In this document: positions 1-64,000 of the stretch, in pieces
Layout of the letters: every line of letters starts with the position of its first letter
How positions within the stretch are numbered: the first letter of the stretch is position 1
Assembly (NCBI RefSeq): GCF_014697475.1
Contig: NZ_JACJRV010000004.1
Location: 62,001 to 126,000, forward strand
DNA from: Nostoc sp. FACHB-152
GTDB taxonomy: Bacteria; Cyanobacteriota; Cyanobacteriia; Cyanobacteriales; Nostocaceae
DNA length: 64,000 nt
Reading direction: 5' to 3'
Translations under genes and position numbers: made by a program
Notes under the pieces: generated by a model
What the model saw: the letters and a program-made list of their open reading frames with translations, nothing else
What the model was told of the DNA's origin: nothing
The model's database searches: none

Positions 1-19
1 TGTCATTTGTTTCTAATAC

Positions 20-115
20 TCGTTCTCTATAAACTTCTCTCTCTTCGCGCTCTTCGCGCCCTACCCTGCGGGAAGCCGTTGACGCGTCTATGCGGTTCGT
101 TTAATAGAGCATACT
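20..115. repeat. Dispersed Nostoc-type repeat downstream of nrtB
   Basis: Intergenic sequence with repeated CTCTTCGCGC blocks and the tail GCGGTTCGTTTAA. A closely related tail (GTGGTTCGTTTAA) occurs at about 49821-49833 in front of another non-coding stretch. This is a dispersed non-coding repeat type that is frequent in Nostocales. It separates nrtB from whatever follows to the left, where nrtC is expected. Confidence 0.45.
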
Positions 116-124
116 AACTCTTGA

Positions 125-964
125 CTACTTCTGTTCTGCTACCACCTGACTAGCAATAAAACCGACCAACCTATCCAACAGTAATCCAACCAACCCAACA
201 TAAATGAGTGCCAAAATAATCTCACTCAAATTAGTTTCCGTAGTCGTGTTGTAAGCATCCCAAATAAACGAACCAATACCCACACCACCAACTAACATCT
301 CCGCCGCCACAATTGCCAACCAAGACAACCCAATTCCAATACGTAACCCTGTAAAAATATAAGGTACAGTCGCCGGAAAAACTATCTTAAAGAAATACTT
401 TGGCCCTTTCAGTTTTAAAACTCTAGCCACATTCACATAGTCTTGCGGAATTTGCTGCACACCCACGGTTGTATTAATAATAATCGGCCAAATTGACGTG
501 ATAAAAATCACGAAAATCGCTGAAGGATTAGCTTGTTGAAATGCTGCTAAAGAAATTGGTAGCCATGCTAGGGGCGGTACAGTTCGCAATACTTGAAATA
601 TCGGATCTACCGCGTTGTAAATAAATTGATTTGCACCAATTAAAATCCCTAATGTAATGCCGACAATTGTTGCTAATGAAAAACCTAAACCAACCCTTCC
701 TAAACTGCTGAGTATTTGCCAACCCAAACCCTTATCACTTTCGCCATTATCAAAAAATGGGTGAATAATAAAAGGGTCAAATGTTTCAGAAAATGTTTCT
801 ATTGGCCCAGGTAACTTAAAACCAGGGTTCAAACAAAGTAATTGCCAAATAATTAGAAAAATAGCTAGTGCAACCAAAGGTGGCACAACTTTTTGAGTAA
901 TAAATTTATTAATAGCCTTTTGTGGCTTTTTTCTGAATGTACGATTTCCTAGAACAGCTGCCAT
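125..964 (-). CDS. nrtB: Nitrate/nitrite ABC transporter permease NrtB
   Basis: Inner-membrane permease of the high-affinity nitrate/nitrite ABC importer. The 279-residue protein has several hydrophobic segments (about 25-45, 90-115, 147-167, 205-230 and 250-270). The EAA-type loop that contacts the ATPase lies at about 176-205, after a VNVARVLKLKG stretch. Length and sequence fit the NrtB/CmpB/SsuC branch of the binding-protein-dependent permeases. It follows nrtA on the same strand by 69 bases, in the order nirA-nrtA-nrtB known from the cyanobacterial nir operon. The ATPase gene nrtC would lie beyond the left edge. NrtB and the bicarbonate homologue CmpB are similar, so the assignment leans on the neighbouring nirA. 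Confidence 0.93.
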   Translation of the reverse strand: MAAVLGNRTFRKKPQKAINKFITQKVVPPLVALAIFLIIWQLLCLNPGFKLPGPIETFSETFDPFIIHPFFDNGESDKGLGWQILSSLGRVGLGFSLATIVGITLGILIGANQFIYNAVDPIFQVLRTVPPLAWLPISLAAFQQANPSAIFVIFITSIWPIIINTTVGVQQIPQDYVNVARVLKLKGPKYFFKIVFPATVPYIFTGLRIGIGLSWLAIVAAEMLVGGVGIGSFIWDAYNTTTETNLSEIILALIYVGLVGLLLDRLVGFIASQVVAEQK

Positions 965-1033
965 TGTTTTATTATTCCGTGGTAATAAAGTGGTACTAAA
1001 TTTGGTTATGATAGTTGGGAAAGGCGGACAAAA

Positions 1034-2347
1034 TTAGACTTTCTTAATTTTCAAAGATTGCAAATATTCTTCTGGCTTTTCTGGATCGAATTTGACACCA
1101 TCAAAGAAAGTTTCCACGCCACGAGAACTGCTGGTAGGTATTTGAGCATCAGGTACACCAATAGCCTTAGCAGCTTTCTTCCATAGGTCTTCTTTATTCA
1201 CTTGGTCAACAATTTCTTTAACTTTGGTATCTTTTGGCAGATAGCCCCAGCGAATATCTTCAGTTAAGAACCAAATGTCATGGCTCTTGTAGGGATAAGA
1301 AGCATTATCAGCCCAGAATTTCATCCTATATGGGTATTCTTTTTCAGTACGGCCATCGCCATAGTCAATATTGCCTTTCGCCCTCTCAATAATATCTGCG
1401 GCGGCAACGTTAAAATATTTGCGGTCAGCACAGATTTTGCACATTTCTTCTTTGTTTTCTGCCTTGTCGCACCATTGTTGCGCTTCTAGAATTGCCATCA
1501 ATATTGCTTGTGCAGCGTTGGGATTTTTATCAACCCAATCTTGTCGCATCGCAAAGGCTTTTTCAGGATGGTCTTTCCATAACTCACCTGTAACTAGGGC
1601 TGAATAACCGATTTTTTGGCTGACCAATTGAGCATTCCAAGGTTCACCCACACAGAAAGCATCGATTGTATTCACTTTCATGTTGGCAACCATTTGTGGT
1701 GGTGGTACAGGTTCCAAAACCATATCTTGATCTGGGTTGATACCGCCAGCCGCTAACCAATAGCGCATCCATAAATCGTGAGTACCGCCTGGAAAGGTGA
1801 TCCCGGCTTTCAAGGATTTTTTATCAGCTTTGGCTTGATTTGCAGCATCTTTAAGTGCTTTGCTTTGCAAATTGACTTTGAGTTCTTTGAACTTATTCGC
1901 AACAGAGATAGCCTGACCATTGGTATTTAATCGCGCCAAGAGATACATCGGCACTTTATCTTTGATGGTCATCAGATAAGGCATAGGGCTGAGGATGTGT
2001 GCGCCATCAATACCACCGCCAGCAGAACCAATTTTCAAGTTATCGCGGGTGACAGGCCAAGATTTTTGCTTGATAACTTCGACATCGGTCATGCCGTATT
2101 TGGCAAAGAAACCTTTTTCTTTAGCAATAATTAAAGGAGCAGAATCGGTGAGTGCAATAAATCCTAGCTTGGCTTTGGTTGTCTCTACTTTGGGAGCATT
2201 AGCAGAGGTGACATTGGCTACTGGTGCTGCGGATGGTGCATTCCCGCCATTGGAAGTTGTATTGCTGGAACAACCATGAGCAACAATAGAAGCTGCTGCT
2301 GCTGCACCAGTGGTGAAAATGAATTTTCTACGGGAAAGATTGGTCAT
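1034..2347 (-). CDS. nrtA: Nitrate/nitrite-binding lipoprotein NrtA
   Basis: Substrate-binding protein of the nitrate/nitrite ABC transporter, anchored on the periplasmic face of the cytoplasmic membrane. The N-terminus has a twin-arginine-like start (SRRKFIFTT) and an alanine-rich hydrophobic stretch ending in a lipobox (VAHGC, Cys26), followed by a Ser/Thr/Asn/Ala linker typical of exported lipoproteins. The rest (about 60-437) matches the NrtA/CmpA periplasmic-binding fold, including the MKVNTIDAFCVGEPWNAQ region. The 437-residue length is usual for NrtA. It lies 79 bases downstream of nirA, and the gap holds short tandem repeats (GGGGCTAGAGGCTAG). It is probably cotranscribed with nirA under NtcA/NtcB control, by analogy with Anabaena 7120. 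Confidence 0.93.
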   Translation of the reverse strand: MTNLSRRKFIFTTGAAAAASIVAHGCSSNTTSNGGNAPSAAPVANVTSANAPKVETTKAKLGFIALTDSAPLIIAKEKGFFAKYGMTDVEVIKQKSWPVTRDNLKIGSAGGGIDGAHILSPMPYLMTIKDKVPMYLLARLNTNGQAISVANKFKELKVNLQSKALKDAANQAKADKKSLKAGITFPGGTHDLWMRYWLAAGGINPDQDMVLEPVPPPQMVANMKVNTIDAFCVGEPWNAQLVSQKIGYSALVTGELWKDHPEKAFAMRQDWVDKNPNAAQAILMAILEAQQWCDKAENKEEMCKICADRKYFNVAAADIIERAKGNIDYGDGRTEKEYPYRMKFWADNASYPYKSHDIWFLTEDIRWGYLPKDTKVKEIVDQVNKEDLWKKAAKAIGVPDAQIPTSSSRGVETFFDGVKFDPEKPEEYLQSLKIKKV

Positions 2348-2426
2348 TAATTTGTCCTTTGTTATTTGTTGTTATGCACTGGTGAGGGGCTAGAGGCTAG
2401 GGGTTAGAGGCTAGAAGTATAAAATT

Positions 2427-3983
2427 TCAGACTTCAACCAAAGCTTCTTGTTTGGGCTTTGCGCCGAAGTGCTTGATGAGTAACTCTTGCAATACTGGCT
2501 GCAAGTCTTCGCAGGGTATGCCTTTAATTGCACAGGTTCCTAAATGAGCGTCCTTGCCGACTTTGCCACCCATATAGATGTCTACGCCTTCTACGGCTTT
2601 GCCATTTTTACGAGCTTTAGTACCCATTAAGCCGATGTCTGCAACTTGTGGCTGTCCGCACGAGTTGGGGCATCCAGTCCAATGAATGCGGACTGGCTGA
2701 GTGAAGGCTAAGTCTGCTTCTAAGGCTTTAATAGTGGCTAGAGCGCGGTTTTTAGTTTCGATGAGGGCGAAGTTGCAAAATTGTGCGCCTGTGCAGGAAA
2801 CTAGCGATCGCTCTAACACCCCTGGATTGATGGAAAATCTTTCTAGGAGAGGTTCTGCCAACAATGTTCCGAGGCTGGAATCAGAAATATTGGGAATGAT
2901 GATATTTTGTTCAACTGTCAGTCTGATTTCACCACTGCCGTAAACTTCTGCTAATCGCGCAATTTCAAACATATCTTCGGCATACAACCGCCCAACCGGA
3001 ATGTTAAAGCCTACATAGTTAAATCCTGGTTGTTTTTGCTTATATACACCGATATGGTCGCGTTTTTCCCAATCAATTTCATCTTTGGGCGCAGCAGGTA
3101 ACAATGACTTACCTAAACGCTGTTCAACTTCGGCGCGCAACTTATCTATACCCCATTCATCAATTAGCCACATCAAACGGGATTTCAGGCGGTTGGCGCG
3201 TGAGCCATTGTCTCGAAATACTTCTAAAACGGCTCTACATACAGCTACTATATCTTCTGGGGCTACCCAAGCATTTAAGGGAATTGCAGCATCACAACGT
3301 TTAGCAGAGAAGAAGCCACCAACCAGGATGTTAAAGCCGAATGTTGCCTCTTTGAATGCTGGAACGAATGCCAAATCGTTGATTTCTGCGTGAACTGAAT
3401 TATCCCGTCCACCTGTGATGGCGATATTAAACTTGCGAGGTAGGTTGCTAAACTCTGGGTTGCCTTCGCCTTTGTTGGTGAGCATATCTTGAATTTGCTG
3501 CACCAAATCTCGCGTGTTGAACAGTTCATCTGCATCCAGTCCAGCTACGGGATCGCCTGTGATGTTGCGGACGTTATCCATCCCTGACTGCACACTAGTT
3601 AACCCAACGTTTTGGAATTTATTGAAGATATCGGGTAAATCTTCAATTCTGATGCCCCGCAATTGAATATTCTGTCTGGTAGTAATGTCAGCACTGCCAT
3701 CATCGCCATAACGCTGCAATACTTCTGCTAATACACGCATTTGGTCGCTGGTGAGAATACCGTTGGGCATCCGCAACCGCATCATGAACTTGCCAGGGGT
3801 AACTGGACGGAAAAATACTCCCAACCACTTGAGTCGATGATCCCGGTCGGTTTCGTCCATTGCTTCCCAACCAAGGGCGGCAAATTTCTCAATCTCTGCT
3901 TTAACGGCGAGTCCGTCTTTTTCAGCTTTGAATTTTTCAAACTTATTGACGCTGGTTTTGGTAGTGGTTCCTGTATCTGTCAT
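2427..3983 (-). CDS. nirA: Ferredoxin-nitrite reductase NirA
   Basis: Reduces nitrite to ammonium with six electrons from ferredoxin, using a siroheme and a [4Fe-4S] cluster. The 518-residue protein has the two ferrodoxin-like half domains and siroheme-binding repeats of the sulfite/nitrite reductase family. Cluster ligands are visible at Cys397, Cys403, Cys438 and Cys442 (CTGAQFC and GCPNSC). The siroheme-contacting TTRQNIQLRG lies at 101-110. It is the first gene of the minus-strand nirA-nrtA-nrtB operon. The ATG at 3983 gives the normal length. In Anabaena the operon is activated by NtcA and NtcB and also needs CnaT, and homologues of ntcB and cnaT lie on the opposite strand nearby. Confidence 0.97.
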   Translation of the reverse strand: MTDTGTTTKTSVNKFEKFKAEKDGLAVKAEIEKFAALGWEAMDETDRDHRLKWLGVFFRPVTPGKFMMRLRMPNGILTSDQMRVLAEVLQRYGDDGSADITTRQNIQLRGIRIEDLPDIFNKFQNVGLTSVQSGMDNVRNITGDPVAGLDADELFNTRDLVQQIQDMLTNKGEGNPEFSNLPRKFNIAITGGRDNSVHAEINDLAFVPAFKEATFGFNILVGGFFSAKRCDAAIPLNAWVAPEDIVAVCRAVLEVFRDNGSRANRLKSRLMWLIDEWGIDKLRAEVEQRLGKSLLPAAPKDEIDWEKRDHIGVYKQKQPGFNYVGFNIPVGRLYAEDMFEIARLAEVYGSGEIRLTVEQNIIIPNISDSSLGTLLAEPLLERFSINPGVLERSLVSCTGAQFCNFALIETKNRALATIKALEADLAFTQPVRIHWTGCPNSCGQPQVADIGLMGTKARKNGKAVEGVDIYMGGKVGKDAHLGTCAIKGIPCEDLQPVLQELLIKHFGAKPKQEALVEV

Positions 3984-4539
3984 GAGCTAACTCTCATTAT
4001 TGCTAATCCAGTGAGAACTTCAGGCGGTAGTTACCCAATATCAATCAACCCGTAGTCTGGATTTTAGTTCTACGAGTTTTGGAGACTTTAAATTGAATAT
4101 TTATCTATGGCTGATTTCTAAGTTTTAAGTGCATTCTCAGATGGTATGTCTACTTGTTAATTGACAGGCAGGAGTCTGTCTTTAACCGAACGCAACTTCG
4201 TAAAGTCTGGGAAGTAGTTTGTGATGTTTTACATTATGAAAACTCACCAAGTAAACACCGCTATTGTTTATGTAACAATTTCGATACTTTCAAGGTTAGT
4301 CTCAGATCTCTGCTAAAATCGTATAAATAGCTACAAATTCCTAGTAAAATTGCGAATTACGGATGACAATAATGCGTTTTCTGCATCACACTGAGTAAAT
4401 GAGTGATGCAAAACCATAGATTCATAAATAGGTATGAACAAAAAATTATAGATTTTCTATTGATAGTGAAGCCTCTGCAAGCTACTAACCGTAGAGTAAG
4501 CTAATCGCTGTTAATCTAGAATAAATAATTTCCACAACT
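3984..4539. promoter_or_regulatory. Divergent nirA / Rieske-gene intergenic region
   Basis: This 556-base non-coding stretch must carry the nirA promoter (minus) and the Rieske-gene promoter (plus). No perfect NtcA site (GTA-N8-TAC) was found. Imperfect candidates are GTA-N10-TAC at 4272-4287 and GTA-N8-TAT at 4251-4264. An 8-base inverted repeat (TGCATCAC / GTGATGCA, 4382-4389 and 4403-4410) sits about 130 bases before the Rieske start. The assignment as the NtcA/NtcB-controlled region comes from its position and from what is known in Anabaena. Confidence 0.5.
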
Positions 4540-4962
4540 ATGAAACGTCGTGATTTTATCAATTGGGTTGGTTTAGGTTTTATAGTTAGTAGCCTACCAG
4601 TTGCTATTGCTGCTTGTTCTTCCCAAACAAGTGAAATCAGTCCTGCCTCCTCTGGGGATTGGCAAAAAGTAGGTTCTGCCAAAGAATTAGATCAGACTGG
4701 TCAACTTTTAGTCAAAAACTCCCCTGTCGGAACTGTTTTGGTAGTGGGTACATCTCAAACCGCAAATTTAATTGCAGTTGATCCTACTTGTACTCATAAA
4801 GGCTGCACTGTCGCTTGGAAAGCAAACACAAAACAATTTGCCTGCCCCTGTCACAAATCAGAATTTGGAGTTGACGGTCAGGCACAAAAAGGCCCCGCTA
4901 AAAAACCACTTAAGACTTACACCGCTAAAATTGAGGGCGATTCTGTTGTAGTCAAGAGTTAA
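4540..4962 (+). CDS. Small exported Rieske [2Fe-2S] lipoprotein
   Basis: A 140-residue Rieske iron-sulfur protein, presumably an electron carrier on the periplasmic side of a membrane. It begins with a twin-arginine-like signal (MKRRDF), then a hydrophobic stretch ending in a lipobox-like AIAAC (Cys26). The Rieske ligands are Cys84-x-His86 and Cys102-x2-His105 with 15 residues between them. The disulfide pair would be Cys89/Cys104 (CTHKGC and CPCH). It is shorter than PetC, lacks the PetC-type transmembrane helix and hinge, and so is not the cytochrome b6f subunit. It stands between divergent nirA and nirB. A role in nitrite or nitrate reduction is suggested by position only. Confidence 0.85.
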   Translation: MKRRDFINWVGLGFIVSSLPVAIAACSSQTSEISPASSGDWQKVGSAKELDQTGQLLVKNSPVGTVLVVGTSQTANLIAVDPTCTHKGCTVAWKANTKQFACPCHKSEFGVDGQAQKGPAKKPLKTYTAKIEGDSVVVKS

Positions 4963-5075
4963 TAGTCAATGGTCATTTGTTAAAAGACAAGAGGCAAAAG
5001 ACTAAAGGATGACATTTCAAAGTCAAACTTTTCTCCCCTACTCCCTACTCCTGATTCCTTACTCTCTAGTTTTTT

Positions 5076-6284
5076 ATGCAAGGCAATATCAACCCGCTTT
5101 TGGTGCAGGCACAGACAGCGCATGATGCAGCTGACTGGTCATCGTTGATTCAATATCTGCAACAGTTGATTTTGGTAGAGGATAATCAATATTCAAAAAA
5201 TATACTAGAATTAGCACTCTCAGTTTTAGAAATGGGAGATTTTCAGCAACGTTGGGAGATTACGAAAGTATTAGTTCGCTTAGGAAATATTGCCATTACG
5301 CCATTGATTGAAATTTTAGCAGACGAAGATGCAGAGGAAGAATTACATTGGTATGCGGCACGGACTTTAGGCGAGTTGCAGCATCCAGATGCGATCGCAC
5401 CTTTGGTAGAGTTACTTAGAAAGAGTGAAGATGAAGAATTAAAAGCGATCGCCGCTACAGCTTTAGGACAAATGGGTAGTCTGGCAATTACTGAACTCTC
5501 CCAACTTTTAAAACAAGATGATACAAGACTTTTGGCGGTGCGATCGCTTGCTTATATTCGCACTCCAGAAACTATCACGCCATTATTGAGTGTGGTACAA
5601 GATGCCGAAGTTGCAGTCCGCGCTACAGCCATAGAAGCCCTCAGTAGTTTTCACGATCAACGTGTGCCACCTGTGCTATTAAAAGCTTTAAATGATGTGG
5701 TGCCTACAGTTAGGCGCGTTGCGGTCTTAGGTTTAAGTTCCCGCCCTGATTTATGTGCAGAGTTAAATTTATTAGCACGGCTGCAACCTATGCTGTATGA
5801 CTTCAATATTGAAGTTTGTAGTGCTGCGGCAGTTGCCCTTTCCCGTTTGGGTGGTGATAATACTACCCATCATTTATTTACGGTGCTAATGTCACCCCAC
5901 ACACCCATCACCTTACAATTAGAAATTATTCGCGCTTTGGTTTGGGTGGGGACACTATCGGGTTTGGAATATTTGCAGCAGGCTTTTGCCCAAAATAAAT
6001 CAGAAATATTGTGTCAGGAAATTGTCACAGTATTGGGACGAGTAGAAAAACTAGAATTAGTTACAAAAGCTACAGAAATTTTGTTGGAATTGCTGCAAAC
6101 ACAACATCCAGCTACAGAAATTGTGACTATCAAAAGTGCGATCGCTTTATCTTTGGGACAGTTAGGTAATCAACAAGCTATCACTCCATTAACTATTCTG
6201 ACGCAAGACCCCCATGAACAGGTACGATTGCACGCGATCGCAGCCCTCAAAAAATTAAGTCCAGAGGTTGTGCATCAACAGTAA
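5076..6284 (+). CDS. nirB: HEAT-repeat protein, probable NirB
   Basis: A 402-residue protein made almost entirely of alpha-helical HEAT/PBS-lyase-like repeats, for example LHWYAARTLGEL, LKAIAATALGQM, LLAVRSLAYI and VRLHAIAALKKL. No catalytic motif or signal peptide is seen. It resembles the CpcE/F phycobilin-lyase superfamily at the repeat level. In Anabaena 7120 the gene between nirA and ntcB is nirB (all0605). Its loss lowers nitrite reductase activity and raises nirA-operon mRNA. The same place between nirA and ntcB here, with an added Rieske gene, supports the name; the repeat structure alone would not. It could act as a scaffold or maturation factor for NirA. Confidence 0.72.
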   Translation: MQGNINPLLVQAQTAHDAADWSSLIQYLQQLILVEDNQYSKNILELALSVLEMGDFQQRWEITKVLVRLGNIAITPLIEILADEDAEEELHWYAARTLGELQHPDAIAPLVELLRKSEDEELKAIAATALGQMGSLAITELSQLLKQDDTRLLAVRSLAYIRTPETITPLLSVVQDAEVAVRATAIEALSSFHDQRVPPVLLKALNDVVPTVRRVAVLGLSSRPDLCAELNLLARLQPMLYDFNIEVCSAAAVALSRLGGDNTTHHLFTVLMSPHTPITLQLEIIRALVWVGTLSGLEYLQQAFAQNKSEILCQEIVTVLGRVEKLELVTKATEILLELLQTQHPATEIVTIKSAIALSLGQLGNQQAITPLTILTQDPHEQVRLHAIAALKKLSPEVVHQQ

Positions 6285-6437
6285 ACAGTTATCAGTAAAC
6301 ACAATATATTTATCTAAAGGTCAACGGTAAGTGGTACTTAAGATTTCCTCACCATACGCATTGATAACGGATATAGCAGTTGTTCAAACATTAACTCCTT
6401 ATAAAACCCAGATTAGATAAAACTTTCAAGCCCCTTT

Positions 6438-6462
6438 ACTGATGACTGATGACTGATGACTG
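6438..6462. repeat. Heptanucleotide tandem repeat (ACTGATG)
   Basis: Three and a half copies of the 7-base unit ACTGATG, in the intergenic region before ntcB. This is a short tandemly repeated repetitive sequence of the kind common in heterocystous cyanobacteria. Confidence 0.8.
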
Positions 6463-6552
6463 TTTACTGAAGTTGTAACAAACTCTACCAAATTTTTTAG
6501 GAAAAACCGTTAACTTAATGAGAGCCACAAATGTAATTCAGGCTACATTATC

Positions 6553-7494
6553 ATGCGACTAGAGCAGTTGCAAGCTTTTTTGGCGATCGCAGACACTGGC
6601 AGCTTCCAACAAGCAGCCAGACAATGTGGTGTCACTCAATCAACTATCAGCCGGCAGATTCAAGCTTTGGAAGCGGACTTAGGCTTAGAACTATTTCACA
6701 GAACTAGCCATGCCAAATTGACCTTAGGCGGTGAACGGTTACTGCCGCGTGTCCGCAAGATTTGCCAAGAGTGGCAGGTTGCAACCCAAGAGATAGCAGA
6801 TTTAATGGCAGGCAAACAGCCAGAACTGTGTATTGCGGCGATTCATTCGATGTGTGGTTCTTACCTGCCACCAGTATTACAAAAGTTTTGTCATGATTAC
6901 CCCCAAGTACAACTGCGAGTCACATCATTAGGAAGCGATCGCGCCTTGAAGGTTCTCAAAGATGGATTAGTTGATTTAGCGATCGTTATGAATAATCGCT
7001 TTTTAACTACCGCTAGAGAAATGGTAGTCGAAGTTTTATATGAGGAACCAATAGAAGTCCTCACCGCAGTTAATCATCCTCTAGCCCAATATGACCGCAT
7101 CCCTTGGTCAGAATTAGTGCGTTATCCTCAAGTAGTTTTTAAAGATGGTTATGGGATGCAAAGGTTAGTACAAGATAAATTTGAGCGATTAGAAGCCACT
7201 CTGCAAGCAGCATTAGAAGTCAACACCCTAGATGCCTTTCGTGGCGTTGTGCGTCAAGGTGAATTAATCGCTTTGTTGCCCACCTCCGCATTAGTAGAAG
7301 CACGTCAAGACCCCACCTTAACAATACGCCCCCTAGCTAATAGCATTGGTATGTCAGACAATGCTAACTTTACGCGTCGAGTAGTTATGGTCACAACTCA
7401 AGACCGCCTCCAGATTCCACCAATCAAGCATTTTTGGGAATTGGTGTTAAAAAATATTCCTCCCCAATCGGAAGAACAGCGATCGGCTTCGTAA
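6553..7494 (+). CDS. ntcB: LysR-type regulator NtcB
   Basis: LysR-family transcription factor that activates nitrate assimilation genes when nitrate or nitrite is present. The N-terminal winged helix-turn-helix covers about 1-60 (MRLEQLQAFLAIADTGSFQQ, then recognition helix VTQSTISRQIQALE). The LysR substrate-binding domain follows (about 90-300). The length of 313 residues is normal. In Anabaena 7120, NtcB binds the nirA promoter together with NtcA. Its position next to nirB and cnaT supports NtcB over other LysR proteins such as CmpR or NdhR. Heptamer repeats precede the gene. Confidence 0.92.
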   Translation: MRLEQLQAFLAIADTGSFQQAARQCGVTQSTISRQIQALEADLGLELFHRTSHAKLTLGGERLLPRVRKICQEWQVATQEIADLMAGKQPELCIAAIHSMCGSYLPPVLQKFCHDYPQVQLRVTSLGSDRALKVLKDGLVDLAIVMNNRFLTTAREMVVEVLYEEPIEVLTAVNHPLAQYDRIPWSELVRYPQVVFKDGYGMQRLVQDKFERLEATLQAALEVNTLDAFRGVVRQGELIALLPTSALVEARQDPTLTIRPLANSIGMSDNANFTRRVVMVTTQDRLQIPPIKHFWELVLKNIPPQSEEQRSAS

Positions 7495-7558
7495 AGTTAT
7501 GATTAGTCAAATGTCAATGGTCAATAGTCCAAAGTCTATAGTCTTAACTTTAAAAAGT

Positions 7559-7606
7559 AATGACAAATGACCAATGACAAATGACCAATGACCAATGACC
7601 AATGAC
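7559..7606. repeat. Heptanucleotide tandem repeat (ATGACCA/ATGACAA)
   Basis: Six to seven tandem 7-base units alternating ATGACAA and ATGACCA, ending a few bases before the cnaT start. Related degenerate units occur at about 56761-56800. They lie in the non-translated leader and might affect cnaT translation, but nothing in the sequence proves that. Confidence 0.85.
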
Positions 7607-7611
7607 TAACT

Positions 7612-8679
7612 ATGAGTAATATCTTCAGGGAACTACTAAAAAAAGTAGGCAGTGGCAACCACACAGGAGAAAATTTGACCCGTGCTGAAGCTGCAACTGC
7701 TACCAAAATGATGTTGTTGGGGGAAGCAACACCAGCCCAAATTGGCGCATTTTTAATTGCCCACCGCATCAAACGCCCGACTGGTGAAGAGTTAGCAGGG
7801 ATGTTAGATGCCTATGATGAACTAGGGCCAAAACTCCAACCAATTACCAGCGCACCTCTACCAATAGTATTTGGCATACCTTATGATGGCAGAACGCGCA
7901 CTGCACCCATTAGCCCAGTCACAGCTTTACTCCTGGCCACGGCTGGACAACCTGTGGTGATGCATGGTGGCGATCGCTTGCCGACAAAATACGGTTTACC
8001 TTTAATAGAAATTTGGCAGGGTTTGGGCGTTGATTGGACTGCTTTATCTTTGCCTAAAACCCAGCAAGTATTTGAACAAACCGGAATTGGTTTTATTTAT
8101 ACACCGAAGCATTTTCCTTTAAGCACCAGTATTTGGGAATACCGCGACCAACTTGGTAAACGTCCGCCCTTTGCCACAATGGAATTAATATGGTGTCCTT
8201 ATGCTGGGGATGCCCATATAATTGCCGGATTTGTGCATCCACCGACAGAAGCGATGTTCCACGGAGCTTTGGAATTAAGGGGAGCGAAAAAATATACATT
8301 AGTCAAGGGTTTAGAAGGCAGTAACGATTTACCACGCGATCGCACTGCTATCATTGCCTTATCAGCATCCCCAGATTTAGAAAGACTGCTGCTATCTCCG
8401 CATGATTATGGGATTACTAGCAAGAATGTACCGTTGGGAACTACCGAAGAACTAATTACTCAAATTCAAGATATCCTAGCTGGGAAACCTGGGGAATTAA
8501 TGCAAACAGCCCTATGGAATGGTGGATTTTATCTCTGGCGCAGTGGTATTTGTTCAGATATGCGATCGGGTATGGCTAAGGCAGAAGAACTATTAACTAA
8601 TGGTGCAGTCGCAGCCAAACTCCAAGAACTGACTGAGGTAGTTAATTCAGCTTTTGAAAATGCCTTGCAGCACATTTGA
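7612..8679 (+). CDS. cnaT: CnaT, glycosyltransferase-family protein for nir expression
   Basis: A 355-residue member of the anthranilate phosphoribosyltransferase/TrpD fold family: an N-terminal helical domain (about 1-75, with AAAATKMMLLGEATPAQIGAFL-type sequence) and the nucleoside-phosphorylase-like domain after it. The classic TrpD substrate motif (KHGNR, GTGGD) is not conserved; the equivalent region reads VMHGGDRLPTKYG. It is therefore not the tryptophan enzyme. In Anabaena 7120 the orthologue all0601 (cnaT) is needed for nirA-operon expression by an unknown mechanism and lies close to ntcB, as here. It is probably cotranscribed with ntcB, 117 bases away. Confidence 0.87.
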   Translation: MSNIFRELLKKVGSGNHTGENLTRAEAATATKMMLLGEATPAQIGAFLIAHRIKRPTGEELAGMLDAYDELGPKLQPITSAPLPIVFGIPYDGRTRTAPISPVTALLLATAGQPVVMHGGDRLPTKYGLPLIEIWQGLGVDWTALSLPKTQQVFEQTGIGFIYTPKHFPLSTSIWEYRDQLGKRPPFATMELIWCPYAGDAHIIAGFVHPPTEAMFHGALELRGAKKYTLVKGLEGSNDLPRDRTAIIALSASPDLERLLLSPHDYGITSKNVPLGTTEELITQIQDILAGKPGELMQTALWNGGFYLWRSGICSDMRSGMAKAEELLTNGAVAAKLQELTEVVNSAFENALQHI

Positions 8680-8764
8680 AATAGTAAATGCGATCGCTAA
8701 CTAGCGTATAACTCAGGCTATTTCCACCGTAAAATAACAACCTAGCCCAGATATCCAAAAAGCT

Positions 8765-9550
8765 ATGTCTAGTTTACAGGAAGCGATCGCTTGCCCTGTT
8801 TGTCAAAAAACTCTCACCACTGCCCCACAAGAGTGCAATCAGTGTCACAATTACTTCCGCAACGAAGTAGCAAAAATCCCCTCTTGTTTGATAGACCTAA
8901 CTCCTGAAATAGTCAAGGGTGAGGCTGCTGTAAATTCACCACCTCTACGCACTGAATTATTTCGCTTACCAATAATTTCTTTTTTATACGAGCGTATCCT
9001 ACCGCCAATTTGGGCAATGGGGTTACGTAATGTTGGCGGTATAGATATTGAATTTCAGCAGTGTCTCGAATTTTTTGGCAATAATTCAGGTGTTGTAGCT
9101 GATATTAGTTGTGGAACAGGCATTATTGCCCGACAATTGGCATTATTGCAACGATGTGAGCAGATTATCGCACTGGATTACTCAGAGGCGATGCTAGGGC
9201 AACTACAACAACAAATGCAACTAAATGGCATACCGCCATCCCAGATAACCATCATCCGTGGCGATGTGGGAGCGTTACCGTTGGCAGCAAATTCTCTAAA
9301 TGCCGTTTATAGTGGTGCTGCTATGCACTGCTGGCCTGATGCTGAACAGGGTATGCGTAATATTTACCGCGTCTTACGTAGTGGTGGTAAGCTATTTGCA
9401 ACTACATTCCTGCAACCGTTGCCCAGCATTGTGTTTCGGTTCTTCACTCAAGATGAGTTGCGGCAGCTGGCGATCGCCGCAGGTTTTCATCCAGACTATG
9501 TGCAGGTGGAAACTCGCGGAATATATGGCACGCTCAAATGTGTTAAATAA
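8765..9550 (+). CDS. SAM-dependent methyltransferase with N-terminal zinc ribbon
   Basis: Class I S-adenosylmethionine methyltransferase of 261 residues. A short Cys pair motif at the N-terminus (CPVC-x9-CNQC, about 10-26) looks like a zinc ribbon, as in RlmA-like and related enzymes. The SAM-binding motif VVADISCGTG is at about 111-120. The acidic motif ending strand 2 (IIALDYSEAMLGQL) and post-motif DVGALPLAANS follow. The protein resembles cyanobacterial and plastid quinone- or lipid-modifying methyltransferases, but the substrate cannot be read from the sequence. It ends two bases before the convergent gene at 9552-10454. Confidence 0.8.
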   Translation: MSSLQEAIACPVCQKTLTTAPQECNQCHNYFRNEVAKIPSCLIDLTPEIVKGEAAVNSPPLRTELFRLPIISFLYERILPPIWAMGLRNVGGIDIEFQQCLEFFGNNSGVVADISCGTGIIARQLALLQRCEQIIALDYSEAMLGQLQQQMQLNGIPPSQITIIRGDVGALPLAANSLNAVYSGAAMHCWPDAEQGMRNIYRVLRSGGKLFATTFLQPLPSIVFRFFTQDELRQLAIAAGFHPDYVQVETRGIYGTLKCVK

Positions 9551-9551
9551 A

Positions 9552-10454
9552 TCATTTGTTAATCGCTAAAACTAAACCTTCACAGGCTAGTAAGGCTTGC
9601 GGAAAGACAGCTTGCACATCGGCTTGTACTTGATCGAGAAAATTATCATCATCATCTGGATGATGATGAGAAATAACTAATGTTTGTACTCCCCCACTTT
9701 GGGCCAATTCTACAGCTGCTTGCCAGTGTAAATCAGATGATTCGTGGTTGTTGGCTGTAGGCGGAATGTATGTGGCGTTGGCTATCAGCAGGTTAACACC
9801 TTTGACAAGCTGTAAAATCTGCTCTTTATCAGCTGGCTCGGCATTCTTGGTTAAATCTGTGACATAAGCCATGCTATATTCTTGCCAAGAAACACGGTAG
9901 CCAATAGAACGCTGAGTTTGATTGATTAATGCTGTGGTAATAGTGATTTCATCTAGCTGTACCTCATTGCCTGGAATCAGATGATAGAACTGCAAATCTG
10001 ACTGCATTACCTGGAGAGGATAGGGAAAGTGCGGCTGAAGCATTTGATCGCACAGACATTGTTTAATAGAAGCACTATTAGAAGCAGCCGAACCGTAAAT
10101 ATGGAAACGGTTTTCTGGAACAAATGCTGGGGCAAAAAAAGGAAACCCTTGGATGCGGTTTGATTGAGAGTTCGTAAAAAATAAATGTGCTTCTAAAGGT
10201 TGTTGCAGTTGGCGTAAGTTTTTACCAAGGGTACGTAAACCAGTACCCCCGTCAAAAATCAAGCGTTTGCCTGCCACTTTGACTTCGACACAAGCAGTGT
10301 TACCGCCATAGCGATGAGCAGCGCTACCTGGAGTTGCGATTAAACCTCTGACACCCCAAAATTGTACAAGAAATTTAGTCACTGAACTACTTTGAGTGTT
10401 ATTTATGGTTTGAGTTACCGAGCTTTGGGAATCCGACGGCGCAAAATTTGACAT
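9552..10454 (-). CDS. Metallo-beta-lactamase-fold protein lacking the HxHxDH metal site
   Basis: A 300-residue protein with the fold of the phosphoribosyl cyclic phosphodiesterase-like branch of metallo-beta-lactamases: VQFWGVRGLIATPG, then RYGGNTACVEV, then DGGTGLRTLG. Where active relatives carry SHTHWDHIQGFP, this protein reads TNSQSNRIQGFPFF, so all four metal ligands of the HxHxDH motif are replaced. A C-terminal SHHHPDDDD stretch remains. It is likely a non-catalytic or strongly altered member. The gene begins 11 bases after panD on the same strand, so the two probably form an operon. The first 25 residues are Ser/Thr/Gln-rich and probably disordered. Confidence 0.78.
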   Translation of the reverse strand: MSNFAPSDSQSSVTQTINNTQSSSVTKFLVQFWGVRGLIATPGSAAHRYGGNTACVEVKVAGKRLIFDGGTGLRTLGKNLRQLQQPLEAHLFFTNSQSNRIQGFPFFAPAFVPENRFHIYGSAASNSASIKQCLCDQMLQPHFPYPLQVMQSDLQFYHLIPGNEVQLDEITITTALINQTQRSIGYRVSWQEYSMAYVTDLTKNAEPADKEQILQLVKGVNLLIANATYIPPTANNHESSDLHWQAAVELAQSGGVQTLVISHHHPDDDDNFLDQVQADVQAVFPQALLACEGLVLAINK

Positions 10455-10465
10455 TTTCCTGATTA

Positions 10466-10849
10466 TTAGACCTTACTGAGCAGATCATCGTAGTGCCGCA
10501 CTTCTAAGGGTCGGTTTTTTTCATCCACAATGACTACTGTAGGAGAGTAATTTTTTAACTCTTCCAAAGAGAACTGCCCGTAAGCCATTATAATCAAGCG
10601 ATCGCCTACAATGCCTAGACGGGCGGCAGCCCCATTTAACTCAATGATTCCTGAATTGGCTGGAGCCGTAATTGCATAAGTAATGAAGCGTTCACCATTG
10701 GCAATGTTCACTACTTGCACTTGCTCGTAGGGCAAAATACCAGCTTTTTCTAGCAATATTTCATCAATGCTAATACTGCCTACGTAGTTAATATTCGCCC
10801 CCGTGAGGGTGCAGTTGTGGATTTTTGCCAAAAGAACAGTGCGCTGCAT
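10466..10849 (-). CDS. panD: Aspartate 1-decarboxylase PanD
   Basis: Makes beta-alanine from aspartate for pantothenate and coenzyme A synthesis. The proenzyme cleaves itself between Gly24 and Ser25 to form the pyruvoyl cofactor; the cleavage motif NYVGSISID is present at exactly that position when the ATG at 10849 is used. That start gives the standard [13 protein letters not shown]-terminus and 127 residues. A longer frame starting at 10882 adds 11 non-conserved residues and is less likely. Catalytic Lys9 and Tyr/Asn residues of the family are present. It is followed 11 bases later by the metallo-hydrolase-fold gene. Confidence 0.95.
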
Positions 10850-10924
10850 GTGGTTTTTAGAATTTTGTGGGCAGGTTTGCAATCTGCAATTAACAAACTT
10901 TTGAACAGTTTACTCCAGGGTAGC

Positions 10925-10974
10925 TAAAAATGAGGAGTGAGGAGTGAAGAATCAACATTCAGCACTCCTCACTC
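10925..10974 (-). terminator. Probable intrinsic terminator of ppa
   Basis: Perfect 12-base inverted repeat (GAGTGAGGAGTG 10935-10946 and CACTCCTCACTC 10963-10974), 9 bases after the ppa stop codon. On the minus strand it is followed within a few bases by a T run (AAAAA at 10926-10930 on the plus strand). Confidence 0.7.
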
Positions 10975-10982
10975 AGCTATAT

Positions 10983-11492
10983 TTATTTAGCAGCTTTGAT
11001 GCATTGTTCTACTAAGGCTGAGACTTTACCAACATCTTGCCAACCAAGAATTTCTGTCACCTTTTTTTCCAAATTTTTATAAGTCCGGAAAAATTCAGCA
11101 ATTTCTTCTAAGCGGTGTGGTGCTACGTCGTTGAGAGATTTTACGTGAGTATAACGTGGATCTTTGTCGGGTACACAAAGAATTTTTTCATCGCGATCGC
11201 CACCATCGATCATCTCTAACATACCTATTGGTCGCGCAGCAATGATACAGCCAGGAAAGGTTGGTTCATCGATAATGACCATACCATCTAAGGGGTCGCC
11301 ATCATCAGCCAAAGTGTTGGGTACAAAGCCGTAGTCGTATGGATACCTGACCGAAGAAAAAAGTACTCGGTCTAAGGCAAATGCTTCCAATTCTTTGTCA
11401 TACTCGTATTTATTCTTACTCCCGCCTGGGATTTCAATTAGAACGTTGATCAGACCCGGTTTCGGTTGGGCAGGAATACGGGATAAGTCCAC
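10983..11492 (-). CDS. ppa: Soluble inorganic pyrophosphatase
   Basis: Family I cytoplasmic pyrophosphatase, hydrolysing PPi to two phosphates to pull biosynthetic reactions forward. The 169-residue length is typical of prokaryotic Ppa. Signature residues are present: [15 protein letters not shown], then [15 protein letters not shown] with the Asp cluster that binds Mg, and the later [15 protein letters not shown] region. It is a single gene followed by an intrinsic terminator. Upstream lies the 307-base non-coding region shared with the divergent patatin gene. Confidence 0.97.
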
Positions 11493-11799
11493 AACAAAAC
11501 TCCTCGGCTAACTGTTAATTGGGGATGCACTCTGTTTGGTTCCCCGTGTAGAATTTTATGGCCAAGAGGGACTTATCCCCAAGGTATTTCACAGCCTGAT
11601 TGTCATCTTCTTTCAAAAACACTGGTGTAAGAGTGTAGCTGATTTGTTGTACTAGGCGCGAAGAATGCTAGGGTGATTCATCAATATAAGTAAAAACTTC
11701 AGGCTGGCGACGCGATATTAATGTTCTGGTTGTAATTTATCTTGCTGCTTGTGTATTTAGCTTAATTGATCATAAGCCCTCAAAAGGAAAAATAAATTT
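11493..11799. other. Intergenic region between ppa and patatin gene
   Basis: No gene seen in 307 bases. It contains the divergent promoters of ppa and the patatin-like gene. No operator or riboswitch could be recognised. Confidence 0.6.
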
Positions 11800-13485
11800 A
11801 TGCAAGAGAAAACTGCTTTTGAAATTGGGTTAGTTTTGTCTGGTGCTGTTTCTGCTGGCGCATATAGTTCTGGTGTGATTGATTTTTTAATTGAGGCCCT
11901 TGATAACTGGTATCAACAAAAACAAATTCAACAGCAACTACACGGTGACGATTACTCTCAATGGGAAATTCCTTGTCATGATGTTATTATCAAGGCTATT
12001 TCTGGAACTTCTGCCGGTGCCGTTACAGCTGCGATCGCTACTGCTGCTTTATATGATGAAATCATCCCTGTAACTCAAGATCCAAAAGAGCAGCCTGTAA
12101 AAAATAATAAGTTCTATGAGTCATGGGTACAAAAAATTGATATTTCTCAATTGTTGAAGAGTCAAGATTTAGCTAATCCTCAAGCTCCATTATTATCAGT
12201 TTTAGACTCTAGTATTCTTGATACTATCGGTAAAAATGTGATTAATAATGTTATTAATAACAAAAAACCATTAAAACAAAGACCTTATCTCGCTGACCCA
12301 CTGCAAGTTTATATGTGTGTCACTAATCTGCGTGGTGTTCCTTATTTAGTATCAACGCAAGGAGCCGACCCTAATATTAAAGGACACAGGATGATTCACC
12401 ATGCAGATTATATGCAATTTGCTTTGGGGACAAATACTGAATCTGAAAGTAATGCGATTCTTCTGAATCCAAATGGTAGTAATGTCAATGCATGGCAATT
12501 GATGGTTGACGCAGCTTTAGCTAGTAGTGCGTATCCAGTAGGTTTAGCTCCTCGTAATTTAGTCAGAACTAGTATCAAGGAATATGAGAAGCACCAATGG
12601 AAAGTACCCACTTTGATTTCCACAGGTCAATGTTATACATATCGCTCTATTGCCCCAGATATATCATTAGTCGGTACAGGCCCTTACGAATTTGTTGCAG
12701 TTGATGGGGGTACTGTTAACAACGAACCAATAGAACTTGTTCGAGGACTTTTGCGAGATGGTGAACAGCAGAACCCGCGAGAACCACAACAAGCAAAACG
12801 GGCTACTGTTTTAATCGATCCTTTTCCTAATGATGTAGCAGTAGAAAATCCTAAATATGATTTACTCAATATCGTGATGCGGTTATTTTACTCGCTGATG
12901 GCTAATGCCAGGTTCAAACCAGAAGAATTAATTTTAGCCCAAGATGAAGATATCTACAGCCGCTTTTTAATTAGCCCCGTCAGAGATGGTAATCGCTTAA
13001 GTCCTTTAGCTTGCGGTAGCGTTAGGGCTTTTGGTGGCTTCTTACACCAGAGTTTCCGCCACCACGACTATATACTTGGTCGTCGTAATTGCCAAAAGTT
13101 TCTCAAAGACTATTTTGTTTTATCGCCCTCTAACTCGCTATTTAATTGCTGGCCGGAAACACTAAAGAATCATCCAAAATGGCAAGTTCGCAAACAAGAT
13201 CAAGATAACCCCTACTTTTTGCCAATTATTCCTTTAGTTGGTTCAGCAGCAAAAGAAGTTCCCCTCGCGGAGTGGCCCCAATATCCGCAAGAACAACTAG
13301 ATTCCCTAGAAAATCAAATCAAAGCTCGTTTTCAAGATGCTTTTCCTCGTTTAATAAAGCAGTTACCTCTAAATGGTGTGTTTCGGAATCTTTTAAATGT
13401 ACTCTGGCTTTTTCAGCGTGGACAATTAATCAAAGGAATCAGAAATTATATCGAAGAAGATTTAAGAAAGCACGGTCAACTATAA
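11800..13485 (+). CDS. Patatin-like phospholipase
   Basis: Predicted lipid acyl hydrolase of 561 residues using a Ser-Asp dyad. The oxyanion-hole loop near the N-terminus (LVLSGAVSAGAYSSG, 11-25), the nucleophile elbow GTSAG (Ser71) and the catalytic Asp in VDGG (Asp302) are all present. The long C-terminal extension (about 330-561) is typical of the larger bacterial patatin proteins, not the 300-residue ones. No signal peptide or transmembrane helix is seen, so it may act in the cytoplasm or peripherally on a membrane. A purine-rich AAAAGGAAAAA precedes the ATG. A hairpin terminator lies about 135 bases downstream. Confidence 0.88.
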   Translation: MQEKTAFEIGLVLSGAVSAGAYSSGVIDFLIEALDNWYQQKQIQQQLHGDDYSQWEIPCHDVIIKAISGTSAGAVTAAIATAALYDEIIPVTQDPKEQPVKNNKFYESWVQKIDISQLLKSQDLANPQAPLLSVLDSSILDTIGKNVINNVINNKKPLKQRPYLADPLQVYMCVTNLRGVPYLVSTQGADPNIKGHRMIHHADYMQFALGTNTESESNAILLNPNGSNVNAWQLMVDAALASSAYPVGLAPRNLVRTSIKEYEKHQWKVPTLISTGQCYTYRSIAPDISLVGTGPYEFVAVDGGTVNNEPIELVRGLLRDGEQQNPREPQQAKRATVLIDPFPNDVAVENPKYDLLNIVMRLFYSLMANARFKPEELILAQDEDIYSRFLISPVRDGNRLSPLACGSVRAFGGFLHQSFRHHDYILGRRNCQKFLKDYFVLSPSNSLFNCWPETLKNHPKWQVRKQDQDNPYFLPIIPLVGSAAKEVPLAEWPQYPQEQLDSLENQIKARFQDAFPRLIKQLPLNGVFRNLLNVLWLFQRGQLIKGIRNYIEEDLRKHGQL

Positions 13486-13618
13486 TTCTCTGACTTATAC
13501 TTACCCACATACTTAGGTAGACCGACTTAACTAATGTGGATAAAAATATATTTCAGTATTCCAACTGATTTCATGAGTAGATGGCAAAGGTACAACTTGT
13601 AGAGTACTAAAGTGTGAC

Positions 13619-13648
13619 AAGTGGGGAGAACAACTACCCACTTTTTTT
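13619..13648 (+). terminator. Intrinsic terminator downstream of patatin gene
   Basis: Stem AAGTGGG (13619-13625) / CCCACTT (13637-13643) with an 11-base loop, followed directly by a T run. It is 134 bases after the patatin stop codon. Confidence 0.75.
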
Positions 13649-13831
13649 ATTCTCAGCAGGCGATCGCTCTTGGTAAGGATGCGGTTGTAAAATAACAGTT
13701 TACCCCCCTCATACCTTGTCGAGAAGAGGGCTGGGGGTTTAGGTTTTTAATTACTGATACCAATTCACGAAAATCCAGCTACAGATAGATTTTTCGTAGA
13801 GTTTTAACATTTTCAGAGTGTAGATGAATCG
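13649..13831. other. Non-coding region with repeat fragment
   Basis: Contains a polypyrimidine/purine repeat block around 13700-13745 and, at about 13758-13776, the string ATACCAATTCACGAAAA. That string resembles the end of the inverted-repeat element at 61742-61860. No gene seen. Confidence 0.4.
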
Positions 13832-14110
13832 TTATTGATGCTGAATGTTGAAGGCGATAATGCCAATCAACACAGCAAAACCTAACGCTCTGCGAAAATA
13901 ATTAACGCCTTGAAATAATTCCAGCCAAGCCCAGGTAAACAAGGAACCATTTGCTACTACATTCAACACTGTATTGATTGTCCCAGTCATCAAGATTAGC
14001 GAAAGTATAGTCGTTACAAACCAAACAATCAGTGGGAGGTTGGGCATTTGTGCGATCACAACATTGCCATTACTGTCACGAAAGGTTTTATCAACTAATG
14101 TATTTTCCAT
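13832..14110 (-). CDS. Small membrane protein, unknown
   Basis: A 92-residue protein I do not recognise. After a polar N-terminus (about 1-25) it has two or three hydrophobic segments: about 25-50 (LIVWFVTTILSLILM), 55-70 and 73-90 (ALGFAVLIGIIAF). It is therefore probably an integral membrane protein. The ATG at 14110 (MENTLVDK) is chosen over the in-frame start 15 bases upstream because it is the better conserved-looking N-terminus. It is a single gene flanked by long non-coding stretches. Confidence 0.6.
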   Translation of the reverse strand: MENTLVDKTFRDSNGNVVIAQMPNLPLIVWFVTTILSLILMTGTINTVLNVVANGSLFTWAWLELFQGVNYFRRALGFAVLIGIIAFNIQHQ

Positions 14111-14651
14111 TGTTTTGAATTGCACTAACTAAATTTAACTGAATTAAAACATTGAGATAGCTTTAGACTCTAGCATCTAATTGCTGATATTTAAGTAATG
14201 AATTTCTTCACATCTAACTATACTAAAAGACGTAGTTTTAACTATCAGCATATCTGGCTTGATTATTTGTAAATTATTTAAATATATAATTAACATAAAA
14301 TCTATCATTAGTATGATGTCAAGCGGGTGTGTAAAATTTAAAAGTATGGATGATTACAAGAGGTTAAAATATTTCCAATTAACCAAAACTAGAGTGTAAG
14401 GTGCGGATAAGCGCGGGTGTGGGGAAGAGAGAGAAAATTTTATTTTTTACATCCTGCCCCGCAATCAATTGGAAGCCCCTAATGATTTCACTACACCCCA
14501 CACCCTTCTTTTTGACTATCTAATTAACCATGAAGCGGAGGTAAAAGCAGATTCATCGGCAAAATCAATTTATTTAAAATCTCAAAATTCAAATCGGATG
14601 ATTTTGCTGGCTGAAATTAGTAAACAACTTTGACTATTGAGGAGAATCACC
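14111..14651. other. Non-coding region, inverted G/C-rich repeat
   Basis: About 540 bases without a convincing gene. The sequence GGGTGTGGGG (about 14415-14424) has an inverted copy CCCCACACCC (about 14496-14505), which would make a long hairpin. This is an STRR-type block seen in other places of the window. Confidence 0.45.
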
Positions 14652-14849
14652 ATGATGAGTAGAATAAACTTGATACAGCTAAATAAAAGCTTGAATGAGG
14701 TTGATTATCCAATTAGCAAGAAAGATTTGATTAAAAATGCCGAAGAAAAAGGTGCTGATGAGAAAGTGCTTCGGGTTTTAAAGAAAATACCTTACAAAGA
14801 TTATGACACAGCCAAAGATGTGAGCGAAGCTATCGAAAAGCTCAATTAG
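14652..14849 (+). CDS. DUF2795-like small protein
   Basis: A 65-residue acidic/basic helical protein with the pattern of DUF2795: LNEVDYPISKKDLIKNAEEK..A...VLRVLKKIP...Y....DVSEAIEKL. Function unknown; the family has a compact helical fold and may bind nucleic acid or protein. The ATG at 14652 is chosen because it follows a strong GAGGAG ribosome site (TTGAGGAGAATCACC). A TTG at 14637 in the same frame lies upstream of that site and is not the start. It stands alone between long non-coding stretches. Confidence 0.75.
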   Translation: MMSRINLIQLNKSLNEVDYPISKKDLIKNAEEKGADEKVLRVLKKIPYKDYDTAKDVSEAIEKLN

Positions 14850-15123
14850 CAAAAACAAAGCTTGTCTGCGTTTTTGCTAAAATTAAGTTCATAATATGGC
14901 TAAAAATAGCATCAGAGGCAGAAAATTTACTGATTACTGCCCCTGATGCGATCGCTCTTCAGGTAAAGTATTTACTAAACTATATCTGCCAGAAGCAGGA
15001 ATAAAATCAAGCTATTATCTTGATTGCAAAAGCTAGAGTATAAACAGCTAGTTGATGATTAGAGGTGGTAACAGACAAAGTATTTGAACGTTACAAATCA
15101 TCAAACTTTAATAGGGATCATAT

Positions 15124-16203
15124 TTAAGGTTCTCCAGCCACAATAGCTCTAGTTTTTGGGTTCCTATCTAACCTTTGCCAGCCAGGACAAGATCCACCAT
15201 AGCATGGTGTTCCTGTATATTGCCAAACCGCACCATCGTTATGTAGCTGATACAATTGAGTTTCAGCCGCAGCAATAGCTGTAGTTTTTGGGTTCTGATC
15301 TAATCTTTGCCAGCCAGGGCAATAGTCACCATAGCATGGTGTTCCTGTATATTGCCAAATTCCACCATCGTTATGTAGCTGATACAATTGCTTACCAACC
15401 GCAGCAATAGCTGTAGCTTTAGGGTTTTTATCTAACCTTTGCCAGCCAGGGCAATAGTTACCATTACATGGGGTTCCTGTATACTGCCAAATTCCACCAT
15501 CGTTATGTAGTTGATACAACTGGTTGCCAGCCGCAACAATAGTTCTAGTTTTTGGATTCCTATCTAATCTTTGCCAGCCAGGGCAATAGTCACCATAGCA
15601 TGGTGTTCCTGTATATTGCCAAATTCCACCATCATTATGTAGCTGGTACAATTGGTTTTTATCCGCAGCAATAGCTATAGCTTTTGGGTTTTTATCTAAT
15701 CTTTGCCAACCAGGGCAATAGTTACCATTGCATGAGGCTCCTGTATACTGCCAAATTCCGCCATCGTTATGTAGCTGGTACAATTGGTTGCCAGCTGCAA
15801 CAATAGCTGTTGTTTTTGGATTCCTATCTAATCTTTGCCAGCCAGAGCAATAGTCACCATAGCATGGTGTTCCTGTATACTGCCAAACTGCACCATCGTT
15901 ATGTAGCTGGTACAATTGGTTGTCAGCCGCAGTAATGGCTTTAGCTTTTGGGTTATTATCTAACCTTTGCCAGCCAGGGCAATAGTCACCATCACATGGT
16001 ATTCCTGTATACTGCCAAATGGCACCATCATTGTGTAGTTGATACAAATTTGGAAATGTACTTTGTCCCTTTGCTGACGATAAAAATTTTGTTTGTGATA
16101 CAACTAATACAGAAGTTAGAGACAATAGTCTAAATAAGTTTTTGGTTGTATTAGGCATAGATTGAATACAACCTTGAAATGCTTTGATTATTTTTAGTTG
16201 CAT
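15124..16203 (-). CDS. Secreted seven-repeat propeller/lectin-like protein
   Basis: A 359-residue protein: an N-terminal hydrophobic stretch (about 22-45, LFRLLSLTSVLVVS) consistent with a signal peptide, then seven tandem 44-residue repeats of the form QLYQLHNDGxIWQYTGTPC...C.GWQRLDxNPK..AI.A. Each repeat has two Cys that may form a local disulfide and two conserved Trp. Seven such repeats suggest a seven-bladed tectonin-like beta-propeller, probably binding a ligand outside the cytoplasm. Function not known. The ATG at 16203 is chosen because GAGGTG lies just upstream; an ATG at 16251 in the same frame lacks a ribosome site. Repeats alternate between two subtypes. Confidence 0.78.
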   Translation of the reverse strand: MQLKIIKAFQGCIQSMPNTTKNLFRLLSLTSVLVVSQTKFLSSAKGQSTFPNLYQLHNDGAIWQYTGIPCDGDYCPGWQRLDNNPKAKAITAADNQLYQLHNDGAVWQYTGTPCYGDYCSGWQRLDRNPKTTAIVAAGNQLYQLHNDGGIWQYTGASCNGNYCPGWQRLDKNPKAIAIAADKNQLYQLHNDGGIWQYTGTPCYGDYCPGWQRLDRNPKTRTIVAAGNQLYQLHNDGGIWQYTGTPCNGNYCPGWQRLDKNPKATAIAAVGKQLYQLHNDGGIWQYTGTPCYGDYCPGWQRLDQNPKTTAIAAAETQLYQLHNDGAVWQYTGTPCYGGSCPGWQRLDRNPKTRAIVAGEP

Positions 16204-17002
16204 TTTGCACCTCATGATATAAACTGCAACAGTACTAATATGAGAACGCAACTAGAACAAATGGTATTTACTGACTCAAGTTATAGCAGGAGGCAGAGGG
16301 CAGGAGGTAAAAGTATTACTATTCCTAGCATTCATCCTTTTAAGATGTCCTACATCTATGTGTCTACAGCTATATTATGATTACTTCATCAAATACTGGG
16401 GAACTACGCTACTTGAGCCATATGCATACTAATGTGCATAGCTGCTAGTTTTATGTATCTTATTTGTCCGAAATTACAAAGTTACAGAACCAACAACATC
16501 AGAACAGCATATATAGGGAATATTAGCAGTATCAGTAAATTTACGATCGCCGTTAAGCCTAAGAAAATCTAAAAATTTCGCCTAAATATTGTCGTTTCCT
16601 GACCGGGTATTGATTTTGTATAAAATACATATTTAATTTTAAAAAAAAATCCGTACATTGCTAGTGGTCTTCTTTGCTGTTGCCTCTTGCCTTCTTGCAC
16701 AAGTATGTTCAGTAATTAAACTGGATTCCTATAGCTATCAGCACTGATTACTAGGAGATGATATCAAAAAGTAAAAAGCAACCGCACGGCGATCGCTTTA
16801 AATACCAAGTAAAAAAATGATTAAAACACAGTTACTAAAGTAACACATTTCTTTATAAAACTTAAAGAATTTTTCTAGATCAATGGTTGCAATGCTCATT
16901 CACTCTCTCCAAAGTTGATGCTTATAGTCGCCTTGTGGAAAATAATAGATTAAGTCGAGTATCACAAGACTCACTTAATTTCCTCATTTTCTCTAGGAAA
17001 AT
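16204..17002. other. Long non-coding region before metH
   Basis: About 800 bases with no supportable gene on either strand; reading frames are short and lack ribosome sites. It includes a purine-rich block (about 16288-16312, GCAGGAGGCAGAGGGCAGG) and AT-rich sequence. No cobalamin or SAM riboswitch signature was recognised before metH. Confidence 0.5.
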
Positions 17003-20000
17003 ATGACTCATCCTTTCCTTGAACGCTTGCGTAGTCCAGATAGCCCGGTTATTGTCTTTGACGGGGCGATGGGTACTAACTTGCAAACTCAAAACTTGAC
17101 TGCTGAAGATTTCGGCGGCGCACAATATGAAGGCTGTAACGAATACTTAGTCCACACAAAACCTGAAGCTGTCGCTAAAGTTCACCGTGACTTTCTCGCG
17201 GCTGGTGCAGATGTGATTGAAACAGATACTTTTGGTAGTGCCTCAATTGTACTGGCAGAATATGACTTGGCAGACCAAGCTTACTACCTTAGCAAAACAG
17301 CCGCAGAACTAGCCAAGCGTGTCGCCGCAGAATTCTCAACTCCCGAAAAACCCCGGTTTGTTGCAGGTTCCATCGGCCCGACAACCAAACTACCCACCTT
17401 GGGACATATTGACTTTGATACGATGAAGGCCGCTTTTGCTGAACAAGCGGAAGCACTCATTGATGGTGGTGTGGATTTATTAATTGTCGAGACTTGCCAA
17501 GATGTGCTGCAAATCAAAGCCGCACTCAACGGTATTGAAGAAGTCTTTGCCAAAAAAGGCGATCGCCTACCGTTGATGGTATCGGTGACAATGGAAAGCA
17601 TGGGGACAATGCTGGTAGGTACAGAAATTAGTGCCGTACTGACCATTTTGGAACCATATCAAATAGATATTCTCGGTTTGAACTGTGCCACAGGCCCAGA
17701 CTTGATGAAACCACACATCAAGTATTTGGCAGAACATTCGCCGTTTGTGGTTTCTTGTATTCCTAACGCGGGTTTACCAGAGAATGTTGGCGGTCAAGCA
17801 CACTACCGCTTGACACCGCTAGAATTACGGATGTCTTTGATGCACTTTGTTGAAGATTTGGGTGTCCAAGTGATTGGGGGTTGCTGTGGGACACGTCCAG
17901 AACACATTCAACAATTGGCAGAAATTGCCAAAGACTTGAAACCCAAAGTCAGACAGCCAAGCCTAGAACCGGCAGCTGCATCAATATATACTACTCAGCC
18001 TTACACCCAAGACAATTCGTTTTTAATTGTCGGTGAACGCCTTAACGCTAGTGGTTCTAAAAAATGCCGCGATTTACTCAACGCCGAAGATTGGGACGGA
18101 CTAGTATCAATGGCGAGGGCGCAAGTTAAAGAAGGCGCACATATTTTAGACGTTAACGTCGATTATGTAGGGCGTGACGGTGTGCGAGATATGCACGAAT
18201 TAGTTTCACGCATTGTGAATAATGTTACCCTGCCCTTAATGCTCGACTCCACCGAATGGGAAAAGATGGAGGCGGGGTTAAAAGTTGCTGGTGGTAAATG
18301 TTTGCTGAACTCCACTAACTACGAAGACGGCGAACCGCGCTTTTTAAAAGTGCTGGAGTTGGCGAAAAAGTACGGTGCAGGTATAGTCATTGGTACTATC
18401 GATGAAGAAGGCATGGCGCGAACAGCCGAAAGAAAATTTGCGATCGCTCAACGTGCCTACCGTCAAGCTGTAGAATATGGTATCCCAGCTACAGAAATAT
18501 TCTTTGATACCTTAGCCCTACCAATTTCTACCGGGATTGAAGAAGACCGAGAAAACGGCAAAGCCACCATTGAAGTCATTCGCCGTATTCGCCAAGAATT
18601 ACCGGGATGTCATGTAATTTTGGGTGTGTCTAATATATCCTTTGGACTCTCCCCCGCAGCGCGTATCGTCCTCAATTCGGTGTTTCTACATGAAGCAATG
18701 GCGGCGGGAATGGATGCAGCAATTGTTAGTGCCAGTAAAATTTTACCGCTATCTAAGATAGAAGCCCAGCATCAAGAAGTTTGTCGCCATTTGATTTATG
18801 ATGAGCGAAAATTTGACGGTGATGTCTGCGTTTACGACCCCTTAGGAGAACTGACGACATTATTTGCTGGGGTAAGCGCGAAACGCGAAAAAGGTGTTGA
18901 TGAAACTCTTCCCATTGAGGAAATTCTCAAACGCCACATCATTGACGGTGAACGCATTGGTTTAGAAAAACACCTGACAAAAGCTTTAGAATTTTACAAA
19001 CCACTGGAGATTATTAACACTTTCTTGCTGGATGGCATGAAAGTAGTCGGTGAATTGTTCGGTTCAGGACAAATGCAGCTACCCTTTGTCTTGCAGTCTG
19101 CGGAAACCATGAAAACGGCGGTGGCTTACTTAGAACCGTTCATGGAGAAATCCGAAGCGGGTAATAATGCTAAAGGAACCGTAATTATTGCCACAGTCAA
19201 GGGTGATGTTCACGACATTGGTAAAAACCTAGTAGACATCATCTTATCTAACAACGGCTACAAGGTAATTAACCTGGGAATTAAGCAGCCAGTAGAAAAT
19301 ATCATTGAGGCTTACAATCAACACAAAGCTGATTGTATTGCCATGAGTGGTTTGCTGGTGAAGTCAACCGCCTTCATGAAAGAAAACTTGGAGGTATTTA
19401 ACGAAAAGGGAATTACTGTCCCGGTAATTTTAGGCGGTGCAGCGTTAACACCTAAGTTTGTTCATGATGATTGCCAAAAAGCCTACAAAGGTAAAGTGAT
19501 TTATGGCAAAGATGCTTTCTCTGACTTGCATTTCATGGATAAATTAATGCCAGCCAAAGCTGGTGGTAATTGGGATGATTTGCAAGGATTTTTAGATGAA
19601 ATCAGTGAACAAGCAAAAACTACTAACCAAGCCAATACTGAAGACACCCTACACCCTACACCCCACACCCCACACCCCATAGACACACGCCGTTCTGAAG
19701 CCGTAGCGGTAGATATTGAACGTCCCACACCGCCATTCTGGGGAAGCAAGTTATTACAGCCAGAAGATATTCCTTTAGAAGAATTGTTCTGGTATATGGA
19801 CTTGCAAGCTTTAATTGCTGGACAATGGCAATTCCGCAAACCAAAGGAACAATCAAAAGAAGAGTATCAGGCTTTCTTGAATGAGAAAGTTTACCCAGTT
19901 TTAGAAACTTGGAAGCAGCGAATTATTGAGGAGAATTTGTTACATCCTCAAGTAATCTATGGGTATTTCCCTTGTCAGGCTGAGGGGAATACGTTGTATG

Positions 20001-20527
20001 TATATGAAACAAACAACCCAGAGGCACAAATAAAAGCAAGTTTTGAGTTTCCCAGACAGAAGTCTTTAAGAAGGTTGTGCATTGCAGATTTCTTTGCACC
20101 GAAGGAGTCGGGGATAATTGATGTCTTCCCGATGCAGGCTGTAACTGTGGGGGAAATTGCTACAGAATTTGCCCAAAAGCTGTTTGCAAATAATCAATAT
20201 ACTGATTATTTGTATTTCCACGGTTTGGCGGTGCAAGTAGCAGAAGCGTTGGCTGAGTGGACACACGCCAGAATTCGTCGTGAGTTAGGTTTTACTGCGT
20301 CGGAACCTGATAACATTCGGGATATTTTAGCCCAGCAATATCGTGGTTCAAGGTATAGTTTTGGCTATCCCGCTTGTCCTAATATTCAGGATCAGTACAA
20401 GCAACTGGAGTTGTTAGAGACTGGCAGAATTAACCTGTATATGGATGACAGTGAACAGCTTTATCCAGAACAGTCTACAACGGCAATTATTACCTACCAC
20501 CCAGTAGCTAAATACTTCAGCGCCTAA
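17003..20527 (+). CDS. metH: Cobalamin-dependent methionine synthase MetH
   Basis: Transfers a methyl group from methyltetrahydrofolate to homocysteine via cobalamin. Domains in order: homocysteine-binding (about 1-310, zinc Cys294-Cys295 in [10 protein letters not shown]), pterin-binding (about 335-600, [15 protein letters not shown]), cobalamin cap and binding domain (about 640-870; DVHDIGKN with axial His737), and the AdoMet reactivation domain (about 920-1174). The length of 1174 is normal. A low-complexity linker (about 880-905, [10 protein letters not shown]) between the cobalamin and activation domains is encoded by a short tandem DNA repeat at about 19648-19681. AGGAAAAT precedes the ATG. 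Confidence 0.97.
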
Positions 20528-20655
20528 TTTCACTTCTTCACCCCCTCATCCCTACGGGTGGGGGAATTAAATACCTATTTAAAAAATTATTAACAATAAG
20601 CAGCACTTCTATTTTTTGCCTGAAACTATTAAATAATACCTCTGATAAATCAAGC

Positions 20656-20690
20656 TAAATTAGCACTCTAGGCTTTTGAGTGCTAATTTA
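20656..20690 (+). promoter_or_regulatory. Perfect CIRCE element (HrcA operator)
   Basis: TTAGCACTC-N9-GAGTGCTAA at 20660-20686 matches the CIRCE consensus exactly, and the inverted repeat extends to 13 bases per arm (20656-20690). CIRCE is the binding site of the heat-shock repressor HrcA. It lies 128 bases after metH and 130 bases before the gene at 20821. A TATGAT -10-like hexamer follows at 20741-20746. No U-tract follows the hairpin, so a terminator is the weaker reading. Confidence 0.85.
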
Positions 20691-20820
20691 TAGAAATAAT
20701 TAATTCTCATGACATAGGCAAAAATTAAACTTTTTTCAGATATGATTTAGACAGTTTTAAAACACAATTTAAATAGCAGTTCAATCTTTTCAATTGCGGT
20801 GAAGTTTCAGGAGTACTGGA

Positions 20821-21171
20821 ATGAAATACACTTTTGAGATTATCGGCGTGTCTCCAGTTTTGCAGTTTTTTAGTCACCAACAGCAAACTATGCAAAAGCC
20901 ACAGGCTCTAGGCATAGAATATTTAGGAACGCATAAATGCACTCTTGATGCGTTTTTAGAATCTATAGAACCAGTGCCAGCAAAATGGAAATGGAATATG
21001 GATCAAGTAGTAGATACGGTGATTGATTTTTGGATGAATAATTCAGAAAGTATTCTATATTGGAAGGCGCGTTTAATAGATGCAGGTAGGGATAACTTAT
21101 TAGTAGCAAGAGTGGCAGATGTGACTGCTTTGCAAGCGGAGTTTGAATCTTTATTAGGTAAAAATTGGTGA
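20821..21171 (+). CDS. Unknown protein behind a CIRCE element
   Basis: A 116-residue soluble protein that I do not recognise. It has an MKYTFEIIGVSPVLQFFSHQ start, a mixed middle (about 25-60) and an amphipathic helical end (about 85-113). It has no signal peptide or membrane helix. The ATG has a good ribosome site (CAGGAG, 7 bases upstream). A CIRCE element 130 bases upstream suggests HrcA-controlled, heat-inducible expression, which would point to a stress-related role; that is inference from position. It is a single gene followed by repeat DNA. Confidence 0.7.
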   Translation: MKYTFEIIGVSPVLQFFSHQQQTMQKPQALGIEYLGTHKCTLDAFLESIEPVPAKWKWNMDQVVDTVIDFWMNNSESILYWKARLIDAGRDNLLVARVADVTALQAEFESLLGKNW

Positions 21172-21182
21172 ATATAGGAGGA

Positions 21183-21260
21183 GACAGGTGACAGGTAACA
21201 GGTGACAGGTAACAGGTGACAGAGTGATAATTAACGTAGGTTGGGTTGAGCGTATAGTAA
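21183..21260. repeat. Composite repeat: GACAGGT(A/G) tandem units plus GTAGGTTGGGT element
   Basis: About five tandem 7-base units (GACAGGT/AACAGGT) at 21183-21222, then ACAGAG, a 13-17 base spacer and GTAGGTTGGGTTGAGCGTA...CCAACA. The same arrangement occurs at 45044-45112. The GTAGGTTGGGT...CCAACA part is a dispersed element able to fold by its GTTGGGT/CCAAC ends. Confidence 0.7.
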
Positions 21261-21398
21261 TCCAACAATTACGTTAGGTTTCACTTCGTTACACCTAAGT
21301 TGCAAGAATTTTGTTAGGTAAAAATTGGGAACTTTAAATTAATATTTAGCTCGTGCAGCGATTTTTGGGAAGTGCAACAATAATTAAATATTAATTAA

Positions 21399-21428
21399 AA
21401 CAGGGAAGTGCGATCGCACTTCCCTGTT
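21399..21428. repeat. Perfect 30-base palindrome centred on HIP1
   Basis: AACAGGGAAGT-GCGATCGC-ACTTCCCTGTT reads identically on both strands, 15 bases per arm without a loop, with the cyanobacterial HIP1 octamer at its centre. It lies 22 bases before the small gene at 21450. Confidence 0.85.
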
Positions 21429-21449
21429 CAGCACAGACAGCACCAAATT

Positions 21450-21635
21450 ATGGAAAATACACAAACTTGGTATATTATCAAGCAAAATACTGGTAATTGC
21501 AAAATCGTCCCCAGCGAGCAAGTTGGAGACGATGACACAGAAATTATAGAGAAATGGGGGCCTTTTGCTTCGCCAGAAGAAGCGATCGCACGACGGATTG
21601 GGTTAATCAGGGCTGGTAAGTGCCAACCCGTATGA
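21450..21635 (+). CDS. Small conserved-looking protein, unknown
   Basis: A 61-residue protein, not recognised by family. It begins MENTQTWYIIKQNTGNC, has an acidic centre (about 24-33, GDDDTEIIEKWG) and ends with a short helix (FASPEEAIARRIGLIRAG). The pattern of a small beta strand region, then FASPEEAIARR, looks like a compact folded domain. The ATG at 21450 is preferred to an in-frame start at 21408 because the latter lies inside the 30-base palindrome. No clear ribosome site is seen. Convergent with the protease gene, 8 bases away. Confidence 0.6.
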   Translation: MENTQTWYIIKQNTGNCKIVPSEQVGDDDTEIIEKWGPFASPEEAIARRIGLIRAGKCQPV

Positions 21636-21643
21636 GATAATAG

Positions 21644-22930
21644 CTAATTTTTTTCTGCACTAGTGACACCTTTAGCAGCCAGTTGTTTGCCTAGCACTTC
21701 CACTGCTTTAGCAAATTGCGGATCTGCTAGTGTCGCCAGTTTGTCACGCTCATGTAACCACAAATCCTGTCTTTGAGCATCAGTCAAATCCACCTTCACA
21801 TCAGGCGCAATTCCTTGATGATTAATATCTCTACCACTGGGGGTATGATATTTAGCTATTGTTACTGCCAACCCTGAGCCATCCTCCAAAGGACGCACTG
21901 ATTGCACCAAACCTTTACCAAAGGTCTGAGTACCCACTAAAACAGCCCGCTTATTATCCTGTAAAGCTCCAGATAAGATTTCGCTAGCACTAGCTGAACC
22001 TTTATCTACCAAAATTACCAATGGTTTATTCGTCAGCGCCCGACCGTTGGCAACTTCTCTTTCTTGTTCACCTTGGCGGTCAATAGTGGAAACAATTGTG
22101 CCTTTATCTATCCACATCCGGGCAATTTCTACACTAGAGAATAACAAGCCACCTGGATTTCCTCGTAAATCTAGAATATATCCAGCAACTTGCTTGCCTT
22201 CTAAATTTTTGATTGCATTTTGCATTTCCTTACCAGCATTGGCACTGAATTGGTTCAGGCGAATGTAGCCAACATTACCTGCTGGTGTTTGCTTTTGAGA
22301 AAAACGAACTGGATGAATTTCAATCCGCGCCCGTTTAATGTCAAATTCTTTGACAGCACCGCTACGTTGAATTGTTAGCGTTACTTTGGTGTTAGCTTCA
22401 CCTCGAATTAAAGATACAGCTTGGTTAGTATCCATCCCCTTAGTACTTTTACCATCGATTTTCAGGATGATGTCCTTAGCCAAAATCCCTGCCTTAAATG
22501 CTGGCGTATCTTCAATTGGCGCAATTACAACCAGTTGCTTGGTTTTTTCATCCTGACTGATGGTGATCCCAATACCTGTGAGTTCTCCAGAGGTATCCAC
22601 CTGCATATTTTGGAATTCCTTTGGATCCATAAACCGGGTATAAGGATCGCCCAGCTTTTTCAGCATTTCTCGGATAGATTTATACGCTTCTTGCTGATTA
22701 CTGTAGGACTTGTTCAGGTACTGCTTACGCACAGCCTGCCAATCTACCTGGTTAAAAGTACCATCTACGTATTGGCGGTTAACAATCTGCCAAACTTCGT
22801 CTACCGTTTCTTTGGGACTTGCTTTAAATAAAGCCTGACCACGCGAGTGAATGCCCAGGCTAGTAACAGCAATTGTGGAGAGTGTTACTGCTGTAGCACC
22901 CAAAACAAGCCTATTTTTTGTAATCACCAT
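21644..22930 (-). CDS. Carboxyl-terminal processing protease (S41 family)
   Basis: Periplasmic/lumenal serine protease of the Ctp/Prc family; the cyanobacterial members CtpA-C include the enzyme that trims the D1 protein of photosystem II. The 428-residue protein has an N-terminal hydrophobic signal (about 8-26), a PDZ domain (about 105-190) and the S41 catalytic core. The nucleophile is Ser314 in GSASASE and the base is Lys339 in FGKG. LDLRGNPGGL is at 253-262. Which of the three Ctp paralogues this is cannot be settled from the sequence alone. It is transcribed away from ispG, which lies 314 bases upstream on the same strand. Confidence 0.92.
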   Translation of the reverse strand: MVITKNRLVLGATAVTLSTIAVTSLGIHSRGQALFKASPKETVDEVWQIVNRQYVDGTFNQVDWQAVRKQYLNKSYSNQQEAYKSIREMLKKLGDPYTRFMDPKEFQNMQVDTSGELTGIGITISQDEKTKQLVVIAPIEDTPAFKAGILAKDIILKIDGKSTKGMDTNQAVSLIRGEANTKVTLTIQRSGAVKEFDIKRARIEIHPVRFSQKQTPAGNVGYIRLNQFSANAGKEMQNAIKNLEGKQVAGYILDLRGNPGGLLFSSVEIARMWIDKGTIVSTIDRQGEQEREVANGRALTNKPLVILVDKGSASASEILSGALQDNKRAVLVGTQTFGKGLVQSVRPLEDGSGLAVTIAKYHTPSGRDINHQGIAPDVKVDLTDAQRQDLWLHERDKLATLADPQFAKAVEVLGKQLAAKGVTSAEKN

Positions 22931-23244
22931 AATGACATCTGTGTCAGGAGGAAAAAATAATAGTCAGTATGCCCAATCTAACACAGCTATTCCGCAAAGA
23001 CAGGGCAAGTATTCCTAACTTCATCAAAATACTTGACAATCCGGCGAACTTGGGAGTCTGAAGTATGAAATATGTTCGCCTTTGGAGTTCCCGTTCGCGT
23101 AGTGTCTCCCTTTGGGAGAAGGATAGGATCAAGTGTGAAATAGTTAGTTATTTGGAATGGGTAGGCGGGTGTAAGGGTGTAGGGTGAAGATTTCCCTTTA
23201 TACCCCGACACCCAACACCCCCATACCTCTATACCCCTTACTCA
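22931..23244. other. Repeat-rich non-coding region between ispG and ctp
   Basis: 314 bases without a gene. Contains a dispersed element around 23078-23130 (TTCGCGTAGTGTCTCCCTTTGGGAG, given here as a region) and, at about 23165-23240, C/A-rich short tandem units of the ACACCC type. A GGAGG lies just before the protease start on the minus strand. Confidence 0.5.
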
Positions 23245-24471
23245 TTAAGGATCTACCCAACGTCCATCGGCTTTAATCAGGTTGATTAACTCTTCTACAC
23301 CTTGGTCTTCTAAGACTTTTTTAATTTCTTCTCGACCACGGTATAAAGAAATATAGCCAGGGGTTTTGCCTACATAACCATAATCAGCATCGGCCATTTC
23401 GCCAGGGCCGTTGACAATACAACCCATCACGGCGATATCTAACCCAGTTAAGTGCTTAGTAGCTTCCCGAACTTTATGCAGCACTTCTTCTAAATTAAAT
23501 AAAGTACGTCCGCAGGAAGGACAAGCTACATATTCCACCATTGTTTTCCGCAAACCCAAAGCTTGCAAAATGCTGTAGCAAACAGGAATTTCTTTTTCTG
23601 GTGGTTCGGTTAGTGATACGCGGATAGTGTCGCCAATGCCATCTGCTAGTAAGGTGGCAATACCAGCTGTAGATTTGATTCTGCCGTATTCGCCATCTCC
23701 GGCTTCCGTTACGCCCAAATGTAAAGGATAGTCCATCCCTAATTCATCCATGCGCTTGGCGAGTAGACGATAGGCAGCTACCATCACGGGTACGCGTGAG
23801 GCTTTCATAGACACAACTAAGTTGCGGAAATCCAAAGATTCACAAATGCGGATAAATTCTAAGGCTGATTCCACCATCCCTTCAGGAGTGTCGCCGTAGG
23901 TGAACAGCATTCTTTCCGCCAGTGAACCATGATTTACGCCAATTCGCATGGCTTTACCTTGGTCACGCAGGGAAACTACCAGTGGTTCTAGAGTTTCGCG
24001 GATTTTTTCGCCAATTTCGTCAAATTCGGCTTGGGTATATTCTGTGCGGGTGCTGTTTGGTTTTTCAAACACATACAATCCTGGATTAATCCGTACTTTC
24101 TCGATGTGCTTGGCGACTTCTAAGGCGATTTTCATGCCATTGTGATGCACGTCAGCCACAATTGGCACATCTTGGTATGTTTGTTGTAATTTTTGTTTAA
24201 TTTCCGCCAAAGCTACAGCGTGAGCTATGCTAGGCACTGTGACACGAACGATTTCACAGCCAACTTCGTGCAAACGACGAATAGCCGCCACAGATCCCTC
24301 AATATCAAGAGTGTCTTCGTTAATCATCGACTGCACCACAACGGGGTAGCCACCCCCAATGGTAATATTGCCAACCTTTACAGGACGGGTTTTGCGCCGC
24401 TTGATAGTGGTGTCAAAGGTGGGTTGACTAGGTGTGGTGGTGGAAGTGCTAGGCGTAGGCAGCGTTTGCAT
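23245..24471 (-). CDS. ispG: (E)-4-hydroxy-3-methylbut-2-enyl-diphosphate synthase IspG
   Basis: Penultimate enzyme of the MEP isoprenoid pathway, supplying carotenoids, phytol and quinones. It is a 408-residue [4Fe-4S] protein: a TIM-barrel domain (about 25-290) and a cluster domain with Cys317, Cys320 (ACPSC) and Cys351 plus Glu358 (CIVNGPGE), the fourth ligand. The length fits the cyanobacterial single-insert-free form, which takes electrons from ferredoxin. The Ser/Thr/Pro-rich first 20 residues are variable and a slightly later start is possible. No operon partner is visible. Confidence 0.97.
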
Positions 24472-24662
24472 AACTCATTCAGTAAGTTTTTTGTAGCTAA
24501 AATTTCAGATTAAACAATCCCTGCTTCTCAGATTGCCATAGGACGTGCTTGTTTGAACGGTAGACAAGATAAAAAGAAGCCGGGTAACTTAAATATTCTT
24601 AATTATGGGAGCGATCGCTTAATCACTATGTTATCAATACCATCAGTAAAGCCGATGGTTTT

Positions 24663-25706
24663 ATGAATACTCAAACAGCAAAACTCCCAATTCCACCGCA
24701 CTTTAACGCCGATAAAGTAAGCGAAGTCTGGCGCGTACCTTATCAAGACACCGCCACCGCCGCCGAAACTTGGGCAAAACAGCAAGATATTCCACCTGCA
24801 TCTGCTGACAAAACCCGTGTTTGCCTACTTTTAATTGATGTCCAAAATACTTTTTGCATTCCTGGATTTGAATTATTTGTTGGTGGTCAATCTGGTACTG
24901 CGGCAGTAGATGATAATCGTAGATTGTGTGAGTTTATTTATCGCAACTTAGGGACAATTACTACAATTATTCCTACATTAGATACTCACACAGCCATGCA
25001 AATTTTTCACCCGATTTTTTGGGTGAATGCCAATGGAGAACACCCCACACCAGCCGCGACAAATATCACTCCAGCAGATATCGAAAAAGGTATCTGGAAA
25101 GTTAACCCCGACGTTGCTAATAGTGTTACCAATGGGGATTATGAATTATTAGAAAAACAAGCTTATCACTACCTGAAACAGCTAAGTCAAGATGGGAAAT
25201 ATCCCCTGATTATTTGGCCTTATCATTCTATGCTGGGTGGTATTGGTCATGCTTTAGTTTCATCTGTGGAAGAAGCAATCTTTTTTCACTGTATCGCGCG
25301 TCAAAGTCAGACACAATTTGAACTTAAAGGCGAGAATGCGTTAACAGAAAATTATTCTATCTTGCGTCCAGAAGTTCTGTTTGGCTTTGATAAAAGTCCA
25401 CTAGCCCATAAAAATACAAAATTAATCAAGCAACTTTTAGAATTTGATGTTGTAATTATCGGAGGTCAAGCAAAAAGCCATTGTGTTGCTTGGACAATTG
25501 AAGATTTACTCACAGAAATTAAACAGGTAGATGCTAACCTGACTCGAAAAGTTTACCTATTAGAAGATTGCACTTCTCCTGTTGTAGTGCCTGGGGTTGT
25601 AGACTATACAGAACAAGCAGATGCTTCCTTTGCGAGATTTGCTGAGGCTGGGATGCACATTATTAAATCAACTCAAGCAACTCTTCTCCGCGATACTCCG
25701 CGTTAA
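24663..25706 (+). CDS. Isochorismatase-like cysteine hydrolase
   Basis: A 347-residue member of the isochorismatase/nicotinamidase superfamily. The catalytic Asp59 is in LLIDVQNTF and the nucleophile Cys274 is in GGQAKSHCVAWT. A third triad residue (Lys) probably lies between them. At 347 residues it is much longer than nicotinamidase (about 200), with an insertion of roughly 100 residues between the motifs, so the substrate may be different. It is a single gene, divergent from ispG. A nicotinamide- or ureide-type amidase is possible but not shown. Confidence 0.8.
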   Translation: MNTQTAKLPIPPHFNADKVSEVWRVPYQDTATAAETWAKQQDIPPASADKTRVCLLLIDVQNTFCIPGFELFVGGQSGTAAVDDNRRLCEFIYRNLGTITTIIPTLDTHTAMQIFHPIFWVNANGEHPTPAATNITPADIEKGIWKVNPDVANSVTNGDYELLEKQAYHYLKQLSQDGKYPLIIWPYHSMLGGIGHALVSSVEEAIFFHCIARQSQTQFELKGENALTENYSILRPEVLFGFDKSPLAHKNTKLIKQLLEFDVVIIGGQAKSHCVAWTIEDLLTEIKQVDANLTRKVYLLEDCTSPVVVPGVVDYTEQADASFARFAEAGMHIIKSTQATLLRDTPR

Positions 25707-25738
25707 CCCCTGCGCCCCTCTGCGTTTTTTAAACACCC

Positions 25739-26629
25739 TCATCTTTTCAAATAACCCTTAGGATCTTGCGCCACCCAACCTTGGGAGGAACTAGAACGCA
25801 CTTCAAAATGGAGGTGTGGTTCTTTAGCCGTAGGCTGTCCAGTAGTCCCGACAGTTCCTAACACATCGCCGGCATTAACTTGCTGACCAACTTTAACTTT
25901 GATGCTGCCAAGATGAGCATAACGGCTTTGCATACCGCCAGCGTGGTTAATAATGACTAAATTCCCATAACTACCCTGATCTTGAGCCAATACTACATTA
26001 CCAGGTGCGATCGCCTGTACCGGACTACCCACTGGTGATAACAAATCTACACCACTGTGGAAAAAAACCTTGCCATCCTGAGGATTGATTTGCCAGCCAT
26101 AGCCTAACCCCACAGTTGCAGCTTCCTGTAAAGGATAACCACTAATATTGACACGGCTTTGGGTGTTGGAATTTTTCGGTATAACAGATGTAGTTTGAGG
26201 ACGATTTGGCAACCAATTCAACCCAGGAACAAACACAATTTTGGGTTTTGTTTGACAACCATTAATTTCAAACATGGCATCAGGACGAACTTTATATTGT
26301 GCTGCGACTTGTCGCCAACTTTGGCCGCTTGGCACTTCCACAACAATGCCGTTGTAGGGGGGAATTTGCAGTTCGCTACCGACTTTAACACGGCCATTGT
26401 TCACATTCGGATTCATCACAATTAATGTCTCCGGAGCGAGATTGTATTGCTGTGCTATGCTCTCTAAAGTTTCGCCACGCATAACTTTATGACGCTGAAA
26501 CCGAGATAAGGCTGGCGCAGGGCAACTAGCAGCCTGTGCGTGGGCAGGTACGGTGTTTGGCAGTGTGGCTGCTAGTCCGACTGTGGTGATGAGGCTAGAA
26601 AGCAAAAACAGACGATAGAAAAATGTCAT
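25739..26629 (-). CDS. LysM-containing M23 metallopeptidase
   Basis: Exported cell-wall protein of 296 residues. A signal peptide (about 1-31, cleaved near AHA) is followed by one clear LysM domain (about 47-92, HKVMRGETLESIAQQYNL) and a second degenerate one (about 96-140). The M23/LytM peptidase domain covers about 180-290 with zinc ligands in HSGVDLLSP (His, Asp) and HLHFEV (His). It would cut peptide cross-links of peptidoglycan or, as in EnvC/NlpD, activate amidases. Because the metal ligands are intact, it is probably active. It is followed (on the opposite side) by a candidate small RNA. Confidence 0.9.
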   Translation of the reverse strand: MTFFYRLFLLSSLITTVGLAATLPNTVPAHAQAASCPAPALSRFQRHKVMRGETLESIAQQYNLAPETLIVMNPNVNNGRVKVGSELQIPPYNGIVVEVPSGQSWRQVAAQYKVRPDAMFEINGCQTKPKIVFVPGLNWLPNRPQTTSVIPKNSNTQSRVNISGYPLQEAATVGLGYGWQINPQDGKVFFHSGVDLLSPVGSPVQAIAPGNVVLAQDQGSYGNLVIINHAGGMQSRYAHLGSIKVKVGQQVNAGDVLGTVGTTGQPTAKEPHLHFEVRSSSSQGWVAQDPKGYLKR

Positions 26630-26829
26630 GAGTCTAGGTTAAGAGAATCCCTAACTCTAAATTTTAATTGGGGAATTTAGAAGTGTTTAGTGTTTGGTAA
26701 GGGTGTAGGGTGTAGGGAAAAGAAATAATGAATGAAAAGAATCCTCTTTTTAATAAGTTGTTGTGAAGCGAATTTAAAAAGTCGGTAATTACTCAAGACA
26801 TCACGATTTGCTGATTGTAATATAAGGAT

Positions 26830-26938
26830 ATATACGGAAAGCCTTATACGGAACCACAATTAATATCTTGTGTCCTTTTTAGAAAATGAAGGACATCATA
26901 TGCCCCAACTATATACATTAGTTGGGGTGATTTTTTTG
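26830..26938 (+). ncRNA. Candidate small RNA with own promoter and terminator
   Basis: A plus-strand intrinsic terminator (CCCCAACTA 26903-26911 / TAGTTGGGG 26919-26927, then TGA and seven T) lies between two minus-strand genes, so it serves no annotated gene. About 80 bases upstream is a promoter-like pair: AAGACA (26795-26800), 17 bases, TAATAT (26818-26823). Between them a second stem, TGTCCTT / AAGGACA (about 26871-26897), and two ATACGGAA direct repeats are seen. No open frame of note. Start position is inferred from the -10 box. No known cyanobacterial RNA family was recognised. Confidence 0.5.
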
Positions 26939-26952
26939 TGGTAGTTACAGAC

Positions 26953-29900
26953 TTAACGTTCATTTAGTATTAATGTAGACTCAGCCGAACGCCCAAATTC
27001 TTCTGGTGCGTATTGTAAATGTGCTTCCGCACCAGGCCATGTGTATGTACCGGGAGTCACAGAACGAACTAAGTAATGTAGGCTATAAACTCCTGGTTCG
27101 AGGTGGTCGGCGTAGGCGATAATGCGATCGCGGTAAATATTGCGATAACCAAGTTGCCAACTATCAGCTTTAGCTTGCAATGCGGCTGTCGCTGTTTGAA
27201 AACTCTGATCTACGGCTTCAAATCCTGCTGGTAATGGGTCTTTAATTACTACATGATCTACAGGATGATCTGCAATTATTTCTAAACCAATATCAAATAC
27301 TTGTCCACTATCTACAGTCAATGGTTTATCAAAAGCATACATCCCTGTTTTTTGTAGAACTTTTTCTTCACCGACTTTGCTAATTTCTCGTGTGACTCGT
27401 AACCCGTTAAATCTCCCTGGTTGATTCCCCTGCAAGCGATAATTATAGGCAACTAAATAATGCAATTTGCCATTACCTGATTTTTGTAAGGTTAAATCGT
27501 GACGACCACGCGGTAATTTATCCATTGCTACATTTAGCTGTAAATTAGGATTTTTATAACCATCAAAGCGATTTTCTCCTAACTTTTTACCAGCTAATCT
27601 GACTGTAGTGACAAATTTAGGTGGTGTTGGTTGCAGTTGACTATATTCTACTAAAGCTGTTAAAGCTTGAGCATTATCATAGTTAGTTTGCCATGTGCCA
27701 TTTCGTCGCAAACCTAAAAGACTTTGGCATAGTTTATCAAGAACTTCTGGTTTACTTTGTTTAGCAATGAATAATCTTAAAGCCTGTGCTTGTGCTGTAG
27801 TGGATGAATTTAACCATCCCCAACTGTTAGGTAAACTAATAACTGCTGTTCGTCCAGTTTCATAGATATTTTGTTGCAACTGATTCAACATTTGTTGTGA
27901 TTCATCTTGCCATTCTGGGAATTGAGATAAGTAACGCGCTAGTTTTATTTGTGTGACTATATCAAAGTTTTTGCGTTGTTGATAAATATCTCCAAGAAAA
28001 CTATTGCGTTTATCACCCAATTCTGCTAAGGCAATTAAGGAATTTAATTGTAGTTGATTTTTACAGAGTTGCTGTTTACAAAAATCATACTGTCCTGGGT
28101 TGGCTAAAACTTTTTGCAGATAAGTTTTCAGCCGCAAAATTATTGCAGTATCGACAGAATTAGGAAATGCTTGATTAGCTTTAACTAGTGACTCAGCAGC
28201 GTAAGCAGAAACCCAAGGGTCAGATTTTTCTTGTCCTGGGTAAGCTGCAAAACCACCATCGGCTACTTGTAATTTTTGCAATTGGGTAATTGCTTGATTT
28301 GCTTTTTGGCTAGGATTAAATTCAGCAAATGATTGACTATATTTCTGTCCTAAAGTTTGCAGGTTAGCAGCAATAATTAATTGACTAGCGGCTGGTTCTG
28401 CAAAAGGTAAATCATCATCTGCTAAAACTTGTTTAGCGGGTGCTTTAATTTCTGGTATTAATGTACTCGCTAGTTGAATATCTAAACCGCCAGCTTCCGG
28501 GGCGATGTTTTTATCAACATTCACTGGAATTTTAACTTGTTTTTCAGTTACGCCAGTTTCAACAACTTGTTCTGTAATTTCTAGCGGCTTCACTTCTAAA
28601 GGCAGTTCAAAAGCATCGGCGGCTGTATTATTTAGCTGGGTAGTAAACTTGACTTTACTTTCACCAACGCTACCTGCAATCATGGGAAAGCGATAAGCTT
28701 TGGTGGCTGCTTCTGCGTTGGTTTGCAATGAATTAGTTGTCGGGTTCTTTTCGGCAAACTTAACTGTACCGCTAAGTTCGCCGTTAATTGAGAGGTTTCC
28801 ATTATTTCCGGTGGTGTTGGTGACGGATAAACCAGCCAAGATGCGATCGCCTGGACGGGCAAACTGTGGCAAGATGGCATTGGTTAGCAGTGGCTTGGTG
28901 GTGATAAACGTCGCATCAGCGTTACCAAAGCGCAAGTTTCCATCGGTAGCAACAGCCATCACCCGCCATGTAGTTAAATCATCCGGTAACTTAAAGGTTA
29001 TCTGCGCCTTACCACTCGCATCAGCTAAAACCGAACCGTTGTAGTAAGCTAACGCCTGAAAATCTGTGCGGACGCGTGTATTTGCTGCGCCTACAGAAAA
29101 ACCACCGCCAAAACCCCAACCTTTGGGCTTCGCTATATCTTGCGGTTGTATCACCACATCAGGACGATTATCGCTGAAACGGGTAGATATTTGCTGTTCT
29201 GCATAGACTGTATCTACCAAGTTTGGCGGGCGATAGCCAGATAGTTGTAACACTGCTTCATTCACCGCCATGACAGTGAATTGTCCTGGAGTGGGGTTAT
29301 TTTGGTTGTCTTTCAGTTCTAGTTGTATTGTTTGTTCTACACCAGGTTCTAAAGATGCTTGCAATGGTGTGACTTGCACTTTTAAATATTTATCTTGCAA
29401 GTTGACTTTAAAAGGTACAAAACCAATTTTTACAAGTTTATCTATTCCTGGTTCTACTTGGTTGAGAGGTACGCCTTGTCTCACTAATACAGCTTCAACT
29501 GCTGCATTAGGTAACATTTCTGGCGTGACTTGAAACTGGATTTGGGGTGCGCCTCCCTTAACTTTTGTTACTTGTTGATACAGAGGTTTATCTTTAATTA
29601 CAGCAAAATATAATTCTGCTTCTGGGTAAGGAGATTGAATTAAAGCTGTGGCAGTTTCCCCAGGTTTATACTCTTTTTTATCTAGTTTAACCTCTAGGCG
29701 ATCGCCATCTTCCGAACTCCAATAAACTGGGTTTTCTCCTGTTGCCCAAATTTGCAGATCTGTCGCAGTTAATTCCTCTTTTGTATCACCAAAATTAGCT
29801 CGAATACGATAAGAACCTGATTCGGTTGGTGTTAGCGTTAATATCTGGTGACTATCAGCAGATGTAATATCTGCTTGTTCCACTGTTTTATATTCAACTT

Positions 29901-32685
29901 GATTTTTAGCAGTGCGACTACCTTCGACTAACTGCGTCACATTACTATATTTCATTTGTTGTAATTCTAAATGCACCCGTTGACCTGTTATTACTTTTCC
30001 GCTAGGTTCAGTAACAATAACTTCAATAGGTAAAGCCTTACCAGCATCAGCAATAAAATTACTTTTCAACCCAATCAAACGGTTACTTGGTAAAGCTGTA
30101 AACTTTTGAGAAGCAGCCACAGATAAATTAGAAACATCTGCAACTTGTACATCTATTTGATAAGTCATGGGATAAGGTAAATCTTTAGCCACTGTGACTG
30201 TTTGGCTAGTTTTACCACTTGCATCTAACTTAGAATTAGTTTGCAACACATCACTTGGTAAAGATGGACTTTCTTCCGGCCAAAACCATTGTCTACCAAA
30301 ACTAAACTCATCCCATCCTTTGGGTATAAAATTAGTCTGCTGACGAGTGACAAAATATTTTGCTTCCCCGGCTTCTACAGGCGCGCCAAACAGATAATTA
30401 CTAACCGCTTTTGCTTCAACTTTGTCGTTAATTAGTGCAAACTCTTTATCTAAATTGAGTTCAACTTTAAAATTAGGTGGTTTAAACTCAGCCACCCGAA
30501 ACTCGCCGGAAATTTCTTGTCCGTTTTTACCTTTACCCTGAATAGTATAGTAGCCTAATTTTTGATTCTTCTGAATAGGTAACTCTAGAGAGAATGTACC
30601 ATACTCGTTTGTAGTTTTACTCCCTAAATTAGTCTTTTGTCCGTCAGGATTTACCAAAGTTAACTCGTAATCAGCGTTTTTATCTTGCTGGATAGTGCCA
30701 TTTTGTAAATAGTCAGCAAAACCAGTTAACCAAGCTTTTTCTCCTGGCTGGTATAACTGTCTATCAGAAAAAATTACGCCGCGTGATTCTGGTTTAGCTT
30801 CTTGCCAACCTGCATCAATACCGTAACCAAAAACTCCACTGTATTCTTCTGTTCTCGCAAACGCCCAATCTTGATTTTCACGGGCAATTACTAATAGTTG
30901 TGGCGATTTGGTAAATCTTTGACTACCTGCAAAACACTGTTTTAAATTTTCTTGCTGAAGTCTTAAATTACCATTCTCATCAGTTTTACCTGTGGCACAA
31001 GGTACAGCATTACCTGAAAATTTTTCCTCTAACTTTGATGGATAAATTTCAATAGCCGCCGCCTTCACAGGTGAACCATCACTCAAATGATGTACCCGAA
31101 TTAAACCAGAGTCAGGAAACCATTGATTAAATACACCCAAATTAGTCAATTGTACTAAACCATAAGTTACAGGTTCTCGCCAAAGTTCCTTGCCATTATC
31201 TTGATATTTATTCGTGCGTGCTTGTACTCCATAGGCTAACATTCCTGTAGAACTACCCAGCTTTTCTCTTAAAGGAACATTGTCCTCAACAAGTTGATTT
31301 TTTTTAGCATTTACTTTAAAGTTTGACCATGCACTTGTCTGTGGTAATAAATCATTTTCATTACCTTTGGGATAAGCACCATTAAAATAAACTAAATCGG
31401 TAGGTTGAACTACACGATAAGCAGCTTTATATTGAGATTCTGGTAAGTTAACTGTACTAATATTTAATTGTAAGTTCTGACCTGATGGAAAAATATGCAA
31501 ATCTGAGGGAACCCAAATATCACCCGCCAAATCTCCAGTATTGTAGTTAAGAGTAACAGGTTTATTTAATGTCTGTTCAAATTTATCTTTGAGATTTGCA
31601 CCAATAGTAATTTTATAATTAGTAGCTGGTGATAAAGAGTAGGGATTGATAGTTACAATACTAGATTCATCATCTACCTGTAGCATTCGGGATATATCTT
31701 TTGGTGCTGGCTCAATTTTGATATTATTTTTAACTGAATCTGCTACTAAGATATTATTAAATTCTAACTGCGGACTACCTTTGAGAAATCGTCCGTAAGT
31801 TCCATTAACATCTGGTTGTCCGTAAAAGTTAATTTTCTGAAACGCTAACGGTAAATAAGTGGCTAACTTGGTAACAGACTCTTTATCTGTAGCTAAATTA
31901 CCATAATTTGGTAATATGCCTGGAGAAAATACAAGACGGTAGTTAGTCGCTTTTTCTAAACTTTGCTGCGGTATAAGATTATAAACCCAATTACGCGCAG
32001 AAGGGTCAAATTTTTCTAAAGGGTCTTCACCTTCTGTTGGTTTTTCTTCTTTCGCTAAGTCTACATTAAATCTGATATCTTTATTTTTACCTTCGGGTAT
32101 AAGTTTGATATGCTCTTGTAAAGAAGATAAGTTTAATTCTACATTAGATGTAAATTGTAGCTTTTGCTTTAAGTCTATAGGTTGCGTGTCGGCTTTTTCA
32201 ACAGGGTTAACACCCGGTAAATTAGTTAGCTTGATAGACTCAGTATTAAATGTCCAAGCTAAATCTTGATTTAAACGATGATTTTTTAAATCTGCTAAAC
32301 CTGCTTTCAGGGTAACTTGAAATCTTGTTGCTTGTGGCAGTGCTTTATCTGCTTGAAAGCCTACCATCCGCGGTGTTAAAAAGCGAAATTGACCCGGCAA
32401 AGGTGGTAATAAAGCAAATTTTTGTAATAAATTTTGTTGTTCTGGGCTGTCAAGACTTTCGACAGGAATTAAAGCTTCTTTAAAGCGAATCCGAATTTGG
32501 TTTAAAGGTGTAGTATCGCCAATGGGACTAATTTGTTCAATCCAATCTGGTAACTTTGGTGGCGTGAGTGGGGAGATAGTAGGTAATGGTTCTTTGTTTG
32601 AGGTTATACCTAATAAATTACACCCGGTAATCCCTAAGAGAAATGTCAAAACAATAAATAACTTGAAAAAAATTTTAATAATCAT
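26953..32685 (-). CDS. Bacterial alpha-2-macroglobulin-like lipoprotein without thioester
   Basis: Very large (1910 residues) periplasmic lipoprotein. Signal peptide with lipobox ITGC (Cys22), then a chain of MG-type beta-sandwich domains, the bait/MG region and a helical alpha/alpha domain (about 1410-1660). Bacterial alpha-2-macroglobulins trap attacking proteases and guard the cell after envelope damage. The thioester motif CxEQ expected at the start of the helical domain is absent: the stretch reads DDLPFAEPAASQL. This matches the thioester-less branch typified by E. coli YfaS. It is divergent from pbpC (231 bases), a partnership known in many bacteria. Confidence 0.9.
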   Translation of the reverse strand: MIIKIFFKLFIVLTFLLGITGCNLLGITSNKEPLPTISPLTPPKLPDWIEQISPIGDTTPLNQIRIRFKEALIPVESLDSPEQQNLLQKFALLPPLPGQFRFLTPRMVGFQADKALPQATRFQVTLKAGLADLKNHRLNQDLAWTFNTESIKLTNLPGVNPVEKADTQPIDLKQKLQFTSNVELNLSSLQEHIKLIPEGKNKDIRFNVDLAKEEKPTEGEDPLEKFDPSARNWVYNLIPQQSLEKATNYRLVFSPGILPNYGNLATDKESVTKLATYLPLAFQKINFYGQPDVNGTYGRFLKGSPQLEFNNILVADSVKNNIKIEPAPKDISRMLQVDDESSIVTINPYSLSPATNYKITIGANLKDKFEQTLNKPVTLNYNTGDLAGDIWVPSDLHIFPSGQNLQLNISTVNLPESQYKAAYRVVQPTDLVYFNGAYPKGNENDLLPQTSAWSNFKVNAKKNQLVEDNVPLREKLGSSTGMLAYGVQARTNKYQDNGKELWREPVTYGLVQLTNLGVFNQWFPDSGLIRVHHLSDGSPVKAAAIEIYPSKLEEKFSGNAVPCATGKTDENGNLRLQQENLKQCFAGSQRFTKSPQLLVIARENQDWAFARTEEYSGVFGYGIDAGWQEAKPESRGVIFSDRQLYQPGEKAWLTGFADYLQNGTIQQDKNADYELTLVNPDGQKTNLGSKTTNEYGTFSLELPIQKNQKLGYYTIQGKGKNGQEISGEFRVAEFKPPNFKVELNLDKEFALINDKVEAKAVSNYLFGAPVEAGEAKYFVTRQQTNFIPKGWDEFSFGRQWFWPEESPSLPSDVLQTNSKLDASGKTSQTVTVAKDLPYPMTYQIDVQVADVSNLSVAASQKFTALPSNRLIGLKSNFIADAGKALPIEVIVTEPSGKVITGQRVHLELQQMKYSNVTQLVEGSRTAKNQVEYKTVEQADITSADSHQILTLTPTESGSYRIRANFGDTKEELTATDLQIWATGENPVYWSSEDGDRLEVKLDKKEYKPGETATALIQSPYPEAELYFAVIKDKPLYQQVTKVKGGAPQIQFQVTPEMLPNAAVEAVLVRQGVPLNQVEPGIDKLVKIGFVPFKVNLQDKYLKVQVTPLQASLEPGVEQTIQLELKDNQNNPTPGQFTVMAVNEAVLQLSGYRPPNLVDTVYAEQQISTRFSDNRPDVVIQPQDIAKPKGWGFGGGFSVGAANTRVRTDFQALAYYNGSVLADASGKAQITFKLPDDLTTWRVMAVATDGNLRFGNADATFITTKPLLTNAILPQFARPGDRILAGLSVTNTTGNNGNLSINGELSGTVKFAEKNPTTNSLQTNAEAATKAYRFPMIAGSVGESKVKFTTQLNNTAADAFELPLEVKPLEITEQVVETGVTEKQVKIPVNVDKNIAPEAGGLDIQLASTLIPEIKAPAKQVLADDDLPFAEPAASQLIIAANLQTLGQKYSQSFAEFNPSQKANQAITQLQKLQVADGGFAAYPGQEKSDPWVSAYAAESLVKANQAFPNSVDTAIILRLKTYLQKVLANPGQYDFCKQQLCKNQLQLNSLIALAELGDKRNSFLGDIYQQRKNFDIVTQIKLARYLSQFPEWQDESQQMLNQLQQNIYETGRTAVISLPNSWGWLNSSTTAQAQALRLFIAKQSKPEVLDKLCQSLLGLRRNGTWQTNYDNAQALTALVEYSQLQPTPPKFVTTVRLAGKKLGENRFDGYKNPNLQLNVAMDKLPRGRHDLTLQKSGNGKLHYLVAYNYRLQGNQPGRFNGLRVTREISKVGEEKVLQKTGMYAFDKPLTVDSGQVFDIGLEIIADHPVDHVVIKDPLPAGFEAVDQSFQTATAALQAKADSWQLGYRNIYRDRIIAYADHLEPGVYSLHYLVRSVTPGTYTWPGAEAHLQYAPEEFGRSAESTLILNER

Positions 32686-32916
32686 GTTAAATAAATAAAA
32701 AATAGAGCTATCTTTCCATCTCTTCTTTGCGCCTTTGCGCCTTTGTGTGAGATTCTTTTTCTATATGAATACCAACCGCCTATAGCTATTTACAAAAATA
32801 ACTACAATTCTTAATTTATATTGATAGAGATTGTTAAGTCTTTGAAATAAATACTGATATATAAATAGTCATCGCGTCAAAATTAAAGTAAGTTTTACTA
32901 TACAGGGGATTCCCTG

Positions 32917-35223
32917 ATGAGACTAAGTAGGCGGCTCATCCAAAAATCAAAATTTATCTTAGCGATCGCATTAATATGTTTAGTAGTGCGGTTACTGCCG
33001 TATTTTGCTCCTATTCATGCCGCAGACATAGCTCAAAATAGGTTAGCGTTGGAATTTAGCGATCGCAATGGTTTACCATTAGGTACAATCCTCACCCGTG
33101 ACCAAGAACATACCGCCGTTGTTCCCTTAAATCAAGTTTCTCCCCAATTTATCAATGCAATTTTAGCCGCCGAAGATAGCAGTTTCTATCATCATGGCGC
33201 GTTGGATATGAAAGCCATTATCCGCGCCATCAACCAAGCTATTCATACCAAAAGAATTGTCTCCGGTGCTTCTACAATTACAATGCAGCTGGCACGGATG
33301 TTAGAACCATCTCCCCGCAACTTGTCAGGTAAATTGCAGGAAATTTGGCTATCTTGGCGGTTAGCTGCGGGAATGAATAAAGATGAGATTCTCGCTGCAT
33401 ATATCAACCGTCTACCGATGGGCGGGAATATATATGGAGTAGAAGCGGCATCGCGGACTTATTTTTCTATTCCCGCCAGTGACTTAAATCTTGCCCAAGC
33501 CAGTCTTTTAGCTGCTATTCCTAATAATCCTACTTACTTCGACCCGCTACAACATTGGAATAGGTTAAAACAGCGTCAGAAATACGTACTCAATCGTATG
33601 CTACAGGATGGCTATATCACTCAACAAATAGCCGACAAAACCCAAACTGAAAAGGTAGTTTTTCAATCTCGTCAACGCGGAATTATCGCCGCGCCTCATT
33701 TCTTGTTTTGGTTAGCCAGCCAAATACAGATCCCCCCAACCTCTGGCGATATTCCCCCCTTTTTAAGTGGGGTTAGGGGGGATCATCTCATTCAAACCAC
33801 TATAGACAGACCATTACAGCAATTTGTCGAAGCACAAGCACAGCAAGTAATCTCCACCCTCGCTGCTAATAACGTTCATGATGCAGCAGCTTTAATAATT
33901 GATAACCACACTGGCGAAGTTTTGGCTTACGTTGGTTCACCTGATTATTTCAACGAAGCCAAACTCGGACGCAACGATGGAGTACAAGCACTGCGTCAAC
34001 CAGGTTCTACCCTCAAGCCGTTTGTCTATGAGTTGGCGTTAGAAAAAAAACTGATTCGCCCAAATACGATTTTGGCTGATGTACCCGCCCACTATGCCAT
34101 TCCTGGTGCAAAACTGTATAGCCCTACAGATTATACTCAACGCTTTCTCGGCCCGGTACGTGTACGGATAGCGTTAGCAAATTCTTTAAATGTGCCTGCG
34201 GTGCGAGTATTGGAAAAAGTCACTGTACCGAATTTCTTAGCACGTCTGCGAGAATTAGGATTTACCCACCTCAATCAAACCCCTGAGTATTATGGTTTGG
34301 GTTTAACTCTCGGTAGTGGTGAAGTCACTTTATGGGAACTTGCCCAAGCTTACGTCACAATGGCAAGACAAGGACAAACCATCCCACTTATATCTATAAT
34401 TTCCAATTCCCAACTCCCAACTCCCAACTCCCCCAACCAAACAACATGGCAACTTATCACTGATATACTCAGCGATCACCACGCTCGTGCCACCGCTTTT
34501 GGTGTAGACTCGGTGTTAAACTTGCCCTTCCCCGCAGCTGTGAAAACCGGTACTTCATCCAACTTTCGGGATACTTGGACTGTTGGCTTCACCACAGACT
34601 ACACTGTTGCTACTTGGGTGGGAAATTTCAACGGCGAACCAATGCGTCAGGTATCGGGAGTTATGGGTGCAGCACCTTTGTGGAATCGCATTATGTTACA
34701 TCTGCACGAACATCAAGAACCCGCAGACTTTACAGTTCTCCAAGGATTAATTAAACTACCCATATGTGCAATTTCTGGGTTACGCCCAACACCAGATTGC
34801 AACTCTGTGGTGCAAGAGTATTTTTATCCAGAAGACAAAATCGCTTACGAAACTCAAAACAACTTTAATTTACCGTCAGAATATGACGAGTGGTTAGCAA
34901 AGCAACAATCAAATTTTGTTTCTAGCAATTTCAGAATTATCTCTCCTCACAATGGCGATTTGTTCTTGCTATATCCTGGTGCAGAAGAACAGCAAAAATT
35001 AGAATTTAAGCTAGCTGGCAATAAATCTGCATCTGTCGAATGGTGGATAAATGGCGAAAAAATTGAGGCACAATCAACTAATTTATTTTGGCATTTGCGC
35101 CCTGGTAACTGGATTTTGGAAGCCCGAAGTGGAGAGACAAACGATAAAGTTACTTTTAAAGTTGAGTTAGCCAAGATTAAACCAACACGCCGAGGTTTTT
35201 CTTTTGTGAAGTCTCAGAGATGA
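32917..35223 (+). CDS. pbpC: Penicillin-binding protein 1C (bifunctional glycosyltransferase/transpeptidase)
   Basis: Class A PBP of 768 residues acting in the periplasm on lipid II. One N-terminal membrane helix (about 13-30), glycosyltransferase family 51 domain (about 55-240; catalytic Glu86 in AAEDSSFYHHG), transpeptidase domain (about 290-590; Ser363-x2-Lys366 in PGSTLKPF and KTGTS from Lys543), and a C-terminal BiPBP_C domain (about 680-760). Two low-complexity stretches are encoded by repeat DNA: PPTSGDIPPFLSGVRGD (about 272-288) and NSQLPTPNSPNQ (about 497-508). It is divergent from the alpha-2-macroglobulin gene, its usual partner. Confidence 0.94.
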   Translation: MRLSRRLIQKSKFILAIALICLVVRLLPYFAPIHAADIAQNRLALEFSDRNGLPLGTILTRDQEHTAVVPLNQVSPQFINAILAAEDSSFYHHGALDMKAIIRAINQAIHTKRIVSGASTITMQLARMLEPSPRNLSGKLQEIWLSWRLAAGMNKDEILAAYINRLPMGGNIYGVEAASRTYFSIPASDLNLAQASLLAAIPNNPTYFDPLQHWNRLKQRQKYVLNRMLQDGYITQQIADKTQTEKVVFQSRQRGIIAAPHFLFWLASQIQIPPTSGDIPPFLSGVRGDHLIQTTIDRPLQQFVEAQAQQVISTLAANNVHDAAALIIDNHTGEVLAYVGSPDYFNEAKLGRNDGVQALRQPGSTLKPFVYELALEKKLIRPNTILADVPAHYAIPGAKLYSPTDYTQRFLGPVRVRIALANSLNVPAVRVLEKVTVPNFLARLRELGFTHLNQTPEYYGLGLTLGSGEVTLWELAQAYVTMARQGQTIPLISIISNSQLPTPNSPNQTTWQLITDILSDHHARATAFGVDSVLNLPFPAAVKTGTSSNFRDTWTVGFTTDYTVATWVGNFNGEPMRQVSGVMGAAPLWNRIMLHLHEHQEPADFTVLQGLIKLPICAISGLRPTPDCNSVVQEYFYPEDKIAYETQNNFNLPSEYDEWLAKQQSNFVSSNFRIISPHNGDLFLLYPGAEEQQKLEFKLAGNKSASVEWWINGEKIEAQSTNLFWHLRPGNWILEARSGETNDKVTFKVELAKIKPTRRGFSFVKSQR

Positions 35224-35250
35224 TTTATAAAGTCTCAGAGATGATTTATA
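35209..35250. repeat. Tandem 21-base duplication across the pbpC stop codon
   Basis: The 21-base unit starting AAGTCTCAGAGATG is present twice in direct succession (35209-35229 and 35230-35250). The first copy contains the last three codons and stop of pbpC. Confidence 0.85.
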
Positions 35251-35456
35251 AAGTAACCCTTAAAATGTCGCGTCACTACTTAATATTTACTTTATAAATA
35301 AGCTTTCAAAGAATGTTTGTAAATTCAATGTAGCAGTTAAGCGTAAAATAACAAATTCCTAAACCAATAGCCACAAAATGCAAGTTTAGATTTCGTAATA
35401 ATTTGGGAATACTAAAGTTACATAGTACACCCCAAACCTCGCAAACCGAACGTAGC

Positions 35457-37361
35457 ATGAAGCTGGCATCTCTCGCCTATTCCTTAAATTCAAACGGTTT
35501 TATTCCTCACGGACATTGTTATCTCTGGAAAACCGGATTAGTTTGGCTCCATATTATTTCTGATGCTACGATTGCCCTTGCTTATTATTCTATCCCTCTG
35601 TTACTGATTTACTTTATTTCCAAACGCAAAGATGTTCCTTTTAACGGAGTCTTTCTATTATTTAGTGCTTTTATCCTTGCCTGCGGTACGGGACACTTGA
35701 TGGATATTTGGACGCTCTGGCATCCTGATTATTGGATTTCAGGAAGTTTAAAAGCTTTTACTGCAATTATCTCTATATATACGGCATTCGCGTTAATTAC
35801 TCTCCTGCCTCAAGCTCTCTCACTACCCAGCCCTGCCCAGTTAAAAGCTATTAATAAAGTGCTTACAAATGAAATTGTTGAGCGCAAACGTATCGAGCAA
35901 GAATTACGCCTTGCTGAAGAAGTAGCGAAGGATTCTAGCCAAGCCAAGAGTGAATTTCTGGCTAATATGAGCCATGAATTACGCACACCGCTTAACGGCA
36001 TTCTCGGCTATGCACAAATACTTCAGCGCACAGAACCTTTAACTGAAAAAGGTAGCAAAGGAATCGGCATTATTTATCAATGTGGTTCTCATTTATTAAC
36101 TCTGATTAACGATATTTTAGATCTGTCTAAAATAGAAGCCCGGAAGCTGGAATTAAACTCGGTTGATTTTTACTTACCTGCGTTTCTAGACAGTGTAAGT
36201 GAAATTTGTCGCATCCGCGCCGAACAAAAAGTGATCGGGTTTAATCTCCAACTTGACCCCGATTTACCAACAGGAATTCGTGCTGATGAAAAACGCTTGC
36301 GGCAAGTATTAATCAACTTGCTAGGTAATGCCATTAAATTTACTCAAGAAGGTAGTGTCACCTTTAAAGTTAAAGTCATTAACCAAGCAGCAAATAACAA
36401 GGGACAAATTATATATAAAATTCGCTTTGAAGTCGTAGATACAGGTACAGGTATTAGCCGTGAGCAAGTTGAGAAAATCTTTTTACCTTTTGAACAAGCA
36501 GGAAGTCAAAAACGACAAACCGAAGGTACAGGTTTAGGATTAGCAATCAGCCAAAAAATTATTTCGTTGATGAATAGTCAAATTCAGGTAGAAAGTGAGT
36601 TTGGCAAGGGAAGCACTTTTTGGTTTGAAGTGGAAGTACCAGAATCTAAAGATTGGGCAAAGGTTTCTAGAGTAGTTGAGCAGGGAATTGTTATTGGTTA
36701 TCAAGGACAAAAACGCACTATTTTGATTGTGGATGACAAATGGGAAAACCGCTCGGTAATTGTCAATTTACTCCAACCAGTGGGATTTACTGTCATAGAA
36801 GCTAGTCATGGTCAAGAAGGAATTGATCAGGTCAAAGCCTACAAACCAGACTTAATTATCACAGACTTGGTAATGCCTGTGATGGATGGATTTGAATTTA
36901 TAAAAAGTTTGCGTCAGTCTGATCAATGTCAAGAAATCCCTGTCATCGCTTCCTCAGCCAGCGTGTTTGCAATTGACGAATACAAGAGTATTGATCTCGG
37001 TGCCAATGCATTTCTCCCCAAGCCAATAGAAGTAGAAACGCTTTTGGAACTACTGCGGCAATTTATGCATCTAGAATGGTTGTATGAAAATCAGAAAAAC
37101 CCAATCAACAAACTTCATGCAGATAGTTTAGATGCTTTAGTTGATTTAGTTCTTCCTGCCAAAGAGATTTTACAGCAATTCTTGGAACTAGCAAAAGATG
37201 GAGACGTTCAACAAATTTTAGAAATAGCTGAACAACTCTCTGCATCCGATAAGCGATTAAGCAATTTTACAGGGCAAATCATCCAGTTGAGCAGGAATTT
37301 CCAACTTAAACGTTTGGAAAGTTTTATTCAACAACAATTAGTTAATTTAGCTGAAGTTTAA
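35457..37361 (+). CDS. Hybrid histidine kinase with ethylene-receptor-like sensor domain
   Basis: A 634-residue membrane sensor. The N-terminus (about 15-125) has three hydrophobic helices matching the ethylene-binding domain of plant ETR1 and Synechocystis Slr1212: [14 protein letters not shown] with Asp36, and [11 protein letters not shown] with Cys76 and His80, the copper(I) ligands. The Asp-to-Cys distance of 40 residues equals that of ETR1 (Asp25, Cys65, His69). No GAF or PAS domain follows; a coiled coil leads to a HisKA domain (His173 in [12 protein letters not shown]), HATPase_c, a receiver (about 420-540, Asp in IITDLVMP) and a helical tail of about 90 residues. The ATG at 35457 is chosen; a TTG at 35403 is upstream. 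Confidence 0.88.
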
Positions 37362-37375
37362 TTTTTAAATTCATC

Positions 37376-38638
37376 ATGAATAAGGTTGTAACTAACGGAT
37401 TTATTCTGATTGTGGATGATAATCCCACCAATTTGTCTGTCTTGTCGGAAGCACTTGCTAGTGAGGGTTGGCGTTTTCGTGTTGCAGTCGATGGAGAAAG
37501 TGCGATCGCTCAAGCCCAACGCAATCAGCCAGAATTGATGTTACTAGACGTACAAATGCCCGGTATTGATGGATTTGAAACTTGTCGTCGCCTGAAAGCT
37601 AATCTTGCTACGCAAAACATTCCCATTATTTTCACTACAGCCTTAGCAGATACAGAAAGCAAAATTCAGGGATTTTCTTTGGGTGCTGTAGATTATATCC
37701 CCAAACCATTTGCTCAAGAAGAAGTGATTGCCAGAGTGCGTGTGCATTTACAACTCAAGCAATTGACTCAATCTTTAGAACAACAAGTGCGCGATCGCAC
37801 CGATGCTTTGCAACAAGCTCAAGTGCAACTGGTGCAGCAAGAAAAACTCTCAACATTAGGAGAGTTAATCGCTGGTATTGCCCATGAAATGAACAATCCC
37901 ATCAGCTTTATTGCTAACAATATCCCGCCTTTAAAGGAATACATTGACTCAATTACCGAGCTTCTCCAACTGTATGAACAAGAGTATCCAAACCCAACAG
38001 CTAAAATCACAACTTTGATTAAAAATATAGACCTAAACTTTGTTCTCGAAGATTTAGCAAAAATTTTGAGTTCGCTCCAGGTAGGATCTGAAAGAATTCA
38101 GCATCTTTCTAGTTCACTTCGCAGTTTCTCGCGCTCGGATAGTGATATAAAATTACCTGCTGATTTGCATTTAGGGCTGGATAGTACGCTGATGATTTTA
38201 CAGCATCGCCTGAAAGCTAATGGCGATCGCCCTGCGATTGAAGTCATTAGGTGTTATGGCAAATTACCACCTATAAACTGCTATGTCGGGGAAATGAATC
38301 AAGTATTTATGAACATCCTAGCCAACGCAATTGACGCTCTTGATGAAGCTATTCTCCAAGGCAAGATTAGTAATCCAATTCCTCAAATTAAAATTGCCAC
38401 AGAAACAAATGATCAACAAATGGTGGTAATTCGGATTGCTGACAATGGAATTGGCATTCCTGAGCGGCTCAAACAACGCCTGTTTGAGCCATTGTTCACG
38501 ACAAAACCTGTTGGCAAAGGTACTGGACTTGGCTTGTCAATAGCCCATCAAATTGTGGTCAAAAAACACAATGGCACAATGGAAGTAAATTCCCAGCCCG
38601 GTATAGGAACTGAGTTTACAATCGTAATTCCTATTTAA
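37376..38638 (+). CDS. Receiver-histidine kinase
   Basis: A soluble 420-residue signalling protein with an N-terminal receiver (about 8-125; Asp58 in MLLDVQMPG, Lys in IPKPF), a coiled coil (about 126-158) and a histidine kinase core (His170 in AGIAHEMNNP; ATPase with NILANAIDAL and GTGLGLSIA). It starts 14 bases after the ethylene-receptor-like kinase, so the two are cotranscribed. It probably receives phosphate from that kinase and forms the next step in a relay. No output domain is present, so a further partner is needed. A terminator follows directly. Confidence 0.92.
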   Translation: MNKVVTNGFILIVDDNPTNLSVLSEALASEGWRFRVAVDGESAIAQAQRNQPELMLLDVQMPGIDGFETCRRLKANLATQNIPIIFTTALADTESKIQGFSLGAVDYIPKPFAQEEVIARVRVHLQLKQLTQSLEQQVRDRTDALQQAQVQLVQQEKLSTLGELIAGIAHEMNNPISFIANNIPPLKEYIDSITELLQLYEQEYPNPTAKITTLIKNIDLNFVLEDLAKILSSLQVGSERIQHLSSSLRSFSRSDSDIKLPADLHLGLDSTLMILQHRLKANGDRPAIEVIRCYGKLPPINCYVGEMNQVFMNILANAIDALDEAILQGKISNPIPQIKIATETNDQQMVVIRIADNGIGIPERLKQRLFEPLFTTKPVGKGTGLGLSIAHQIVVKKHNGTMEVNSQPGIGTEFTIVIPI

Positions 38639-38661
38639 TTCTAAGTGAGTACGATGAATGC

Positions 38662-38695
38662 AAAAGCCTCTCTAAAGTTCCAGGGAGGCTTTTTT
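38662..38695 (+). terminator. Intrinsic terminator of the two-component operon
   Basis: Stem AAAAGCCTC (38662-38670) / GAGGCTTTT (38685-38693) continuing into a T run, 24 bases after the receiver-kinase stop codon. Confidence 0.85.
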
Positions 38696-38985
38696 AATCT
38701 TTTTAAGATTCCTCTAGCTTCCTTTTTTTAAAGGGATATAAATAATTGTCTTTTATCACCTGTTTAAAGCAGGGCTATAAACAGGTGGATATTAGCTGCA
38801 TTTATTAGCCTACTTAGTGCTTTACTGAGATGGTTTAATCCATAGGTATACCAAAATGGTTGTAGAAATAAACAATTTTTATACCGTGCGATCGCGTACA
38901 CAAATTAAATAATACTTCTTCAGGAATTTGCCATTTTAAAATTGTTGATTTACAGTAGTGCTGAGTTTTGAGGAAATAATCATCA
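38696..38985. other. Non-coding region before small basic protein gene
   Basis: AT-rich sequence with no gene. Contains a GCTATAAACAGGTGG stretch around 38773 and the promoter of the small gene at 38986, which could not be assigned precisely. Confidence 0.4.
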
Positions 38986-39141
38986 ATGACTACTTTAACT
39001 ACAGAAAAGAAAACATCTATAAAGCCGAAAAAATCATCTATTCCGCGTATGGATATTGGTTCTCCCAAAGTTCCATTCCGCAAAACCAAAAAGATGAAGC
39101 AAGAACAAGAGTTACTCAGTGATTGGGAACACGCTAGTTAA
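38986..39141 (+). CDS. Small basic protein, 51 residues, unknown
   Basis: A short gene on the plus strand. The frame begins MTTLTTEKKTSIKPKKSSIP, has the centre RMDIGSPKVPFRKTKKMKQ and ends with an acidic EQELLSDWEHAS. A ribosome site (TGAGGAA) lies about 11 bases upstream. The protein is strongly basic in the middle, has no membrane segment and looks disordered at the N-terminus. The composition and clean start argue for a real gene. The function is unknown; a nucleic-acid- or ribosome-associated role would be a guess. It is convergent with the gene ending at 39149. Confidence 0.6.
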   Translation: MTTLTTEKKTSIKPKKSSIPRMDIGSPKVPFRKTKKMKQEQELLSDWEHAS

Positions 39142-39148
39142 TCAATTG

Positions 39149-39721
39149 CTACTTGAAATTCCACTGACACAATTGAGATACTGGTGTCATCCGAGGGTGA
39201 TTGTATTGGTAAAATCCCTCAATATTTAGTGAAGCCTTGCGGTACAAAATCCACTTAGCATTATCCTCGTCAGCATTGACGGTATTGAAGATATTTCCCT
39301 TACTAAGTGTTAAATGTCCTTCTGAATCCCATTTGAATTCAGCAGACTCAGGTGTATTTTTTAGCGGAAAATTATCCCACGCTATACCTAAACCTTCACC
39401 AGTGATGCGTTCCCCGCAGGCATCTGCATCTACTATCCCACGAATACAAATAAACTGCTCGGAATGGGGATATCCATAATAGCCATTCACGCGATTTCCA
39501 GTTTTACTGAAATTGAAACAAACTCCTGCACCATCGCGCCAGTCTTTAGGGTCTGGTTGACTACAAAGCTGGTAGTTACCATTTACTAAACTTGCAATTT
39601 TTCCTGGTTGAGTTGCAAGCCGAAAGTTTTGGGCAAAAAGATATTGAGCAGAAACTAGCGAACCTGCTAAGAAGGTTGCCAAGATACCACCCAGAAGGAA
39701 GAGATTGCTTATATTTAGCAT
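39149..39721 (-). CDS. Exported or membrane-anchored protein, unknown
   Basis: A 190-residue protein not recognised by family. One hydrophobic segment at the N-terminus (about 5-25, LFLLGGILATFLAGSLVSA) serves as signal or anchor. The remainder is a beta-rich domain with four Cys (for example YQLCSQPDPKDWRDGAGVCFNF), likely forming disulfides outside the cytoplasm. The ATG at 39721 follows a GGTGAG ribosome site; an in-frame start at 39754 has none. The content resembles small cyanobacterial secreted proteins of unknown role. Confidence 0.65.
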   Translation of the reverse strand: MLNISNLFLLGGILATFLAGSLVSAQYLFAQNFRLATQPGKIASLVNGNYQLCSQPDPKDWRDGAGVCFNFSKTGNRVNGYYGYPHSEQFICIRGIVDADACGERITGEGLGIAWDNFPLKNTPESAEFKWDSEGHLTLSKGNIFNTVNADEDNAKWILYRKASLNIEGFYQYNHPRMTPVSQLCQWNFK

Positions 39722-39788
39722 AATCTCACCGAGAACTCTCTGGGAGACTGGCATTTATCAAAGATTGAAAATCGGCATCTACTAACTT

Positions 39789-39902
39789 CTAAACTGCTGG
39801 AGCCGCAGCAATTATCATACAAATAAGTAGAGCTAACATTAATACGATGAGTTTGACAACGAGGTAAGTTGTAGGGTCAGAAAGTGGATAATCGCTAAAC
39901 AT
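39789..39902 (-). CDS. Single-span membrane micro-protein, 37 residues
   Basis: A very short gene found on the minus strand. The protein starts MFSDYPLSDPTTYLV and continues as one hydrophobic helix (about 14-36, VKLIVLMLALLICMIIAAAP). A strong ribosome site, GGAGGTG, lies about 6 bases before the ATG (39902). Size and topology are like the small subunits of photosynthetic complexes, but it matches none that I can name. It lies 67 bases upstream of the exported-protein gene on the same strand. Confidence 0.6.
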   Translation of the reverse strand: MFSDYPLSDPTTYLVVKLIVLMLALLICMIIAAAPAV

Positions 39903-40130
39903 GGGACACCTCCATTGACCAATCTTGCAAAGTTACTTGAGGCGTGAATTATATTTAGAAGCGGAGGTGACTGTTTATCTAGCCTCCTATATCTTCCATT
40001 TATATTGTCTATCAAAAAATTATTTCTGGAGCATTTATGTAATTATAGGTTACATTTCCTGGCGATGCTTTCCACATAGATTAATATGTTTACCTAAGTC
40101 AAGTTAATATTTCGCGTGTTGGTCAATTAG

Positions 40131-40784
40131 TTAAGGTTGTTGCAACTTTCTGAGTTGCGCTTGCACATCAACAGCAATCTGCAATGATTGATTGAGTAGT
40201 TGGGCATATTCACTAGCTTGAGTGCTAACTTGCAAGGCTTGTATGTTCGTTAAATTATTCACAAATAATTCTTGATTATTTATCAGTAATTTTTTATTGT
40301 CACGCAAAATTCGTTCAGTTTTTAAAGCGCGCACTAAATCTTCTCGAATTAGTTGCAAAGCAGCAATGACTAGTTCTCTATCTTCAATTGAGTTACCATC
40401 TGTGGCTAATTGGTCGTGAATATCTATAGCTTTGACTACTTGATGATATTGATCAACTTCATCTAAAAGTATGCTAACTGCTTTGGGACAAGTAAACCGT
40501 CGCCATAGCGATCGCCCGATTAACACTGCCAGTGGCACTACAATTAGTAAAATGATGCCTAATTTAATTGAAGAACCAATAATTGGCAAAATAATAAATG
40601 CATAAATAAACCCAACAATAATTGGCGTGAGTGCTAACGCTGTTAATAGTTCATTGAGCAAAAATCCAATTAGCTTCTCGCGGTCTTTCATTATTGAAGG
40701 TCGAAATACATCTTCCGGGTCGAACCCTGTTAAGCGTCTCAGTTCTCCCTTGCTAATTTCTAAGCCTACTAAGTCCGGCTGCAC
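40131..40784 (-). CDS. Membrane protein with coiled-coil tail, unknown
   Basis: A 217-residue protein with two adjacent transmembrane segments (about 45-67 and 70-92; ALALTPIIVGFIYAF and LGIILLIVVPLAVLIG). A long helical, probably coiled-coil region follows to the end, rich in Leu, Gln and Asn. Family not recognised. The start is a GTG at 40784, preceded at 9 bases by AAGGAG. The N-terminal 40 residues (LVGLEISKGELRRLTGFDPEDVF) are polar. Confidence 0.6.
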   Translation of the reverse strand: MQPDLVGLEISKGELRRLTGFDPEDVFRPSIMKDREKLIGFLLNELLTALALTPIIVGFIYAFIILPIIGSSIKLGIILLIVVPLAVLIGRSLWRRFTCPKAVSILLDEVDQYHQVVKAIDIHDQLATDGNSIEDRELVIAALQLIREDLVRALKTERILRDNKKLLINNQELFVNNLTNIQALQVSTQASEYAQLLNQSLQIAVDVQAQLRKLQQP

Positions 40785-41109
40785 TGCTGCATACTCCTTG
40801 TAGAAAGTGCGATCGCGTCTTTATTTTAATCAAGTTTGGGCAAGGTAGTACATTTGCCTTGGCAGTCAGTCAAAATTTCAAAGAATTTGATGTCCACTTT
40901 ATAATACCCTTGTCAAAGGATTTTCAAAGTTTTAGCTGACTTCGATCCACAAGATCTTTCAAGCAATTTTGACTTGCACCTCTGCGTGCTTAAAAGGAAG
41001 GCAATTTGTTGTTAATTAATATTTTCTTATTTAAATACGCTGATTTTGTTAATTTAGTATTTTATGTGGGCATAATTATTAAGAATATTCACTAACATAT
41101 CAAATTTAT
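40785..41109. other. Non-coding region between divergent unknown genes
   Basis: 325 bases holding the divergent promoters of 40131-40784 and 41110-42300. A short hairpin (GGCAAGG / CCTTGGC, about 40848-40873) is the only structure noticed. Confidence 0.4.
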
Positions 41110-42300
41110 ATGTTTACTAATATTTTACGTAGTTTTGCGGATAACCTTGATACTTTACGGGAATTTGTAGATCTTGTAAATCCAATCTTAGATAAAGCAA
41201 GAGAAGAAGAAATACTAGCTAATCATGACACATTAATACCTTTAGTACTTGGCTTTAATGCAATTGCACCAGAACAGTTTCCTCTTGATACGTCTTTGGT
41301 CGAGAATCTACAGTCTAAATTTGATGGAACATTAGATATTCATATGGAAGATGAAGGAGGCAAGAAATCAGCAAAATTGAGTTTTAACAATTCTGGTGGA
41401 CAGGCTTTTCATAGTACTATGTCAAAACTTTCTAAAAGATTTAATCAAAAAGGCTTACTATACCAAAATGCCTTAATTTCTTTAGTTAGTGCTGTTGAAT
41501 GGTTTTTATCTCAACTTCTTCATGAATACTTTAAGTTATATCCAGAGGCTTCTGATATTCGTGAGCGTAGTTTGACACTTAGCGAATTACAGTCTATGGG
41601 AACTATTGATGATGCTAAAAATTACTTAATTGATTTACGAATAGAAGAAATTTTAAGAGGCAGTTTTAGTGATTGGATTACTTTTCTAAAAAGTAAGTTA
41701 AAACTATCAATGGGATATCTAACAGATGAGGAAAATTATCTTACTGAAATTTGTCAACGGAGGAATCTTTTTGTCCATAATGGTGGAGTGATCAATAAAA
41801 TTTATTTAAATAAAGTGGCACAGCCTTTACGCCAAAACTTAGAAATTGGACAGAAGATAACTGTTTCACAGGAATATTTGGATGAAGCAATAACTAGATT
41901 TGAAAAATTTTTCTTTTTACTTTCTCTAGAGTTATGGAAAAAACTTTCTCCAGATGATAAAACAAGATCTGATATAGTTAGCGATATCACCTATAAAAAT
42001 CTCTATAATGAGCGATGGAAAATTGTTGAAAGCTTAAGTTTTTTTCTTTTAAATGATAAGCAACTTCCAGAAATGGCTCGTCTAGTCGCTCAAATTAACT
42101 ATTGGCAATCGCTTAAATGGCAGGAAAGATTTGAGGAAGTACGCAAAGAAGTAGAGAAAATAGACTTTTCTGCTAAAGATGAGAGATTCTCGCTTGCTAA
42201 GGCTGCTTTATTGGATGATGAGAAGCTATTCTTTAATTTACTACCTATGCTATTAAAAACAGAAAAAATTACTAAAAAAGATTTAGATGAATGGCCTTGA
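41110..42300 (+). CDS. HEPN-motif protein, possible RNase or defence component
   Basis: A 396-residue soluble protein, mostly helical. At 217-223 it reads RRNLFVHNGG, which contains the R-x4-H motif (Arg218, His223) that marks HEPN-domain ribonucleases and abortive-infection proteins. The flanking helices and the NG after the His fit HEPN-type domains of large prokaryotic proteins. A C-terminal third (about 300-396) is rich in Lys/Glu/Leu. There is no obvious partner such as a nucleotidyltransferase next to it. Function uncertain; RNA cleavage under stress or phage attack is an inference from the motif alone. Confidence 0.55.
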   Translation: MFTNILRSFADNLDTLREFVDLVNPILDKAREEEILANHDTLIPLVLGFNAIAPEQFPLDTSLVENLQSKFDGTLDIHMEDEGGKKSAKLSFNNSGGQAFHSTMSKLSKRFNQKGLLYQNALISLVSAVEWFLSQLLHEYFKLYPEASDIRERSLTLSELQSMGTIDDAKNYLIDLRIEEILRGSFSDWITFLKSKLKLSMGYLTDEENYLTEICQRRNLFVHNGGVINKIYLNKVAQPLRQNLEIGQKITVSQEYLDEAITRFEKFFFLLSLELWKKLSPDDKTRSDIVSDITYKNLYNERWKIVESLSFFLLNDKQLPEMARLVAQINYWQSLKWQERFEEVRKEVEKIDFSAKDERFSLAKAALLDDEKLFFNLLPMLLKTEKITKKDLDEWP

Positions 42301-42574
42301 TTTCGGAAAATCAGAAAAACAGACATTTTTCAAAACTTGTATAAAATAGATGTAATAAGCGAATAAAAAACTATTAATGCTTATCAAAGTAACACTTAAT
42401 AAAGTAAAATTTTGGAAGCTTAGTATGTAAAAACAGTTGTGGCTTTTTATTAGGTAAGTGCTACAACAGCTTTGTGATCGCTAACTTGACGATACCCCCT
42501 TTAAAAAAACAGTATCGCAGGTAAAAATAAAGAAGAATCTTCATCACAACCATAAGTACGGGAGAATTAGATAT

Positions 42575-42814
42575 ATGTTAGGTTTTGACCGCATTACATT
42601 TGACCCACGCATTATGGGTGGACAAGCGTGTATTCGCGGAATGCGAGTTCCGGTGTCATTAATTTTGAATTTAGTCGCCAATGGCAAAACTGTAGACGAA
42701 ATCAGAGAAGATTATCCATATTTAGAACCAGAAGATATTCAGCAGTCATTAATGTATGCGGCTTGGTTAACACGCGAACAGGTTTATCCCATAGTTGGTA
42801 ATCAAGCTGGATGA
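42575..42814 (+). CDS. DUF433 antitoxin
   Basis: A 79-residue DUF433 protein: FDRITFDPRIMGGQACIRGMRVPVSLILNLVANG, then the helix-turn-helix-like TVDEIREDYPYLEPEDIQQSL. This family pairs with DUF5615 PIN-like toxins in type II toxin-antitoxin modules. Its stop overlaps the start of the next gene by four bases (ATGA, 42811-42814), typical of such pairs. It probably binds its own promoter and the partner toxin. AGGTAAAAA and GGGAGAATTAG lie upstream. Confidence 0.88.
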   Translation: MLGFDRITFDPRIMGGQACIRGMRVPVSLILNLVANGKTVDEIREDYPYLEPEDIQQSLMYAAWLTREQVYPIVGNQAG

Positions 42815-43173
42815 AATTTTTAGCAGATATGGGTATCTCACCACGTACTGTAAATTGGCTAAAATCTGCTGGTTATGATGCAGTACATTTAGTTGATGAA
42901 GGTCTTGAAAGATTACCTGATGATGAAATTCTCCTAAAAGCTCGGTTTGAAGGCCGAATTTTATTAACCGTAGATTTAGATTTTGGTTATTTGTTGGCAG
43001 TAAGTAGAGCTACATTACCCAGTGTAGTTTTATTTAGATTAGGGAATGAAAGCTACGAAATCATTAATGAACGTTTGGCAGAAGTGTTGAATCAGTTTGA
43101 TTCAGATTTAATATCAGGTGCAATTATATCTGTAAGCGATCGCGATTTCCGAGTTAGACAATTGCCGATATAA
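42811..43173 (+). CDS. DUF5615 PIN-like toxin
   Basis: A 120-residue PIN-fold protein: MKFLADMGIS (conserved Asp6), then GLERLPDDEILLKA and RILLTVDLDFGYL, which provide the acidic metal-binding residues of a nuclease. Members act as RNA-cleaving toxins or nucleases and lie behind a DUF433 antitoxin, as here, with a four-base overlap for translational coupling. All key acidic positions look intact, so it may be active. The target RNA is not known. Confidence 0.88.
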   Translation: MKFLADMGISPRTVNWLKSAGYDAVHLVDEGLERLPDDEILLKARFEGRILLTVDLDFGYLLAVSRATLPSVVLFRLGNESYEIINERLAEVLNQFDSDLISGAIISVSDRDFRVRQLPI

Positions 43174-43249
43174 GTCTCACTACTCATACTAGACAACCTA
43201 CCTTTACAATTAAGTAAGAACACTCAAGAGTTGAATACATTCAAAGCTT

Positions 43250-44104
43250 GTGAACTTTTTTATTGGTTGTGCAGTTTGGTCATATAAAGGTTGGGTGGGT
43301 GAACTTTATCCCCCAGGAAGTCGCGCTACAGAGTTTCTCAGGCTTTACAGTCGCCGCTTGACTACGGTGGAAGGTAACACCACCTTTTATGCTGTACCTA
43401 ACCAAGAAACTGTTAGCCGTTGGGCGGCTGAAACACCTTCAGGTTTTGAATTTTGCTTAAAATTACCGCGAGACATCACCCATCAAGGCTTACTTCAACC
43501 TCATATCCCCGCCGCTTTAAAATTTTTGAAGGGAATGCAACCTTTAGGAAAACGTCTGGGGCCGATGTTTGTTCAGTTACCGCCGAGTTATTCCCCGGCA
43601 TTAATTGATGATTTAACTACTTTTCTGACAGCTTGGCCACGTGATACTGCGCCATTAGCTGTAGAAGTGCGCCATCCAGACTGGTTTCAAGAACCTGATG
43701 CTAGTAAATTAACAGCGTTGCTAGAAAAGCTAGGCGTGGGACGAGTACTTTTAGATTCCCGCCCTATCTATAATGGAGAAGATGACCCGCAGTTACAATC
43801 AGAACGACGCAAACCCAAATTACCTGTACATTTTAGCGTCACTGCACCTTTTAGCTTGATTCGGTTTATTTCGCATCCCACATTGTCAGAGAATCAGCCG
43901 TTTATGGAAGAATGGGTAACGCAGATTCAACAATGGTTACAGATGGGTACGCGAGTTTATTTCTTTGTTCATTGTCCTCTAGAAGAGCGATCGCCTAACA
44001 ATGCTCGTCACTTTCAAAAGCTATTAGAACAAAGTGGTGTTGCAGTTCCACCTCTACCTTGGAATAATTTAGAACAACCCCCAAATCAGCTAAGTTTATG
44101 GTGA
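43250..44104 (+). CDS. DUF72 family TIM-barrel protein
   Basis: A 284-residue DUF72 protein (YecE-like), a TIM-barrel fold with conserved FFIGCAVWSYKGWVGELYP, the FYAVPNQETVSRWAAETP region and EVRHPDWF. The family has no settled function, although structures suggest a nucleotide- or phosphate-binding enzyme. The start is GTG at 43250 without a strong ribosome site; a longer frame was not found. Length is usual. It is a single gene after the toxin-antitoxin pair. Confidence 0.88.
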   Translation: MNFFIGCAVWSYKGWVGELYPPGSRATEFLRLYSRRLTTVEGNTTFYAVPNQETVSRWAAETPSGFEFCLKLPRDITHQGLLQPHIPAALKFLKGMQPLGKRLGPMFVQLPPSYSPALIDDLTTFLTAWPRDTAPLAVEVRHPDWFQEPDASKLTALLEKLGVGRVLLDSRPIYNGEDDPQLQSERRKPKLPVHFSVTAPFSLIRFISHPTLSENQPFMEEWVTQIQQWLQMGTRVYFFVHCPLEERSPNNARHFQKLLEQSGVAVPPLPWNNLEQPPNQLSLW

Positions 44105-44515
44105 ACATAGGCCATAATTAGCAGTACAATTATTTTCCTGAAATTGCATTCACATTTAGAAATCACAAGGTATAAAAATTACAGCCCTTTTACCTTTAAA
44201 ACCTATCTTAGGATAGAAAATATATATTTTTTTGCATTTAGCGAATTTTTCAATTCATACTTCTTTCAAAAAGAGGGATAATAGTTTTTACCATACATTT
44301 CTAATCAAGTTGCAGCTATCTCTGTTCAGAAAAATAGTTAGCTAACCTTTTGGCAAGTCGGCTAATAGGAAATCCTCAATATCAAGAAATATAGCAATAA
44401 CTTGAAATCTGTCACCTGTTACCTGTCCCCTACTATAGCTTCTAGAAATGTATCGATTTTTCATGTGGATTGTGGGGCGATATTTGTGTAAGCAATTAAA
44501 TTAAAGGAGGTTCAG
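44105..44515. other. Non-coding region with STRR block
   Basis: 411 bases without a gene. A short tandem repeat block (CTGTCACCTGTTACCTGTC) lies at about 44409-44427, the reverse complement of the GACAGGTAACAG type seen elsewhere. Confidence 0.5.
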
Positions 44516-44953
44516 ATGAGTCGTCTTCTTTATGAAAACACAGTTTCATATAAAGGATATCTCATCATTCCATTTGTTTTTGGCACAGCAGATGCTTATG
44601 AAATTTATTCCTATAAACTGTTGTCAGAAATTGGAAATAAAAGCAAATTTCACAAAGCGGATAATCCAGCAGGTATTTATGGCAATATCAATAATATTAT
44701 TGATATTGCCAAAGAACACATTGATCAACATTTAGAATTTGTTAGTCAACAAGATTGCTTTAAATCTCGCTGTATTTTCCGCAACAACTTGATTATTATC
44801 TTTCAAGAAAAGGGCAAATATTTCTACGACCATTACCCACCAGAATTATTGAATAATATTGCAGCACCCAAATTATTCAATTCTGAATTTGAATGCTTAA
44901 GTTGGATTCAAGCAGGCCTAAATGGGCAATATGTCCGACAGCAAGCCAGCTAA
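44516..44953 (+). CDS. Unknown protein, 145 residues
   Basis: A soluble protein I do not recognise. It starts MSRLLYENTVSYKGYLIIPFV and has mixed alpha/beta character with one acidic/His-rich helix (about 60-75, IIDIAKEHIDQHLEF) and no export signal. A very strong ribosome site AAAGGAGG lies 7 bases upstream of the ATG, so translation should be efficient. A large inverted repeat follows and is probably the terminator. Confidence 0.65.
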   Translation: MSRLLYENTVSYKGYLIIPFVFGTADAYEIYSYKLLSEIGNKSKFHKADNPAGIYGNINNIIDIAKEHIDQHLEFVSQQDCFKSRCIFRNNLIIIFQEKGKYFYDHYPPELLNNIAAPKLFNSEFECLSWIQAGLNGQYVRQQAS

Positions 44954-44974
44954 CAGTTTGGTGATATAACTTAA

Positions 44975-45021
44975 TGATGGCTTGGTTAGTGAGGGCATTC
45001 CCTTTACTAACCAAGCCATCA
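44975..45021 (+). terminator. Large inverted repeat, probable terminator
   Basis: A 16-base perfect stem (44975-44990 and 45006-45021; TGATGGCTTGGTTAGT and its complement) with a 15-base loop, 22 bases after a stop codon. There is no long T run, so it may act by slowing or by protecting the 3' end, or it may be a repeat. Confidence 0.55.
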
Positions 45022-45043
45022 CTGTATTTATAGGATGGTATAG

Positions 45044-45112
45044 GTAACAGGTAACAGGTTACAGAGTTCTGGTGATTCTTGTAGGTTGGGTGGAGCGTAG
45101 CGTAACCCAACA
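45044..45112. repeat. Second copy of the composite repeat (tandem units + GTAGGTTGGGT element)
   Basis: GGTAACAGGTAACAGGTTACAG then, after about 18 bases, GTAGGTTGGGTGGAGCGTAGCGTAACCCAACA. Same architecture and order as 21183-21260. The GTTGGGT/AACCCAAC ends can pair. Confidence 0.7.
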
Positions 45113-45225
45113 TTTTGGGTAATTATCAGCTAACGCCAAATACTAAGGTTTTAAGGTTAATTTTTCCGAAATGAGATAATGTAGTGATGTAGATTATTTT
45201 TGTACTACATTAGCGAGGAAGAAAG

Positions 45226-45315
45226 ATGACTGTATTGCTAGCCGTCCGGGTTCTCTTCAACAACACCAACACAAGGCGCAGAGATTTGCGTTCAGTCCTT
45301 CATTTACAGGAATGA
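45226..45315 (+). CDS. Possible 29-residue peptide gene
   Basis: An ATG at 45226 follows a good ribosome site (GAGGAAG). The frame runs MTVLLAVRVLFNNTNTRRRD and stops after 29 codons. The second half is made of repeat-derived sequence (AAGGCGCAGAGATTTGCG), so it may be a gene interrupted by a repeat or no gene at all. Upstream of rsgA on the same strand. Confidence 0.25.
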   Translation: MTVLLAVRVLFNNTNTRRRDLRSVLHLQE

Positions 45316-45514
45316 TACTCGAATTTATAGACACTAGAGACATCAATCTATAGCTGTCGTCACATAGGCTAGGACATTTAAAAAATATGAAAGCTAGGAA
45401 TAGTAATAATTTTACCTCCTGCCTTCTGCCTCGCGCCTTCTGCCTTCCGCTATAAAAAGTGTCAGCCTCTGTGCGCCTTGTGCATAGCAAGCAGCACACA
45501 TCGAGGAAATATCA

Positions 45515-46576
45515 ATGAATTTGGATTTTTTAGGCTGGAGTAACTTTTTTACTCACAGTTTCGCACCCTATCGCCAACAAGGATTTAGTGTTGCTAGGGT
45601 TGCAATTGAATACAGAAATACTTACATCGTCTATGGCGAACAGGGCGAACTCACAGCAGAAGTTACAGGTAAACTGCGACATCAAGCAAATCAAGCGCAA
45701 GACTTTCCCGCCGTTGGGGACTGGGTTATAATTCAGGCGCGAGAGTCAGAAAGACGCGCTACCATTCACGGAATATTGCCTAGAAAAAGCAAGTTTTCAC
45801 GGAAAACTGTTGGTAGTAAAACCGAAGAACAAATTGCTGCGGCTAATATTGACACTGTGTTTTTGGTTTGTGGACTTGATGGCGACTTTAACCCTAGAAG
45901 AATTGAACGCTATCTAATTCTTGCTTGGGAAAGTGGCGCAAATCCAGTTATCGTTTTAAATAAAGCCGACCTGTGCAACTTTTTAGATGAGTGTATATCT
46001 GAAGTGGAAGCCGTTGCCATTGGTGTGCCAATTCTGGTTTTGAGTGCCGCTAATAATCAAGGGTTAGATGCATTGAAAACATACCTCCAACCAGGACAAA
46101 CAGTTGCTTTGTTGGGTTCTTCTGGTGTGGGTAAATCGACTATTACTAACCAACTCAAAGGTGCAACAGTGCAAGCTGTGCAACCAGTACGTCAAGGTGA
46201 TGACCGAGGTAAACACACGACTACAAATCGAGAATTGATATTACTGCCAACAGGCGGTTTAATTATCGATACCCCAGGAATGCGAGAAATTCAAATTTGG
46301 GCGGGTGATGAAAGTTTGCAAGGAACCTTTGCAGACATCGAAACCTTAGTTGCAGAATGCCGCTTTCGTAATTGCCAGCATAATAACGAACCCGGTTGTG
46401 CAGTGCAGCAAGCATTACTTGAGGGAGAACTTGATTATTCCAGATTTCTCAGCTATCAAAAATTGCAAAAAGAACTCAACTATCTTGTTCGCAAGCAAGA
46501 CCATAGGGCGCAATTAGCGGAGAAAGAACGCTGGAAGAAAATCCATAAAGCCATGCGAAATCATCATAAGGGTTGA
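45515..46576 (+). CDS. rsgA: Ribosome small-subunit-dependent GTPase RsgA
   Basis: Ribosome assembly GTPase that checks the 30S decoding site late in maturation. The 353-residue protein has an OB fold (about 15-110), a circularly permuted GTPase with motif order G4-G5-G1-G2-G3 (LNKAD before the P-loop GSSGVGKS at 201-208, and DTPGMRE), and a C-terminal zinc finger ([14 protein letters not shown]). This permuted order is diagnostic. A ribosome site (CGAGGAAAT) precedes the ATG. It is a single gene, not in an operon here. Confidence 0.96.
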
Positions 46577-46581
46577 TATAT

Positions 46582-46614
46582 TTGTAGAGACGTAGCAATG
46601 CTACGTCTCTACAA
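46582..46614. repeat. Abundant Nostoc palindrome (TGTAGAGACGTAGC)
   Basis: Inverted repeat TTGTAGAGACGTAGC-AAT-GCTACGTCTCTACAA, 15-base arms, directly after the rsgA stop codon. This palindrome type is frequent in Nostocales genomes. Here it may also serve as the rsgA terminator. Confidence 0.85.
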
Positions 46615-46744
46615 TAAATTTCACCGTTAGATTACCTAATTTTTTAAACGTAGACGCACTGGTGGCTTGCCGCAGGTTACCGCAAAAAACACAAAGGAAG
46701 AAAATAAGTAATTTTATAGTGGGAAGGGAGTAGTATAGTCCTGA

Positions 46745-47509
46745 TTAAATTGGTGAACTGATTAATTCTGTAATAAATCTACTATACTCATCTTTCATTG
46801 GCAGATCTAAATCTCGCCGGATACGTCGTCGCAGTGCAGGGACAGTCTCACCTGTAATTGGGTTATATCCCTGTTTTTGATATTCTTCCCAATAAAGCCC
46901 TACACCTCGTTTTTGCCAGTTAGGAAGCTGATTAAAATTAATTCCATGCTGAAATAACATTTCGTTTTTATCTGCCACAGATAAGCCGTTCATCATGCTG
47001 GTGGCTTGAGTAGCAGTTTTACCTTCTCGACGCAGACACCAGTAACAATGAGCGTTTAAAGCATTTCTGTGGGCATCTTCATGCCGCCAGCGAAAATAAT
47101 TAACGACTTCTTCTTGATTGGGAAGTTGAGAAATACGACAGTCAAAACAACCAATACTTCCTAATAATAAAGAGAATTTGGCACTCGCTTCACCTGCTAA
47201 GATTGAGTTTAGTTTTCTTAATTTGCGGCTAAACGTTTGTTCTTGATAGGCAAACAAAAGAGAGATTTCATCACTTTGAGTGTAACCATAAGTGATATCA
47301 ATACCGCAATTCATCAGATGCTCGATTGTCGTCAACATCATGTCTCGAAAGCGAGGATCGTATGGGGCTTCAAATTGATGTACTTCTTTTGTTAGGCGGG
47401 TAAAGCTACGCCCATCTAATCTGGCAACTATATACAGTCCAGGTAATACACAATGGTCGTGGGCTGTCTCAAACACCCGCATCCTGCTATCAAGTTCGTC
47501 AAATTTCAC
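46745..47509 (-). CDS. Thg1-like 3'-5' nucleotidyltransferase
   Basis: A 254-residue member of the tRNA-His guanylyltransferase family, enzymes that add nucleotides in the 3'-to-5' direction. VARLDGRSFTRLTK (Asp32) and TQSDEISLLF (Asp80, Glu81) carry the metal-binding carboxylates of the palm domain. Bacterial Thg1-like proteins mostly repair 5'-truncated tRNAs; tRNA-His G-1 addition is not needed in most bacteria. The GTG at 47509 follows GAGGAA at 8 bases; an in-frame TTG at 47527 is less likely. The start overlaps the stop of the kinase gene by 11 bases, so the two are translationally coupled. Confidence 0.88.
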   Translation of the reverse strand: MKFDELDSRMRVFETAHDHCVLPGLYIVARLDGRSFTRLTKEVHQFEAPYDPRFRDMMLTTIEHLMNCGIDITYGYTQSDEISLLFAYQEQTFSRKLRKLNSILAGEASAKFSLLLGSIGCFDCRISQLPNQEEVVNYFRWRHEDAHRNALNAHCYWCLRREGKTATQATSMMNGLSVADKNEMLFQHGINFNQLPNWQKRGVGLYWEEYQKQGYNPITGETVPALRRRIRRDLDLPMKDEYSRFITELISSPI

Positions 47510-47948
47510 GTTGCCATTCCTCAACAATGAAGGAGTAATTTAATTCAGTTTTAACCGAATAAATGGTATCAAATCCTTCTTGCCAACTTGGTAAAACTAA
47601 TTTTTTATAAGTTGCTAACAATCCTACTAAGGGTACGATTTGTTTGGGTGGTCTTTGGTTATTGCGTTGTTTACAGTCTTCAAGTTTAGATTGAAAGTAA
47701 TAACCCACAACCCGAAAACCGTTGGTTTTAGCTGGGATAATGTAGCGTTCTCTATTTTCGACTGTGGGATTAGTATTGTCCACCACAAAACGCTGTTGAG
47801 CTTCTAAACAAGCTTGCAGAAAGATATGCTCACGATGGCGGGTTTTGAGCATATCTAAATTGATGCGGATGTGGGTATTAAAAAAATAGTTGCGATAAAA
47901 AGTGGATTTACCTGCTCCTTGAATTCCGATAAAAATAATGGCTTCCAT
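47499..47948 (-). CDS. Polynucleotide-kinase-like P-loop ATPase
   Basis: A 149-residue P-loop protein: Walker A GIQGAGKST (8-16), then the kinase-like LDMLKTRHREHIFLQA and VVDNTNPTVENRERYI, and a GYYFQSKLEDCKQRNNQR lid region. These features match the 5'-kinase domain of T4 Pnkp-type enzymes and small AAA kinases of the zeta-toxin group. Directly overlapping the Thg1-like gene, it may phosphorylate 5'-OH RNA ends made by nucleases so that the neighbour can extend them. That coupling is inference. It lies 18 bases from the desaturase-like gene upstream. Confidence 0.78.
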   Translation of the reverse strand: MEAIIFIGIQGAGKSTFYRNYFFNTHIRINLDMLKTRHREHIFLQACLEAQQRFVVDNTNPTVENRERYIIPAKTNGFRVVGYYFQSKLEDCKQRNNQRPPKQIVPLVGLLATYKKLVLPSWQEGFDTIYSVKTELNYSFIVEEWQREI

Positions 47949-47966
47949 TGATGGGTAGGAAAATTG

Positions 47967-49478
47967 CTATGGTAGCCAAAAGTTAGGCAAGATAGATTTA
48001 CTTAAGTTACGGACTGTTTCGTTGAGCGATCGCCCGATTTGAATATGCAGTTCATCCGCTTCTACAGGTAAAATCTCAGCAGGATAACCTTCTCCTAAAT
48101 AAGATGTGACCAAGTTTGCTGCTTCTAAGCCTGTAACATAAGCTTTTTCTTGCGACCATGAACCGTGACGAGTAATAATCCAATCACCACTCATAAATAC
48201 ATTGGCAAAACTTGTTCTAGCTGGCAACATATAACGATAGCTACCAGGCGCAAAGTGTGTTACTGCATTTGGCAAGCGAATTACACTACTATCAATAACT
48301 TTTGCTTGTTTAAAGGCTGGTACACAAGTTGCTAAATATTTCTGAACAATCGGAATAATTTCTTCATCGCTTAAATTCAAAAATTGATTGGCGTGATAAA
48401 AATCAGCTTCAATTACTGTTCCGGGTTCATTTAGATATTCATCATGCAGCGCGTTCAAATCAAAAAATGTCCATCCAGTAGTTGTATCAAAGCCAAAGCA
48501 AGCATTAGAAGGACGCGGTACATCAATTTTGCGGTCAAACCATAGCCGCGTTGCTAAAACATCAATTGCGCCTAAATTCCCCAAATTCCGAAATTCTTCC
48601 CGCCCTTGTAAGCTGAGGCTAGAAGAAACAATTTTCTTCATTCCAGTGATACCAACTGCAAAAATTACGGCATCAGCATCAAATACTTGTTCACCACAAA
48701 CTACACCTGTAGCGCGGTTGTTATTATCAACAATTACATCAGTTACGCGCTGCTTGGCTAATACTTTGCCGCCCAATTTTTCAATTTTTTCTACCCAAGG
48801 ACGGAAGATTTTTTCACCTACAGTTCCCCGACACCAAACCACATCAAAATTAGGTTGATGCGCCAAAATAAAATAATAAAGCATCCCTAATGTGGCGGCG
48901 GCAGAACATTGTTCACCAGGGGCAAATAAGCCTACTAACAACATCGGCTCAAAGGCATCACGATACAGCCTTGCAGATACACCAAAGTCTTTGAACAATT
49001 CCCGCGCAGTTACAGAATCATAACGCCGCCAAGCCGCATCAGAATTATCAAAATCAATTACGGCATACAGTAAAGGTAAGGCACTGAGACGGTCAATTAA
49101 TGGCAACCGTTGAAAGTAAGTGTAGAGAAATGTACCCAAAGGTGCAGGCAATTGGGGCATTTCTTGAAAAATTGGTGACTCTACTTCCAAGCCTGCGGGT
49201 GAATATTGAGCAGAACGAGTCCAAGTAGTGAAGGGGTTAATATTTAACTCGTTGATTAGAGAAAAAATATTTCTATAAGGATACCAAAAGCCATGAATAC
49301 CAGCTTCTACTGATTTGCCGCCAGGAGTTTTCCAACCTGCTACTAGTCCACCAGGATAGGGGCCTGCTTCTAGAAGTGTCACATCATAACCTTGTTTGGC
49401 TAAATGATAGGTCGCGCCTAAACCAGCCCAACCTGCACCAACGACGACGACACGTTTTTGTTGTGACTCTTCTGCCAT
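47967..49478 (-). CDS. FAD-dependent carotenoid-desaturase-like oxidoreductase
   Basis: A 503-residue flavoprotein of the phytoene/zeta-carotene desaturase superfamily. The FAD-binding Rossmann motif VVVGAGWAGLGATYHLA is at 10-26, with the amine-oxidase-type ending VFMSGDWI and GLEAANLV near the C-terminus. It differs from CrtP and CrtQ in sequence and has a distinct middle (about 130-260). The substrate cannot be named; a carotenoid, an isoprenoid or an amine are all possible. Followed 18 bases later by the kinase/Thg1-like pair on the same strand. Confidence 0.8.
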   Translation of the reverse strand: MAEESQQKRVVVVGAGWAGLGATYHLAKQGYDVTLLEAGPYPGGLVAGWKTPGGKSVEAGIHGFWYPYRNIFSLINELNINPFTTWTRSAQYSPAGLEVESPIFQEMPQLPAPLGTFLYTYFQRLPLIDRLSALPLLYAVIDFDNSDAAWRRYDSVTARELFKDFGVSARLYRDAFEPMLLVGLFAPGEQCSAAATLGMLYYFILAHQPNFDVVWCRGTVGEKIFRPWVEKIEKLGGKVLAKQRVTDVIVDNNNRATGVVCGEQVFDADAVIFAVGITGMKKIVSSSLSLQGREEFRNLGNLGAIDVLATRLWFDRKIDVPRPSNACFGFDTTTGWTFFDLNALHDEYLNEPGTVIEADFYHANQFLNLSDEEIIPIVQKYLATCVPAFKQAKVIDSSVIRLPNAVTHFAPGSYRYMLPARTSFANVFMSGDWIITRHGSWSQEKAYVTGLEAANLVTSYLGEGYPAEILPVEADELHIQIGRSLNETVRNLSKSILPNFWLP

Positions 49479-49834
49479 TTTGCTCTCCGATTGTTGCTGC
49501 CCATCAATTAATGTATACGAACTTGCGTTCAGCCGTAGAGAGAATTTTCTGTGACAAAATAGTTTTATTCTCTTGAAGACGATGCGATCGCATTACAACA
49601 ACTAAGTAAACAATCTCCATCATTAAGCAATCTACAAGATTAGGCGATCGCACTGGTAGATAAATATTTAGAAGCATGATAGTAAAAAAACAAAATAATT
49701 TATCTCGCGCAGAGGCGCAGAGGCGCAAAGAGGATGAGTAAAAATCTTATTTCTCCGTGTCCTCTGCTCTACGCCAGTTCGCTCAAGTCGGGAAGCCCGC
49801 CCACGCGACTGGCTCCTCTGTGGTTCGTTTAAAT
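49479..49834. other. Repeat-rich non-coding region downstream of aroF
   Basis: 356 bases without a gene. Contains GCGCAGAGGCGCAGAGGCGC (about 49707-49726) and the dispersed element with AAGTCGGGAAGCCCGCCC and the GTGGTTCGTTTAA tail at about 49785-49833. Confidence 0.5.
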
Positions 49835-50710
49835 TTAAGCCGCGCAAAAAATTGGGGCAGGTTTTACACCCACCCCCCCTTTTGTTTCTGCTATTTTGCG
49901 TCCTACTGCGGCTGCTACAGGCTTTAAAGCATCTACTAAATTCACCATGTCTTCTAAAGATAGTGCTTGACGCGCATCAGAAACGGATTTTTCTGGTTCT
50001 GGGTGACATTCAATAATTAATCCATCTGCACCACAAGCAACAGCAGCTTTAGCAACAGGTGCTACTAATTCTCGTTTCCCGACGGCATGGGAAGGATCTA
50101 CAATCACGGGTAAGTGGGTGATTTGCTTCAGGGCTGCAACTGCGCCTAAGTCTAAGACGTTGCGGGTGTAATCATCAAAGCTGCGGATACCTCTTTCGCA
50201 CAGCACCACATTTGGATTACCGTGACTAAGGATGTATTCGGCAGCCATGACGAATTCTTCAATGGTGGCGGCTAAACCACGTTTGAGCAAGATTGGTTTA
50301 TGAGCTTGTCCTAAAGCTTTGAGCAAGTCGAAGTTTTGCATATTCCTGCTACCAACTTGCAGCATATCAGCATGGGCAGCAACAGTTTCAATTTGGGAGA
50401 TGGACATTACTTCAGTGACTACAGGAATATTGTAGAGCGATCGCACTCTTGCTAATACTTCTAATCCGGCTTCTGCCATTCCTTGGAAGGCGTAAGGCGA
50501 GGTGCGGGGTTTATAAACACCTCCACGCAAAGCTTGCACAGGTGCAGGTGCTAATTTTTGAGCAACTGTTTCCATTTGTTCCCAGCTTTCGACTGTGCAG
50601 GGGCCACCAATAATTACTAGTTCTTCGCCACCGAAGGCGACTGTCTCAGAAAGTTTAACAATTGTTTGGTGGTTAGGATGAGTTTGGGCGGCAAGTTTAG
50701 CGTTAATCAT
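49835..50710 (-). CDS. aroF: 3-deoxy-7-phosphoheptulonate (DAHP) synthase, type I-beta
   Basis: First enzyme of the shikimate pathway, joining phosphoenolpyruvate and erythrose 4-phosphate, so it sets the flux to Phe, Tyr and Trp. The 291-residue protein matches the I-beta subfamily: IGGPCTVES, LRGGVYKPRTSPYAFQG (phosphoenolpyruvate site), VVLCERGIRSFDDY, VIVDPSHAVGKR and a metal-binding EIECHPEP-like stretch (IIECHPEP). There is no fused chorismate mutase or ACT domain, so allosteric control is not obvious. The leader (50711-51203) carries two tandem aromatic attenuators, giving transcriptional feedback control. Confidence 0.95.
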   Translation of the reverse strand: MINAKLAAQTHPNHQTIVKLSETVAFGGEELVIIGGPCTVESWEQMETVAQKLAPAPVQALRGGVYKPRTSPYAFQGMAEAGLEVLARVRSLYNIPVVTEVMSISQIETVAAHADMLQVGSRNMQNFDLLKALGQAHKPILLKRGLAATIEEFVMAAEYILSHGNPNVVLCERGIRSFDDYTRNVLDLGAVAALKQITHLPVIVDPSHAVGKRELVAPVAKAAVACGADGLIIECHPEPEKSVSDARQALSLEDMVNLVDALKPVAAAVGRKIAETKGGVGVKPAPIFCAA

Positions 50711-50810
50711 GGTTTGATTCTCCTTTATTAGGGACTGGGACTGTAGGGATTAGGGACTGGGGACTTTATTCTAGATAACTTTTTACTAGCCTCTAACCCT
50801 TAGCATTAAC

Positions 50811-50840
50811 AAAAAAGCCCGGAAACTTGATGTTCCGGGC
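50811..50840 (-). terminator. Attenuator 2 intrinsic terminator of aroF leader
   Basis: On the minus strand, stem GCCCGGAA (50840-50833) / TTCCGGGC (50824-50817), 8-base loop, then six T (50816-50811). The 5' arm can instead pair with GTTCCGGGT (50879-50871) at the end of leader peptide 2, giving a 9-base antiterminator. The two pairings exclude each other. It lies about 100 bases before the aroF start. Confidence 0.85.
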
Positions 50841-50868
50841 GCGTTCTGACTAATTGGCATGACGCTAT

Positions 50869-50934
50869 TTACCCGGAACTTGATCTGGGCCAAAAGTAAA
50901 AGCCGTAAAACCAGTTGTGTAAATTAGTAATCAT
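50869..50934 (-). CDS. Aromatic leader peptide 2 of aroF (21 residues)
   Basis: Tiny frame on the minus strand: it starts MITNLHN, continues with WFYGFYFW (residues 8-15, seven of eight aromatic) and ends PRSSSG then TAA at 50871-50869. Its last codons form one arm of the antiterminator stem, and the intrinsic terminator follows 28 bases later. A ribosome halted at the aromatic codons would leave that arm free (antiterminator forms, aroF on); a ribosome reaching the stop would cover it (terminator forms, aroF off). Ribosome site weak (TTGAGC). Confidence 0.85.
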   Translation of the reverse strand: MITNLHNWFYGFYFWPRSSSG

Positions 50935-51044
50935 GCTCAATACTTGCAAGAAATAGAGGTGACAGGTTACAGATTACAGGTGACAGTTAAAAGGGAAAAA
51001 GTTTTCTGTAATTTATGCCGCCTGTACAGATAGTCCTAAAAAAC

Positions 51045-51075
51045 AAAAAACCGCAGAGTTGTTTACTCTGCGGTT
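51045..51075 (-). terminator. Attenuator 1 intrinsic terminator of aroF leader
   Basis: On the minus strand, stem AACCGCAGAGT (51075-51065) / ACTCTGCGGTT (51059-51049), loop AAACA, then a T run (TTTTTTGTTTTTT from 51050). The 5' arm overlaps CCGGTGAACCGC (51081-51070), which pairs perfectly over 12 bases with GCGGTTCACCGG (51123-51112) in the end of leader peptide 1. Terminator and antiterminator share AACCGC and exclude each other. Confidence 0.88.
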
Positions 51076-51105
51076 CACCGGGCGGTTTCCAGTAGGAAAC
51101 TTGAC

Positions 51106-51162
51106 TCACCGCCGGTGAACCGCCTTAAACCAAAAATAAAAGTAGTAATTGTTGCTGAACAT
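51106..51162 (-). CDS. Aromatic leader peptide 1 of aroF (18 residues)
   Basis: Tiny frame on the minus strand reading MFSNNYYFYFWFKAVHRR then TGA (51108-51106). Residues 6-12 (YYFYFWF) are seven aromatic codons in a row covering Tyr, Phe and Trp. Codons 14-17 form the 5' arm of the 12-base antiterminator. The peptide starts about 41 bases after the predicted transcription start. It is the first of two leader peptides in series before aroF. No strong ribosome site precedes it. Confidence 0.87.
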   Translation of the reverse strand: MFSNNYYFYFWFKAVHRR

Positions 51163-51202
51163 TTATGCTGCGTTGGGATAAAAAACTAATGTATGGCTTA
51201 TT

Positions 51203-51238
51203 GAGCTTCACAATAACAAAAGCGATCGCTTGCGTCAA
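51203..51238 (-). promoter_or_regulatory. Sigma70-type promoter of the aroF leader
   Basis: On the minus strand TTGACG (51238-51233), 17 bases, TATTGT (51215-51210), predicted start near 51203. The -35 matches consensus at 5 of 6 and the -10 at 4 of 6. It is the only good promoter seen between leader peptide 1 and the divergent gene at 51439. A HIP1 octamer lies in the spacer. Confidence 0.6.
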
Positions 51239-51438
51239 GCCCTACATAACACCATAACACTCAAAAAAGCGATAGACTCGTTACAACTGTGGGAATAGAG
51301 ATTTGTTGCTGGTTGGTCACTGAAAAATAAGCGTAAGGGCATCAGTAAGGGGAGAAGCCGCTCCCTCTAACCTTTACAAGCTTGGTTAACCAACTTTGCA
51401 CGAATACGATAAACTTTTGCTCACAATATAGTTTTATT

Positions 51439-51933
51439 ATGCCCAGTTCCAAAATCTTCAACAAATCTTTTGATTATCATGGAGTTTACCCTTGCCCAGT
51501 TTGTCGAGTAGGTAAGATTTACCATATGCCATTGATGGAAACTATGGCTTGTGACTTCTGCCAAGAAATTTTTACCGTCAATCTAGAACAACAGCAGATT
51601 AAAATGCCTTCGCGTCAACCGCCTTTAATTTGGCGGTGGAATGGCTTTAGTTGGACAGAAGCCCAGTTAGAAGGTGTGGAATTAGGCTGGGGTTATGGGC
51701 TGGCTGCGATCGCTTTTGTCTTGTTTCCCACCACTTTAATTGGTATAGTAGCTTTTTACTTTCCCCCAACTCTCAATTCTCCCCTCACTTGGCTACCATA
51801 CATCTGGACAATACTAACTTTTTTGTCACATTTATCTATTATTTTGTGGATTATTGTTGAGGTTTATCAAATTCCTGTTTCAGCTTATCTCAGAGCAATG
51901 AATCGATGGCGAAATGGAGAAATGGGAAGATAG
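51439..51933 (+). CDS. Zinc-ribbon membrane protein, unknown
   Basis: A 164-residue protein. The N-terminal part (about 15-50) has a zinc-ribbon-like arrangement CPVCRVG...MACDFCQEIF, followed by a WRWNGFSWTEAQ stretch and two hydrophobic segments (about 85-107 and 120-145). It looks like a membrane protein with a cytosolic metal-binding end. The ATG at 51439 (MPSSKIF) is preferred over the in-frame start 57 bases upstream. Divergent from the aroF leader. Function not known. Confidence 0.68.
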   Translation: MPSSKIFNKSFDYHGVYPCPVCRVGKIYHMPLMETMACDFCQEIFTVNLEQQQIKMPSRQPPLIWRWNGFSWTEAQLEGVELGWGYGLAAIAFVLFPTTLIGIVAFYFPPTLNSPLTWLPYIWTILTFLSHLSIILWIIVEVYQIPVSAYLRAMNRWRNGEMGR

Positions 51934-52098
51934 GTATAGAAGAGTGACAAGATGGATGAGTGAGGCAAGGGAGACGCTTCAACTATCCTAAATTTAATTT
52001 TTAGTGAGTCTTTATATATCCTATTGCCTATTCCCTATTCCCTATTGCCTCTTACCTGTTCTTTTGTAATTATGACTTTTAACTTTTAAACACATTCT

Positions 52099-52845
52099 AT
52101 GAATGAGATGGAGCTGTATTATCGAATTTTGGAATTAGAGCCTGGTGCAACACTTGAAGAAGTGAACCAAGCTTACAAAGATTTAGTTTTTGTGTGGCAT
52201 CCTGATCGTCTTCCCAAAGATAATATCCGCTTACAACAAAAAGCGCAAGAAAAGCTCAAAGCAATTAACGAAGCGCGTGAGAAATTGCGCTCATTAAATG
52301 GTAAGCTTCATCCCCATTCGCAGCCTCATCCCCATTCGCAGCCTCATCCCCATTCGCAGCCTCATCCCCATTCGCAGCCTCATCCTCATTCGCAGCCTCA
52401 TCCTCATTCGCAGCCTTATCAGTCACCTCAACCAAAAAGGCCATCTTCACCTCAACCAAATCCTCAGCCACCAAAACAAAGTCAAGATTTGAGTGGTAAA
52501 GACTTCAGTCGAGCAAATTTGAGCAATAAAGATTTGTCAGGGAGAAATTTAAGTTATGCCAATTTGAGTGGTGCTGACCTCAGTGATACTTTTATGCACA
52601 AAGTTATTTTGAGAGGGGCAAATTTATCTGAGGCAAATTTGTTTAGGGCTAACTTACTTTTAGCCGACCTCAGAGAAGCGAATTTACGTAATGCTAACCT
52701 AATTGGTGCAGATTTTAGTGGTGCTGACTTAAGAGGTGCTGACTTAACAGGGGCAAGGATGCGTTCTGGCGATCGCCTGTTGGTAAAATTGATTGGTGCT
52801 AACTTAACAGGCGCAATTATGCCAGATGGTCAAATTCATAGTTAA
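52099..52845 (+). CDS. J-domain protein with His-rich linker and pentapeptide repeats
   Basis: A 248-residue three-part protein. Residues 1-65 form a J domain with the HPD tripeptide (34-36, VWHPDRLP), able to stimulate an Hsp70 ATPase. Residues 68-130 are a low-complexity linker including six HPHSQP units, encoded by six 18-base repeats. Residues 130-245 are pentapeptide repeats A(N/D)Lxx (for example ANLSGADLSDTF), forming a right-handed beta-helix. The J domain probably recruits DnaK to whatever the beta-helix binds. This combination is not rare in cyanobacteria, but the linker length is probably variable among strains. Confidence 0.88.
   Translation: MNEMELYYRILELEPGATLEEVNQAYKDLVFVWHPDRLPKDNIRLQQKAQEKLKAINEAREKLRSLNGKLHPHSQPHPHSQPHPHSQPHPHSQPHPHSQPHPHSQPYQSPQPKRPSSPQPNPQPPKQSQDLSGKDFSRANLSNKDLSGRNLSYANLSGADLSDTFMHKVILRGANLSEANLFRANLLLADLREANLRNANLIGADFSGADLRGADLTGARMRSGDRLLVKLIGANLTGAIMPDGQIHS
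52309..52416. repeat. Six in-frame 18-base tandem repeats
   Basis: Six copies of an 18-base unit starting CATCCCCATTCGCAGCCT inside the J-domain gene, each encoding HPHSQP; the last two copies have a silent C-to-T change. Being a multiple of three, copy-number changes keep the frame. Confidence 0.95.
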
Positions 52846-52877
52846 CCAGCCTTGTTTGTTAATCAAGTGAAACAATA

Positions 52878-53675
52878 TTAGCTGGCGGTATACGCCCATA
52901 TCTCAAACTTGGCTGAGGATGATAACTCTGTTTCTAAAGAACCATAATGTGCAACACAAAACTCTTCAAACTCATCCATTACTTGATGAAATACCTCTTC
53001 GGATACTAGCCAACATAAACCGTATGCCCGTGATTTGTAAAAATTGAGAAGTTCGTTAACTGTGTTGCTTACTGTCCACTCTTTTACAATCACATAGTTT
53101 GACCGATAACCTTTGCTATTCAAATACTCTTCTATATTGATTTCTTCAAGTACTTTATTGACAGGCTTCGGTGCTTGTTTCACTTCATATTTAGCTAAAA
53201 TAGCTCGTAAATAACCCTCAAATTTCATACGTGCAGGAGGGGTAATCCATTGAGAATTCAGATAAAAACCTTGTGGTTTCAAAACGCGAACAACTTCATC
53301 TAGAAATACCTTCCAATTTGAGACAGTGTGAATCATGTGAACAGTTAACACAACATCAAAACTTTCATCTGTGAAAGGTAGTTGTGAAGCATCTGCATGA
53401 ATCAGATTCAAATTTTGCGGAATTTCGGGTAGTTTTTGCCTTAATTGGTCAAGCATTGCTTGAGAAGCATCAATGCCAGTTACAGAATAACCACGTTTAA
53501 TCAAAGGAAGAACATTCAAGCCAGTACCAATACCAGGTTCTAAAAAAGATGTGTTAGGCTTTGCATTGACTAATTCAAGAATAAAATCTGCAACTTCTTC
53601 CGCGACAGTTTCTGTCAGCCAACGGGTTTGGTCATAAATGTAAGCAATTTTATCGTAATAGTTGGACTTTGCCAT
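52878..53675 (-). CDS. Class I SAM-dependent methyltransferase
   Basis: A 265-residue SAM methyltransferase: motif I FLEPGIGTGLN (44-54), acidic end of strand 2 GIDASQAMLDQL, post-motif DASQLPFTDESFDVVLTVHMIH and motif at VLKPQGFYLNSQW. It belongs to the UbiE/COQ5-like class of small-molecule methyltransferases. The substrate cannot be told. It is convergent with the J-domain gene, 32 bases apart, and has 594 bases of non-coding sequence upstream. Confidence 0.82.
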   Translation of the reverse strand: MAKSNYYDKIAYIYDQTRWLTETVAEEVADFILELVNAKPNTSFLEPGIGTGLNVLPLIKRGYSVTGIDASQAMLDQLRQKLPEIPQNLNLIHADASQLPFTDESFDVVLTVHMIHTVSNWKVFLDEVVRVLKPQGFYLNSQWITPPARMKFEGYLRAILAKYEVKQAPKPVNKVLEEINIEEYLNSKGYRSNYVIVKEWTVSNTVNELLNFYKSRAYGLCWLVSEEVFHQVMDEFEEFCVAHYGSLETELSSSAKFEIWAYTAS

Positions 53676-54269
53676 TTTGTTGAATCTACATTAGTCTTCA
53701 TCTGCATCAGGCACACTAGGCTAACCTAAACATCTCTAGTCTCTAGTTTCTTTTCCTCTTTGAAGTTGTACTGGATTTAACGGCAAAACGCTGTATTTTA
53801 TAGTATTTTATCAGAATTTAAACCTTATGAATACCAGATATACTTAAATGAGCAATCAATTCTAGGAATCTGGTATAGGAATCTGATTTAATTACTGAAC
53901 ATACTTATGTAGGCAGGCAATAGGCAATAGGCAACCCAATAGAAGGCAGGTAACAATATACTGATTTTTTAAAAAAATCAAATACTTCCTATATGATTAC
54001 TAAACATACTGATATAAAAAGAGAAGAGAAGCACATAAAAATGTACTGATTTTTTCAGAAATTAAATATGAGTCCTATATTTTAAGTAAGCAAACGGTTG
54101 TTTACTTTTTTAAAACACAACTAAAAACCTATAGTTGTCATATTCTCCGCTTCACACTGAAAAGTTCTGCTTATTTTAAACAAAAGTTAACCAAAAATTA
54201 TTAAGAGTATTTCTTGTTTATGTATATGTTTTTAAGTAGAGTTCTATCAATTCTCTACTGTTATTAATC
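53676..54269. other. Non-coding region with direct repeats
   Basis: 594 bases without a gene. Two imperfect direct repeats of about 38 bases (TACTGATTTTTT...TCCTATAT) lie at about 53958-53995 and 54043-54081. A GGCAATAGGCAATAGGCAA short tandem repeat lies at about 53915-53933. Confidence 0.5.
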
Positions 54270-54806
54270 ATGAAAATTCATAAAACTTTGCTTGGGTTGA
54301 CAATTGGTGTATTTACCACAGTGAGCATTTTGAATATTTGCAACACTCAAAAAGTAAAAGCTGAATCTGTAATTAATCTCAATTCTGAACAAACAGTTTG
54401 CAGCAGGTTTGTTACCGGTACATACCTCACGACAATTAAAGATACCAAAGGAAAATTTGCTTCACGCGCGCTGATTACTCTTACTAAAGAAGGTAACTTA
54501 ATTGTCACTGACTCAAACCAAGGTGGTATTTCGGGTCAGTTTGATCCTTTTACCACTTCTCAAGGCACTTGGGCTTGTAATGGGACGAAGGCGATTACAG
54601 GTAGGGCACTCAACTTTAGTATCTCAAACCAAGGTGGGAGCGGTATTGCCAGAAATGATTATCAGGCTACTTTTAATCAGAGAACTCAAACGGTAGAAGG
54701 GACAATTGAGCTTCGTCTGTTTGGTCTACAAGCAAATCCATTACAGGGTAATGGACAAAATGCAGGGTCATTCTCTTTTACAGGTCAGCTTGTCACTGCT
54801 AGATAG
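54270..54806 (+). CDS. Secreted protein, unknown
   Basis: A 178-residue exported protein. It has an N-terminal signal peptide (about 1-30, LLGLTIGVFTTVSIL, cleavage near KAES) and a beta-rich mature part with Gly/Thr/Asn-rich strands (for example GTYLTTIKDTKGKFASRALITLTKEG) and two Cys. The pattern resembles small lipocalin-like or barrel-like proteins, yet no known family can be named. A large inverted repeat follows 10 bases after the stop. Confidence 0.7.
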   Translation: MKIHKTLLGLTIGVFTTVSILNICNTQKVKAESVINLNSEQTVCSRFVTGTYLTTIKDTKGKFASRALITLTKEGNLIVTDSNQGGISGQFDPFTTSQGTWACNGTKAITGRALNFSISNQGGSGIARNDYQATFNQRTQTVEGTIELRLFGLQANPLQGNGQNAGSFSFTGQLVTAR

Positions 54807-54815
54807 AATAAGAGC

Positions 54816-54865
54816 AAACTTGCCCTCGAACAATGCTTTATAGTGCAGTGTTCGAGGGCAAGTTT
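54816..54865 (+). terminator. 17-base inverted repeat, probable terminator
   Basis: AAACTTGCCCTCGAACA (54816-54832) and its perfect complement (54849-54865) with a 16-base loop, 9 bases after the secreted-protein stop codon. It is able to form a very stable hairpin. T content after it is low. Confidence 0.65.
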
Positions 54866-55001
54866 ATTAAGTACTTATAATCACAGCCAAATATTGTTCC
54901 AACAACCTCTGAACAATTTTAATCGTCTGGGCTTGGTATTTATCTTTGTATAGTCGCTTAAAACTCTTGTACTATTAACTTTGGACTCCTGACTCTAAAA
55001 A

Positions 55002-55832
55002 TTGATGAATATTGCCATCATTGGTTGTGGTTACGTTGGGTATGCAGCTGCTAAGTGTTGGCAGCAAAAGATGACTTTGGCTGTTACCGCCACCACTACC
55101 TCACCCGAACGCATCCCGACACTGCAAGCTGTAGCGCAAAAAGTTATAGTCGTTCAAGGAAATGATGCAGAAACACTAAAATCAGTTTTACAGCATCAAG
55201 ATATAGTGCTGCTGAGTGTGGGTGCAAAAGGTGCAGATTCATATGAAGAAACTTATCTGGGAACAGCCAAAACTTTAGTCTCGATTTTGCCGCACCTGAC
55301 GAATCTCCGACAAATTATTTACACAGGTAGTTATTCAGTTTATGGCGATCGCAATGGTGCTACGGTAGATGAAGACACACCAATTGAACCAACCAGTGCT
55401 AATACAATCATCCTCCGAGAAACAGAAAAAGTTTTACTGTCAGCCGCTACAAAAAATCTGAAGGTTTGCATCTTCCGTTTGGGTGGGATTTATGGGCCTG
55501 GACGAGAATTAATTAAAATATTTGGTCGTGCATCTGGTACAACTCGTCCTGGAGATGGCAAAGATGTCACAAATTGGATTCATCTAGATGATATTGTTGC
55601 CGCGATCGAGTTTGCCCGTCACTATCACTTAGATGGTATTTACAATTTAGTTGATGATGCCCATTTAAAAAGCCAAGAATTACTAGATACCTTATTTACA
55701 AAACACAATTTACCCACTGTTCAATGGGACGCTTCACAAAAAAGCAACCGTCCATATAACGCCACAGTATCAAATCACAAGCTCAAAAATGCTGGCTATA
55801 AACTGATTCATTCTCAGATGATTTTTGATTAA
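55002..55832 (+). CDS. NAD(P)-dependent SDR/epimerase-like protein
   Basis: A 276-residue protein of the atypical extended short-chain dehydrogenase group. The nucleotide-binding motif is GCGYVGYAAAK (8-18), TGSYSVYGDR is the active-site region and the RLGGIYGPGRE motif follows. The usual YxxxK reads as a modified version in this group (ETEKVL), as in YeeZ-like proteins. Possible roles are sugar or quinone modification; none is shown. It ends 12 bases before the alpha/beta hydrolase gene, so the two are probably in one operon. Confidence 0.8.
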   Translation: MMNIAIIGCGYVGYAAAKCWQQKMTLAVTATTTSPERIPTLQAVAQKVIVVQGNDAETLKSVLQHQDIVLLSVGAKGADSYEETYLGTAKTLVSILPHLTNLRQIIYTGSYSVYGDRNGATVDEDTPIEPTSANTIILRETEKVLLSAATKNLKVCIFRLGGIYGPGRELIKIFGRASGTTRPGDGKDVTNWIHLDDIVAAIEFARHYHLDGIYNLVDDAHLKSQELLDTLFTKHNLPTVQWDASQKSNRPYNATVSNHKLKNAGYKLIHSQMIFD

Positions 55833-55844
55833 AAAACTAGACTT

Positions 55845-56762
55845 ATGCAAACATCTATTACAACATCTCCTACCCAGTTTTATAGATGGTGTCAATATTG
55901 CTGTGCTTACGAAGTTTATCAACCAAATAATATTAATTTAGCAGGAATTCCACTACTGTTAATTCATCCGATTGGTGTAGGATTATCAGGTCAATTTTGG
56001 CAGCGATTTTGTAGCGAATGGTATAAACAAGGCTATCAAAATCTTACTTATAATCCTGATTTATTAGGATGCGGTAAAAGTGATATGCCTCATGTAGCTT
56101 GCACTCCCACAGATTGGGCAGAACAATTACAGTATTTTTTACAAACAGTTGTACAAAAGCCTGTTGTTTTAGTAGTGCAAGGTGCTTTATTTCCGGTCGC
56201 TATAGAATTAGTTAAAAAGGAATTAAATTTAATTAAGGGCTTGGTGCTTTCTGGTCCACCAGCTTGGACTGTAATTACAAAGAAAGCGTCAGCTTCGCAA
56301 CAAAAACTAATTTGGAATTTGTTAGATTCACCTTTAGGAAATGCTTTCTTTCGCTACGCAAGGACTCAAAAGTTTCTGCGGTCTTTTTCAACTCGTCAGT
56401 TATTTGCAACTGGTGTTGATGTAGATAATGAATTGTTAAGTATGTTAGTTGCAGGTGCAGAGAATACAGCTAGTCGTCATGCTGTATTTTCTTTTTTAGC
56501 AAGATTTTGGCAGCAAGACTATAGTAATGACATTGCTTCTATCAAACAACCGACATTAGTAATTGTCGGTGAAACAGCATCAAGTATTAGCAAAGAAGGT
56601 AAACAAGAAACACCCGATGAGCGTTTAGCTGATTATCTGGCAAATTTACCCCAAGGTCGTGGAGTAAAAGTGCCAGGAAGAAATGTTTTACCCTATGAAT
56701 CTACCAGTGAATTTGTAAGTGCGATCGCGCCATTCATTGCAGAATTGTCTCAAAAAAATTAG
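55845..56762 (+). CDS. Alpha/beta hydrolase fold protein without a serine nucleophile
   Basis: A 305-residue alpha/beta hydrolase fold protein: LLIHPIGVGLSGQFWQRF (HGxG-like oxyanion region), NPDLLGCGKSDMP (conserved strand turn) and a C-terminal LVIVGE region. At the nucleophile elbow, where GxSxG is expected, the sequence reads VVQGALFPVA, so the Ser appears replaced by Gly. It may be a non-hydrolytic member or may use another residue. It is cotranscribed with the SDR-like gene. Confidence 0.75.
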   Translation: MQTSITTSPTQFYRWCQYCCAYEVYQPNNINLAGIPLLLIHPIGVGLSGQFWQRFCSEWYKQGYQNLTYNPDLLGCGKSDMPHVACTPTDWAEQLQYFLQTVVQKPVVLVVQGALFPVAIELVKKELNLIKGLVLSGPPAWTVITKKASASQQKLIWNLLDSPLGNAFFRYARTQKFLRSFSTRQLFATGVDVDNELLSMLVAGAENTASRHAVFSFLARFWQQDYSNDIASIKQPTLVIVGETASSISKEGKQETPDERLADYLANLPQGRGVKVPGRNVLPYESTSEFVSAIAPFIAELSQKN

Positions 56763-56926
56763 TCATTTGCACCAATGACAAATGACCAATGACAAAGGAC
56801 AACTTCAATACCTTTCGGTTAAGGGGGAAAGGGGAAGGGGAAAAAGTAGAAGAAAACCTTTAACCTTTTCCCAAAACCAGATTACAAGTTAAAAATACTT
56901 AACCGAATAGTATTGAGGACAACTTA

Positions 56927-59900
56927 TTACATTACCTCTTCCCGATTTGGTTTAATCAAGCGTTCTGTAAACGACTTAATCACAATATACAAAATCGGAA
57001 CCACAAATAAACTCAAGAACGTTGCAATTAACATTCCACCAAATACTGCGGTTCCTAAAGATTGACGGCTTCCTGCACCTGCACCTGTAGCCACAGCCAG
57101 AGGAAAAATCCCTAAAAGAGTAGAAAAAGCAGTCATCAAAATTGGGCGTAATCTTTCTTGTGAAGCTTCAATTACTGCTTTTGTAATCGAAAGGCCTTGG
57201 TCTCTTAATTGGTTAGCAAATTCCACAATCAAAATTGCATTTTTACTTGCCAAACCAATCAACATAACTAGACCAATTTGACAGTAAACATCATTAGGAA
57301 AGCCCCGCATTGACTGTGCTAACAGTGCGCCGAAAATTGCTAAAGGCACTGAAAGCATAATAATTAAAGGGTCAATGTAATTTTCATACTGAGCAGCTAG
57401 TACCAAGAACACAAATACCAATCCTAAACCAAAGATAATTGGTGCTAAACCACCCGATTCTAGTTCTTCTAGTGCTGTTCCTGACCATTCGTAACCGTAA
57501 CCTGGTGGTAAAACTTGTTGCGCCGCCTGTTCCATTTTTTGAATAGCATCGCCGGAACTAAATCCGGGTGCAGCAGCACCGTTGATTTCAATCGAGCGAA
57601 ATAGATTATAGTGATTAATGGTTTGCGCTCCTGTAGTTGAGGTAATCTTGACAAGATTGCCCAAAGGAATCATTTCATTCCTTTGAGAACGCACGTATAA
57701 TTTCTCGATATCTTTAGGATTAGAGCGAAACTGTTCGTCTGCTTGGACATACACCCGATAGTTACGCTGCTGGAGGTTAAAATCGTTGACATATTGCGAA
57801 CCTAAAGCAGTTTGTAGGGTGGTAAAGATATCGTCTACATTAACTTGCAGTGCATTTGCTTTGTTGCGGTCTACTTCTATCAATAGTTGAGGTGTATTAG
57901 CTGCAAAGGTAGTAAATACTGCTTGTAAACCTTGGGTTTGATTGGCGCGACCTAGCAATTGTCCCATCGTCTGGACTAAATTTTCTAAGCCACTATTACC
58001 TCTGCGGTCTTGCAGTTGAAAGGTAAAACCACCAAAGTTGCCTAATCCCTGAATCGATGGCGGATTTACAGCGAAAACTCTAGCTTCTGGAATAGCGAAA
58101 AACTTACCTTGCAATTTACCAATAATTGACTGTACTGTCTGATCGGGTCTTGAACGTTCATCCCAAGGTTTTAAAGTGGTAAAGATAATCCCACTGTTGG
58201 CAGTGCTACCACTGAACCCAAACCCGCCTACAGCAAAAGTTCCCACCACTTCGGGAAGTTTGAGAATTTCCTTTTCTATCTGAGACATCACATCACTGGT
58301 GTATTGCAACGAAACACCTTGAGGGCCTTGGATAATCGTGATGAAATAGCCTTGGTCTTCGTCGGGGAGGAATGCAGTTGGTACTGACGTATACAGCCAA
58401 GCAGTCATACCCAAGGAAACAATAAATAGCCCGATAATCACGCTTTTGATGTGAGTTAAGAAAAGAAGCGATCGCTGATAACCCTGCGTTACCCAATCTA
58501 AAAACCTGTTAATATGGTTAAAAATCCAACCTAACCAACCCCTTGGTTTTTGCCCTTGACGCAGCAGCAAAGCGCACAAAGAAGGTGTCAATGTCAGAGC
58601 GATAAAAGTAGAAATGGCGATCGAAAAGGCAATAGTAAGCGCAAATTGTTGATATAGTGCGCCTGTAGTTCCAGGAAAGAAAGCTACTGGTACAAACACT
58701 GCCATCAGCACTAACGAAGTAGCAATGACTGCACCAAATAACTCAGCCATTGATTCACTAGCAGCACGCTTTGGACTTATGCCTTTATCTTTAATAAAGC
58801 GGCTAATCTGCTCAACCACAACGATCGCATCATCTACCACCATCCCCGTTCCGAGAGTCAAACCAAACAAGGTCAAACTGTTAATTGAAAAGTTAAAAAC
58901 TTTAACAAAGGCAAACGTCCCAATTAAAGAAAAGGGAATCGTGAGTGCGGGAATAAGCGTAGTTCGCCAATCTTGCAAGAATATGAAGATTACAATTACA
59001 ACTAACACTACCGCTTCAAATAAAGACTTAACTACTTCTGCTAAAGACTCCTCAACAAATACAGTAGTGTCAAAGGCTATTTGATATTTCATCCCAGGCG
59101 GCAAAGTAGGAGCTAATTCTGCTATTGCAACTTTAACTCCCTTAGCTACGTCCAAGGCATTACTCCCAGGAACTTGATAAATACCCAAACCTACAGCATC
59201 TTTGCCCTGAAAACGGAGAAATGTGTTGTAATTTTCTGCACCTAATTCTGCTCGACCAACATCTTTAAGCTTGACTAAAGTACCATCATCTTCTGTTTTA
59301 ATAACAATTTCGGCAAATTCCTCTGGACTGGTCAGTCGGCTGGCAGCACGCACGTCAATCTGATACTGTTGTCCTTGAGGCGCAGGTTCTTGTCCAATTC
59401 TCCCAGCACCAATTTGTAAGTTTTGTTGCGACAGTGCGCTAGTTACATCCTCTGGGGTCAGTTTTCGACTTGCCAAGCGATTTGGATCTAACCACAGGCG
59501 CATAGCATAGCGACGTTCACCAAAAATTTGCACATCACCTACGCCTTTGACTCTTTTTAAAGCATCTGCTATGTAAAGGTCAGCATAGTTACTCAAGAAT
59601 GTGTTGTCATACTCTTGATTGTCGGTGTACAAACCAATTGCCATTAGAATATTGCTAGATTCCTTGGTGACTCTAACGCCTGTACGCTGCACCACATCTG
59701 GCAATTGTGCCTCAGCAACAGAAACGCGATTTTGGACATCAACAGCCGCTAAATCTTTATCGCGTAAGGCATCGAAGGTAACTGTAATATTACTTGTACC
59801 ATCGTTACTGCTGCTGGAGGTCATATATTTCAGACCTTCAACACCGTTGATTTGCCTTTCTAAAATATTAGTTATGCCACTTTCTACTACTTCGGCACTG

Positions 59901-60058
59901 GCTCCACTGTAGTTGGCCGTAACGTTGATTTGGGTGGGGCTAATATCGGGAAAACGAGCAACGGGCAGAGTCGGAATACTTATTAATCCCACCAGCAGGA
60001 TAATAATCGAACAGACCGTAGCAAAGACTGGTCGCTTGATGAAGAAATCAACAAACAT
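56927..60058 (-). CDS. RND-type efflux pump, HAE1 family
   Basis: A 1043-residue resistance-nodulation-division transporter with twelve transmembrane helices and two large periplasmic loops (about 40-340 and 560-870). It pumps hydrophobic compounds or drugs out of the cell by proton antiport. The proton-relay Asp pair is in GMVVDDAIVVVE. Helical motifs (for example FFIKRPVFATVCSIIILLVGL at the N-terminus) fit AcrB. The length is normal. It lies 74 bases downstream of the fusion-protein gene on the same strand. No outer-membrane factor (TolC-like) gene is nearby, so that part is shared with other systems. Confidence 0.94.
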   Translation of the reverse strand: MFVDFFIKRPVFATVCSIIILLVGLISIPTLPVARFPDISPTQINVTANYSGASAEVVESGITNILERQINGVEGLKYMTSSSSNDGTSNITVTFDALRDKDLAAVDVQNRVSVAEAQLPDVVQRTGVRVTKESSNILMAIGLYTDNQEYDNTFLSNYADLYIADALKRVKGVGDVQIFGERRYAMRLWLDPNRLASRKLTPEDVTSALSQQNLQIGAGRIGQEPAPQGQQYQIDVRAASRLTSPEEFAEIVIKTEDDGTLVKLKDVGRAELGAENYNTFLRFQGKDAVGLGIYQVPGSNALDVAKGVKVAIAELAPTLPPGMKYQIAFDTTVFVEESLAEVVKSLFEAVVLVVIVIFIFLQDWRTTLIPALTIPFSLIGTFAFVKVFNFSINSLTLFGLTLGTGMVVDDAIVVVEQISRFIKDKGISPKRAASESMAELFGAVIATSLVLMAVFVPVAFFPGTTGALYQQFALTIAFSIAISTFIALTLTPSLCALLLRQGQKPRGWLGWIFNHINRFLDWVTQGYQRSLLFLTHIKSVIIGLFIVSLGMTAWLYTSVPTAFLPDEDQGYFITIIQGPQGVSLQYTSDVMSQIEKEILKLPEVVGTFAVGGFGFSGSTANSGIIFTTLKPWDERSRPDQTVQSIIGKLQGKFFAIPEARVFAVNPPSIQGLGNFGGFTFQLQDRRGNSGLENLVQTMGQLLGRANQTQGLQAVFTTFAANTPQLLIEVDRNKANALQVNVDDIFTTLQTALGSQYVNDFNLQQRNYRVYVQADEQFRSNPKDIEKLYVRSQRNEMIPLGNLVKITSTTGAQTINHYNLFRSIEINGAAAPGFSSGDAIQKMEQAAQQVLPPGYGYEWSGTALEELESGGLAPIIFGLGLVFVFLVLAAQYENYIDPLIIMLSVPLAIFGALLAQSMRGFPNDVYCQIGLVMLIGLASKNAILIVEFANQLRDQGLSITKAVIEASQERLRPILMTAFSTLLGIFPLAVATGAGAGSRQSLGTAVFGGMLIATFLSLFVVPILYIVIKSFTERLIKPNREEVM

Positions 60059-60132
60059 AGAGATTAGGGAGTTGGGAGTGGGGAGTGTGAAAGATGAAGT
60101 ATAGAATGTGAAATTTCAGACTTCAGACTTTT

Positions 60133-61695
60133 CTAAGGAGTGGGGATTATGGGTGAGCCATTCGTTAAATTGAGAATGCCTGAAACGACGATTCTGTCTC
60201 CTGCTTTCAGTCCTTCCAGAACTTGATAATTATTACCTTCTATAGCTCCTAATTTGACTGGTTTTTGCACAGCTACTAAAGATGGCGATCCTGGCTTAGG
60301 TTTTTCTGGTGCTTGCGCTACAAACACAAATGTCTCTCCACCCAAGCGCGATAAGGCTGTGACTGGAATTAAGATTCCGGGTCGTTCATCCCAAATCACT
60401 TTCGTTTGGACTAACTGACGATTGAGTAGTTGTCTATTGCCATTACCGAAGGTGGCTTTAGCCAATACTGTTTGAGAATTGGCATTAGCATTGGGAGCGA
60501 TGAAACTAATCCTACCTGTGGCCGTGGGTTGACCTTGGTCATTGAGCATTTGTACGGGTAAGCCAACACGCAATTGTTTAGCTTCATTGAGTGGTACAGC
60601 TATGTTTAATTCCAAGGAATCATTTCTGGTCAGAGTGGTGAGGTCGTCTGCTTTGCTGACAAATTCTCCGACTCTGACAGGAATATCTCCAACAATACCT
60701 GTGAATGGAGCGCGGACATTGGTGTATTGCAATTGCACTTCGGCGGCTTTAACTTGAGCAGCAGCTTGGCTAACTTGCGATCGCGCTTGGGCAATTTCTT
60801 CTTGACGCGGGCCATTCTCTAATTGCCTCACATTCTGTCTTTGCTGTTCCACCGCCGCTTGTAATTCCCTAATATCTGAGCTTCTAGCTTGGCGCAGTTG
60901 GTCTAGTCGCTTTTGCGCTACAACTAAAGCCGCTTCTGCACTGCGCTGTTCTCTGAGATATCCTTCTAAAACATCTTGCGAAACTGCTCCTTCTTTACGT
61001 AGTTGGGCGTAGCGTTGCGCTCTTGATTGTGCTAGTTCTACATCAGATTTGGCCGACTGAATTTGGGCTTCGGCTTGGGCAATTTCTTCTGGTCTCGCTC
61101 CTGCTTGAGCATCTCGCAAACGTGCTTGGGCTTGTTCTAGCTGCGCTCTACCTTGAGCTAATTCTTCAGAGCGAGTACCTGCTTTAAGTTGGGCTAGCCG
61201 CGCCTGAGCTTGTTCTAAGGCAGCTTTGGCTTGGAGTAACTGCGCTTGAGCATCATCACTTTGCAGCCGAATCACAACTTGTCCCTGGGAAATGCGATCG
61301 CCTTCTCTAAATGGAATTTGAGTAATACGCCCGTCAATATCTGGTTTAAGTGTGACAGAACGTGGCGCATCTAAAGTACCAACAAACTCAGATGTTTGCT
61401 GAATAGTTGCACTCTCCACAGTAGCTATTTTGACAGGAACTCCCGGAGGTGGGACAGCCGCCGCCGCTGGTGAATTATTTGCTTGGCTAGTAGTCCACCA
61501 TCGCCAACCCACACCTAAACCAGAAACTAACAAAACAATGCCTAAAATTACAGGCCAAGGCCGCTTTTTATTTGTTATGGATGTTGGTTTTGGCTCTAGT
61601 GATGGATCTTCTAGTTGAGCCTGACTAGAATCTGTTGCTACAGGCTCTTCTATTTCAGCTTGAACCTGTGAATCAGAGAACTCAAATTTAGACAT
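60133..61695 (-). CDS. RND membrane fusion protein (HlyD/AcrA family)
   Basis: A 520-residue periplasmic adaptor. A short cytoplasmic part (1-45), one membrane anchor (about 46-65, VILGIVLLVSGLGVGW), biotinyl-lipoyl-like halves (about 85-135 and 310-345), and a long alpha-helical hairpin between them (about 140-305) rich in Gln/Ala/Leu heptads with repeats such as QARLAQLKAG, LEQAQARLRDA and GARPEEIAQA. It links the pump to an outer-membrane channel. It comes first in the operon with the RND gene. The hairpin is longer than in AcrA. A TetR-like operator palindrome lies about 310 bases upstream. Confidence 0.93.
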   Translation of the reverse strand: MSKFEFSDSQVQAEIEEPVATDSSQAQLEDPSLEPKPTSITNKKRPWPVILGIVLLVSGLGVGWRWWTTSQANNSPAAAAVPPPGVPVKIATVESATIQQTSEFVGTLDAPRSVTLKPDIDGRITQIPFREGDRISQGQVVIRLQSDDAQAQLLQAKAALEQAQARLAQLKAGTRSEELAQGRAQLEQAQARLRDAQAGARPEEIAQAEAQIQSAKSDVELAQSRAQRYAQLRKEGAVSQDVLEGYLREQRSAEAALVVAQKRLDQLRQARSSDIRELQAAVEQQRQNVRQLENGPRQEEIAQARSQVSQAAAQVKAAEVQLQYTNVRAPFTGIVGDIPVRVGEFVSKADDLTTLTRNDSLELNIAVPLNEAKQLRVGLPVQMLNDQGQPTATGRISFIAPNANANSQTVLAKATFGNGNRQLLNRQLVQTKVIWDERPGILIPVTALSRLGGETFVFVAQAPEKPKPGSPSLVAVQKPVKLGAIEGNNYQVLEGLKAGDRIVVSGILNLTNGSPIIPTP

Positions 61696-61741
61696 TTTAT
61701 TTTCTCATTTATAAAAATGTGAAATAGGACTAGGTTTTGAT

Positions 61742-61860
61742 TAATACCATTTCACGAAAAATTTGATACAGATGTAAACCCTGAAAGCTTTGCTGCATCT
61801 AAGTTTTTAAATTGCGAACTGCGTTAGCGAGCCTGCGAGCGTCATTGTGAATTGGTATAA
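61742..61860. mobile_element. MITE-like element with imperfect terminal inverted repeats
   Basis: About 119 bases bounded by TAATACCATTTCAC (61742-61755) and GTGAATTGGTATAA (61847-61860), which match at 12 of 14 positions when one is inverted. There is no coding capacity. A related end (ATACCAATTCACGAAAA) occurs around 13758. It may be a non-autonomous transposable element or a dispersed repeat. Confidence 0.45.
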
Positions 61861-62006
61861 ACCCTAACCTTTTCCTAATTTTTGGTTTGCTTGAGATCAC
61901 ACATAAATAAATCTACGCAAGTATTGAAGTAGCATTGGGAGAATCACCAAAACCCAGCATTCATTCGCAGATACCTCGGTGACTGCTTCTACAAGTTATT
62001 CATGAT

Positions 62007-62034
62007 TATAATGCAAGTGCTTGCTTGCATTATA
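62007..62034 (-). promoter_or_regulatory. TetR-type operator palindrome
   Basis: TATAATGCAAG-TGCTTG-CTTGCATTATA, perfect 11-base arms. Its shape resembles operators of TetR/AcrR repressors, which often control RND pumps. It lies about 310 bases upstream of the fusion-protein gene. On the minus strand TATAAT at its right end could be a -10 box. No TetR gene lies in the window. Confidence 0.45.
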
Positions 62035-62330
62035 TTATGTATGCCAAAAAAAAGTGTACAAACTAGGGCAAACAATAGCGATCGCTCACAAATCTACTTT
62101 TCAGGATCTAACCCCTAATGTTTTAGGGAAATAAATAAGTTTTGTTTATTGAAATTTTAAGTAGCAGCCCCAAAAATATTAAAAACCTATATCAAAAAAC
62201 TATAGATTCACGATGGTGTGCAGCCTTAATGTCTACAAAGAAAGCTTCAAAAATAAATGCGGGGATATTCCGATGCTGTTATCAAAATAATTCGCGCATC
62301 GTGGAATAAAGCATTTACATTTTTAGTTTG

Positions 62331-62489
62331 ATGGAATTTGTTATTTTGTCTTTTTGGCTCATCCTAATGTTGTTCATCCTGCGGTTAGCCTACTTGGTTT
62401 TACAAAGCCATCAACAAATTTCCAGAAATTACCACTTTAAAAAAACTTCTATAAACAGGCATAAGACAAAAAGTACACAAACTAGCTAA
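62331..62489 (+). CDS. Single-span membrane mini-protein, 52 residues
   Basis: A short frame: MEFVILSFWLILMLFILRLA as one hydrophobic helix (about 3-25), then a very basic tail (KKTSINRHKTKS). A clear start and a natural stop are present, but there is no recognisable ribosome site. The pattern of one helix plus a positive tail is that of small regulatory membrane proteins. It could also be chance. It lies between the fusion-protein gene and sbtA. Confidence 0.4.
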   Translation: MEFVILSFWLILMLFILRLAYLVLQSHQQISRNYHFKKTSINRHKTKSTQTS

Positions 62490-62528
62490 TCTACGCGTCC
62501 CTCTAGCGGTAGAAAAAGTAATTCTTAG

Positions 62529-62672
62529 CAATGGCAAGAATTACTCAGATTGGTTCATGGTGATGTTGCTACAGCCAATCGACTTGTTGATTATGAATTG
62601 AAACGTAACCCTGGATGCAGTTTTGATTGGTGTGTAGACACATCGTGGCAATTGAAACGCGATCGCCGTTAA
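62529..62672 (+). pseudogene. Remnant of a small cyanobacterial protein gene
   Basis: An open frame without a usable start: QWQELLRLVHGDVATANRLV, then DYELKRNPGCSFDWCVDTSW and QLKRDRR. I recognise a short family of cyanobacterial proteins with HGDxxTANRLV...NPGKSxxWYWEKxIWDLERDR. Here no ATG lies in frame (a stop is at 62526-62528); the ATG at 62531 is in another frame. It may be a decayed gene or start at TTG 62550. Confidence 0.5.
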
Positions 62673-62745
62673 TTAAACAATGTGTACAATATTCCTCTAA
62701 ACTTATTGATGAACGACGGTTAAGTAATTCGGAGGAATGGTGGCA

Positions 62746-63717
62746 ATGGATGTCAGCTTGATAGTGTCGAACATCTTGAATCCACCAGTGCTAGCTTTTT
62801 TTCTAGGGGTGCTAGCAGTTTTAGTCAAATCAGATTTAGAAATTCCGGCACCTATACCTAAACTATTATCCTTATATTTACTATTTGCTATTGGGTTTAA
62901 AGGTGGGGTGGAATTAGTCAAAAGTGGTATCACTCAGGACGTTGTTCTTACCCTTTTGGCAGCCATGATGATGGCTTGCATTGTTCCAATTTACACCTTT
63001 TTTATTTTGCGGCTCAAACTAGATACTTACAATGCAGCTGCGATCGCCGCTACCTATGGTTCTATTAGTGCTGTCACCTTCATCACTGCTAGTTCTTTTC
63101 TGACTCAACAGGGAATGGCTTTTGATGGGTTTATGGTTGCAGCCCTCGCCTTAATGGAATCGCCAGCCATTGTTGTCGGTTTAATCTTAGTTAATATCTT
63201 TAGCACCAATCAAAACGAGGAAGAGTTTGTTTGGTCAGAAGTATTGCAAGAAGCCTTCTTAAACAGTTCTGTATTTTTGCTAGTTGGTAGCCTACTCATG
63301 GGTGTTCTTACCGGAGAACACGGTTGGCAAACCTTAAAACCCTTTACCCAAGATATATTTTACGGCATCCTAACTTTCTTTTTGTTAGATATGGGGCTGT
63401 TGGCTGCCCGAAGAATCAAAGATTTGCAAAAAACAGGGGTTTTCCTGATTCTATTTGCGATACTAGTACCAATTTTCAATGCCGGAATAGCTTTAATAAT
63501 AGCCAAAGTGATCGGAATGTCACAAGGAGATAGTTTATTATTCGCCGTTTTATGCGCTAGTGCCTCTTACATCGCTGTACCAGCAGCTATGCGGCTAACT
63601 GTCCCCGAAGCTAATCCTAGCCTATATGTTTCTACCGCTCTAGCTGTGACCTTCCCTTTTAATATCATTGTAGGTATACCGCTTTATTTATACGGTATTA
63701 ATATTTTTTGGAGATAA
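62746..63717 (+). CDS. sbtA: Sodium-dependent bicarbonate transporter SbtA
   Basis: High-affinity Na+/HCO3- symporter of the carbon-concentrating mechanism in the cytoplasmic membrane. The protein of 323 residues has about ten hydrophobic helices in two inverted halves, with the family's FLLGVLAVLVKSDLEIP-type start, the IGFKGGVELVKSG motif and TYGSISAVTFITASSFL. The start is set at the ATG 62746 (GGAGG ten bases upstream); an ATG at 62737 sits almost on top of the ribosome site. sbtB follows after four bases. Transcription in other strains rises at low inorganic carbon. Confidence 0.94.
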   Translation: MDVSLIVSNILNPPVLAFFLGVLAVLVKSDLEIPAPIPKLLSLYLLFAIGFKGGVELVKSGITQDVVLTLLAAMMMACIVPIYTFFILRLKLDTYNAAAIAATYGSISAVTFITASSFLTQQGMAFDGFMVAALALMESPAIVVGLILVNIFSTNQNEEEFVWSEVLQEAFLNSSVFLLVGSLLMGVLTGEHGWQTLKPFTQDIFYGILTFFLLDMGLLAARRIKDLQKTGVFLILFAILVPIFNAGIALIIAKVIGMSQGDSLLFAVLCASASYIAVPAAMRLTVPEANPSLYVSTALAVTFPFNIIVGIPLYLYGINIFWR

Positions 63718-63721
63718 GATA

Positions 63722-64000
63722 ATGCAGCCAGTAAAACGGATAGAAATCTTTGCCCATTATGTTGAACTCGGTAAAATTTTAGAGGCTTTAGACAAAGCAG
63801 GTGTACTCGGACACTCAGTTATCAAAGATGTAGCAGGCAAAGGTACAAGAGGCAAAGTTACAAACGATTTAGCAATGACTATGCTAGACAACGTTTATAT
63901 CATTGCCTTTTTTGCGCCTGAGAAATTACCTGTAGTAGAGTCAAATGTGCGACAAATTCTGAGTAAGTTTGGCGGAGCTTGTTTTATTTCTGATGCAATG
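63722..64000 (+). CDS. sbtB: PII-like protein SbtB (cut by the window edge)
   Basis: The first 93 residues of SbtB, a PII-like trimer that binds SbtA and cyclic AMP or other adenine nucleotides and blocks bicarbonate uptake. The start MQPVKRIEIFAHYVELGKIL and LGHSVIKDVAGKGTRGK (T-loop region) are typical of SbtB. Four bases separate it from sbtA, so the two are cotranscribed. The 3' end, including the C-terminal loop, lies outside the window, so its length and redox Cys pair cannot be checked. Confidence 0.93.
   Translation, partial: MQPVKRIEIFAHYVELGKILEALDKAGVLGHSVIKDVAGKGTRGKVTNDLAMTMLDNVYIIAFFAPEKLPVVESNVRQILSKFGGACFISDAM

Follow-up and report, generated by a model that had tools for sequence, protein, structure and literature searches.

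The window analysed here is a stretch of 64,000 nucleotides from Nostoc sp. FACHB-152. On its minus strand lies aroF, a gene for 3-deoxy-7-phosphoheptulonate (DAHP) synthase, the enzyme that catalyses the first step of aromatic amino acid synthesis; its identity is supported by NCBIfam models TIGR01361 (363 bits against a cut-off of 267.75) and NF006421 (401 bits against 335). The leader upstream of aroF holds two short open reading frames (ORFs) for peptides rich in aromatic residues, each followed by a candidate antiterminator helix and a predicted intrinsic terminator that have one arm in common (Table 1). An earlier note on this DNA had described two full attenuators in tandem, with leader ORFs at 51162-51106 and 50934-50869, named aromatic peptides, and antiterminator/terminator pairs with a shared arm and T runs. 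All of the sequence features that it listed are present, coordinates and peptides agree, and the arms could be located and their folds computed. The limit that it set at 51238 coincides with the -35 hexamer of a sequence resembling a promoter.

Table 1. Features of the aroF leader, in window coordinates
Feature	Position	Strand	Sequence	Remarks
aroF	49835-50710	-		DAHP synthase, 291 aa; gene under the proposed control
Promoter-like element	51210-51238	-	TTGACG-N17-TATTGT	Predicted common start of both modules
Leader ORF 1	51106-51162	-	MFSNNYYFYFWFKAVHRR	From ORF list; kept in relatives
Module 1 arm 1 (arm 1a)	51112-51123	-	GCGGTTCACCGG	Antiterminator 5' side, within the final codons of ORF 1
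Module 1 arm 2 (arm 2a)	51070-51081	-	CCGGTGAACCGC	Antiterminator 3' side, overlaps terminator 1
Intrinsic terminator 1	51049-51075	-	AACCGCAGAGT/ACTCTGCGGTT	Predicted; followed by T-runs to about 51038
Leader ORF 2	50869-50934	-	MITNLHNWFYGFYFWPRSSSG	From ORF list; kept in relatives
Module 2 arm 1 (arm 1b)	50871-50879	-	GTTCCGGGT	Last base is the first base of the ORF 2 stop codon
Module 2 arm 2 (arm 2b)	50832-50840	-	GCCCGGAAC	Common to antiterminator 2 and terminator 2
Intrinsic terminator 2	50811-50840	-	GCCCGGAA/TTCCGGGC + TTTTTT	Predicted; hairpin 50840-50817

Antiterminator 1 comprises 12 bp (51123-51112 with 51081-51070) and antiterminator 2 comprises 9 bp (50879-50871 with 50840-50832). 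Terminator 1 folds into 11 bp at -17.5 kcal/mol (shuffle z -7.1), and terminator 2 into 8 bp at -15.1 kcal/mol (shuffle z -3.6), with six T residues running to 50811. ATG-initiated ORFs of 12-35 aa with at least seven aromatic residues in eight occur twice in the whole window, both strands included, and these are the two leaders; 40 dinucleotide shuffles averaged 0.025 such ORFs, none of them holding more than one. Terminator-like sites (three in 50600-51900, against 1.5 in shuffles, sd 1.2) and promoter-like sites (three in the same interval, against 2.6, sd 2.0) are unremarkable alone. The striking point is the combination of leader elements and their conservation, rather than simple site counts. 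Rfam, with its families of amino acid leaders, T-boxes and riboswitches, gave no match at the gathering score in the window, and four sub-threshold matches (E 1 to 3.9) in 50700-51300. The DNA between the modules (50940-51040) resembles short repeats (CTGTCACCTGTAATCTGTAACCTGTCACC), as judged without a repeat tool. On the plus strand, the translation of the ORF at 52099-52845 has a run of PHSQ repeats and then further repeats; we take it to be a J-domain protein-like sequence with pentapeptide-like repeats.

A scan of named genomes carrying AroF yielded 80 loci, mostly from Nostoc or other genera of the Nostocales and one from Trichocoleus. Searched generically for micro-ORFs rich in aromatic codons, all 76 named loci with enough upstream DNA proved to have both leaders; the four left out of the ORF counts (L024, L047, L050 and L063) sit at contig ends that leave no more than 102 nt of DNA before the gene. 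When the window, the 80 named loci and 23 further loci are taken together (L084-L086 are left out of this count), both leader ORFs are present in 98 of 104, and the other six are the four contig ends and two single-module loci. Leader DNA is distinct in 98 of 100 loci, two duplicates having been dropped, and 96 of those 98 hold both ORFs.

Wider draws of genomes were searched with covariance models of module 1 (R2) and module 2 (R1), which were partly built from loci later counted. In a draw of 244 genomes from the phylum, 26 carry an aroF ortholog (above 420 bits, at least 72% identity), the next proteins, among the matches listed, being 45-56% identical. The models find both modules in 24 of these 26, and the DNA of the two exceptions reads as module 1 only (G110) and module 2 only (G137). 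In a draw of 388 genomes from the class, 142 hold an aroF ortholog at E at most 1e-105. Here a module was called at a model E of 1e-5 if it preceded aroF on the contig and strand of that gene; by this rule 114 genomes have both modules, 23 have module 1 alone, four have module 2 alone and one has neither. The DNA of all 28 exceptions was read by eye, bringing the total to 134 double loci (114 by model, 20 by eye), seven single and one, G488, that is cut by a contig end and placed in neither group. Doubling is the usual state among the drawn aroF-ortholog genomes and no local oddity. The earlier note had staked its reading on relatives keeping the aromatic codons and the complementary arms, and both are kept.

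Among the 23 module-1-only results of the models, 18 hold a diverged module 2, namely 16 from the genus g157 together with G363 and G477 from two other genera. An example of the diverged leader 2 of g157 is NWYYGFFYTTGSGLW, with arms CCGGGTCAGG/CCTGACCCGG, and the two arms are altered in this matched way in nine of ten g157 loci, L155 being the exception. Two further genomes are double by reading, one with a thinned aromatic block in leader 1 (G484) and one with a GTG start (G277). The true single-module loci have leader 1 only in G110, G251, G268, G297 and G307, the last four of which belong to family f45, or leader 2 only in G137 and G408.

The models also matched in six genomes that have no aroF match at the cut-off (G320, G334, G434, G278, G030 and G466). 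By eye, aroF follows the leaders in G320, G434 and G278, and the locus in G334 stops at the contig edge. In G030 (L126, G030:C48; reversed locus, 1350-1700) what follows leader 1 is a broken remnant of aroF, and the sequence suggests a locus that is being lost. The G466 locus (L149, G466:C109) has a leader-2-like stretch and a terminator, with no aroF within the 901 bases read; the stretch is perhaps a remnant. The phylum draw gave 11 weak matches as well (E 2.4e-5 to 0.008; three to the leader-1 model and eight to the leader-2 model), seven of which were read, that is, all save G086, G006, G174 and G165. Reading found no aromatic leader in G118, G128, G111, G221, G233 and G073, and these matches are taken as chance. 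Outside the window's class, a distant member of the phylum, G230 (L127, G230:C12, about 771-891), has a single aromatic leader, MQKPNFSFFWFYFNPQGSD, and a terminator before a gene judged by eye to encode DAHP synthase. This is a possible single-module relative, which fits either an old single attenuator that was doubled later or an independent origin; one case cannot decide.

Within the window's own genome, the leader-2 model followed down to E 10 gives one strong match and nine weak ones, and the leader-1 model, within the draws, gives one match. By eye, L111 (E 0.11), the one weak leader-2 match looked at, has no aromatic leader, and we regard it as a chance match. Six other aromatic-pathway genes of this genome (two other DAHP synthases, prephenate dehydratase and three genes with an anthranilate-synthase N-terminal domain) have no aromatic micro-ORF (at least five aromatic residues in eight) and no terminator above the scoring threshold within 450 nt upstream of each gene itself, a scope that is distinct from the starts of any enclosing operons.

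The leader peptides are 17-20 aa long for leader 1 and 19-24 aa for leader 2, each in 96 of 97 distinct loci. Phe, Tyr and Trp are found in 97, 97 and 96 of 97 leader-1 peptides and in 97, 96 and 97 of 97 leader-2 peptides, which fits the joint reading of the three amino acids proposed in the earlier note. In leader 1, the four positions preceding Trp are F or Y in 93, 91, 96 and 96 of 96 rows; this codon table was anchored on Trp, so that the Trp column is constant by construction, and L015, an exception whose leader 1 lacks Trp, was left out. At the F/Y columns, departures from the majority base at codon positions 1, 2 and 3 number 18, 49 and 44 of 480 in leader 1 and 14, 37 and 69 of 485 in leader 2, with F/Y interchanges counted among the position-2 changes in both. 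Single-base codon differences in the aromatic columns comprise 11 synonymous, seven aromatic-to-aromatic and 23 other changes in leader 1, and eight, eight and nine in leader 2. These counts are a weak test of peptide selection for leader 1, and the test is low in power because the leaders are U-rich. As far as the aligned sequences tell, aromatic character is kept in both leaders. Gaps in the aromatic block of ORF 1 (37-row alignment A1) are three bases long, with one deletion, in L082, and one insertion, in L101, L103 and L105; the alignment of ORF 2 is less clean as to gaps. The three-base gaps in ORF 1, together with the kept aromatic residues, would argue for translation of the leader; the weak codon counts of leader 1 and the lack of a Shine-Dalgarno-like core before it in 86 of 97 loci weigh on the other side.

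Covariation was assessed on 37-row alignments spanning the sampled diversity, against shuffles that leave relatedness in place. Antiterminator 1 is paired in 91.9% of cells, with 19 two-sided changed cells in four pairs (3.5 in shuffles); antiterminator 2 in 93.1%, with nine in three pairs (2.0 in shuffles); and terminator 2 in 97.0%, with 15 in three pairs (4.7 in shuffles). None of 500 shuffles reaches these counts in any of the three. Terminator 1 is paired in 89.4% of cells and has eight two-sided cells in four pairs (5.3 in shuffles, 43 of 500 reaching this number); seven of its 11 pairs are invariant, and its pair types are reached by 96 of 500 shuffles. The pair types of antiterminator 2 are reached by 474 of 500. 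The covariation score exceeds all 500 shuffles in each of the four helices, and the paired share drops from 89-97% to 14-64% when the partner is shifted by 1-3 columns. Judged from these alignments, all four helices carry two-sided changes, terminator 1 being the least clear, and the complementary arms described by the earlier note co-vary in relatives. Arm 2 has to serve as partner to arm 1 as well as to arm 3, so that evidence for both helices of a module also supports the switch between them.

The small hairpin TTCAC/GTGAA in arm 1 of module 1 is paired in 99.4% of cells and shows no two-sided change, and is therefore uninformative. Module 1 has no clear protector (1:2) stem of the kind by which termination is restored without translation in trp, only this small hairpin, and the pairing of GTGA with TTCAC is perhaps a protector hairpin. 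The GTGA that closes ORF 1 (window 51120-51106) is invariant in the 37 rows, even in L094 and L101, which do not use it as their stop codon; at the ORF 1 end of L137 and L139 it is altered.

In 97 of 98 distinct loci, the 120 nt ahead of the start codon of the first leader contain a promoter-like element of the form TTGAC-N17-19-TANNNT (fraction in shuffles 0.011). This figure is partly fitted, since the pattern was picked after inspecting the sequences, the shuffles being scored with the same pattern; an earlier, less simple pattern had matched 10 of 98. In 59 loci the element is 47-49 nt from that start codon. From the tail of terminator 1 to the second start codon the median distance is 26 nt, and it is at most 45 nt in 86 of 96 loci; in the window it is 110 nt, widened by the repeat-like DNA. 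This short distance leaves little space for a second promoter between the modules. With a single promoter-like element before leader 1, the two gates would therefore act in series, and polymerases at module 2 would already have cleared terminator 1.

The geometry of the switch was modelled with an assumed ribosome footprint that covers the 12 nt beyond the first base of the A-site codon; a footprint of 12-15 nt from the P site is cited in a passage of PMC3641672. Leader 2 of L022, L033 and L097 has no terminator by the rule applied and was left out of the folding sets. Between the start of arm 1 and the stop codon the distance is 15 nt at 85 of 99 loci in module 1, and 5-10 nt at 93 of 96 in module 2; as exceptions, the ORF 1 stop of L094 comes before arm 1, and ORF 2 of L097 continues beyond arm 1. 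Control codons upstream of arm 1 and a stop codon in or just past it are the arrangement in which, on this model, ribosome position would decide the fold. In the nascent RNA preceding arm 3, with the ribosome at the first aromatic codon, the predicted antiterminator has a probability above 0.5 in 99 of 99 loci for module 1 and 95 of 96 for module 2; with the ribosome at the stop codon it is blocked, by construction from the assumed 12-nt footprint. At 66 of 99 loci just 6 nt separate the final aromatic codon of module 1 (F12 in the window locus) from arm 1; this codon allows an antiterminator probability above 0.5 in 27 of 99, and on this model F12 is too near arm 1 to work well. That of module 2 permits the antiterminator in 95 of 96 loci. 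Because the arms used for the geometry were picked by best complementarity, covariation is the sole independent evidence for the arms.

Equilibrium folding alone shows no clear switching in module 1 or module 2. In the full-length RNA with the ribosome at the first codon, the median antiterminator probability is 0.62 for module 1 and 0.06 for module 2, the latter rising to 0.48 at the best codon. Medians of the mean terminator pair probability at the first aromatic codon versus the stop codon are 0.70 versus 0.97 in module 1 and 0.89 versus 0.98 in module 2. Module 2 would thus favour its terminator at equilibrium even with a stalled ribosome, and would need kinetic trapping, that is, a given order of folding.

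Clustered codons for the products of the pathway, mutually exclusive helices formed through a common arm and a U-run terminator before the gene make up the anatomy of an attenuator, and the leader, by its sequence, fits it. We conclude that aroF is very probably gated by two ribosome-mediated transcription attenuators in series, each reading Phe, Tyr and Trp codons. Both leader ORFs have arm 1 of their module at the 3' end. When aromatic aminoacyl-tRNAs are plentiful, the ribosome would reach the stop codon and cover arm 1, arm 2 would then pair with arm 3, and the terminator so formed would release RNA polymerase. When Phe, Tyr or Trp is scarce, the ribosome would stall on the aromatic block and leave arm 1 exposed, which would capture arm 2 ahead of the synthesis of arm 3, so that transcription proceeds. 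Module 2 would repeat the same test, and stalling would have to open both gates. Transcription of aroF should then approximate the product of two read-through probabilities, giving low leak and a steeper response. The attenuation interpretation of the earlier note is thus supported by the sequences, from which we infer translation of the ORFs, termination in vivo, the response to amino acids and the multiplicative behaviour.

A more specific version of this proposal, plausible and held tentatively, is that a same-signal double attenuator, ancestral to the class and near-always paired, works as a two-stage cascade. A stable antiterminator in module 1 and a kinetically trapped one in module 2 would have different set points, and together would make an ultrasensitive, low-leak valve.

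The two modules might instead sense different things, for example mainly Trp in one and mainly Phe/Tyr in the other, or the overall state of translation, and so form a logic gate. Trp codons total 104 over 99 leader-1 sequences and 187 over 99 leader-2 sequences, about one per leader versus two, and the usable codon window differs between the modules. A four-base Shine-Dalgarno-like core precedes leader 2 in 59 of 97 loci and leader 1 in none of 97 (86 have no core before leader 1, and the other 11 only a three-base partial), so that initiation on the two ORFs may differ in rate. Nevertheless, both peptides contain all three residues at nearly every locus, and either module should therefore respond to any of the three amino acids; we regard separate signals as unlikely.

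It is improbable that only one module works as an attenuator, the other being no more than a leftover or a plain terminator. The seven single-module genomes in 142 (five with leader 1 only, two with leader 2 only) and the thermodynamically weaker switch of module 2 would agree with such a reading, but both ORFs are kept, both antiterminators and both terminators show two-sided changes, and the arms of module 2 in g157 have changed in a matched way where a leftover would decay. Still harder to maintain is a conserved structured RNA with a protein or metabolite trigger in which the aromatic ORFs are incidental. Although the invariance of GTGA, also where it is not a stop codon, would suit it, the aromatic residues are kept while codons vary, the gaps in the ORF 1 aromatic block are of three bases, the stop position and arm 1 remain in register, and no Rfam family reaches its gathering score in the window. 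That the terminators, both of which resemble intrinsic terminators, merely close upstream transcription and leave aroF unregulated is barely credible, as the adjacent upstream ORF (51382-51933) runs on the other strand, both terminators come after the promoter-like element and the leader ORFs, and the antiterminators covary.

The double, ribosome-mediated attenuator that we favour belongs to a known kind. The trpL and pheL leaders of Escherichia coli and the his, leu and ilv leaders are the classical ribosome-mediated attenuators, and tandem T-boxes exist before trp genes. The aroF leader shares with the trpL/pheL class a leader peptide of product codons, arm-sharing hairpins, an intrinsic terminator and a biosynthetic gene downstream; unlike that class, it has two full modules in series that would each read three amino acids, three arms with no clear 1:2 protector stem, a cyanobacterial host and no Rfam match. 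The classical attenuators are treated in PMC3641672 and PMC11802643. In Corynebacterium glutamicum, aroR is described as a leader with a Phe-Tyr-Phe peptide before the DAHP synthase gene aroF (PMC4046766, PMC11802643), and is reported to respond to Phe limitation, Tyr being without effect (PMC11802643); one leader peptide is described there, in another phylum, whereas the cyanobacterial aroF leader has two. The Acholeplasma element uORFC-13-1, which precedes aroF and combines an apparent terminator with a uORF that has one or more Phe codons, differs in being, in the passage that presents it, one motif from 24 sequences of another phylum (PMC8632094).

Doubled leaders have also been described. 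In Salmonella, tandem leader ORFs, mgtM and mgtP, control one mgtCBR transcript; according to the passage on this system, it differs in its separate signals (ATP and proline), in hairpins unlike intrinsic terminators and in a target outside amino acid biosynthesis (PMC3641672). By sequence, the two ORFs before aroF have all three aromatic residues in common and so would point to a single signal, unlike mgtCBR, and the aroF leader would add a second case, differently built and widely conserved. Two attenuator units of unstated type, predicted in a database, before an aromatic supraoperon of Streptococcus pneumoniae (PMC1173090), tandem terminators in the rimP leader (PMC2965389) and the tandem riboswitches of Bacillus clausii metE, which sense two different ligands directly (PMC3641672), are alike in their series arrangement, and the passages on them mention no leader peptides. 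As for the range of hosts, a 2010 survey states in the passage concerned that, before its own case from the Firmicutes, leader-peptide systems were known only from Proteobacteria and Actinobacteria (PMC2965389), and according to a 2016 paper reliable data on attenuation in cyanobacteria are lacking (PMC4833913). Among the papers listed by literature searches whose coverage leaves most subscription journals outside, none reports a cyanobacterial aroF leader, leader-peptide attenuation in cyanobacteria or a doubled same-signal leader-peptide case; the earlier note likewise named no doubled form in cyanobacteria. Leader-peptide attenuation is known in kind; its doubled same-signal form and the cyanobacterial host group appear to be new.

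If the proposed mechanism is true, aroF would be the first cyanobacterial gene for which attenuation mediated by the ribosome is described. The 134 double, five leader-1-only and two leader-2-only genomes of a single draw amount to a natural experiment on the value of doubling. Because the mechanism needs coupling, the aroF leader also bears on how closely ribosomes follow RNA polymerase in cyanobacteria. It would further offer a practical means of controlling the production of aromatic compounds by photosynthetic hosts, and if the two-stage cascade holds, the valve would sit on the entry of carbon to the shikimate pathway.
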